Shown here piece by piece: positions 1 through 38,594 of a DNA stretch of 38,594 nt (its first letter is position 1; each line of letters starts with the position of its first letter). This DNA is from Gemmatimonadaceae bacterium. Lineage in GTDB: Bacteria > Gemmatimonadota > Gemmatimonadetes > Gemmatimonadales > Gemmatimonadaceae. Where the stretch lies: positions 1 to 38,594 of the forward strand of contig JAICLH010000006.1 in the NCBI GenBank assembly GCA_025927495.1. The letters run 5' to 3'. Both the position numbers and the translations under genes were made by a program. The notes below the pieces were generated by a model that was given only the letters and a program-made list of their open reading frames with translations, made no database searches and was not told the DNA's origin.

Positions 1-197
1 CGCTTCGCCAAGTACGCGACACGAGCGCTGGCGATCATCGTTTTTGACGGCGTGCACCCTTCGTTGATGCAGGTGCCGCCGATGTGACGGCGCTCGATCA
101 GGACCGTGCGCCGGCCTGCGCGCGCGAGAGCGCCGGCAAGCGGATCGCCGCCCTGTCCCGATCCGATGACAAGTGCGTCGACGTGCAGGTCGGTCAT
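1..197 (-). CDS. FAD-dependent pyridine nucleotide-disulfide oxidoreductase, N-terminal part (mercuric reductase-like)
   Basis: The first 65 codons of a class I flavoprotein disulfide reductase; the rest lies beyond the left edge. Reading the minus strand from ATG at 197 gives an FAD-binding beta-alpha-beta start with GSGQGG at residues 12-17, an acidic end of the second strand (E35), and the redox-active pair C43/C48 in GGTCINEGC followed by TPSK. That CxxxxC disulfide is the family's catalytic centre. GSGQGG with INEGCTPSK resembles mercuric-reductase-like proteins more than lipoamide dehydrogenase or glutathione reductase, but the substrate cannot be told from this part. An SD-like GGAG sits about 11 nt before the ATG. 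The gene diverges from egtB, so the two may share a control region; a redox link to ergothioneine synthesis is only inference. Confidence 0.88.
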
Positions 198-353
198 TGG
201 CGGTGCTCCGTTGAGGGAGGCGTGTGTTTGGCGTGTAACGCTGAGCCCGAGCGGCGGGGGGAATCAAGCCGTGGGCTGTCGGACCCGAAGGCCGGGAACG
301 AGAACGCGACTTGCTTCTGACGGCCCTCCACCCTCGGGTCGGCCGGCTGCGGC

Positions 354-381
354 TTGCCACTGAGCTGGTGAGTGGTATCTA
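354..381 (+). promoter_or_regulatory. Candidate sigma70-type promoter of the egt operon
   Basis: TTGCCA (354-359) and TATCTA (376-381) are separated by 16 bp in the 258-bp gap between the divergent oxidoreductase gene and egtB. Transcription from here would start near 388, which supports the ATG at 456 as the egtB start and argues against an in-frame GTG at 372. The rest of the gap (198-353) shows no other clear signal. Confidence 0.4.
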
Positions 382-455
382 CTTCGATTCGGGCACCGAA
401 GCGCGGCGCCCGATTGGCCGCGCGCGCCGCGGCAGTCCCTCCAGCCGCTCGACCG

Positions 456-1784
456 ATGACCCAGACTCACCTGGATGCAGCCGCACCCGCGGCCGATCGA
501 ATCGCTGCCATGCTCGAGGAAGCGCGCGAGCGCACGTTGTTGCTCATCGCGCCGCTGAGCGAGCAGGATTTGCACCTGCAGCACGATCCGTTGATGAGTC
601 CCGTCGTCTGGGACCTCGGGCACATCGCGCATTTCGAGGAGCTGTGGTTGACACGCAACCTCGATGGACCGGTGGAGTTCGTCGAGATGCCCGGCCTGTA
701 CAATCCGTTCGAAAACCCGCGCCGCGTCCGCGGTGCGCTCGCACTTCCGAGCGCGAACGAGTGCCGCGCGGAGATGGACGAAATTCGTGCGCGCGTGCTC
801 GAGCGGCTCCGCAGCGCCGATCTGGAGGACGGCGGCGACTTGCTGCGGGACGGATACGTGTACGCGATGGTCGCGCAGCACGAGTACCAGCACGACGAGA
901 CGATTCTGCAAACGTTACAGCTCAAAGCGGGCGCGCCGTATCGCGCGCCGCGCCGCGTGCGGCCACCAGCGGCGTCCGGGGCTCTGCCTAACGACGGCGA
1001 AATGGTGCGGTTCCCCGGCGGCCGTGTGACCATCGGCACCGACGACCGGACACAGGCCTACGACAACGAGCGGCCGCGCCACACGATCGCGCTCGCGCCT
1101 TTCTGGATCGACGTGCATCCCGTGACTAACGGAGCATTCCTCGGATTCATGGAGGCCGGCGGCTACGAGACGCGCGCGTGGTGGTCGGACGCCGGCTGGC
1201 AGTGGCTGCAGGACGCTCGGGTGCAGGCACCGAAATACTGGCATCGCGAGGGAACCGACTGGTCGACGCGCACCATGGACCTCGTCGAACGCGTGGATCC
1301 GGCGAAGCCCGTGTGCCATGTCTGCTACTACGAGGCCGAGGCGTTCGCGCGATGGGCCGGCAAGCGGCTGCCAAGCGAGATCGAATGGGAGGCGGCGGCG
1401 GCGTGGGATCCGGTCGCTGCTCGCGCTCGCATCTACCCTTGGGGAGATGAGCCCGCGACTTCCGAGCTCGCGAACCTGGACCAACTGTCGTTCGGCACCG
1501 CGCGCGTTGGCGCATATCCGCGCAACGTGTCGCCCATCGGCTGTCACGGAATGATCGGCGATGTGTGGGAGTGGACGTCGAGCGACTTCACCGGCTATCC
1601 GGGATTCGCGAGCTATCCGTATCGCGAGTACTCCGAGGTGTTCTTCGGCGACGAGTACAAGGTGTTGCGCGGTGGATCGTGGGCCACGCGCCCCGGCGCG
1701 ATTCGGAATACGTTCCGCAACTGGGACTATCCCATTCGGCGCCAGATCTTCAGCGGGTTCCGATGCGCGAGGAGCGAGCCATGA
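456..1784 (+). CDS. egtB: EgtB, ergothioneine biosynthesis sulfoxide synthase
   Basis: A 442-residue non-haem iron enzyme. In the known pathway EgtB joins hercynine (trimethyl-histidine) to cysteine or gamma-glutamylcysteine with O2, forming a sulfoxide. The N-terminal DinB-like half shows the metal-ligand pattern HIAHFEE (H56/H59) and HEYQHDE (H142/H146). The C-terminal half is an FGE-sulfatase fold ending in the typical VLRGGSW and SGFRCAR blocks. R89 and R92 fall where mycobacterial EgtB uses an RxxR pair to hold gamma-glutamylcysteine, a weak positional argument. I chose the ATG at 456 because the longer GTG start (372) adds a low-complexity Arg/Ala stretch and lies in the likely promoter. 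The stop overlaps the egtD start as ATGA, so the genes are probably translationally coupled. Confidence 0.96.
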   Translation: MTQTHLDAAAPAADRIAAMLEEARERTLLLIAPLSEQDLHLQHDPLMSPVVWDLGHIAHFEELWLTRNLDGPVEFVEMPGLYNPFENPRRVRGALALPSANECRAEMDEIRARVLERLRSADLEDGGDLLRDGYVYAMVAQHEYQHDETILQTLQLKAGAPYRAPRRVRPPAASGALPNDGEMVRFPGGRVTIGTDDRTQAYDNERPRHTIALAPFWIDVHPVTNGAFLGFMEAGGYETRAWWSDAGWQWLQDARVQAPKYWHREGTDWSTRTMDLVERVDPAKPVCHVCYYEAEAFARWAGKRLPSEIEWEAAAAWDPVAARARIYPWGDEPATSELANLDQLSFGTARVGAYPRNVSPIGCHGMIGDVWEWTSSDFTGYPGFASYPYREYSEVFFGDEYKVLRGGSWATRPGAIRNTFRNWDYPIRRQIFSGFRCARSEP

Positions 1785-2743
1785 CAGCCGCCGCGGCACG
1801 TCCGCAGTCTCCGCTGCTCGAGGAGGTGCGCGACGGTTTGTCGCGCCCGCAGAAGGAGTTGTCGCCGACGCTCTTCTATGATCGCCGCGGGTCGGAGTTG
1901 TTCGAGGCGATCACACGGCTGCCCGAGTACTACCTCACGCGCACCGAACGCGCGATGCTCGCGACGCGGATGCCATCGGTGATCGCGCGACTGGCACCGC
2001 GCACGCTGGTGGAGTTAGGCGCGGGCAGCGCCGCCAAGACGCGACTGGTGCTCGATGCCATGCGCGCGACCGGAGAGCCGGCGACGTACGTGCCCGTCGA
2101 CGTGAGCGCCGAGTTCCTGCGCGAGACGGCGGCGGCGTTAGGCACGGAGCTGCCGGGCGTGCGCGTCGTCCCGGTGGTGGCCGACATCAGCGTCGGATTG
2201 GGCCTGCCGCGCGCCATGCCGCGACCGGTGCTGTTCGCGTTCCTGGGGAGCACCATCGGCAATTTCGAGGAGGATGCGGCGATCGCGCTGCTCCGACGCG
2301 TACGCGCGGCGATGTGCCCGGGCGATCACTTTCTCCTCGGCGTCGACTTGCAGAAGGATGTCCGCGTGATCGAGGCCGCGTACAATGATGCGGCCGGCGT
2401 GACGGCCGAGTTCAATCGCAATGTCCTGCGCGTGCTGAAGCGCGAGCTCGGCGCCGACTTCGACGAGCGGGATTTTGCGCACCGCGCGACGTACAACCCG
2501 ATGGCGCACCGCATCGAGATGCATCTCATCGCCCGGCGCGCGCTCGACGTGCACATCCCGCATATCGGCACCCTGCCATTCCGGACGGGCGAGTCCATTC
2601 GGACGGAGATCAGCTGCAAGTACGACCGCGCGAGGGTGCAGCGCATCTTCAGTGAAGCGGGATTGCGCCTCGACGAGTGGATTGCGAACGACGACCCGGC
2701 GTACGCACTTGCGATCGGATCCTCCGACGCATGGCGGCGATGA
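1781..2743 (+). CDS. egtD: EgtD, L-histidine N-alpha-methyltransferase
   Basis: A 320-residue SAM-dependent enzyme that trimethylates the alpha-amino group of histidine to give hercynine, the first step of ergothioneine synthesis. Its length matches the family (about 320). Visible motifs are VELGAGSAAKT (SAM loop, residues 77-87), VPVDVS (104-109), FLGSTIGNFEE (154-164) and EISCKY (276-281). N161, Y201 and E276 line up, offset by 5-6 residues, with the histidine-binding N166, Y206 and E282 of mycobacterial EgtD. The start overlaps the egtB stop by 4 nt, and the stop overlaps egtA by 4 nt. No duplicate or truncation is seen. Confidence 0.97.
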   Translation: MTAAAARPQSPLLEEVRDGLSRPQKELSPTLFYDRRGSELFEAITRLPEYYLTRTERAMLATRMPSVIARLAPRTLVELGAGSAAKTRLVLDAMRATGEPATYVPVDVSAEFLRETAAALGTELPGVRVVPVVADISVGLGLPRAMPRPVLFAFLGSTIGNFEEDAAIALLRRVRAAMCPGDHFLLGVDLQKDVRVIEAAYNDAAGVTAEFNRNVLRVLKRELGADFDERDFAHRATYNPMAHRIEMHLIARRALDVHIPHIGTLPFRTGESIRTEISCKYDRARVQRIFSEAGLRLDEWIANDDPAYALAIGSSDAWRR

Positions 2744-4002
2744 CTCTTCCCACTGGCGCGCGCGGCCGCGCGCTGCTGGCGGCCGACCTGGCGCGGCGCA
2801 GTTTCGCGCCGGGTAGGGCATCGATGCCTCGGATGGGGGCGGAAGTGGAGTTGCTGCCGATTGACACCGACACGCGCTGCATCGCTGCGCTCGACGGCGG
2901 TCCCCGCAGCGTGCTGGCGGTGTTGCGGCGGTTCGGTGCATCGCACTGCTGGTCGGAGGCGCGGACCGAAAAGGGCACGCCGTGCTTCCATCTGCCTAAC
3001 CGCGGCCGGTTGACGTTCGAGCCGGGCGGGCAGATCGAGTACGCCGCGCCGCCCGCACCCGGCGCGAGCGCGCTGGCCGCGAACGTGCGATCCGTGCTCG
3101 AGCCGCTCCGGCGCTACGCATCGATGGAAGGATTGCAGCTGGACGCCGTCGGCATCGAATCGGAACGCGATGTGTGGTCGACGCCACGCCAACTCGACGC
3201 CGAGCGCTACGAGCGTATGGAGGCGTATTTCGCGACGATCGGCCCGCATGGCGCGCGGATGATGCGACAGACGGCATCGTTTCAGGTTTGCCTGGACATC
3301 GCCGAGGGAGACACGGGACGCAGACAGTGGCGCCTGTTGAATGCGGCCGCGCCCTACGTCATCGCCATGTTCGCGAATTCGCCGCGTTACGACGGTATCC
3401 TCACCGGACATCAAAGCGTGCGAGCGGCGTGCTGGCGGCGGCTGGACCCGTCACGCACGGGAGTGCTGAGCGGCGACGACCCGGTGTCGGCCTTCATGGC
3501 ATTCGCGCTGCGCGCGCCGGACATGATGCGGCGCACACCTGACGGCGCGTACCAATCGTTCGGCGACTGGGTCGATGCGGGAACGATGACGCTGGAGGAT
3601 TGGCATCATCATCTGAGCACGCTCTTTCCCGAAGTGCGGCCGCGCGGCTACTTCGAGGTGCGCGGCGCGGACTCGATCGATCCGGCGTGCTGCATCGCTC
3701 CGCTGGCGTTGTTAGGCGGGCTCGCCTACGACGCGACCGCACTCGCCGACGCGCTCGACGTGCTGCGCGTGCCGGGCGATGTGCTCGAGTGCGCCGGATT
3801 TGCGGGCCTCCGGGATCCGTCCGTGGCGGCGGTGTCGGCGCAGTTGGCGGTGATCGCGCTCGAGGGGTGCATACGCCTGGGCCCGGATTTTCTGTCGGCG
3901 CCGGACCTGGCACTCGCGCGCGCATTCTTCGACCGGTACACGCACCGGCGCCGGTCTCCGGCCGATGACGTGCGCGACGCCGCCGCGGCCGCTACGGCCT
4001 AA
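2740..4002 (+). CDS. egtA: EgtA-type glutamate-cysteine ligase
   Basis: A 420-residue GCS2-family ATP-dependent ligase, expected to make gamma-glutamylcysteine for EgtB. Family blocks include MGAEVELLPID near the N-terminus, LTFEPGGQIEY (substrate and metal region), MMRQTASFQVCLDI and GYFEVRGADS. The ATG at 2740 overlaps the egtD stop (ATGA) and is preferred over ATG 2731 or the longer open frame. The stop TAA is embedded in the recurrent heptamer GCCTAAC. As third gene of the operon it suggests the mycobacterial-type route. However, egtC (the amidohydrolase that removes glutamate) and egtE (the lyase) are absent from this window, so either they lie elsewhere or other enzymes do these steps. 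Confidence 0.92.
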   Translation: MTLPTGARGRALLAADLARRSFAPGRASMPRMGAEVELLPIDTDTRCIAALDGGPRSVLAVLRRFGASHCWSEARTEKGTPCFHLPNRGRLTFEPGGQIEYAAPPAPGASALAANVRSVLEPLRRYASMEGLQLDAVGIESERDVWSTPRQLDAERYERMEAYFATIGPHGARMMRQTASFQVCLDIAEGDTGRRQWRLLNAAAPYVIAMFANSPRYDGILTGHQSVRAACWRRLDPSRTGVLSGDDPVSAFMAFALRAPDMMRRTPDGAYQSFGDWVDAGTMTLEDWHHHLSTLFPEVRPRGYFEVRGADSIDPACCIAPLALLGGLAYDATALADALDVLRVPGDVLECAGFAGLRDPSVAAVSAQLAVIALEGCIRLGPDFLSAPDLALARAFFDRYTHRRRSPADDVRDAAAAATA

Positions 4003-4008
4003 CGGAAA

Positions 4009-5490
4009 TCAGCGCGCGAGCCTGGCGTTGTCGTAGGTCGGATCCCCCGTCACCTCGCGGTCGACGTGCGGAGCGAGCCACACCGGCGGCTTTGGTGCAT
4101 CGTCGGGATGCGACAACTCGACTTCGGCGAGCGCCAGCGGGCGGTCGAGAAACTCATCGATCGTCCACTCGGTCTCGCCCTCGCGGACGAGATAGCGGCG
4201 CTTGTGCACGCGTCGTCCCGAGGTGAGCGGCCAGAGGGCGTCGAACAGATCGCGATCGATCTGATCCTCGAGCTCGAGGCGGACGAGACCGTTGCCGCCC
4301 TTCACGGTGCGGAACCAGCGCGTGACCCCATCCGCCGCGATCGCCCGCACGCGCTCGTTGACGTGCCCGCCCGGCAGGTATCCCTGATCGATGTCCTGGA
4401 CGGTGGTTTCCGGATCGCCTAACGGGCCATCGGGCAACGCGGTCAGCAGGAATTTGCGCTCGATCTCCATCCCCGCGGCACGGCGCTGCGCCAGACGGCC
4501 GGCGAGCTCGCGCACGCGCTCGAGGAACGGGCCAGACGCGTCGCCCAACCATTCGCGGGTGAACGCGGCGAACAACGACTCGGTGCGCTCGTGCAGACGG
4601 CGCGCGAGCTCGAGCAAGCCGTTCCTGGGATCATGACTGCCGGAGCCGGCGGACCGAACCCCGGCGAGCGAACTGCCATCGCGCACCATGGCCGACAAGC
4701 GCTGCGCCGCCTCGCGGGCCGCGTCCTCCATCGCGTCGGCGACGAGACCGGCGAGCAAGTGCGCGTCGTGCAACTCGCCGAGTGTATCCTGGAGCGCGCG
4801 CAACCGGTCGACTAACGGAACCGCACCCGGCACGATGTCCATGATCGGCTCGAGCGCGTACCGAAGGTGCTTGGCCGCGATGCGCGCCTCGTGTGCGCAC
4901 GTCTGGTCGACGGCGTCGTGCACGCGCGAAAGCCGGCTGGCCAACTCGTCGGTGAGATCGCCGAGCCGCGCGCCGAGCACCCGCGCCGCGTGCGGCGGGG
5001 CGATGGGCTCGTCGAGCCGAACCGTCAGCTGCCAGCTGGAGAGCGCCTCCTGCAGCGAGTCCGCGAGCTTCTCGAACCGGCTCGCGAGGCGCGCGTGCAT
5101 TCGCGCGTCGTTCTCCTGCTTCGACGCGCGCAACCGCTCGCGCATCCACGTCGCACCGATGCGCTGGCGTCGCGTGAGTGCGGGCAGTTCTCCCTCGATC
5201 CACTCGATGTGCACCTGGGCGTCGCGCCCGGCGCCCGTGGCTTTCGTTAGTCGGCGGAGCCGACCACGGCGTTTCTTCGAGATGCTATCGGCGAGCTCGT
5301 CGCGAAACGTGCGATCGCAACTGCGGAGACGGCGCAGCGCGACGCGCAGGTCGTGCAGCGCTTCGGGCGCATCCTCGTCGTCGAGCTTGTCGTACGCGGA
5401 GCGCGCTGCGCGGAGATGCGCGAGCGCGATACGTCTCGCCGTTTCGGCAGCGGGACGATCCAGGGCGTCAAGCGGAAGCGGGATGTCCAC
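4009..5490 (-). CDS. CHAD domain-CYTH domain fusion protein (reverse domain order)
   Basis: A 493-residue protein. Residues about 11-340 form a CHAD domain (conserved histidine alpha-helical), with repeated basic helices and motifs HDLRVALRRLRS (46-57), KHLRYALE (207-214) and HDAH (241-244). Residues 341-493 form a CYTH tunnel domain starting MEIERKFLL, with the hallmark ExExK (E342, E344, K346). CHAD domains are known to bind polyphosphate, and CYTH enzymes hydrolyse inorganic triphosphate or related substrates. A role in polyphosphate or triphosphate metabolism is therefore likely but not proven. In most fusions CYTH comes first; here the order is reversed. The start is GTG at 5490, the first in-frame start after an upstream TGA. 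The gene is convergent with egtA, only 6 bp away. A small membrane-protein gene lies 46 bp upstream on the same strand. Confidence 0.93.
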   Translation of the reverse strand: MDIPLPLDALDRPAAETARRIALAHLRAARSAYDKLDDEDAPEALHDLRVALRRLRSCDRTFRDELADSISKKRRGRLRRLTKATGAGRDAQVHIEWIEGELPALTRRQRIGATWMRERLRASKQENDARMHARLASRFEKLADSLQEALSSWQLTVRLDEPIAPPHAARVLGARLGDLTDELASRLSRVHDAVDQTCAHEARIAAKHLRYALEPIMDIVPGAVPLVDRLRALQDTLGELHDAHLLAGLVADAMEDAAREAAQRLSAMVRDGSSLAGVRSAGSGSHDPRNGLLELARRLHERTESLFAAFTREWLGDASGPFLERVRELAGRLAQRRAAGMEIERKFLLTALPDGPLGDPETTVQDIDQGYLPGGHVNERVRAIAADGVTRWFRTVKGGNGLVRLELEDQIDRDLFDALWPLTSGRRVHKRRYLVREGETEWTIDEFLDRPLALAEVELSHPDDAPKPPVWLAPHVDREVTGDPTYDNARLAR

Positions 5491-5536
5491 GGCGGCCGGA
5501 TCGATTGTCGCAAACGCTCAAGCGACGTCCGGCTTG

Positions 5537-5674
5537 TCAGTGATGCTGACGAAACCAGAAGAACGCGACCTCGCCGAGCAGAAACGCCGCCACCGAGGCG
5601 AGCAGAAGTGCCTCGACTTTCGAGGGCGCTGGAATCGAACGGAGCCAGCGTGAACGACGGCGGTATTCGTACAT
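5537..5674 (-). CDS. Small single-pass membrane protein, unidentified
   Basis: A 45-residue reading frame on the minus strand, too short for most gene callers. It has a very basic N-terminus (YRRRSRWLR), then one hydrophobic helix at about residues 20-40 (begins VEALLLASVAAF), and ends FRQHH. This is the pattern of an inner-membrane miniprotein with its N-terminus inside. No strong ribosome-binding site precedes ATG 5674. In-frame GTG (5 codons upstream) and TTG starts would add HYRTRVIQTP-like residues. It sits 46 bp before the CHAD-CYTH gene on the same strand, so co-transcription is likely. I do not recognise a family. An AT-rich patch at about 5725-5755 upstream may hold the promoter, but no clean -35/-10 pair was found. 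Confidence 0.5.
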   Translation of the reverse strand: MYEYRRRSRWLRSIPAPSKVEALLLASVAAFLLGEVAFFWFRQHH

Positions 5675-5802
5675 GGGCGTCTGGATCACTCGGGTGCGGT
5701 AGTGCAACAGTGTGAATCACCATATGGCGCGTCAAGTGAGGAAATATTAACGACTTGGCGCCGCGTGTTCATACCGCATGGCGGCGAGACTGCATTTTGT
5801 CC

Positions 5803-7899
5803 TCAGAAACTATAGTGGAGCGTTCCATAGAACGACCGGGGTTGGCCCGGAGACACGACGTGACCGGCAACCAATTCGGGGTACGCTTTGTCGAGGACGT
5901 TGCGAACGCCGACGTCGATTTGGGCGACGCCGATTTGTACGAGCGCTCCAACGTGAATCAGCCCATATGCGGGGAGTACGACACCCGGTTCGTCGAACGG
6001 TGAGTACGGGCCGACGACATTGGTGCTCACGCGCAAGCGCCACGGCGTTGTCTTCGGCGCGAGTTGCAGGGACGCGATGCCGATGTATTGCGCAGTGTTG
6101 AACACGCGGAGTCCAGACAAGGTGTCGACCGCCGATGGGTCCTCCTCCTCTTGCGTGATGAGCCGGCGATAGCGCGCGTCATTGAACGTCCAGTCGGTGG
6201 AGAACGAGAGCATTGGCGCGATGGGCGCCTGCATTTCGAGTTCGACGCCCTGCCGGCGACTGGCGCCGCCGTTGCTGGACGCGCCGCTGAGCGGGTTGAA
6301 GGTCTGCTCGTTGCTCACGTCCATGCGGAAGAGCGCGACCGATCCGTGGATGTCGTTGCGATCGTACTTGAGTCCGGTCTCGTACGCCCACGCGGTGATG
6401 AACGGCAGTGCCGGATCGTCGATGATCCCATCGGTCGAGCGGAAGCCGCGCGATACGTTGGCGTAGGCGCCGACATTGTCCGTTAGGCGAAAAAGGGCGC
6501 CGAGCTTTGGCGACGCGACGCCGTGCGAATCGGCACTGGTGAAGTCGGCGTCCGGCGTGGAGTGCGTGTCGACGATGTCGTAGCGCGCGCCGAGACTCAG
6601 GCGGAGCCGCGATGTCGCATCGAAATCCGATTGGACGAACAGCGCACCGGATGTCTGCCGTGCGTGCACGAGGGTGGCGGCGGAATCGCGCTCGCGGTCC
6701 GTCGTGAACCAATTCTGAAAGTGCGACTGATCCCAGCGCGATTCGAGGCCGACGGTGAGCTCAGTGCGCGGCAAGCTCCAGGTGAGCGCGCTCGTGGCGC
6801 CGAACCCGGTCCGGTGATCGACTTCTTCCGTCTGGCTGCCGCTGCCCTCGAAGCGGCCGCCCGCCGGCGGAATGGTGAGAAAGAACTTCCAGTTCCCCTG
6901 CGTCGAATACAGCGTGGTGCGCCAGAGCAGCGGCCCGGAGAGCCAACGCAGGCTGACGCGTTCTTGGGCGCGATATTTCCGGCCGCCATCGGTGGGATTG
7001 GACACAACGTCGTAGTCGCGCGCGGCGAACTCCTCCTCGCTCAGGAAGCCGGGCGATCTCCAGTCGGCGCCGTACAACTCGATACCGCCGTCGATCCGCC
7101 ACGCCGACGACAGGTCGTGCACGACGCGCATATGTCCCTGTTCGACATCGGACCGGCTGTTAGGCCGCCAGCCGTCTTCGTGATCCCAGCGCGCGCCGAA
7201 TACGCCGCCGCCTTCCGCACCGTGATCGAATCCCGTTAGGACGCTGGCATCGATGTGCCCGGCGGTTCCGGCATCGATGCTGGCCTCCGTGCCCTGCATG
7301 CGCTCGAGCGTGTGCACGTTCACGATGCCAGCGAGCGCGAAATTGCCGAAGAGCGCGCTGGTCGGCCCTTTGATGACGTCGATGTCCTGGACGGCGCCGG
7401 GGAAGATGAGACCCCAGTCGTTGTAGCCTTCGGCGTGCCCGTTGACCGGCTCGTTGATGGGAACGCCATCGATCCAGAGCGCGAGGTCGGTCGAGTGATC
7501 CGAGCTGAAGCCCCGGATCGATGCATCGGAGGCGAAGCCGGGACCCTGCCCTTGTAGATGGACTTCGACGCCCGCGCTCTGGCGGAGCAAATCCCACGGC
7601 GACGTGGCCGGCGTGAGCGCGATGACCGACGGCGAGACGGTGATGGCGGACTGCGGCTCGTTGCGTCGGACGGGTGTCGCAGTGATGGTAACGGTCGCGA
7701 GTCGCCTCGCGCGCCGTGCGAGCGAATCTCGCCGCGCGGTGGTGTCACGTCGCGTCGTCGTATCACGGCCGGTGGTATCGTGCACCGTGGTGTCCGCCGG
7801 CGTGGTTTGCGCGCCGAGGCGTACGGCGCACGTGAACACGAAGGCGGCGGCCGCGAGGGCCGTGCCCGAACGGCGGCGCGCAGTTAGGCAACAAGTCAT
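5803..7899 (-). CDS. TonB-dependent outer-membrane receptor, possibly for copper
   Basis: A 698-residue receptor. A signal peptide (hydrophobic stretch about 12-27, cleavage near LGAQ) is followed by a Thr/Asp/Arg-rich linker with repeated DTT units. The TonB box-like VTITATP leads into a plug domain (SVIALTPATSPWDLLRQ, IRGF, WIDGVPINEPVNG, DVIKGP, NFALAGIVNV). The rest is a beta-barrel ending in aromatic HYSF, as usual for barrel insertion. ATG 7899 is preferred over an upstream ATG because the signal peptide then begins properly. Receptors carry scarce metals, haem, cobalamin or siderophores. The neighbours (a His/Met/Cys-rich exported protein and CopC) suggest copper, but this is context only. 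The plug sequence alone does not fix the ligand. Confidence 0.92.
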   Translation of the reverse strand: MTCCLTARRRSGTALAAAAFVFTCAVRLGAQTTPADTTVHDTTGRDTTTRRDTTARRDSLARRARRLATVTITATPVRRNEPQSAITVSPSVIALTPATSPWDLLRQSAGVEVHLQGQGPGFASDASIRGFSSDHSTDLALWIDGVPINEPVNGHAEGYNDWGLIFPGAVQDIDVIKGPTSALFGNFALAGIVNVHTLERMQGTEASIDAGTAGHIDASVLTGFDHGAEGGGVFGARWDHEDGWRPNSRSDVEQGHMRVVHDLSSAWRIDGGIELYGADWRSPGFLSEEEFAARDYDVVSNPTDGGRKYRAQERVSLRWLSGPLLWRTTLYSTQGNWKFFLTIPPAGGRFEGSGSQTEEVDHRTGFGATSALTWSLPRTELTVGLESRWDQSHFQNWFTTDRERDSAATLVHARQTSGALFVQSDFDATSRLRLSLGARYDIVDTHSTPDADFTSADSHGVASPKLGALFRLTDNVGAYANVSRGFRSTDGIIDDPALPFITAWAYETGLKYDRNDIHGSVALFRMDVSNEQTFNPLSGASSNGGASRRQGVELEMQAPIAPMLSFSTDWTFNDARYRRLITQEEEDPSAVDTLSGLRVFNTAQYIGIASLQLAPKTTPWRLRVSTNVVGPYSPFDEPGVVLPAYGLIHVGALVQIGVAQIDVGVRNVLDKAYPELVAGHVVSPGQPRSFYGTLHYSF

Positions 7900-8047
7900 G
7901 TGTGTCCCGTATCTCGTGGTGCGGCGACCGATGGCAATCGGGCACCGGCACCGGCGGTCGATCATCTCGGAGTGCGCGCGACACGCGCCGCCGGAGGGCC
8001 GTTAGGCCGCGGCGGTACCGACGTGCACGAGCGCGTGAGCAAAGGCG

Positions 8048-8069
8048 ACGAGGCGCTGGAGCGCCTCGT
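8048..8069 (-). other. Perfect 10-bp hairpin between metal-protein gene and TonB receptor gene
   Basis: ACGAGGCGCT and AGCGCCTCGT pair exactly around a 2-nt centre. The hairpin lies just after the stop of the 8077-8466 gene and about 150 nt before the receptor start on the minus strand. There is no U-run after it on that strand, so it is not a classic terminator. It could be an mRNA-stabilising or partial-attenuation structure, or a protein-binding palindrome. The surrounding gap (7900-8076) has no other gene. Confidence 0.4.
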
Positions 8070-8076
8070 GCGCGCA

Positions 8077-8466
8077 TCACGCGATGGCGGGAGGACCGTT
8101 GGCGAAGGGTCGGGCGTGCGGCGCGGGAACCGGATAGACGACCGGCGCCGCGGACGGCTTCACTCGCACCATCTGAACGACGGCGCTCCGCAGCGCGACA
8201 GAAACGGCGGGCAAACCCGCAAACGCTGCACCGGTGCAATCCCCGATGCACGTGCAGTCGTGATGCGCCGGGCTCGATGGCTGATCGGGGTTGTGCGACT
8301 CGTGCGCCGCGCCACCCATCATCTGGCCGTTGGGCATCGCCATCACACTCGCGACACCATCGTGCATCGGACAGCGATGCATGGCGGCCACTGGTTCGGT
8401 CACGCACAACACGAACCAGAGTGCCAGGAATGCCGAGGCGATGCGAGTGTACCAGCGGCGACGCAT
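8077..8466 (-). CDS. Exported His/Met/Cys-rich protein, probable metal (copper) binding
   Basis: A 129-residue protein with a clear signal peptide (MRRRWYTR then a hydrophobic core, cleavage near PVAA). The mature part begins MHRCPMHDG, which resembles the CPMH motif of heavy-metal-binding domains. It continues with Met/His-rich sequence (MAMPNGQMMGG, HESHN) and a HHDCTCIGDC cluster. The C-terminal third is Pro/Ala-rich. These ligands suit Cu(I)/Cu(II) or a related soft metal. The layout recalls DUF2946-like small proteins found near TonB receptors and copper genes, but I cannot confirm membership. ATG 8466 is chosen over an in-frame TTG at 8514 because the signal peptide starts there. It lies upstream of the TonB receptor on the same strand and may be co-transcribed. 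Confidence 0.7.
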   Translation of the reverse strand: MRRRWYTRIASAFLALWFVLCVTEPVAAMHRCPMHDGVASVMAMPNGQMMGGAAHESHNPDQPSSPAHHDCTCIGDCTGAAFAGLPAVSVALRSAVVQMVRVKPSAAPVVYPVPAPHARPFANGPPAIA

Positions 8467-8580
8467 GGCCGTAATGTCACCAGAGAGGAGGGCGGGCGCC
8501 AGTCCGTGAGCCAATTTCAGCGATCACGGCGCTAACGGCAGCGTGATCGACACGTCACACGTCGCGTGCGACCGTGCTGT

Positions 8581-9072
8581 TCAATGATGGGTCGTGTCTG
8601 GTGGAGCGCTGGTGGTCGTGGTGACGATCGACGAGTCGTCGAGGGCAACGATGCGGCCGTCGCGCTCGACGCTGAACCGCGTGCTCGCTCCACCGGTGAT
8701 GAGCACGCGATAACATCCCGGGTCGAGGGGCAGCGGGCCAATGTTGGTCTCGTAGCCGCGCGGCGGCACTCCGTAGGTAACGGTGTCGGGCGGCGAGCCT
8801 TTGGCGCCGCGGTCGCCGAACGTCCAGTACGGCGTTTTGTCGCCGCAGCGCATCACGGTAAGGCCGTAGAAAAAGTCAGAGGTGCGGCGCAGAAGCGAGA
8901 GATGAAATAGCGGGAGCGGTTTCGCCACCGGCGTGGTGGTGAGACCGCCGCCGTGATCGGCGCACGATGCGGCGCCAACTACGAACAGAGCGATCGATAC
9001 GAGAGCGACGATTCGGCGTACGCGTTGATGGTGCCTCTTCAACACGGCGCGCACAGCGGTCATCTTGCTCAT
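8581..9072 (-). CDS. Exported protein or lipoprotein of unknown function
   Basis: About 163 residues. A basic N-terminus (KRHHQRVRR) and hydrophobic segment (IVALVSIALFVVG) end at AASC, which could be a weak lipobox, so it may be a lipoprotein. The mature part contains FFYGLTVMRCGDK and WTFGDR, then a short beta-rich stretch (GCYRVLITGGAS, RFSVERDGRIVAL) and a Thr/Ser-rich tail ending TTHH. I recognise no family. The start is unclear: ATGs at 9090, 9072 and 9063 are all in frame and none has a good ribosome-binding site. It diverges from copC, and a 57-bp gap (9073-9129) separates them. The next gene on this strand is the metal-binding protein, 114 bp on. Confidence 0.6.
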   Translation of the reverse strand: MSKMTAVRAVLKRHHQRVRRIVALVSIALFVVGAASCADHGGGLTTTPVAKPLPLFHLSLLRRTSDFFYGLTVMRCGDKTPYWTFGDRGAKGSPPDTVTYGVPPRGYETNIGPLPLDPGCYRVLITGGASTRFSVERDGRIVALDDSSIVTTTTSAPPDTTHH

Positions 9073-9129
9073 AGGGAAGCGGCGCGCCATGGCGGCGCCG
9101 CGATCATCGAAAGGAATCGAGGAGACTCA

Positions 9130-9576
9130 ATGCGGGATTCGCAGCATATAGTGGGGCGGACCGCGGCTGCGCCGCGCGTGGCACGGAAGTCGATCGTACG
9201 ACGGACCGCTCTCGCACTTGCGTCGGTAGCATTGTGCATCGGTATCGCGGGCGGCTTCGCGAGGTTCCACACGCACCTCAAGCGTTCGACGCCGAGCGAT
9301 GGCGCAACGTTAGGCGCGCCGCCCAAGGCGCTCGAGCTCTGGTTCACGCAGAAGCCCGAGTTGGCGGCGACGAGCATCATGCTCAGCACGGCTGACGGCG
9401 CGACCGTGTCGTTGGCACCGCTCGCCCTGTCCGACGCGAGCGATACCGCCGCCGTCGTAGCCTCGGTGCGCGGAACGTTGGCACCAGGGTCTTACCGGAT
9501 CCGGTGGCGCACGATGGCGCGCGACGGCCATCCGGCGCGCGGCACGTTGACGTTCACGCTGTCACCGTCTCGCTGA
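9130..9576 (+). CDS. copC: CopC-domain copper resistance protein
   Basis: A 148-residue protein with an N-terminal membrane or signal segment (about 25-43) and a CopC Ig-like domain. The domain start [15 protein letters not shown] matches the CopC pattern in which the first mature histidine binds Cu(II); H47 and H49 are candidates. [11 protein letters not shown] near the end supplies the other conserved ligands (D132, H134). CopC carries periplasmic copper, often for the importer CopD, which is not seen here. The cleavage site before H47 is not a typical AxA, so the protein might stay membrane-anchored; this is odd for the family. The ATG at 9130 follows GAGGAGA with good spacing. The 3' end overlaps the convergent bioB by 23 bp. 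Confidence 0.85.
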
Positions 9577-10603
9577 CGCCGTCGAGCGGATCGCCGGATA
9601 GCGGCGACCCGTCCGGCGCTTCGAGGATGAAACCGGCGTCGCGAATCATCTCCAAATCGTCGCGCGCCGCCTGGCCCGGCGTGGTGAGGTAGTCGCCGAT
9701 GAAGATGGAATTCGCGGGGTAGAGACCCATCACCTGCATGGAGCGCAGGTGCACTTCGCGTCCGCCGGCAATGCGCAGCTCCTGAGACGGCAGCAGCAAG
9801 CGAAAGAGGCACAGCACGCGCAAACAGCGGCGCGGGTCGAGCGCACCGCGATCCGCGAACGGCGTGCCGGCGATCGGGATCAAAAAGTTGAGCGGCACGC
9901 TGCGCACATCCAGTTCACGCAGCGAGAGCGCGAGATCGATGATGTCGTCGTCGGACTCGCCCATGCCGACGATGCCGCCCGAACACGTCTTGAGACCGGC
10001 GGCGCGCACGTGCTCGACCGTTAGGCGTCGGTCGTCGAACGTGTGCGTGGTGCAGACCTCGGAGTGAAACCGCTCGGACGTGTTCAGGTTGTGGTTCACC
10101 TGCGTGACACCGGCGTCGCGCAGCCGGCACGCCTGGTCCTTGCTCAGCAAGCCCAGGCACGCGCAGACGCGCAGGTCGTACGTGTTGCGGATGGCGCGCA
10201 CCGCATCCAGGACTTTCTCGAACACGCGCTCGCCCGGCGTACGCCCCGATATCACGAGGCAGAACGTGCCGGCCTTGACGCTCGCGGCACGCGCGGCGGC
10301 GGCGAGAATCTTGTCGCGGGCGAGGAGCGGATACTTCTCAATCTCGGCCGTCGATACCGCGGATTGCGAGCAGTAATGGCAGTCTTCGGGGCAGAGGCCG
10401 CTCTGCGCGTTGAGCAGAAAGTGCAGCCGGACGCGATTCTGCCAGTAGTGGCGACGCACGCGATAGGCAGCGGCGAGCTGCGCGAGCAACTCGTCGTCGG
10501 GGGCGCGCAGCACGGCGCGGGCGTCTTCACGCCTAACGACCTGCCCAACGAGCGCCTGCGTGGCGAGCGCGTCCCAATCGCAGGCCTGGAGCTGATGCGT
10601 CAT
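9554..10603 (-). CDS. bioB: Biotin synthase
   Basis: A 349-residue radical SAM enzyme that inserts sulfur into dethiobiotin to make biotin. The radical SAM cluster motif is CPEDCHYC (C71, C75, C78), followed by SQSA. Other family blocks are [38 protein letters not shown] and [11 protein letters not shown]. Cysteines in CACLG and CTTHTF plus the Arg of LRIAGGREV fit the auxiliary [2Fe-2S] site of the family. The start overlaps the bioD stop by 4 nt (ATGA). It is the last gene of the biotin operon, and its end overlaps convergent copC. Confidence 0.97.
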
Positions 10604-11334
10604 CGATGCGCGCGTCCTTCCTCAAAGTGATGGCGTTCCGGCGCGGAGTGGGCGATCAGGCCGCGCAATCCGCTTGCTGCCGCCGCGCGCGCCACGGAGG
10701 AAACGTCGGCGTGCGAAGGGAGCCACGGGAAGCTCACCACGGGCGTGTCCGGAAGCAACGTCCGCAGCGCATCGTGGTTGGTGCGTCGAGCGAGATCCGG
10801 TGCGGCGCCATCGGTTTCGTTCAGCACGACGCCGAGGATGCGCACGCCTCCGTCGCGGAGACGATCCACGGTAAGTCGCGTGTGGTTAATGACGCCGAGC
10901 CGGTTGGCCGCAACGACGATCGCGTCGAGTGACCAACGCTGGAAAAGCGCGAGATATGTGTCGGATTCGGTTATCGGAACGAGGAGGCCGCCGGCACCCT
11001 CGACGAGGATCGCATCGACATCGCGGATGAGCCGATGAAACGATTCGTTGAGCGGATTCATCGCAAGGGGCCGGCCGGAGCGGCGGGCGGCCATCCAGGG
11101 CGCGAGCGGCTCGGCGAGCACGATCGGGCACACGTCGCGCATCGACGCGCCGTTGCCGGCGGCGGCGGCGAGCGCGCGCGCATCGGATGCCGGGTCGTCG
11201 ACGGCCACACCTGTCTCGACGGGTTTCATCGCCGCAACGCGGAGGCCGTCGGCGCGCATGAGGCCCAACAGCGCGCGGCTGACGGTGGTCTTGCCGACGC
11301 CGGTGTCGGTTCCGGTCACGCCTAACCGAATCAT
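10600..11334 (-). CDS. bioD: Dethiobiotin synthetase
   Basis: A 244-residue enzyme that closes the ureido ring of biotin from DAPA, CO2 and ATP. The N-terminal P-loop GTDTGVGKT (residues 8-16) is the BioD signature. It is followed by [19 protein letters not shown] and [14 protein letters not shown] much longer open frame extends upstream through bioA, but that part is an Arg-rich shadow. The real start is ATG 11334, overlapping the bioA stop by 4 nt. The stop overlaps bioB by 4 nt. Confidence 0.95.
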
Positions 11335-12599
11335 CGCCAGTCGAGGAAGCGCTCGATCACGCCGTAGATGACCGCGAGCTCGTCGCGCGTGGTGCAGAAC
11401 GGCGGCAGCACGTAGACGACGTTGCCGAGCGGACGCAGCAGGACGCCATTGCGGATAGCGAACGCAGCGAGCTCGCCGCCGACGGTGCTCAGGTATCCGT
11501 CCTCTCCATCGAGGTCCAGCGCGGCGACCGTTCCGAGCACGCGCGTTCGCCGCACGCGCGGGTGCGACGCCAGGCGCGCCATGTGCTCGCGGTGCGCGCT
11601 TTCGATGGCCTCGCGCTTCCGAGCAGAATCGGCGTCGAGGAGCGCGAGGCTCGCGCGGCCGGCGGCGCAGGCGACGGGGTTCGCCGTGTACGAGTGTCCG
11701 TGGAACAGCGTCCGGCGGCGATCCTGGCTCCGGAATCCCTCGAAGACGCGCTCCGTCGTGACCGTGGCGCCGAGTGGAAGCGCGCCTCCCGTTAGGCCTT
11801 TGGACAGGCAGATGATGTCGGGCGCGACGCCGGCGCGCGCACACGCGAAGAGCGGACCGGTGCGACCGAAGCCGGTGAGCACTTCGTCGGCGATGAGGAG
11901 GACATGCGCCTTGGCGCAGCATTCGGCGAGCGCGCGGAGCGTGTGCTCCGGCCACATGCGCATCCCGCCCGCGCCCAGCAGCAATGGCTCTACGATGAGC
12001 GCGCCGAGCTCGGTGCCACGTTGATCGATGAGCGCGCGCAGTGCGGCGACGGTGTCGCCGTCCACGGGATCGGGTAGGCGGTCGACGGACCACAGACGGT
12101 CGGCGAACGGCTCCGTGAACGTGCCGCGCGCGCTGACGCTCATGGCGCCGAACGTGTCGCCGTGGTACGCGTGCTCGATGGCGGCGATGAGGGGGCGATG
12201 CTCGCCGCGGTTGCGCCAGAACTGTAGCGCGGCTTTGACCGCGACCTCGACGGCGGTCGAGCCGTCGTCGGAGAAGAACACACGCGTTAGGCCCGGCGGC
12301 AGCACGTTCACGAGCTCGGCGGCCAAGCGGGCGGCGGGTTCGTGCGTGCATCCGGCGAAGATCACCTGCTCGAGCGTGCGCGACTGCTCGGCGATCGCGG
12401 CCGCGATGGCGGGGTGGCAATGCCCGTGCAGGGTGACCCACCAGGACGAGATCGCGTCGAGGAGGACGCGGCCGTCGGCCGTGTGCAACCGCGCGCCATC
12501 GGCGCGAACGATCGGAACGGGGAGCGGTGCGGTGGCGTGCTGTGTGTACGGGTGCCAGACGTATCGCGCGTCGAGCGCGGTCCACTCGGCGGCGGTCAC
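11331..12599 (-). CDS. bioA: Adenosylmethionine-8-amino-7-oxononanoate aminotransferase
   Basis: A 422-residue class III PLP aminotransferase that converts KAPA to DAPA using SAM as amino donor. BioA features are WHPYTQ (15-20), SSWWVTLHGHCHP (51-63), DDGSTAVEVA (111-120), LIADEVLTGFGRTG (235-248) and the PLP lysine K267 in LSKGLTGG. YTQ and SWW are typical of true BioA rather than other class III members. The start is GTG 12599, which overlaps the bioF stop as GTGA. A longer upstream frame runs through bioF in another frame and is not used. Confidence 0.95.
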   Translation of the reverse strand: MTAAEWTALDARYVWHPYTQHATAPLPVPIVRADGARLHTADGRVLLDAISSWWVTLHGHCHPAIAAAIAEQSRTLEQVIFAGCTHEPAARLAAELVNVLPPGLTRVFFSDDGSTAVEVAVKAALQFWRNRGEHRPLIAAIEHAYHGDTFGAMSVSARGTFTEPFADRLWSVDRLPDPVDGDTVAALRALIDQRGTELGALIVEPLLLGAGGMRMWPEHTLRALAECCAKAHVLLIADEVLTGFGRTGPLFACARAGVAPDIICLSKGLTGGALPLGATVTTERVFEGFRSQDRRRTLFHGHSYTANPVACAAGRASLALLDADSARKREAIESAHREHMARLASHPRVRRTRVLGTVAALDLDGEDGYLSTVGGELAAFAIRNGVLLRPLGNVVYVLPPFCTTRDELAVIYGVIERFLDWR

Positions 12600-13804
12600 G
12601 TGGGGCGGCGCGGCAGCAGGTCGCGGAGCGCGTCCAGGAGGCGCGCGATCTGCTCGGCGGTGTGGGCCGCGCTCGCCGTGATGCGCAAGCGCGAGCTTCC
12701 TAACGGAACGGTCGGCGGCCGGACGGCACCCACCAGGAGCCCCTGTTCCCGGAGCGCGGCACCGATGCGCGCGGTCTCGGCGGCCTCGCGAATGATCACC
12801 GGCACGATGTGCCCGTCGGCCTCGCCGGTGGGTTCGAAGCCGAGCGCGCGGAGGCCGTCGCGGATCGCGCGCGCGTTGGCGCGCAGGTGGTCGCGTCGCC
12901 ACGGCTCGGCTTCGACGATGCGCAGCGCCTCGAGGGTGCCGGCTGCGAGCGCCGGCGGCGCGGCCGTGGTGAACACGAACGCGCGGGCGCGGTTGAGCAG
13001 CCAATCGCGGAGCGGCTGGGAACCGGCGATGAACGCGCCCGTGGTTCCAATAGCCTTGCCAAGGGTACCCATGTTCACGTCGATGTCGTGTTCGACGTTC
13101 CAGCGCTCGGCGGATCCGCGACCGCTCGCGCCTAACACAGCGGTGCCGTGCGCATCGTCCACGTACGTGAACGCGCCGTGCTCGCGCGCAAGATGGACGA
13201 GCGCGTCGAGCGGAAAGAGGTCGCCGTCCATCGAGAACACAGCGTCCACGACGATCCATCGACGACCATTGTGCGGCGCGTCGTCCTGGAGCATGTCGCC
13301 GAGACGTTCGACGTCGAGGTGCGGAAAGATCTTGACTTCGGCGCGCGAGAGGCGGCAGCCGTCGATGAGCGACGCGTGGTTGAGCGCGTCGGCATAGATG
13401 ATGTCGCCCCGCGACGCCAACGCGGGAATCGCACCGGTGTTCGCGGCGTATCCGCTGGCGAAGAGCAGCGCGGCCTCGGTGCCCTTGAACCTCGCGAGCG
13501 CCGCCTCGAGCTGCTCGTGCAACTCGTTCGTCCCCGAGATGAGTCGTGCGGCGGCAGCACCGGTGCCTTCGCGCTCGAGCGCGGCCGAGGTCGCATCGGC
13601 GATCCGCCGATCACCGGCCAGGCCGAGGTAGTCGTTAGACGAGAAGTCGATCGCAGGCCGGCCATCGGCGGACACAGCAGCACCGCGACGCGCGCACACC
13701 GGATGCGTCTCACGCCGGAGATCCGCGTGATCGAGCACGGCGAGATCGCGGCGGAGCACGGCGTCGAGCGTCGCCGGAGACGTCGCAGTCGCATGAGATC
13801 GCAT
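12596..13804 (-). CDS. bioF: 8-amino-7-oxononanoate synthase
   Basis: A 402-residue alpha-oxoamine synthase that condenses pimeloyl-thioester with L-alanine to form KAPA. Key blocks are DFSSNDYLGLA (53-63), SGTNELHEQLE, FASGYAANTG, DDAHGTAVLG (216-225) and the PLP lysine K250 in GTLGKAIG. It is the first gene of bioF-bioA-bioD-bioB, all linked by 4-nt overlaps. BioC/BioH or BioW, needed to make the pimeloyl precursor, are not in this window. The ATG at 13804 has no visible ribosome-binding site and lies 7 nt after a candidate -10 box, so the mRNA may be leaderless. Confidence 0.95.
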   Translation of the reverse strand: MRSHATATSPATLDAVLRRDLAVLDHADLRRETHPVCARRGAAVSADGRPAIDFSSNDYLGLAGDRRIADATSAALEREGTGAAAARLISGTNELHEQLEAALARFKGTEAALLFASGYAANTGAIPALASRGDIIYADALNHASLIDGCRLSRAEVKIFPHLDVERLGDMLQDDAPHNGRRWIVVDAVFSMDGDLFPLDALVHLAREHGAFTYVDDAHGTAVLGASGRGSAERWNVEHDIDVNMGTLGKAIGTTGAFIAGSQPLRDWLLNRARAFVFTTAAPPALAAGTLEALRIVEAEPWRRDHLRANARAIRDGLRALGFEPTGEADGHIVPVIIREAAETARIGAALREQGLLVGAVRPPTVPLGSSRLRITASAAHTAEQIARLLDALRDLLPRRPT

Positions 13805-13811
13805 GGTGCGG

Positions 13812-13841
13812 AGACTACGCAGCTCGCTGACGCGCGGTCAA
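13812..13841 (-). promoter_or_regulatory. Candidate bio operon promoter
   Basis: On the minus strand TTGACC (13836-13841) and TAGTCT (13812-13817) are 18 bp apart. The -10 box ends only 7 nt before the bioF ATG, so transcription would begin at or next to the start codon. No obvious long palindrome marks a biotin repressor site. Confidence 0.45.
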
Positions 13842-13860
13842 GCGGCTACGGGGGCTTGTG

Positions 13861-13889
13861 TTGACGTCGACGGTACCTCCGGATAGCAT
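13861..13889 (+). promoter_or_regulatory. Candidate promoter of the GH127 gene
   Basis: TTGACG (13861-13866), a 17-bp spacer and TAGCAT (13884-13889) form a good sigma70-like promoter facing the glycosidase gene. It lies back-to-back with the bio promoter. Transcription would start near 13896, giving a leader of about 70 nt. Confidence 0.5.
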
Positions 13890-13966
13890 CGCAAAATGGG
13901 TCTGCGCGCACGAGCGTTGCGTGCGATGCGACCGGACTATCGTCGTGCGAGCATGGAGTCAATTCA

Positions 13967-15907
13967 ATGAGTGGCGACGTGACGCGCCGGGAGTTCGTGA
14001 TCGGGGCCGCAGCGGCAGCCGCGGCCGCGACGATCTGGCCACGCCGTGCGTTGGCCGATGGACGTCGGCACTGGATGTCACCGAGCGCGACTGATCCGAC
14101 CATCGCGCAACCGTTCGACCTCGCTCGTGTGCAGCTCGGACCAGGCCCGTTTCTCGACGCAGCGGAGATCGCGCGGCGCCATCTCGCGAGTGTCGATCCG
14201 GATCGCCTGCTGCACATGTTCCGTATCACGGCTGGTCTCCCGTCGTCGGCCCAACCGGTGGGTGGGTGGGAGGCGCCGGTGAACGAGTTGCGCGGACACT
14301 ATACGGGGCACTTCATGTCGGGGTGCGCGCTCATGAGCACGAGCATGCGCGATCCCGAGCTGCGCAAGCGCGGCGCGTACGTGGTGAGCGTGCTGGCACA
14401 GTGCCAACAGGTGCACGGCAACGGCTACGTGAGCGCCTTCCCCGAGGAGTTCTTCGACCGGCTGCGCGAAGGGAAGAACGTGTGGGCGCCGTTCTATACG
14501 ATCCACAAGATCATGGCCGGCTTGTTGGACACGTACACGTACACCGGCAACGCACAGGCGATGACGGTGTTGACGGAACTCGCGACGTGGACGCGCGGCT
14601 GGGTTAGCCCGTTAGGCGATGAGGAAATGGCGCGCGTGCTGGAGCGCGAGTACGGCGGGATGAACGAAGTGTTGTACAACCTCTCCGCCGTGACGGGCGA
14701 CGCGCAGTGGGCGCACCTCGCGCACCGGTTCGATCACGAGCGAGTATTCGCACCGCTCGCGATGGGCCGCGACGAGCTCATGGGGCTGCACGTCAACACC
14801 ACGATTCCCAAGATCATCGGCGCCGCGCGCCGGTACGAAGTGACGGGCGATGCGCGCTATCACGCGGTGGCCGACTATTTCTGGCGTGAGGTCACGGGTC
14901 ATCGCGCGTACTGCACCGGCGGCACGAGCAACGGCGAAGGATGGCAGGCGGAGCCGGATATCCTCTCGACGCAGCTGAGCGGATACACGCAGGAGTGCTG
15001 CACGACGTACAACATGCTCAAGCTGACGCGGCACGTGTTCGGGTGGACGGCCGACCCGCGCTGCGCCGATTTCTACGAACGGGCGCTGTTCAACGGCATC
15101 CTGGGCACACAGCATCCCGCGGATGGCATGACGCTCTACTACGTGCCGCTCGCGTCCGGATTCTGGAAACTGTTCGGCCATCCCAACGAGTCGTTCTGGT
15201 GCTGCAACGGGACCGGGCTCGAGTCGTACTCGAAGTTCGGCGACAGCATCTACTTTCACGACGACGCCGGCGTCTACGTCAATCTGTTCATCGCGTCGGA
15301 GCTCGACTGGCAGGAGCGCGGCGTCCGCCTGGTGCAGGAGACGCGGTTCCCGCTCGAGGAATCGACGCATCTCACGATACGCTGCTCGCGCCCGACGCGC
15401 TTCGCGATGCGCGTGCGCGTGCCTTACTGGGTTGGGCGCGGCGGATCGGCGTCGCTCAACGGCCGCCGACTGGATGCGTTCGCGGCGCCGAGCAGCTATC
15501 TGGTGCTCGACCGCACGTGGCGGGATGGCGACCGGCTCGAGCTGACGCTGCCGATGGCGCTGCACGCCGATGCGACGCCGGACGATGCGACGGTCCAGGC
15601 CATGATGTATGGACCGTTGGTGCTGGCCGGTCGGTTCGGTACAGCCGGTCTCACACCGGACGTGCTGCGCGCCGAACCCACCAAACCGCGCACGGTGCCG
15701 GAGTACAAGGCCGACCCGGTGCCGGCACCGTCGTTCGTGTCGTCGGGCAGCGACCTATCGGCCTGGATCACGAAACGGTCGCGCCCGGGCGCGCCGCTCG
15801 AGTTCCGCACCGTTGGGCAGCCGACCGACGTGACGCTCGTCCCCCTCAACACCGTGATCGACGAGCGCTACGCCGTGTACTGGAAGGTCACGCCGCGCGC
15901 CACGTGA
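13967..15907 (+). CDS. Tat-exported GH127/DUF1680-family glycosidase (beta-L-arabinofuranosidase-like)
   Basis: A 646-residue enzyme. The N-terminus carries a twin-arginine signal (TRREFVIG, then an Ala-rich core to about residue 30), so it is exported folded. The (alpha/alpha)6 catalytic part contains GGTSNGEGW (E324), TQECCTTYN (E343, C345) and FWCCNGTGLES (C412, C413). These match the Zn-bound Glu-Cys3 active site of GH127, where a cysteine is the nucleophile. C-terminal beta domains follow (NLFIASELDW, YGPLVLAGRF). Known GH127/GH146 enzymes release L-arabinofuranose from plant or cell-wall glycans, but the substrate here is untested. ATG 13967 follows GGAG with 9-10 nt spacing. It stands alone between the bio operon and a convergent gene, with no other sugar genes nearby. 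Confidence 0.92.
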   Translation: MSGDVTRREFVIGAAAAAAAATIWPRRALADGRRHWMSPSATDPTIAQPFDLARVQLGPGPFLDAAEIARRHLASVDPDRLLHMFRITAGLPSSAQPVGGWEAPVNELRGHYTGHFMSGCALMSTSMRDPELRKRGAYVVSVLAQCQQVHGNGYVSAFPEEFFDRLREGKNVWAPFYTIHKIMAGLLDTYTYTGNAQAMTVLTELATWTRGWVSPLGDEEMARVLEREYGGMNEVLYNLSAVTGDAQWAHLAHRFDHERVFAPLAMGRDELMGLHVNTTIPKIIGAARRYEVTGDARYHAVADYFWREVTGHRAYCTGGTSNGEGWQAEPDILSTQLSGYTQECCTTYNMLKLTRHVFGWTADPRCADFYERALFNGILGTQHPADGMTLYYVPLASGFWKLFGHPNESFWCCNGTGLESYSKFGDSIYFHDDAGVYVNLFIASELDWQERGVRLVQETRFPLEESTHLTIRCSRPTRFAMRVRVPYWVGRGGSASLNGRRLDAFAAPSSYLVLDRTWRDGDRLELTLPMALHADATPDDATVQAMMYGPLVLAGRFGTAGLTPDVLRAEPTKPRTVPEYKADPVPAPSFVSSGSDLSAWITKRSRPGAPLEFRTVGQPTDVTLVPLNTVIDERYAVYWKVTPRAT

Positions 15908-15962
15908 GGCGCGAACGGCGCTCCACCCCGCCGAGATGGCCGCGGTGATCGCCAAAGCCGAA

Positions 15963-15976
15963 GAACCAGCTGGTTC
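15963..15976. other. Perfect 14-bp palindrome in a convergent gap
   Basis: GAACCAG pairs with CTGGTTC with no loop, between the ends of the GH127 gene and the racemase-family gene (98-bp gap, 15908-16005). It could act as a weak bidirectional terminator or a dimeric-protein site. It has no T-run on either side. Confidence 0.35.
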
Positions 15977-16005
15977 CTAACGCTGATCGTCGGCGGTCGC
16001 GGCCG

Positions 16006-17058
16006 TCACCAGATGTCGCCGACCGTGAAGCCGTCGGGGAACGGATCGGTTGGGTCGACCACGTAGGAGCTGAAGCCGGTGATCCACGCCTGACCGCTGA
16101 GGGTGGGCACGACGGCGCGGTACGGTCCGACCGTCGTTTCCTCCACGAGGCGCCCGGTGAACACGGTGCCTAACACGCCCTCGTGGTGGAAGTCTCGCTC
16201 GAGCGTCAGCAGGCCGCGCGCATGGAGCGTCGCCATCTTCGCGCACGTGCCGGTGCCGCACGGCGAGCGGTCGATGGCCCCCGTCCACGTGGCGGGACGG
16301 TTCCAGTCGAGGGTGCCCGTCGAAACGACGACGGCGTTACGCGCGTGCGCGCCTGGCGAGGCCGGCGCACCCGACAACTGCGCGATCGTAATGCCGGAGA
16401 ACCCTGGCTGCTCGGGATGGACCACCGGCAACTGCTCGCGGGCGGCAGCCTTGATCATCTCGCCGAACCGCACGATGTCGCGGCCCTCGTCCGGCGTCAG
16501 GCGGAGGCCGAAGCGCGCCGCGTCGGCGATGACGTAAAACATTCCGCCGTACGCGACATCGACCGGGACGGTGCCCAGGTGCGGCACCTCGACCGGCGCG
16601 TCGAGATGCACCGCGAAGGCGGGGACGTTGCGGAACGTGACGCGCTCGACTTTGCCGTTTGCGCACTCTGCGCGCACGCGCACGAGACCCGCGGGCGTCT
16701 CGAGGGTGAGCTCGGTCACCGGCTCTCGCATCGGCACCATGCCCGTCTCGAGCAGCACCGTCGTGACGCAGATCGTGTTGGTGCCCGACATGCCGGGGTA
16801 CTCGACCTGCTCCATGATCACAAAGCCCGCGTCCGCGTCCGGATGCGTGGGCGGCAGGATCACGTTGCAGTTGGCGGCGGGGTAGCCGCGCGGCTCGCGC
16901 AGCATGCGCAGCCGGAGCGCGTCGGCGTGGTCGCGCAGGTGGCACATCTTCTCGAACATCGATGCACCGGGCACGTCGATCACGCCGCCGACGATCACGC
17001 GACCAGGCTCGCCGCACGCGTGTGCGTCGACGGCGTGAATCATCGAAGCGAATCGCAT
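16006..17058 (-). CDS. Proline racemase-family protein (hydroxyproline epimerase or dehydratase type)
   Basis: A 350-residue member of the proline racemase superfamily, whose enzymes act on proline or hydroxyproline by two facing acid/base residues. The second catalytic cysteine is present in DRSPCGTGTCAK (C267). At the first site the usual MCGHG is replaced by MSGTN, with S91 where racemases have Cys. Cys/Cys enzymes are racemases or 4-hydroxyproline epimerases; Thr/Cys enzymes are trans-3-hydroxyproline dehydratases; Ser/Cys members are less clear, though epimerase activity has been reported for some. I therefore do not assign a substrate. Starts at ATG 17058 or 17043 are both possible. It begins 4 bp after the mgtA stop on the same strand, so they are probably co-transcribed, an unexpected pair. 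Confidence 0.88.
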   Translation of the reverse strand: MRFASMIHAVDAHACGEPGRVIVGGVIDVPGASMFEKMCHLRDHADALRLRMLREPRGYPAANCNVILPPTHPDADAGFVIMEQVEYPGMSGTNTICVTTVLLETGMVPMREPVTELTLETPAGLVRVRAECANGKVERVTFRNVPAFAVHLDAPVEVPHLGTVPVDVAYGGMFYVIADAARFGLRLTPDEGRDIVRFGEMIKAAAREQLPVVHPEQPGFSGITIAQLSGAPASPGAHARNAVVVSTGTLDWNRPATWTGAIDRSPCGTGTCAKMATLHARGLLTLERDFHHEGVLGTVFTGRLVEETTVGPYRAVVPTLSGQAWITGFSSYVVDPTDPFPDGFTVGDIW

Positions 17059-17062
17059 CGAG

Positions 17063-19798
17063 CTACAGCCAGGCGTGGAAGCGACGGATATACCGGGTCT
17101 TCACGACCTGCGTGAGCAGCCCGTACGCCAATAGGATCGCGACCAGCCAGACGAAGTAGCTGCCCGGCAGCGGCGTCAGGCCCACGCGTTCGCCTAACGC
17201 AATGAACGGGAGCGCTATGCCGATGACCATGATGGTGGCGGTGAGCGCCAGCACCGGCCACGCGGCGCGGCTTTGCAGGAACGGCACTTTCGCGGTGCGA
17301 ATCATGTGCACGATGAGTGTTTGCGACAACAGCCCCTCGACGAACCAGGCCGATTGGAACAGCGCTTGGTGGCCCACGGCGTTCGCCTTGAATACGTACC
17401 ACATGATGAGAAACGTCGCGACGTCGAAAATCGAGCTGATGGGCCCGATGCACACCATGAACCGGCCGATGTCGTCCGCTTTCCAGATGCGCGGGCGCGC
17501 GAGATACTCGGCGTCCATGTCGTCGAACGGAATAGAGATCTGCGAGATGTCGTAGAGCAGGTTCTGGATGAGTAGTTGAATGGGCAGCATGGGCAGGAAC
17601 GGCAGGAACGCGCTCGCGATGAGGACGCTGAACACGTTCCCGAAGTTCGAGCTTGCCGTCATTTTGATGTACTTCATGATGTTGCCGAAGGTCTTGCGTC
17701 CCTCGAGCACGCCCTCCTCGAGCACCATCAAGCTCTTCTCGAGCAGGATGATGTCGGCGTATTCCTTGGCGATGTCGACCGCGGAGTCGACGGAGATGCC
17801 GACGTCGGCCTCGCGCAGCGCGCCGGCGTCGTTGATGCCGTCGCCGAGGAAGCCGACGGTGTGCCCGCGACTGCGGAGCGCGCCGACGATGCGCGTTTTC
17901 TGCGTGGGCGTGAGCTTGGCGAAGATCGTGGTGCGCGCGGCGAGGTCGGACAGGTCCTCATCCGACAGGTCCTCGAGCTCGGCGCCTAACGCAATGTCGC
18001 CCGGCTCGAGGCCGACGTCGTGGCACACCTTGCGCGCGATGACGTCGTTGTCGCCCGTGAGGATCTTCACCGTGACGCCGTGGTCGCGCAGCGCGGTGAG
18101 CGCGGGGCCCGCGGTTTCCTTGGGCGGATCGAGAAACCCGATGAAGCCGGCGAGCACGAGGGCCGACTCGTCGCTCACGCTGTACGCGCGTTCGCACACG
18201 GGAAATTCCCGGTACGCGACCGCGACCACGCGCAGTCCATCCTCGTTGAGCTCGCGCGCGAGATCGACCGCGCTCTCGGCGGCGTCCACCGTGAGCGGCG
18301 TGACGACCTCTTCATCGCGCACGTGCGTGCAGACCGCGAGGATCTCTTCCACGGCGCCCTTGGAGATGAGCACATGCGCAGTCTGCTTCTGCTCCACGAC
18401 AACCGACATGCGCTTGCGCGCGAAATCCCACGGGATCTCGTCGACCTTGCGGAAGTCGCGCTCGACGCGCAGCTCTTCGCTCAGGTCCTTGTGCTCGAGC
18501 ACCGCGCGATCGAGCAGGCTGCGCAACCCCGTCTGATAGGTGCTGTTCAGGTAGGCCAACGCGAGGACCGACTCATCGTCCTCGCCGACGACATTCAGGT
18601 GGCGCTCGAGGATGATGCGGTCCTGCGTGAGTGTCCCGGTCTTGTCGGTGCACAGCACGTCCATCGCGCCGAAATTCTGAATGGCGTTGAGGCGCTTGAC
18701 GATCGTCTTGTGGCGCGCCATCACCACCGCGCCCTTGGCGAGGTTGGCGGTCACGATCATCGGCAGCATCTCCGGCGTTAGGCCGACGGCCACGGCCACG
18801 CCGAAGAGGAACGCCTGCAGCCAATCGCCCTTGGACACGCCGTTGATCACGAAGACGATCGGCACCATGACGAGCATGAACCGGATGAGCAGCCAGCTCA
18901 CCTTGTTGACGCCGATGTCGAACGACGTGACGGGCCGGCGGCCGATGAGACTCCTGGCCATGGCGCCGAAGTACGTGCGATCGCCGGTCGCGACCACCAC
19001 CGCCGCCGCGGTGCCGCTCACGATCGACGTCCCGAGGAAGCCGATGTTGCGGAGCTCGCCTAACGTGATGCTGCCGGACACGACATTCACCGGCGCGTCG
19101 CCTTTCTCGACGGGCACGGCCTCGCCGGTGAGCGCCGATTGGCTCACGAACAAATCCTTGGCCGACAGGAAGCGCACGTCGGCGGGCACCATGTCGCCGG
19201 CGGACAGCGCGATCACGTCGCCCGGGACGAGCTCCTCGATGGGCACCTCGCGGCGGCGCGGGCGCGGCGATGGATCGTCCTCGGACGGCTCATCGGTGCG
19301 CTCGACGGTGGCACTCGTGCGCACCATCGCTTTGAGCGCGACCGCGGCGCGGTTGGATCGGAATTCTTGCAGGAATCGCAGCAGCGCGCTGATCGTGACC
19401 ATCACCGATATCACGATCACCGCTTTCACGTCTCCGGTGAGGTACGACACCACGCCGAGCACGGCGAGCACGCCGATGAATGGATTGATGAAGGCGTGCA
19501 CCAGTTGGACGTACCACGCCGGCTCCGTCTCGTGCGCGATCTCGTTGAGACCGATCTCGTCGCGGCGCTGCTCGGCGGCGGCGGCCGTTAGGCCGTGGCG
19601 GGTGGTGTCGAGACGCTCGAGCGCGGCGACCGCCGTCGCGCCGGCGTACACGAACAGCGCCTGCGCGCGAGGATCGCTCACGCCCACGACACCTGGATCG
19701 TTGGGCGCACGGCTGCCCGGGCGCAGGCGCAGCAGCTCGAGCGCCTGATCCGTCCATTGTGTGCCGCGCGCCCCGGGGCGCAGTGACGTCATCGGCAT
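17063..19798 (-). CDS. mgtA: Mg2+-transporting P-type ATPase (MgtA/MgtB type, P3B)
   Basis: A 911-residue inner-membrane ATPase for Mg2+ import. Core motifs: TGE (224-226) in the actuator domain, the phosphorylation site DKTGTLT at D385, KGA (480-482), TGDN (581-584) and GDGINDA (652-658). The TPEMLPMIV motif (341-349) in the fourth membrane helix is characteristic of MgtA/MgtB rather than Ca2+ or heavy-metal pumps. Cation_ATPase_N begins around residue 60, and six C-terminal helices follow residue 715. I start at ATG 19798, after a GGGAGGG ribosome-binding region; the longer frame up to 19927 would include the promoter and leader. It is followed after 4 bp by the racemase-family gene. A strong promoter and a leader hairpin lie upstream. 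Confidence 0.95.
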   Translation of the reverse strand: MPMTSLRPGARGTQWTDQALELLRLRPGSRAPNDPGVVGVSDPRAQALFVYAGATAVAALERLDTTRHGLTAAAAEQRRDEIGLNEIAHETEPAWYVQLVHAFINPFIGVLAVLGVVSYLTGDVKAVIVISVMVTISALLRFLQEFRSNRAAVALKAMVRTSATVERTDEPSEDDPSPRPRRREVPIEELVPGDVIALSAGDMVPADVRFLSAKDLFVSQSALTGEAVPVEKGDAPVNVVSGSITLGELRNIGFLGTSIVSGTAAAVVVATGDRTYFGAMARSLIGRRPVTSFDIGVNKVSWLLIRFMLVMVPIVFVINGVSKGDWLQAFLFGVAVAVGLTPEMLPMIVTANLAKGAVVMARHKTIVKRLNAIQNFGAMDVLCTDKTGTLTQDRIILERHLNVVGEDDESVLALAYLNSTYQTGLRSLLDRAVLEHKDLSEELRVERDFRKVDEIPWDFARKRMSVVVEQKQTAHVLISKGAVEEILAVCTHVRDEEVVTPLTVDAAESAVDLARELNEDGLRVVAVAYREFPVCERAYSVSDESALVLAGFIGFLDPPKETAGPALTALRDHGVTVKILTGDNDVIARKVCHDVGLEPGDIALGAELEDLSDEDLSDLAARTTIFAKLTPTQKTRIVGALRSRGHTVGFLGDGINDAGALREADVGISVDSAVDIAKEYADIILLEKSLMVLEEGVLEGRKTFGNIMKYIKMTASSNFGNVFSVLIASAFLPFLPMLPIQLLIQNLLYDISQISIPFDDMDAEYLARPRIWKADDIGRFMVCIGPISSIFDVATFLIMWYVFKANAVGHQALFQSAWFVEGLLSQTLIVHMIRTAKVPFLQSRAAWPVLALTATIMVIGIALPFIALGERVGLTPLPGSYFVWLVAILLAYGLLTQVVKTRYIRRFHAWL

Positions 19799-19827
19799 CG
19801 CGAGCAACCCTCCCTCAACAACACAAC

Positions 19828-19860
19828 GGCCCCATCGCCCGAGAGTGAGCGAAGGGGGCC
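19828..19860 (-). promoter_or_regulatory. Hairpin in the mgtA 5' leader
   Basis: GGCCCC (19855-19860 read on the minus strand) pairs with GGGGCC (19828-19833), enclosing inner GC-rich sequence, in the predicted 88-nt leader just before the mgtA ribosome-binding region. Enteric mgtA leaders sense Mg2+, and M-box riboswitches are about 170 nt. This leader is too short for an M-box and no M-box signature was seen, so a regulatory role is only a possibility. Confidence 0.3.
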
Positions 19861-19892
19861 GATCGGCGCACGGCCCGATGCGCCGGCGCGCA

Positions 19893-19921
19893 GCATAACC
19901 CCGGGCTCCGATGGGTGTCAA
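19893..19921 (-). promoter_or_regulatory. Strong candidate sigma70 promoter for mgtA
   Basis: On the minus strand a perfect -35 TTGACA (19916-19921), a 17-bp spacer and -10 TTATGC (19893-19898) face mgtA. Transcription would start near 19886. Confidence 0.6.
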
Positions 19922-20025
19922 CCGCACGCGCTACAGCCAACGAGTTGGATGCGTTCGGTGTATGTATGATGCATGCTCACGCGACGCGCGCGCGTCGCCC
20001 CGATGGCTCGAGCTGGAGATGATCG

Positions 20026-20562
20026 ATGCGACGGATGACCCTGCTGACACTCGCGAGCGTCGCGGCGGCCACGCTTGCCTTCGGGCCGGGCGTGGCTGCG
20101 GCCCAAGGATATCCCGGCGGCGGCGGCATGGGTGGAATGGGTGGCATGGGACGACGCGGCATGGATGGCGGCCGCCCCGGAGGACATCGCCAGATGTCCG
20201 AAGACGACACGCAAAAGCGCTTCGAGGACATGGCAGCGCTCAAGCCGGCGTTCAAGGACATCAAGCTCCAAGACGCGCAAAAGGACACGCTCCAGAAAAT
20301 CGAGAAGGCGTATCGTCCGCAGCTCGGTGACTACGGACGCGCATTGTGGACGCTCCTGCAGAACGGCGCCGATCCGGATTCGGCCACATCACTGCGCAAC
20401 GGCGCGCGCCAATTGCGCGACCAGGAGCTCGCTGAAGCGCGCGGACTGCTGACCACGGACCAACAACCGAAGTTCGACGACAACGTGGCGAAGATTCATG
20501 CCGATGAAGCCAAGCGCGACGAACAGATGCGCTCGCGCATGGGTGGCAACAACGGCCCCTGA
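20026..20562 (+). CDS. Periplasmic Spy/CpxP-like protein
   Basis: A 178-residue exported protein. The signal peptide (MRRMTLLTL, Ala-rich core, cleavage near AAAQ at 26-27) is followed by a Gly/Met-rich stretch (GGMGGMGGMGRRGM) and then charged amphipathic helices, with DAQKDTLQKIEKAYRP and LLTTDQQPKFDDNVAKI at the positions of LTxxQ-type motifs. This resembles Spy/CpxP/ZraP-type envelope proteins, which act as chaperones or metal-linked stress proteins, but similarity by eye is modest. The ATG follows GGAGATG. The gene lies 180 bp before the ECF sigma gene on the same strand, so it may be part of, or a target of, that module. Confidence 0.7.
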   Translation: MRRMTLLTLASVAAATLAFGPGVAAAQGYPGGGGMGGMGGMGRRGMDGGRPGGHRQMSEDDTQKRFEDMAALKPAFKDIKLQDAQKDTLQKIEKAYRPQLGDYGRALWTLLQNGADPDSATSLRNGARQLRDQELAEARGLLTTDQQPKFDDNVAKIHADEAKRDEQMRSRMGGNNGP

Positions 20563-20742
20563 CGCCCAACGCTCTGGTCCGCCAGCCGGTATAGCATCGG
20601 GAGCGGCCGAACGTTGTCGGCCGCGGATCGAGCGTCGCTCCTGGAGAGGCAAGCGTCGAAGGTGTCGTGCACATTGGCAGTCGAATCCGCGCCGGTGTGG
20701 CGCGTCGCAGCCGGCGTGAGCGCGTTGGTGGAATCGAGCGCC

Positions 20743-21324
20743 GTGCAGCCGTCGGACAGCGAGCGCACCGTCGCCGAAGAAGCGGCGATTCTGGCGCGGG
20801 TGCAGCGCGGGGATGTGGCGGCATTCGACCTGATCGTGCGCCGCTACCTCCGCCGCGCGTTCGCGATCGCGTACCGTGTGTTAGGCCATCGCGAAGACGC
20901 CGAGGATCTGGTGCAGGACGCGTTTCTCACCGCGCTCGAGCGGATCGCGTCGTTCGACCTGTCTCGGCCGTTCGGCCCATGGTTCTTTCGCATCGTCGTG
21001 AACCGCGGACTCAACGCGCGGAAAGCGCGCGCGATCCGTCGCACGGAGGAAATGCCGACGGACACGTTGGAGGCGGCGCAGCCGTCGCCGGCAGGCATGT
21101 ACGAGCGGACGGAGATTCGCGAGCGATTCCAGGCGGCGCTCGCCGGGTTGTCGCAGCGCCAGCGGTTGATTGTCGAGTTGGCGGACATCGACGGGATGTC
21201 GGGCGTCGAGATCGCTGCACTGTTGGGCGTATCACAAGGGACGGTGCGGTGGCACCTCCACATGGCGCGGCACGCGTTGCGCAAGGCACTGGCGCCGTTG
21301 CGCGGAGAACGAACCCATGAGTGA
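20743..21324 (+). CDS. ECF-type RNA polymerase sigma factor
   Basis: About 193 residues with the start used here. Region 2 is clear: GDVAAFDLIVRRYLRRAFAI, then GHREDAEDLVQDAFL, the core-binding and -10 recognition part. Region 4 follows: LSQRQRLIVELADIDGMSG and EIAALLGVSQGTVRWHLH, the helix-turn-helix for the -35. The sigma would direct core polymerase to envelope or metal-stress promoters. The start is uncertain: the frame is open from TTG 20614, with GTG 20662 and GTG 20743 as other choices. The last gives a normal length and has GGTGGA upstream. The gene overlaps the next, anti-sigma-like gene by 8 nt, the usual sigma/anti-sigma arrangement. Confidence 0.93.
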   Translation: MQPSDSERTVAEEAAILARVQRGDVAAFDLIVRRYLRRAFAIAYRVLGHREDAEDLVQDAFLTALERIASFDLSRPFGPWFFRIVVNRGLNARKARAIRRTEEMPTDTLEAAQPSPAGMYERTEIRERFQAALAGLSQRQRLIVELADIDGMSGVEIAALLGVSQGTVRWHLHMARHALRKALAPLRGERTHE

Positions 21325-21706
21325 CGACTTTCACGACGAACTGGACGCGGAGCTTGCGGCGCATCTCGCGCGCGCGGCGGGTAAGCCGCCGTACGACGAG
21401 GTGGACTGGGACGCGTTGGCCCGTCGCATCCACGCCGGGGCGTTAGGCGGGCGCGTGGTCGTGGCGCGGCGGCGCTGGTGGGAGCACGCCGCGCTGTGGA
21501 CGCGCGCGGCAATCCCGCTGGCGGTGGCCGCGGGGATCGCGGCCGTGGCGTTGATCTCGCTCGATCGGTCGGCGACGGAGTCGGTCGAACCGGGGGGAAC
21601 GTTGATCGAAGCGGTGACCGGCGTGGCCTCGGATCAGGATGTCGCGGTGTCGATGGTGGGTCAGCCCACGACAGCATCGTTCGCCGCCGAGGTGCTCGCG
21701 CAATGA
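21317..21706 (+). CDS. Anti-sigma-like single-pass membrane protein
   Basis: A 129-residue protein encoded directly after, and overlapping, the sigma gene. Residues 1-50 form a charged cytoplasmic helix-rich part (DELDAELAAHLARA, DWDALARRI). WWEHAALW precedes one membrane helix (about 63-81, AAIPLAVAAGIAAVAL), and the rest would be periplasmic. Position and topology suggest it holds the sigma factor at the membrane. It lacks the HxxxCxxC zinc motif of ZAS anti-sigmas, so it is closer in style to CnrY-like or other non-zinc types. The ATG follows CGGAG. It ends in an ATGA overlap with the next gene. Confidence 0.75.
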   Translation: MSDDFHDELDAELAAHLARAAGKPPYDEVDWDALARRIHAGALGGRVVVARRRWWEHAALWTRAAIPLAVAAGIAAVALISLDRSATESVEPGGTLIEAVTGVASDQDVAVSMVGQPTTASFAAEVLAQ

Positions 21707-22161
21707 CGGACCCGCGCGGGGATCGACCGGACGGCGGCTTTTCGCCGCGTGCGATGGCGGCGGTGGTGGTGTGCGTGACGCTGATCGCCGGGATTCTCGT
21801 CGGCATCGGGCTCGACCGGGCGTTCTTCCGGCCGAGGCATGGCCCGTTCGGGCGGTTCGCGATCATCCGCGGCGGGCCTAACGCAGATAGCGCGCGGATG
21901 CGCATGCGCGCGGACTTTGCACGCCAACTCCACCTGACGCCGGATCAGCAGGCGCGCATCGACACGATCCTCGAGCGGCGGATGGCGGTGCTGGATTCGA
22001 TTCGCAAAACGACGATGCCGCAAATCCGCACGCTCATCGGCGCGACGCAAGCGCAGATCGACAGCGTCTTGACGCCGGAACAGCGTGAGACGTTCCAGTC
22101 ACTGCGGCAGCACCGACGCGGCCGCCGATTCCGGCCCGACAGCGGCGGGTACCGACCCTGA
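21703..22161 (+). CDS. Membrane-anchored Spy/CnrX-like periplasmic sensor or chaperone
   Basis: A 152-residue protein with an N-terminal membrane anchor (about 18-36, AMAAVVVCVTLIAGILVG) and a periplasmic helical hairpin bearing two LTxxQ-type motifs (LTPDQQARID and LTPEQRETF). This is the pattern of the Spy/CpxP/ZraP/CnrX group. In the Cnr and Ncc systems, CnrX-type proteins sit in the same operon as the sigma and anti-sigma and sense Ni/Co. The gene order here matches that logic but the metal is unknown. No clear His cluster is seen; Met (RMRMR) is present. Translation is coupled to the anti-sigma gene by ATGA. It converges with the hydroxylase gene, 6 bp apart. Confidence 0.75.
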   Translation: MTDPRGDRPDGGFSPRAMAAVVVCVTLIAGILVGIGLDRAFFRPRHGPFGRFAIIRGGPNADSARMRMRADFARQLHLTPDQQARIDTILERRMAVLDSIRKTTMPQIRTLIGATQAQIDSVLTPEQRETFQSLRQHRRGRRFRPDSGGYRP

Positions 22162-22167
22162 CGACGC

Positions 22168-24342
22168 CTAACGGGAGCCGGCGCCCGACGCCGCGGCGAA
22201 CTTGATGCCCGTGGGCGCCATGGGCAGCGCGCGCAACCGGACGCCGGTCGCCTCGAAGATCGCCGCGGCGACCGCGGGCGCCAGCGCCATGATCGGTGCT
22301 TCGCCCGCGCCCATCGACGGCTCGTCGGGCCGGTCCACCAGCACCACGTCGATGGCCGGCACGTCGCTGAATCGCGGCACGCGGTATTCCGCCAGGTGTG
22401 CATTGCGAATCACACCGTGGTCGAACTCGATGCTCTCGAAAAGCGCGCCGCCAATGCCCTGCACCAGTGCACCGGAAATCTGGTTGCGCAGACCATCGGG
22501 GTTCACGATCGCGCCGCAGTCGAACGCCGTCACTGCGCGCACGATGCGCACCTCGCCGGAACCGCGGTCCACCGAGACTTCGGCGCACGTCGCCACGTAG
22601 CCGCCTTTCTCGAAGCCGCACGCCACGCCCACGCCGTGGCCTGCTTGACGGTTGCTGCCCGGCCATCCGAATCGGTCGGCGGCTTTCTGCAGCACATCGC
22701 GCAAGCGCGGATCGTCGATGTTCTTGAGCCGGAACGCGACGGGATCCATCTCGACCATGCGCGCCAGCTCGCTCACGTGCGACTCGCGCGCGAAATGATT
22801 GGCCGTTGCCGCGAGCGCGCGGTATGAGCCCTGGCGCAGCGGCGACACCGACGGATGGAACGTGACGCGTTGATTGGCGATGGCGTACCAGGGCCTGATG
22901 GCGGCGGGGCCCGAGTTGTAGTTGTCGAAGGTCCACGCGGTAATGAGCCCGTTCGCATCGACGCCGGCGTCGACGTCAATGACGCCGGCCGGGCGGAAGT
23001 ACGCCCAACGGAATTCTTCCTCGCGTGTCCACACGAGCTTGACGGGGCGGCCGATTCTTTGGGCGAGGCGCGCGGCCTCGACCGCGGCTTCGCCGGTGTG
23101 CTTGCCGCCGTACCCGGAGCCGGTGTCGGGCACGATGACCCGCACACGATCGTTCGGCATTGCGACCGCTTGTGCGACCTGGTCGCGCACGGCAAACGGG
23201 CGCTGCGTGCCGGTCCACACTGTGAGGCGGTCGCCGCCGGCCTCGTGCGTGAACTGGGCGAGCGCGGCGCGGGGCTCGAGCGGAACGTGCGCGATGTACG
23301 CCACCGTATACGATTGCGTGAGGCGGTGGGGCGCGGCCGCGAGCGCGGCGGTCACGTCGCCGCGCTCGAACGGTTCCGTGGAACCGCCTTCGTGTCCGGG
23401 GCCGGCTTCCTGCGCTGGCGTATGGCGGAGGTAGTCGTAGATGTCCCGCGACGACGGCGCCGCACCGGGTGCCGGCGTCCACGTGGCGCGCAGCGCGCCT
23501 AACGCTTTGGCGGCCGCGGCCGCCGAGGGCGCCGTGACGCCGACGAAGTCGCCGTCGCGTGTGACCACCACGCCCGGCATCGTCTGCGCCGCGCTCGCAT
23601 CCAGCGATGCCAGCGTGGCGCCTAGCGAAGGCGCGCGCAACATCTTCGCGTACTGCATGTTCGGCACGCGCATGTCCGACGTGTACTGGTGCCGTCCCGT
23701 GACGAGGTCGCGCGCGCCGACGCGGGGCGCGGACGTGCCGGCCACCGTCCAATGCGGCTTGGGGGTGAGCGCGACATCGTCGCTCACCGTTGCCGTGATC
23801 GCGCGCCCTGCGGTCAGCTCGCCGTAGCGCAGGGAGTGGCCGGTGCGCGGATCGGTGACGCGTCCGTCGGCCGCCGTTAGGCCGCCGTGGTCGACGTGCC
23901 AGCGCGCGCCAGCCAGCGCGACGAGGCGCTCGCGCGCGGTCGCGGCGACCTTGCGGAGCTGCGTGCCCATCTGCGGCGTCGAGCGGCTGCCGAAGGTACC
24001 CATGTCGAACGGCGTCAGCATCGTGTCGCCCATGACGAGCCGAATGGATGACAGCGGCACGCGCAGCTCTTCGGCCACTTCCTGGGCGAGCGAGGTGCGG
24101 ATGCCCTGGCCAAACTCGACCTTGCCGGTGAACACCGTCACGGCGCCGTTGTGGTCGATGTGCAGCCATGCGTTCACGTCTTCCGGGATCTGCGGCGCGC
24201 CCGGCGCCGCCTCGGTTAGGCGGGCACCGAGCGCGGGCGCCGCCAGGGCGTCGCGCGTCACGAGCACCACCAGGAGGCCGCCACCCAGCATCTTCAAGAA
24301 CTCCCGGCGCGATGCGCCTTCGGATTGGTCGCGCGTGATCAC
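22168..24342 (-). CDS. Molybdenum hydroxylase large subunit (xanthine dehydrogenase/isoquinoline 1-oxidoreductase family)
   Basis: A 724-residue Mo-cofactor subunit. A Tat signal (SRREFLKMLGGG) marks export to the periplasm. Family blocks include GKVEFGQGIRTSLAQ, GDTMLTPFDMGTFGSRST, TGSGYGGKHTGEA, SYRALAATANHFARES, GGYVATCAEV, DCGAIVNPDGLRNQ and the catalytic glutamate E681 in GAGEAPI. Exported two-subunit enzymes of this kind (IorAB-like, nicotinate or aldehyde oxidising) feed electrons to cytochromes. The substrate is not predictable, and no separate FAD subunit is present. The start is GTG 24342, overlapping the small subunit stop (GTGA). The stop TAG lies in a GTTAGGC heptamer. Confidence 0.93.
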   Translation of the reverse strand: MITRDQSEGASRREFLKMLGGGLLVVLVTRDALAAPALGARLTEAAPGAPQIPEDVNAWLHIDHNGAVTVFTGKVEFGQGIRTSLAQEVAEELRVPLSSIRLVMGDTMLTPFDMGTFGSRSTPQMGTQLRKVAATARERLVALAGARWHVDHGGLTAADGRVTDPRTGHSLRYGELTAGRAITATVSDDVALTPKPHWTVAGTSAPRVGARDLVTGRHQYTSDMRVPNMQYAKMLRAPSLGATLASLDASAAQTMPGVVVTRDGDFVGVTAPSAAAAAKALGALRATWTPAPGAAPSSRDIYDYLRHTPAQEAGPGHEGGSTEPFERGDVTAALAAAPHRLTQSYTVAYIAHVPLEPRAALAQFTHEAGGDRLTVWTGTQRPFAVRDQVAQAVAMPNDRVRVIVPDTGSGYGGKHTGEAAVEAARLAQRIGRPVKLVWTREEEFRWAYFRPAGVIDVDAGVDANGLITAWTFDNYNSGPAAIRPWYAIANQRVTFHPSVSPLRQGSYRALAATANHFARESHVSELARMVEMDPVAFRLKNIDDPRLRDVLQKAADRFGWPGSNRQAGHGVGVACGFEKGGYVATCAEVSVDRGSGEVRIVRAVTAFDCGAIVNPDGLRNQISGALVQGIGGALFESIEFDHGVIRNAHLAEYRVPRFSDVPAIDVVLVDRPDEPSMGAGEAPIMALAPAVAAAIFEATGVRLRALPMAPTGIKFAAASGAGSR

Positions 24343-24815
24343 GGCCGCGACTCCCCGCCGCCGGCCGCGGCCGCGCGCCTAACGGCCGCGACGATGCGCG
24401 GATACGTGCCGCAGCGACAGACGTTGGTCTCCAGCCCCTGCGCGATCTCGCCCGCGGTCGGCTGCGGATTCGCGCGCAGCAGCGCCACGCCGGCCATGAT
24501 CATCCCCGGCGTGCAGTACGCGCACTGGAACGCCTGCTCGTCGAGAAAAGCCTGCTGCACCGGATGCAGATGGCCGTCGTGCTCCAGTCCTTCGATGGTG
24601 GTGATCTTCGCACCTGCCGCCGACTGCGCCGGTACCGTGCACGACGCCACCGCGTGCGAGCCGACAAGGACCATGCACGCGCCGCACCGGCCCTCGCCGC
24701 ATCCGTATTTCGTTCCCGTAAGGCCGAGCTCGTCTCGCAGCACGTCGAGCAGCGTCTGTGATGGATCGATGTCCACCGAGTGGCGACTGCCGTTTACGTC
24801 GAGGTCGATGCGCAT
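24339..24815 (-). CDS. [2Fe-2S] small subunit of the molybdenum hydroxylase
   Basis: A 158-residue two-cluster iron-sulfur subunit. The plant-type cluster uses C39, C44, C47 and C59 (GCGEGRCGAC). The second cluster uses C98, C101, C133 and C135 (CAYCTPGM, CRCGTYPRI). It passes electrons from the Mo site to the acceptor. The ATG at 24815 follows GAGACGAGG; a longer upstream frame runs into the inverted-repeat element and is spurious. It has no signal peptide, so it would be carried out with the Tat-tagged large subunit, as usual for IorA-type enzymes. Confidence 0.94.
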   Translation of the reverse strand: MRIDLDVNGSRHSVDIDPSQTLLDVLRDELGLTGTKYGCGEGRCGACMVLVGSHAVASCTVPAQSAAGAKITTIEGLEHDGHLHPVQQAFLDEQAFQCAYCTPGMIMAGVALLRANPQPTAGEIAQGLETNVCRCGTYPRIVAAVRRAAAAGGGESRP

Positions 24816-24910
24816 GCCTCGTCTCTGGTGTGGTCCGCTATCGCAAGCATATCGCGTGCACCGCGGGCGCCGCAACGCGGCGCAGTTTCGGATCCCAGGA
24901 GTCAGAGACA

Positions 24911-25160
24911 AGAGGGAAGCGGGAAGCGCTCGCTGCGCTCGCTGGGGGAAGCGCTGCGCTTGGGGAAGCGGCGGCGACGCCGCCTGAGGGAGCGGAAGGA
25001 CATCAGTTGCCTCTGGATGGAGGGTGCCGCATCGCGGGACACGCGCATGGCACTCTCGTCGCGCAGACCATCGATGTTGTTCCACTCCCTCAGGCGGCGT
25101 CGCCGCCGCTTCCCCCAGCGCAGCGCTTCCCCAAGCGAGCGCCAGCGAGCGCTTCCCTCT
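24911..25160. repeat. Palindromic dispersed repeat element, complete copy
   Basis: Two nearly identical arms of about 80 bp (24911-24996 and 25081-25160) lie as inverted repeats around an 84-bp spacer, inside a 405-bp gene-free gap (24816-25220). Each arm is built from GGGGAAGCG units, each followed by a short self-complementary run such as AAGCGCTGCGCTT or GGCGGCGACGCCGCC. The whole could fold into one long cruciform or RNA hairpin with side hairpins. A third arm with matching spacer sequence occurs at 38485-38594, so this is a repeat family. No transposase is present; Arg/Ser-rich frames across it look spurious. It could be a non-autonomous mobile element, an RNA gene or a structural repeat. 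Confidence 0.85.
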
Positions 25161-25220
25161 TCCCCCGGGGTGCCCGCGATCAGCAACGCACACGCGGGCT
25201 CCTAACCCGGCGGCCTGCCG

Positions 25221-25700
25221 TTAGGCGGCGAGCGTCGCGCCGCAGGCCGGACAATAGCGGGCGCCGGGCTCGGTGACGCTCGCCCCGCACCGCGCGCACG
25301 CGCCGGCCAGGAAGCGCCCGCACGTCGAGCAGTAGAGCGCGTCCGCCTCGGGACGCGGGCCGCACGTCGCGCACGACCGCCGCGGCGCCCGATACGCCAG
25401 GATCATCGCCTCGACGTCCGCATCGCTCACGCTCGACGGCGCGGCGTCCCGCGCCCGGAGCGCCGCGAGCGCGTCCCGCGTGTACTCGGCTTTCAGCGTC
25501 GCGTAGTCGGAGTCGGAGAGCTTTCCCGTTTCGCGATCGAACTCGACCTCGCGCAGTGCCGCGATCGCATCCACCGGTGCATCGGGCGCCGACTGCCGCG
25601 GCACCGTGACGTCCGGCGTGCGCGGCGCGACGAACAACGGGACGAGCACGAATGCCAGCGCCGCGAGCGCCAGCACCGTTCCGAGCACGAGAGCGATCAT
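25221..25700 (-). CDS. CcmI-like protein with C-terminal zinc ribbons
   Basis: A 159-residue protein. A membrane helix (residues 1-25) is followed by EVEFDRETGKLSDSDYATLKAEY, which resembles the start of CcmI/CycH cytochrome c biogenesis proteins. Instead of the usual TPR domain, it ends with two short zinc-ribbon-like units (CATCGPRP with CSTCG; CARCG with CPACG). CcmI normally presents apocytochrome c to CcmH/CcmF. The start overlaps the ccmH stop (ATGA). The stop TAA is part of a GTTAGGC heptamer. Function is assigned from operon position and the N-terminal motif; the zinc-ribbon part is of unknown use. Confidence 0.72.
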   Translation of the reverse strand: MIALVLGTVLALAALAFVLVPLFVAPRTPDVTVPRQSAPDAPVDAIAALREVEFDRETGKLSDSDYATLKAEYTRDALAALRARDAAPSSVSDADVEAMILAYRAPRRSCATCGPRPEADALYCSTCGRFLAGACARCGASVTEPGARYCPACGATLAA

Positions 25701-26296
25701 GCGTCGTCGCGGCGCACCAGGTGGTCGAGCCGCTCGAGCTCGTCGGAGGTCGCGTGCACGGGCAGCGTGGCAACCGGTTCCGGTTCGGTCGCCGGCGGGG
25801 CATGCCGCCACCGGCGCAGCAGCGCGATCACGAGCGCCGTGCCACCGCCTAACGCGACGAACGGCATGAACCAGCCGGCGAGGTTGAAGCCGCGCTTCTC
25901 GGGCTCCATGAGCACGCGCTCGCCGTAGACGTTCACGAACGCGCCGATGATCTCCTGGCCCGAATAGCCGCCTTCCACCAGCGCCATCACATCGTGGTGC
26001 ATCGGCGGGGAAACCTGGCAGCTGAAGTCCGTGGTGCGGCACGTGAACACATCCAGATTGCAGCCGCACTGGCAATGGATCTGGTGCTCCAGCGCGTCCC
26101 GCTGGGTATTGCTCATCGACGGCCCGGTGCCGCGCGACGGCAGCCGCACGGGACGGTAGCGCGCTTCGTCCATCGGCACGTTCGCCGTGCCCGTGTTCAT
26201 CCCCTGCATGGCCTGCTGGGCCGGCAGCACGCGCGCGAGCGATGCGGTCGCGACGCTTGCGCCTAACGTCGCCAGAAATTGGCGTCGCGTCGGCAT
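25697..26296 (-). CDS. ccmH: CcmH-like cytochrome c maturation protein, Cys-rich variant
   Basis: A 199-residue protein with a Tat-like N-terminus (TRRQFLATLG), a periplasmic part and one C-terminal membrane helix (around 145-165), then a cytoplasmic tail. The family core is visible: HQIHCQCGCNLDVFTC, SPPMHHDVM, GYSGQEIIGAFVNVYGERVLMEP and GFNLAGWFMPF. In classic CcmH the redox pair is LRCxxC. Here the site is CxCGC followed by two further cysteines (FTC, FSC), a variant form. It would keep apocytochrome c cysteines reduced for haem attachment. The start overlaps the ccmF stop by 1 nt and the stop overlaps the CcmI-like gene by 4 nt. Confidence 0.85.
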   Translation of the reverse strand: MPTRRQFLATLGASVATASLARVLPAQQAMQGMNTGTANVPMDEARYRPVRLPSRGTGPSMSNTQRDALEHQIHCQCGCNLDVFTCRTTDFSCQVSPPMHHDVMALVEGGYSGQEIIGAFVNVYGERVLMEPEKRGFNLAGWFMPFVALGGGTALVIALLRRWRHAPPATEPEPVATLPVHATSDELERLDHLVRRDDA

Positions 26297-28332
26297 CAGC
26301 CCACCGCCTCGGTACCGGCGTCCACGAGCCCCGGAGCGAGCGGCGCCATGTACCCCGCCTGCGCGCGGCGGCGCTCGGCCTGCGGCCACATGACGATGAG
26401 TCCGCCTAACGCCATGATCATCCCGCCGTACCACACCCACCACACGAGCGGGTTGAACGTGATGCGCATCTCGGCCGTGTCCTCACCGATCACGCCGGCG
26501 AGCACCGTATACACGTCCTCGTGCGGCTTGTCGAGAATACCCACCTCGGTGGCCGGCTCGAAGGTCGGGTTGCCCTGGCTGTCCAAGTACTGGCGCTTCT
26601 CGCTCTTGATCATGCCGACGAACTTCCCGTTGCGACGCGCCTCGAGCAGCACCGCCGTCGTGTGGCGATTGAGCTCATCGTAGTCGGATACGCCCTGGCT
26701 CACGAACGTCCAGTGATCGCCGAAGCCGTCGACCGCCGAGAACGTTTGGCCGGCGCGCAACGTCACGTCGAATTCCTTCTTGAACGCCAGGCCGGCAAAC
26801 GCGGCGAACAACACCACGACGCCCACGTGCACGATGTATCCGCCGTATCGCCTGCGGTTGCGTGCGACGAGACGAAACAGCGCCACGGGATACGGTTCGC
26901 CGTACATCCGGTGCCGCGCCGACGCGCCCTTCTGAAACTCCTGCGCAATCGTGCCGAGCACGAATCCGCCCAGCGCATAGGCCATCACCGAGTAGTACGC
27001 GCGCATCCCGAACGCCAGGAGCGCCACGCCCACGAGCACGCCGCAGACGACCGGCCCGGTGAACTGCCGGCGCAGATTCCTAACGGAAGCCCGCCGCCAC
27101 GCGATGAGCGGACCGATGCCGGTGAGCGCAAGCAAGCCGAGGCCGAGTGGGATGTTCACCTGATTGAAGAACGGCGGACCCACCGTGATTTTCGTGCCGC
27201 GCACGGCTTCGCTCAGGATCGGGAACAGCGTGCCCCACAAGATCGAGAACGCAATCCCGCACAACAACAGATTGTTGAACAGGAACGTCGCTTCGCGGCT
27301 CACCATACTCTCCAGCTCCGCCCTGGAGCGGAGATCGGACAGCCGCGTCGTCACGAGATACGCCGTGACAGCGATCGCGATGACCAGGAAGCCGAGGAAC
27401 CAGTAGCCCACCGACGATTGCGAGAACGCGTGCACGCTCGAAATCACCCCGCTCCGCGTGATGAACGTCCCCAGGATCGAGAGCAGGAACGCCGACACGA
27501 CGAGCGTCACGTTCCACTTGCGGAGCATCCCGCGCTTTTCCTGCACCATGATGGAGTGCAGGAACGCCGTGTTGATGAGCCACGGCAGGAACGACGCATT
27601 CTCCACGGGATCCCACGCCCAGTATCCGCCCCACCCCAACTCGACGTACGCCCACCACATGCCGAGCACGATCCCGACGGTGTTGAAGAACCACGACAGC
27701 AGCACCCACCGCCTAACGGAACTGAGCCATTCGGCGTCCAGCCGGCGCGTGATGAGCGCCGCGACGGCGAACGCGAACGGGATCGCCGTGGCGATGTAGC
27801 CCAGGTACAGGTTGGGCGGATGCGCCGCCATTCCGGGGTTCTGCAGCTGCGGGTTGAGCCCGCGGCCGTCCGGCGGGATCCAGTCGAGACGCGCGTACGG
27901 ATTGGCGCCGAAACACAGCACGAGAATGAAGAACAGCGCGATCGCCGAGAGCGTGGGCACCACCCACGGCATCAGCTCGCGATTGCTCTTCCGTCCCGTA
28001 TAGACGGCGATGGTCGCATAAATCGAGAGGATGAGCGCCCAGAAAAGCAGCGACCCTTCTTGTCCGGCCCAGAACGCCGTGAATTTGTAGACGCTCGGCA
28101 GATTCGCGCTCGTGTACGACGCGACGAAGCGGAATGAGAAATCGGACGTGAGCAGTGCCGTCCATAATCCGATGGACGCGAGCACCACGAACGCGCACAT
28201 CGCGAACAACGCGCGGCGCGCGCTCGCTATCAGCTCCGTCCGGTGTGTGTAGGCGCCAGCGAACCCCGCCGTCGTTCCCCAGGCCGCCATGAGGAGCGCG
28301 ACCCACAGCGACAACTCACCAATGAGGATCAC
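26296..28332 (-). CDS. ccmF: CcmF, haem lyase component of cytochrome c maturation
   Basis: A 678-residue multi-pass membrane protein that joins haem to apocytochrome c in System I. The WWD haem-handling domain is at 225-250 (GMWWAYVELGWGGYWAWDPVEN). HPPNLYLGY (171-179), AFWAGQEGSLLFW (86-98) and SVHAFSQS supply conserved residues and candidate haem-ligand histidines. The C-terminal part has a periplasmic beta domain (GFGDHWTFVSQ) and a final helix. The start is GTG 28332, overlapping the ccmE stop as GTGA; the longer frame adds an Arg-rich shadow. A 538-codon open frame on the other strand is a shadow. Confidence 0.95.
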   Translation of the reverse strand: MILIGELSLWVALLMAAWGTTAGFAGAYTHRTELIASARRALFAMCAFVVLASIGLWTALLTSDFSFRFVASYTSANLPSVYKFTAFWAGQEGSLLFWALILSIYATIAVYTGRKSNRELMPWVVPTLSAIALFFILVLCFGANPYARLDWIPPDGRGLNPQLQNPGMAAHPPNLYLGYIATAIPFAFAVAALITRRLDAEWLSSVRRWVLLSWFFNTVGIVLGMWWAYVELGWGGYWAWDPVENASFLPWLINTAFLHSIMVQEKRGMLRKWNVTLVVSAFLLSILGTFITRSGVISSVHAFSQSSVGYWFLGFLVIAIAVTAYLVTTRLSDLRSRAELESMVSREATFLFNNLLLCGIAFSILWGTLFPILSEAVRGTKITVGPPFFNQVNIPLGLGLLALTGIGPLIAWRRASVRNLRRQFTGPVVCGVLVGVALLAFGMRAYYSVMAYALGGFVLGTIAQEFQKGASARHRMYGEPYPVALFRLVARNRRRYGGYIVHVGVVVLFAAFAGLAFKKEFDVTLRAGQTFSAVDGFGDHWTFVSQGVSDYDELNRHTTAVLLEARRNGKFVGMIKSEKRQYLDSQGNPTFEPATEVGILDKPHEDVYTVLAGVIGEDTAEMRITFNPLVWWVWYGGMIMALGGLIVMWPQAERRRAQAGYMAPLAPGLVDAGTEAVG

Positions 28333-28790
28333 GTGCGCGCCGCGGCAGCCGTGCCCGCGCGATAGCCGGGCGTGGCGCGGTACTTCTCCGGCGCGTTCTC
28401 GTATCGCGACGCGCATTTCGCGAGCACGGTCGTCGCGCGGAAGGTTCCGTCCTGTGCGAGGCGTCCGTCCATGACGACGTCCACACTGTCGGTGAACGTG
28501 TCGGGCGCGATGCCGTGAAAGCTCACGGGATACGTCTTGTCGCCATCGGTGACGCTGAACGTCATGTCGCGTCCACCGGGCGCGCGCACCACCGATCCCG
28601 GCACGACCCGCGCGCCGACTTTTATGCCCGTTCCGTAGAATGACGGATCGTGCGCGACTCGCGAGGCGAGCTCGGTCGGCGTGAGATAGTAGGTGCCGGT
28701 CTGGGCGATCGCACTCGCCATCAGATAGCCGGCCACGGCGAGCACCAGCGCTCCGCCTAACAGAAACTTCGTACGCGGTTTCAACGACAT
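28329..28790 (-). CDS. ccmE: CcmE haem chaperone, CxxxY type
   Basis: A 153-residue periplasmic haem chaperone anchored by an N-terminal helix (about 8-28), with an OB-fold core (YYLTPTEL, GARVVPGSV, FSVTDGDKTYPVSFHG). In Escherichia coli the haem is bound through a histidine in HxxxY. Here the site reads LAKCASRYE, so C126 and Y130 give the CxxxY form described for archaea and Desulfovibrio (System I*). Its presence with a CcmH-like gene is notable. AAAGG lies just before the ATG. The gene is 34 bp after a small hypothetical gene and overlaps ccmF by 4 nt. Confidence 0.93.
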   Translation of the reverse strand: MSLKPRTKFLLGGALVLAVAGYLMASAIAQTGTYYLTPTELASRVAHDPSFYGTGIKVGARVVPGSVVRAPGGRDMTFSVTDGDKTYPVSFHGIAPDTFTDSVDVVMDGRLAQDGTFRATTVLAKCASRYENAPEKYRATPGYRAGTAAAART

Positions 28791-28824
28791 ACCTTTCGCT
28801 TCCTCAAGTACCGACGCCCGCGTG

Positions 28825-29055
28825 CTATGGGGCGACTCGCAATCGTGCGGCTTCGGACCGCACGCGCGCCATGATCATCTCGAGCTCCGCCTCCGCCTGC
28901 GCCCGTTCCTCGACACTCCAGGCCGCGGTCCGCCGGCTCAGGTCCCGCACCTGCTGCAACATTTCGTTGACGAGCGACCGCAACGCGACGTTCGTTCGAC
29001 GCTCCGCGGTCGGCTGCGTCGGTACTGTGGTCGGCTTGCTCGCGGTATCGCTCAT
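28825..29055 (-). CDS. Small helical protein at the head of the ccm operon, unidentified
   Basis: A 76-residue protein: a Thr/Pro-rich start (MSDTASKPTTVPTQP) followed by one long charged amphipathic helix (LRSLVNEMLQQVRDLSRRT, then AEAELEMIMARVRSEAARL) that could form a coiled coil. No signal peptide or membrane segment. ATG 29055 is preceded by GGAG with 8-nt spacing, better than the ATG 8 codons upstream. It lies 34 bp before ccmE on the same strand and is likely co-transcribed. I recognise no family. Confidence 0.65.
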   Translation of the reverse strand: MSDTASKPTTVPTQPTAERRTNVALRSLVNEMLQQVRDLSRRTAAWSVEERAQAEAELEMIMARVRSEAARLRVAP

Positions 29056-29110
29056 ATCGACAGCTCCGGGCTGTAGCAAACGTCGGTCCCCCGTCGGACG
29101 CGACCCTCTG

Positions 29111-29139
29111 AATATATCGAGTGCGGACGGAGCAATGTG
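29111..29139 (-). promoter_or_regulatory. Weak candidate promoter of the ccm operon
   Basis: On the minus strand a TATATT -10-like box (29111-29116) stands out in the 97-bp gap before the small ccm-operon gene. The -35 position at 17 bp (29134-29139, CACATT) is poor. Transcription would start about 50 nt before the gene. Confidence 0.3.
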
Positions 29140-29152
29140 ACACTCATAGTTT

Positions 29153-29464
29153 CTACTGGGCGTGCGTCAGAAACGCCGCGCCCACAGCCGTTCCGGCGAC
29201 GTCCCACGTGAGGTCGCGCGCCGAAAATCCTTCCTGGGTCCGGGAATCGTGGAGTTCCTTGGCGAGCCCGACGCTCACCGCAATTCCTGCCGCGCTCACG
29301 AGCGCATCGTGGCGGTCCACCCGGGTCGCGCGGAGGGCACTGTAGCTCGCGCTTTCGATGAACGCGGACATGAAGAAGTGCTTGAGCTTGTCTGGGGCGA
29401 GCCACCTGTCGCCGCCCTGGTGGCCGCCGATCGACAAGGAGAGCGCGAGGACGAGGGTGCGCAT
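29153..29464 (-). CDS. YfiM-like (DUF2279-type) small exported protein
   Basis: A 103-residue protein with a short hydrophobic start (MRTLVLALSLSIGG). Its core is DKLKHFFMSAF, then ASYSALR, then GLAKELHDSRTQEGFSARDLTWDVAGTAVG. These are the conserved blocks of the YfiM/DUF2279 group, small envelope proteins of unknown function. No lipobox cysteine is seen. The start overlaps the glpK stop by 1 nt, so it is the last gene of the mtnA-glpK operon. The stop is TAG at 29153. Confidence 0.75.
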   Translation of the reverse strand: MRTLVLALSLSIGGHQGGDRWLAPDKLKHFFMSAFIESASYSALRATRVDRHDALVSAAGIAVSVGLAKELHDSRTQEGFSARDLTWDVAGTAVGAAFLTHAQ

Positions 29465-30939
29465 CAGGCTGTGTCCCGTGACCAGGCGAGCGCGGCCCGG
29501 ACGGCGCGCGCCCAACTACGGGCGCCGTCGCCGGCCGCGCGGGCGCCCGATCCGGGCTCGAAGCGACGGTACTGGCGCGTCGCCAGAAATCCGGCGGCGT
29601 TCGGCCACACGCCCGTGGCCACGCCGGCCAATCCGGCGGCGCCTAACGCAGTGGTCTCGATCACGTCGGGTCGCTCCACAGGCACGCCGAGCACGTCGGC
29701 CTGGAACTGCATGAGCCAGCCGTTCTCGGTCGCGCCGCCATCCACGCGCAGCCGCTCGAACGATGCGCCGCTCCGCTCGCGCATGAGCGCCAGCACGTCG
29801 GCCGTCGAATACGCCATCGCCTCGAGCGCCGCACGCACCAGGTGCGCACGCGTCGTGCCGCGCGTGAGACCCACAATGGTTCCGCGCGCCCCTGGCTCCC
29901 AATACGGCGCGCCCAGTCCGACGAGCGCGGGAACGAAGTACACGCCGCCCGTCGAATCGACGGACGCCGCGAGCCGCTCGCTGTCGGCCGCGCGCTCGAT
30001 GATGCCTAACCCATCGCGCAGCCACTGCACCGCCGCTCCGGCGATGAAGATGGCGCCCTCGAGCGCGTACGCGGCCGCGCCGGTTTCGTCGCACGCCACC
30101 GTGGCCAGCAGGCCGCCCCCGGCCGGCGCACGCGTTCGACCAGTGTTGAGCAGCAGGAACGCGCCCGTGCCGTACGTGTTCTTCCCGTCTCCCGGCCGCC
30201 AACACCCTTGGCCGTACAGCGCCGCCTGCTGATCGCCGGCCACGCCATGAATCGGAATTTCCGCGCCGAAATGCCCCGCTCCCGCCGTGCCGAACGAGGC
30301 GCTCGACGCTCTGACCTCGGGAAGAATGCCACGCGGCACTCCGAACACGCGGCACAGATCGTCGCTCCAGTCGAGCGCGCCGATGTCGAACAACATCGTG
30401 CGCGATGCGTTCGTCGGGTCCGTCGCGTGGACCAGCCCGCCGGTGAGGTTCCAGATCAGCCACGTGTCCACCGTGCCGGCAAGCAGCTCGCCGCGCTCGG
30501 CGCGCTTGGCAATGGTGTCGTGCGACAACAACCACTCGAGCTTGGTCGCTGAAAAGTACGGATCGACGACGAGTCCGGTTCGCGCGGCGATCGCATCCGA
30601 TTCGCCCGCGAGCGCGGCGCAGCGCGGCGCGGTGCGACGGTCCTGCCACAGGATCGCGCGGCCCACCGGCTCGCCGGTCGACCGGTCCCACATCACCACG
30701 GTTTCGCGCTGATTGGTGATGCCGATGACGTCGGGCATCACGTTGGCCTGCGCGATGGCGTCGCACGCGGCGGCGCGCGTGCACGCGATGAGGTCGTGGG
30801 CGTCGTGCTCCACCCAACCAGGCTGCGGGAAGTGCTGCGGGATCTCGCGGTATCCCCGGCCAATGATGCGACCCGACGCATCGATGACGAGCGATGTCGA
30901 GCCCGTGGTGCCCTGGTCGATCGCAAGGACGTGCTTCAC
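29464..30939 (-). CDS. glpK: Glycerol kinase
   Basis: A 491-residue FGGY-family kinase that phosphorylates glycerol to glycerol 3-phosphate. The N-terminal phosphate loop AIDQGTTGSTS, ITNQRETVVMWD, ILWQDRRT, TVDTWLIWNLTGG, GVAGDQQAALYGQ, NTYGTGAF, LEGAIFIAGAAVQWLRDGL, GLGAPYW and RVDGGATENGWLMQ (C-terminal FGGY block) all match GlpK. The start is GTG 30939, overlapping the mtnA stop (GTGA). No glpF or glpD is near; pairing with mtnA is by position only. Confidence 0.96.
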   Translation of the reverse strand: MKHVLAIDQGTTGSTSLVIDASGRIIGRGYREIPQHFPQPGWVEHDAHDLIACTRAAACDAIAQANVMPDVIGITNQRETVVMWDRSTGEPVGRAILWQDRRTAPRCAALAGESDAIAARTGLVVDPYFSATKLEWLLSHDTIAKRAERGELLAGTVDTWLIWNLTGGLVHATDPTNASRTMLFDIGALDWSDDLCRVFGVPRGILPEVRASSASFGTAGAGHFGAEIPIHGVAGDQQAALYGQGCWRPGDGKNTYGTGAFLLLNTGRTRAPAGGGLLATVACDETGAAAYALEGAIFIAGAAVQWLRDGLGIIERAADSERLAASVDSTGGVYFVPALVGLGAPYWEPGARGTIVGLTRGTTRAHLVRAALEAMAYSTADVLALMRERSGASFERLRVDGGATENGWLMQFQADVLGVPVERPDVIETTALGAAGLAGVATGVWPNAAGFLATRQYRRFEPGSGARAAGDGARSWARAVRAALAWSRDTA

Positions 30940-31964
30940 GGATCGAATCGATAGGGCGGATGGTGAATGCCGCGGTCGCTCACGATCGCGGTGACGAGCT
31001 CGGCGGGAGTGACGTCGAACGCGGGGTTGTCGACGGGTACATCGTTAGGCACAATCGCGCGTCCGGCAACGCGCGCCACTTCGTCGCGGCCGCGCTGCTC
31101 GATCGGGATCGCGGCGCCGTTCGCGATCGTCACATCGAACGTGGAGGTCGGCGCCGCGACATAAAACGGAATCCCGTGGTGCCGCGACGCGAGCGCGAGC
31201 GCGTATGTGCCGATTTTGTTCGCCACGTCGCCGTTGGCGGCGATGCGATCCGCGCCGACGATCACCAGGTCGACGCGACCGTCGCGCATGGCGCCGGCCG
31301 CCGCACCATCGGTGATCACGCGAACGGGCACGCCGGCGCGTGAGAGCTCCCAGGCCGTCAACCGGGCCCCCTGGAGCAGTGGACGCGTCTCGCACGCCAG
31401 AACCGACACGCGACGTCCGTGCTCGGCGGCCACGTAGACCGGCGCCAGCGCCGTACCAATACCCGTGGTGGCGAGCGCGCCCGCGTTACAGTGCGTGAGC
31501 ACGCGCGCGCCGTCGGCGAGCAACGGCTCGCCTAACTCGCCAATGCGGCGGCACATCGCGATATCGTCCGCGAGCAGCGCGCCGGCCTTGTCGCGCATCG
31601 CCTGCAGCGCATCGGCGGCCGATGCAACGGGCCCTCCCGCTTCGGCCGCCACCGCGTTCACGGCCCACGCCAGGTTCGCCGCTGTCGGCCGCGTGCTCAC
31701 GATGCGCCGCGCATGCACCGCAACTCGTGCGCGGAGCTGATCGAGCGTCTGGTCGCCGTATGCGCCCAAGGACGCGACGAGGCCCAGCGCACCGGCGATG
31801 CCGATGGCCGGCGCGCCGCGCACCGCCATCGACGAGATGGCCGTGCACACGTCGTCCAGCGAACGCAAGTCGCGCTCAATGAACCGCTCGGGCAACGCCG
31901 TCTGATCGATGATGCGGACGGCATGGCAGTCCGGCGCCCAGCGTACGGCCTGGATCGGATTCAC
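30936..31964 (-). CDS. mtnA: S-methyl-5-thioribose-1-phosphate isomerase
   Basis: A 342-residue enzyme of the methionine salvage pathway that isomerises methylthioribose 1-phosphate to methylthioribulose 1-phosphate. Catalytic residues are visible: C159 in THCNAGALATTG and D239 in VGADRIAANGD. Other blocks are SSMAVRGAPAIGIAGALG (near residue 45) and ACETRPLLQGARLTAWEL. GTG 31964 gives the normal family length (about 340-350); the longer open frame upstream is unlikely. It is the first gene of mtnA-glpK-yfiM-like and diverges from the enoyl-CoA hydratase gene across a 133-bp gap (31965-32097) in which I see no clear promoter pair. Confidence 0.95.
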   Translation of the reverse strand: MNPIQAVRWAPDCHAVRIIDQTALPERFIERDLRSLDDVCTAISSMAVRGAPAIGIAGALGLVASLGAYGDQTLDQLRARVAVHARRIVSTRPTAANLAWAVNAVAAEAGGPVASAADALQAMRDKAGALLADDIAMCRRIGELGEPLLADGARVLTHCNAGALATTGIGTALAPVYVAAEHGRRVSVLACETRPLLQGARLTAWELSRAGVPVRVITDGAAAGAMRDGRVDLVIVGADRIAANGDVANKIGTYALALASRHHGIPFYVAAPTSTFDVTIANGAAIPIEQRGRDEVARVAGRAIVPNDVPVDNPAFDVTPAELVTAIVSDRGIHHPPYRFDP

Positions 31965-32097
31965 GGCCGTAAACGTACCCGCCGTGTGGTGGAGGCGGAA
32001 CACGCACCGCTTGGGGCGTCGGCACGGATGCGCATTACATTTCGGGTCGCGCGCCCTGGGCACCCGCCGCCGCCCATTCCTCTCCGCCCCGCCGACC

Positions 32098-32880
32098 ATG
32101 CCCTTCGAGAATCTCGCCTTCGACGTCCACGATCGCGTCGCGACCGTACGCGTCAATCGCCCCGACAAGCTCAATGCGCTCAACGACGAAACCATCGCCG
32201 AGTTGGATCAAGCGATGGCGTTGGTCGAGCGACGCGAAGATGTCGCGGGCGCGCTGATCACCGGCGCGGGCACGAGGGCGTTCGTGGCCGGCGCCGACAT
32301 CGCGGAGCTGTCGCGGCAAGGTCCCACCGATGGACAGGCCCGCGCGCGCGCGGGGCAGGCGGTGTTCTCGCGCATCGAAAGCTGCCCCAAGCCGGTGATC
32401 GCGGCGGTCAACGGCTTTGCGTTAGGCGGCGGCTGCGAGCTGGCGATGGCGTGTCACATCCGCATCGCCGCGGACACGGCCAAACTCGGCCAGCCCGAGC
32501 TCAAGTTGGGCATCACGCCCGGCTACGGCGGCACACAACGGCTGGTCCGGCTGGTCGGCAAAGGACGGGCGCTGCAGCTGCTGCTCACGTGCGAGGTGAT
32601 CGACGCCGCCGAAGCACACCGGATCGGCCTCGTGAACAAGGTCGTCCCGGCCGCGGACCTGCTCGGCGACGCCGAGCGCATGCTGCGGCAGATCATCGCG
32701 TTCGGCCCGCTCGCAGTCGGGCTCTGCATCGAGGCTGTGAACCGCGGCGATGATCTGCCGCTCGACGCCGGGCTCGAACTCGAGGCGTCGTACTTCGGCC
32801 TCCTGTCCGCCACCGCCGACATGCACGAGGGCATGCAGGCGTTCCTCGAGAAGCGCGCCGCACGGTTCACCGGCCGTTAG
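32098..32880 (+). CDS. Enoyl-CoA hydratase/isomerase family protein
   Basis: A 260-residue crotonase-fold enzyme. The oxyanion-hole segments AFVAGADIAEL and NGFALGGGCELAMAC, and the two catalytic glutamates E114 (GGGCELA) and E134 (LGQPELKLG), indicate a true hydratase (crotonase type). It would hydrate trans-2-enoyl-CoA in beta-oxidation or a related pathway. ATG 32098 is the first start with a normal domain beginning. The stop TAG falls inside a GTTAGGC heptamer. The recF start is 2 bp downstream, so the two are probably co-transcribed although unrelated in function. Confidence 0.93.
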   Translation: MPFENLAFDVHDRVATVRVNRPDKLNALNDETIAELDQAMALVERREDVAGALITGAGTRAFVAGADIAELSRQGPTDGQARARAGQAVFSRIESCPKPVIAAVNGFALGGGCELAMACHIRIAADTAKLGQPELKLGITPGYGGTQRLVRLVGKGRALQLLLTCEVIDAAEAHRIGLVNKVVPAADLLGDAERMLRQIIAFGPLAVGLCIEAVNRGDDLPLDAGLELEASYFGLLSATADMHEGMQAFLEKRAARFTGR

Positions 32881-32882
32881 GC

Positions 32883-34061
32883 ATGGTCGTGGCCGACGCG
32901 CGCCCGCAGCCGGCCGACCCAGCGGTCACCGCACCGGAGACGCCGGTGCGAGCGCTGCTCACGCGCCTCGCGATCCGGGACTTCCGCAATCTCGCGCGCG
33001 TCGACATCGCACCGCCGCCCGAGGGCTTTGCGCTCGTGGGCGAGAACGGCCAGGGCAAGACGAACTTGCTCGAGGCGATTCATTATCTCCAGCTGCTGCG
33101 CTCGTTCCGCGGTGCGCGCGACGCGGAGCTCGTCCGCTTCGACACGGCCGGCTTCTACGTCGCCGCGGAGATGGCGAACGCGGGGCACCGCGCGGTTTCC
33201 GTCGGCTTCGAGCGCGCCGGCAAACGCAAACGCGTGCTGGTGGACAGCGACGAGCGGCCGCGCCTCACCGATGCGTTAGGCGCGTTCCCGGCCGTGTTGT
33301 TTTCACCGCGCGACGCGGAGATCGTGGCCGGCGCGCCCGGCGCGCGGCGGCGGTTCCTGGACATGATGCTCGCCCTGAGCTCCCGCCCGTATCTCGCAGC
33401 GCTGCAGCGCTACCGCGCCGCACTCGCCCAACGGAGTGCCGCGATGCGGCGACCGGGCGTCACCGGTGCCCGGCAGGAGGAGAGCGTGGCCGTGTGGGAA
33501 GCGCCGCTGGCGGAACACGGCGCGGTGCTGTGGCGCACTCGCCGCGAGTGGGCGCTCGCCCAACGCGCGCGATACGTCGAGCTCTGCGCCGCCATCGGCG
33601 AGCGTGCGCCGGCCGACCTGTCCTACGCCAGCAGCATCGCCGAGCCGGACGACCCGGAGGCCGCGCTCCGCGACGCGCTCGCGCGCAGCCGTGCCGCCGA
33701 TATTCGCCGCGGCCTCACGCACGCCGGCCCACACCGCGACGACCTGTCCCTCACCCTCGGCGGCCGCGACCTGCGCGCCTTCGGCTCGGCCGGACAGCAG
33801 CGCACCGCCGCGATCGCGTTGCGGCTGCTCGAATCGACCACACGGCGGGCCGCATCGGGCAGCGAGCCGGTGGTCTTGCTCGACGACCCGTTCGCCGAGC
33901 TCGATGCACGGCGCGCGGCCCGTATCCTCGAGCTCCTCGTCGCCCAGGGCAGCAGCCAGATGATGCTGGCCGTGCCGCGCGCCGATGACATTCCGCCGCG
34001 CCTCACGCGCCTGGCGCACTATCAGATCTCGGCCGGTGCCGTGCGGAGCGAGAGCACATGA
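32883..34061 (+). CDS. recF: RecF DNA repair ATPase
   Basis: A 392-residue SMC-like ABC ATPase that helps load RecA at gaps with RecO and RecR. Walker A GENGQGKT (53-60), LFSPRDAEIVAGAP, THAGPHRDD, the ABC signature FGSAGQQRT, and Walker B VVLLDDPFAELD are all intact. The first 20 or so residues before LTRLAIRDFRN are longer than usual, so the start may lie downstream. The stop overlaps dciA by 4 nt (ATGA). dnaA and dnaN, often next to recF, are not in this window. Confidence 0.96.
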   Translation: MVVADARPQPADPAVTAPETPVRALLTRLAIRDFRNLARVDIAPPPEGFALVGENGQGKTNLLEAIHYLQLLRSFRGARDAELVRFDTAGFYVAAEMANAGHRAVSVGFERAGKRKRVLVDSDERPRLTDALGAFPAVLFSPRDAEIVAGAPGARRRFLDMMLALSSRPYLAALQRYRAALAQRSAAMRRPGVTGARQEESVAVWEAPLAEHGAVLWRTRREWALAQRARYVELCAAIGERAPADLSYASSIAEPDDPEAALRDALARSRAADIRRGLTHAGPHRDDLSLTLGGRDLRAFGSAGQQRTAAIALRLLESTTRRAASGSEPVVLLDDPFAELDARRAARILELLVAQGSSQMMLAVPRADDIPPRLTRLAHYQISAGAVRSEST

Positions 34062-34369
34062 CGTCGCGCAAGGGCCGGCCCGAACCGTTAGGCAAAGCGC
34101 TCGCCGGCTTCCTCGAACGCGCCGGCCTGAGTGAGCGCATCGAGCAGGCCTCGATCATCGACGAGTGGCCGCTGCTCGTGGGCGAACAGATCGCCGCCGT
34201 GACCATGGCGCGCATGGTCACCCGCGACGGCACCTTGTTCGTGGACGTTGCGACGAACGCCTGGATGCAGGAGCTCTCGCTCATGGAGCCGCAGCTGCTC
34301 AAGGCCCTGAGGCAACGCCCCGCCGGCGCCACCGTCCAACGCATTCGGTGGCGCCTGGCGCGGGTTTGA
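34058..34369 (+). CDS. dciA: DciA/DUF721 family protein
   Basis: A 103-residue small protein of the DUF721 family. In bacteria without DnaC or DnaI, DciA helps load the replicative helicase DnaB. Visible features: PLGKALAGFLERAGL, EWPLLVGEQIAAVTMARM and TLFVDVATNAWMQELSLMEPQLLKAL, typical of the KH-like DUF721 domain. Placement between recF and gyrB is its common location and supports the call. ATG 34058 overlaps the recF stop. Confidence 0.9.
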   Translation: MTSRKGRPEPLGKALAGFLERAGLSERIEQASIIDEWPLLVGEQIAAVTMARMVTRDGTLFVDVATNAWMQELSLMEPQLLKALRQRPAGATVQRIRWRLARV

Positions 34370-34475
34370 CTCACCTCGCGCGCTCTGGCTTGCCCATGCG
34401 CCCGCCGTCATATTTCCAGCCTGTTCCGAATCCGGCGCCCGAACGGCTGCCACTCCCCGTTTCCCCATTCGCGAC

Positions 34476-36221
34476 ATGAGATCGTTTCTCGCTCGAATCG
34501 CAGTCGCCCTCGCGATTCCGGTTTCGCTGTCGGCCCAGCAGGCCGCGGCACCGGATGCATCGGGAGGCGGCGTCGTTCCGCTGCCGCCGGTCGCGCTGCC
34601 GCTCAAGCTCGCCCCGCGGCCGACGTCCGGTCCCATCAGTGCCGCCGATCTCATGACGCGGCTCTACATCTTCTCCGATGACTCGATGCAAGGCCGCGAA
34701 GCCGGCACTCCCGGCAACGTGAAAGGCACCGACTACATCGCGAGCGAGATCAAGCGGATGGGCCTCAAGCCCGCCGGCGACAACGGGACCTACTTCCAAA
34801 CCATTCCGCTCCAAACGCGTTCGGTGGATTCGACGTCGTCGATCGTGGCCGGGGACACGAAGCTCGCCCCGAACACCGACTTCGTCATCGTGTCGCGCCA
34901 GCCGGCAACGGAGTCCAACGTGCCGGTCGTGTACGGCGGCGATCTGGGCGACAGTACGCGCATCACGGAAGCGGACGCTAGGGCCAAGTTCGTCGTCTTC
35001 ACCGCGCACGGCGGGTGGACGCGGTTCCTGCGTGCCGCGCGGCGCGGCATGGGACTCGAGGGTGCCGCCGCGATCGCGGTGGCGGCGCTGGACAGCGTCC
35101 CCGACCAGATTCGCGGCTTCCTCACGCGTCCGCAGACGTTCCTCAACGACAACGCGACGCCCACGCCGAGCGGTCCGGCGGTGTTCTTCGTGAGCGAGGC
35201 CGCAGCCGCCAAGTTGTTAGGCGCGGATCCGAGCGGCCTAACGGTAGGCGCGGCGCACGGCACGGCGAATGTCGACGTGCGCGTCGACACCAAGCCCTCC
35301 GCGTATCCGGCCCGGAACGTCGTCGGCATCATCCAGGGCAGCGATCCCAAATTGCGCGGCGAGTACGTGGCGATCGGCGCGCACAACGATCACATCGGCA
35401 TGCTTCAGCACCCGGTGGATCACGACTCGCTGCGCATCTGGAATCACATCGTGCGCCCGGAAGGCGCCGACGATGGCGGCAAGGAAGCGACGCCGGCCGA
35501 ACAGTCCGAGGTCGACAAGGAGCTGGAAGCGTATCGCGCCGCGCATCCCAAGGATGACCGGCCCGACTCGATCGACAACGGTGCGGATGACGACGGCTCG
35601 GGTACCGTTTCCGCCCTCGAGATCGCTCAGTACGTCTCGTCGATGAAGACGAAGCCCAAGCGGTCGCTGCTCTTCGTCTGGCACGTGGGCGAGGAGAAGG
35701 GCCTGCTCGGCTCGCGCTACTTCACGGATCATCCAACGGTGACGCGCGACAGCATCGTGACGCAGCTCAACATGGACATGGTGGGACGCGGCGATGCCTA
35801 TGATGAGACGGGCCGCACCAAGGCGGGCTCGCCGATTCACGGCAGCAACGGCTATCTGCAGCTCGTGGGATCGCGCCGTCTGTCTACTGAGTTAGGCGAC
35901 TTGATCGAGAAGGTGAACACGGAGGATCACCACAACCTGACCCTCGACTACTCGATCGACGCGGACGGCCATCCGTCGAACATCTATTGCCGCAGCGACC
36001 ACTACGAGTATGCGCGCTACGGGATTCCGATCACGTTCTTCACCACGGGTCTGCACTCGGACTACCACCAGGTGACGGACGAGCCGGAGTACATCGACTA
36101 CGACCACATGGCCAAGGTCGTGAACTTCGTGGCCGATGTCGCGCTCCATGTCGCGAATCTCGATCACCGCGTCGTGGTGGATCATCCGAAGCCCGATCCG
36201 ACCGGAGCCTGCCGGCAGTAA
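34476..36221 (+). CDS. Exported M28-family zinc metallopeptidase
   Basis: A 581-residue peptidase. A signal peptide (1-20, cleavage at LSA-QQ) is followed by an N-terminal helical part and a PA-like inserted domain (about 130-280). The di-zinc M28 site is then seen: AHNDHIG (H303), NGADDDGSG (D371), the catalytic pair EE (407-408) in VGEEKGLLGS, NMDMVGR (D434) and a late SDYHQVTDE histidine. Such enzymes are usually aminopeptidases acting in the periplasm or outside. Between H303 and D371 an unusually long charged insert (HPVDHDSLRIWN through HPKDDRPDS) interrupts the catalytic domain. It sits between dciA and gyrB with its own leader (34370-34475) and ends before a strong terminator. Confidence 0.93.
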   Translation: MRSFLARIAVALAIPVSLSAQQAAAPDASGGGVVPLPPVALPLKLAPRPTSGPISAADLMTRLYIFSDDSMQGREAGTPGNVKGTDYIASEIKRMGLKPAGDNGTYFQTIPLQTRSVDSTSSIVAGDTKLAPNTDFVIVSRQPATESNVPVVYGGDLGDSTRITEADARAKFVVFTAHGGWTRFLRAARRGMGLEGAAAIAVAALDSVPDQIRGFLTRPQTFLNDNATPTPSGPAVFFVSEAAAAKLLGADPSGLTVGAAHGTANVDVRVDTKPSAYPARNVVGIIQGSDPKLRGEYVAIGAHNDHIGMLQHPVDHDSLRIWNHIVRPEGADDGGKEATPAEQSEVDKELEAYRAAHPKDDRPDSIDNGADDDGSGTVSALEIAQYVSSMKTKPKRSLLFVWHVGEEKGLLGSRYFTDHPTVTRDSIVTQLNMDMVGRGDAYDETGRTKAGSPIHGSNGYLQLVGSRRLSTELGDLIEKVNTEDHHNLTLDYSIDADGHPSNIYCRSDHYEYARYGIPITFFTTGLHSDYHQVTDEPEYIDYDHMAKVVNFVADVALHVANLDHRVVVDHPKPDPTGACRQ

Positions 36222-36249
36222 CGCGCGCTCGCAGGCGCGCATACGCGAC

Positions 36250-36293
36250 GGGCGCACCGTCGGCACTCAGCCGGCCGGTGCGCCCGTTTTTTC
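36250..36293 (+). terminator. Rho-independent terminator after the M28 peptidase gene
   Basis: GGGCGCACCG (36250-36259) pairs perfectly over 10 bp with CGGTGCGCCC (36276-36285), with additional pairing inside the loop, followed by GTTTTTT. It lies 28 bp after the peptidase stop and insulates gyrB from upstream transcription. Confidence 0.92.
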
Positions 36294-36364
36294 TGGCCGC
36301 TTTTCCCTTGCCAACGGAGCGAGGAGACTCCCGCACAGCGGTGCTGTGCCATGCTTCTAACTAC

Positions 36365-38405
<2,041 letters not shown>

Positions 38406-38484
38406 GGTCGAGGGAAGCGCTACGCTGTGGGATGCGGGAAAGGGTCGAGGACCGCCGTCGCCATCGTGCTGATATCTGGGGAAA

Positions 38485-38594
38485 AGGGAAGCGCTCGCTG
38501 CGCTCGCTTGGGGAAGCGCTGCGCTGGGGGAAACGGCGGCGACGCCGCCTGAGGGAGCGGAACAACATCAATGGTCTCCGCGACGTGAGCGCCC
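38485..38594. repeat. Palindromic dispersed repeat element, partial copy at the right edge
   Basis: An arm (38485-38561) nearly identical to the arms of the element at 24911-25160, again made of GGGGAAGCG units with small hairpins. It continues into sequence matching the spacer of the first element read in reverse complement (AACAACATCAATGGTCT versus AACAACATCGATGGTCT). The second arm, if present, lies beyond the window. The copy starts 80 bp after the gyrB stop. A frame of Arg/Ser-rich codons across it is not a real gene. Confidence 0.85.

Follow-up and report, generated by a model that had tools for sequence, protein, structure and literature searches.

A palindrome of 250 bp stands alone in the window, the whole stretch of 38,594 nucleotides analysed here from the MAG of a soil Gemmatimonadaceae bacterium, and its symmetry raises the question of what kind of element it is and how it came to lie there. 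From the letters alone, the initial annotation had proposed a mobile element, a foldable RNA or DNA, or a nucleoid or termination site. The two inverted arms that it described are present (Table 1), and the element does lie in a 405-bp gap, between the genes ending at 24815 and 25221. The 84 bp separating the arms were also found, but they are not a plain spacer: they form an imperfect inverted repeat themselves (GGAAGGACATCAG.../...TCGATGTTGTTCC), which makes a single palindrome of all 250 bp. Each arm had further been described as holding three mini-palindromes. This is clearly so for the second (AAGCGCTGCGCTT) and third (GGCGGCGACGCCGCC), whereas the first (GCGCTCGCTGCGCTCGCT) is nearer to a tandem duplication in the window copy and a true hairpin in diverged copies. 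The palindrome is far beyond chance. The predicted RNA fold of the element reaches -228.1 kcal/mol on the + strand (z -19.6) and -226.8 kcal/mol on the - strand (z -19.3), with 0 of 200 shuffles as good in either case. No T-run of an intrinsic terminator follows either arm, and no Rfam family matched the window at gathering score.

Table 1. Features of the palindromic element and of a second copy in the window (TIR, terminal inverted repeat)
Feature	Position	Strand	
Left arm, GGGAA-anchored unit array	24914-24993	+	
Left arm, two period-7 units GGGAAGC/GGGAAGC	24914-24927	+	
Left arm, unit 1 AAGCGCTCGCTGCGCTCGCT	24924-24943	+	
Left arm, unit 2 AAGCGCTGCGCTT	24949-24961	+	
Left arm, unit 3 AAGCGGCGGCGACGCCGCCTGA	24966-24987	+	
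Interior, imperfect inverted repeat (GGAAGGACATCAG ... GATGTTGTTCC), conserved among copies	24994-25083	+	
Right arm, inverted unit array (CCCTCAGGCGGCGTCGCCGCCGCTT CCCC CAGCGCAGCGCTT CCCC AAGCGAGCGCCAGCGAGCGCTT CCCTCTTCCC)	25084-25164	-	
Degenerate outer TIR (GGAGCCCGCGTGTGCGTTGCTGATCGCGG), 6 mismatches to the family TIR	25174-25202	-	
TA adjoining the right TIR on its outer side, one putative copy of the TA target duplication	25203-25204	.	
Left outer sequence ending CAGTTTCGGATCCCAGGAGTCAGAGACAAGA, like the AGAGACAAGA linker of other copies with a decayed TIR	24882-24913	+	
Second element copy, cut by the contig end	38478-38594	+	

A search of the genome and of relatives, as the initial annotation had advised, returned many dispersed copies. 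The palindrome is one copy of a dispersed repeat family and not a lone pair of arms. The family occupies about 100 places in the 3.55-Mb MAG (G000, about 75% complete), some 40 of them close copies; BLAST with the element gave 82 matches, which are both orientations of about 42 places, and full copies are mostly 86-93% identical. A scan for the unit pattern matched 134-145 times in G000 and 32 times in a second genome of the same genus (G001), with 0-2 matches for the reversed-pattern control. Among 59 relatives only G001 carries the family in number, the others having none or one pattern match, and the same scan found four further genomes of the genus to be without it. Among named genomes, the exact pattern was found only in the Gemmatimonadaceae MAG LS_FP_2_bin.53. 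Phage and plasmid collections searched with the element gave no DNA match. The arm is thus neither restricted to two copies nor absent from relatives, and the spacer holds no protein; a protein gene in the interior was ruled out by indels of 1-4 bp among copies and by the lack of a conserved reading frame. The second copy in the window begins about 70 bp past the stop codon (38403-38405) of the gene at 36486-38405.

The arms are arrays of units. Inside elements, GGGAA words are spaced by 26, 7 or 17 bp (124, 121 and 117 times, respectively), and outside elements such spacings hardly ever occur. The 7-bp units read GGGAATG, GGGAAGA or GGGAATA, and the 17- and 26-bp units hold small hairpins. 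In diverged copies the order of the units is kept although their sequences are quite different, and a given unit is as a rule self-complementary, with a counterpart in the opposite arm; the fold z-scores of these copies range from -6 to -22. The covariation check that had been proposed for the fold was borne out: across 27 aligned copies, 11 pairs have both partners altered, where shuffles give 4.1, with 0 of 500 shuffles reaching 11 and a slid alignment giving 0-7. The word GGGGAAGCG occurs five times in the window, four of them within the element; its reading as an uptake signal was ruled out, the word being largely confined to elements.

Elements lie close to gene 3' ends. In about 1 Mb of G000 contigs that were picked for holding matches and annotated with a home-made gene caller, elements come within 60 nt of 72 of the 88 gene 3' ends that face them, compared with 12 of 53 gene 5' ends. 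Distances to stop codons on the 3' side peak at 28-36 nt because a young subfamily has TIRs of about 30 bp at its outer edges, and this outer repeat usually begins right after TA. A putative role at transcript 3' ends would be compatible with these positions.

The young TIR subfamily is MITE-like. TA adjoins 44 of its 53 TIR edges, in 38 cases as CTA/G, and in 15 of the 53 this TA is that of a TAG stop codon; the target is usually CTAG and often the TA of a TAG stop. Two empty sites agree with this. At one locus (L166) the relative G005 has a single CTAG, the stop of the upstream gene, where G000 reads CTAG-element-CTAG. At the copy on contig C26, where G000 has the element between two TA, the end of gene Y reads GAGCTGTAA or GAGCTGTAG in relatives. 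A TIR-less element of 190 bp (L142, 4478) lies between a stop and a start codon in both G000 and G001, and the same genes abut in G004 and G005. The ends and target duplications that the initial annotation proposed to define by aligning copies are seen in the TIR subfamily; TIR-less copies such as this one show no clear target duplication, and the TIR of the window copy is degenerate. Three small elements (L091, 1501-1650; L095, 751-1100; L104, 43-400) have a similar outer TIR (GCGCGTCTGAG..) and a different interior (AAAAGGACGAAGG..GGGGAGTACCTC...), and apparently form a second MITE family.

The window locus itself combines two copies. From the left arm through the interior it resembles a copy that ends contig C109, with 81 bp identical and 98% identity over 184 bp; the C109 copy has the interior of the window element and an arm that pairs with the left arm of that element. 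The right flank fits the copy on contig C26 and not that on C109, and the other half of the putative TA duplication of the window copy is found on C26, at the stop codon of gene Y. Similarity of the window to relatives ends at 24881. The genes that flank the element are not neighbours in G001, G002, G004 or G005; each has another partner in G001, G004 and G005, with G003 agreeing for the right-hand gene, and in G000 each of these partner genes adjoins an element that lies at the end of its contig (C109 or C26). By these matches, two element copies are fused in the window copy. The fusion is most likely an assembly misjoin, since the occurrence of the same interior on both contigs is not expected from a simple crossover; a mixed population is a possible source. 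The window contig (C266) thus probably joins two unlinked loci through the element, in the gap 24815-25221, and gene order across this gap is not to be trusted. Many contigs of the MAG, that of the window included, terminate within a copy. Such palindromes are an assembly trap, in that they break and misjoin MAG contigs. Perfect inverted flanks at one contig start (L011) were set aside as an assembly fold-back.

One copy of the family encloses a gene. On contig C209 (L155, 6780-7411), arms of GGGAAGCGG-style units surround a PF05635 gene, the cassette starting directly at a TAG stop. The gene (L155, 6881-7252) matches PF05635 with an E-value of 1.7e-34 and TIGR02436 above its cut-off, and belongs to a four-helix-bundle family. 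The gene whose start adjoins the cassette is presumably an agmatine deiminase, judging by its N-terminal motif. Similar arrangements are found on plasmids of Gemmatirosa, cyanobacteria and Azospirillum, where 16 of 18 PF05635-like genes lie between inverted short-repeat arrays, compared with 4 of 58 neighbouring genes (Fisher p 6e-11); most of the set comes from cyanobacteria and its 18 genes are therefore only partly independent, and the 58 controls include neighbours of the same cassettes. In all 16 array-bounded genes (16/16) the G-richer arm is upstream. The repeat units of these plasmid cassettes include GGGAACA, GGGAGTA and TCAGAAG, and the cassettes are enclosed by other genes, such as the pairs cas6/cas4 and cas10/cmr3. 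We infer that the window element may be an ORF-less derivative of such a PF05635 cassette, because array type, polarity and position are shared with the cassettes and the unit style recurs around the gene in the same genome. The link rests on one ORF-bearing copy, found in about 1 Mb of the 3.55-Mb genome, and this copy may have arisen by chance, one element having inserted into another.

To our knowledge, no role outside 23S rRNA has been assigned to PF05635, a common family, and no origin has been established for the short G-rich tandem repeats and nested palindromes present in many bacterial genomes. A link between them would offer a testable explanation of both. PF05635 genes outside rRNA (S23/IVP, Avd-like) might be the coding members of a widespread mobile class bounded by inverted G-rich arrays, with the heptamers of Nostoc and Xanthomonas and the palindromes of this genus as their non-coding descendants, mobilised by the four-helix-bundle protein or by partners of it. 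This broader proposal is tentative, and its chances are judged to be somewhat short of even. No paper linking PF05635 to inverted short-repeat arrays was found in the literature, and the text of the heptamer study (PMC4692102) contains no occurrence of 'S23'. Two side observations concern the plasmid cassettes. Three of them (L291, L295 and L302) lie in CRISPR operons, as cas6-IVP-cas4 twice and as cas10-IVP-cmr3, and two of these have inverted arrays around them; the occurrence of PF05635 genes within cas operons has been noted before (PMC3936711). Two plasmids of Nostoc sp. ATCC 53789 (L299 and L303) carry PF05635 cassettes with different units in adjacent gaps of seemingly the same gene cluster, which suggests independent insertions.

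Several known systems share some of these features, and none of those found combines them all. The 23S rRNA IVS with an S23p/PF05635 ORF, for example that of Coxiella burnetii, shares the ORF family, the long-stem terminal inverted repeats and a selfish character, and is known to be excised by RNase III (PMC4990558). However, the IVS lies inside 23S rRNA and has simple arms, whereas the present elements are intergenic at stop codons, have arms made of GGGAA-unit arrays and are mostly ORF-less. Correia/NEMIS, RUP and ERIC (PMC2229807) are likewise short, palindromic, non-autonomous and intergenic and have TA ends, as a subset of the copies here does; RUP has been linked to IS630-Spn1 (PMC2229807). 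The present elements differ from these in their size of 250-330 bp, in two nested levels of symmetry, in TA/TIR ends that are confined to a subfamily, in their frequent position exactly in TAG stop codons and in an ORF-bearing relative that carries PF05635. Period-7 units of the GGGAA type in intergenic regions are also known as heptameric G-rich repeats (GGGAATC in Xanthomonas, GGGGA(T/C)T in Nostoc; PMC4692102) and cyanobacterial STRR. The heptamer repeats were described as direct tandem arrays and studied as G-quadruplexes, in contrast to the inverted arrays of 7-, 17- and 26-bp units with internal hairpins found here. REP/BIME/REPIN elements have extragenic palindromic units and mosaics of inverted units in common with the family, but here the architecture is different, no Y1/RAYT transposase was found and a subset has TA-flanked TIRs.

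Among the options first offered, a mobile element is strongly supported by the many dispersed copies, the empty site in a relative and the TA-flanked terminal repeats; a foldable RNA or DNA is supported by predicted fold energy and paired changes, and nothing was found in support of a nucleoid site. The explanation that we consider probable, by a modest degree, is a mobile non-coding palindromic repeat composed of two inverted GGGAA arrays and a short interior, an ORF-less derivative of a PF05635 cassette that would form a hairpin past the stop codon. It builds on dispersal, the lack of the insertions in relatives wherever sites were comparable, stop-codon targeting, TA-flanked TIRs in a subfamily and conserved pairing. 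The inverted GGGAA arrays would be of the same kind as those bounding PF05635 (23S-rRNA-IVS/S23, Avd-like) genes. Copies would spread in trans as non-autonomous elements, the TIR subfamily probably moved by an IS630/Tc1-type transposase. A DDE_3 search of G000 (75% complete) for such an enzyme with matching ends gave one degraded fragment without these TIRs (L162, 10241-10660, on contig C238), the only one found in the genome. In the transcript of the upstream gene, the element is predicted to fold into a hairpin of about 110 bp just past the stop codon. By analogy with the 23S IVS and with Correia/ERIC, RNase III would probably cut this hairpin, and it would form a structure at the mRNA 3' end; insertion past a stop codon may thereby be tolerable. 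A repeat that uses the TA of CTAG in the stop codon as its target leaves the gene intact at each insertion.

The TIRs, the TA at 44 of 53 edges, the CTAG preference and the dispersed young copies would all suit an ordinary MITE of the IS630/Tc1-mariner type, comparable to Correia/NEMIS, RUP and ERIC, whose termini are also TA (PMC2229807). The GGGAA hairpin arrays would then be mere internal sequence and the PF05635 copy a coincidence. This is unlikely but deserves to be taken seriously. It leaves aside that many copies with the same arrays have neither a TIR nor room for one, lying 0-10 nt from stop codons, that single-arm arrays without an inverted partner occur (L157, 10326-10401; L117, 10712-10758), and that arrays surround PF05635 genes in unrelated bacteria. 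Movement by a REP-associated tyrosine (Y1/RAYT) transposase, as for BIME/REPIN elements, could account for short palindromic units in inverted order that are extragenic and beside stop codons, but is very improbable: PF01797 was not found in G000 (75% complete) in a search whose control matched in five genomes, the units form 3+3 inverted arrays with a fixed interior and not REP pairs, and the TIR copies have TA at their edges.

The main observation that simple insertion of a whole element does not explain is a locus on contig C157 (L142, 13969-14214). In G000, and in part in G001, element arms stand there on both sides of a T-run terminator (AAGAACCTCAATGGC..GCCATTGAGGTTCTTTTT). The terminator is conserved in G001, G004 and G005 and is older than the arms. 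G004 and G005 also have a GCCTAAC/GTTAGGC pair around it, and G005 already carries a GGGAAGC-like unit. The locus would fit palindromes growing in place where genes end, through template switching in replication (quasipalindrome correction), with the products kept as bidirectional terminators or mRNA 3'-end structures and immobile except for the TIR subfamily. Arms that match within a copy while units differ between copies, and positions that hug stop codons, point the same way. Nevertheless, growth in place is improbable as a general account, more so than the MITE explanation, since the 190-bp element at L142 4478 is cleanly present or absent and near-identical interiors in dozens of copies require dispersal.

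The word GTTAGGC is also abundant by itself. This non-palindromic heptamer occurs 1303 times in 1.0 Mb of G000 (1.3 per kb), equally on both strands, compared with 6, 12 and 20 occurrences of ATTAGGC, CTTAGGC and TTTAGGC, respectively. It lies within genes in 92% of cases, mostly in one reading frame; one example is found at 25219-25226 of the window (cgttaggcgg). The word is dense in all samples of the same genus (0.6-1.8 per kb) and nearly absent from other genera. It resembles a dispersed word of the DNA-uptake or Chi-like type.
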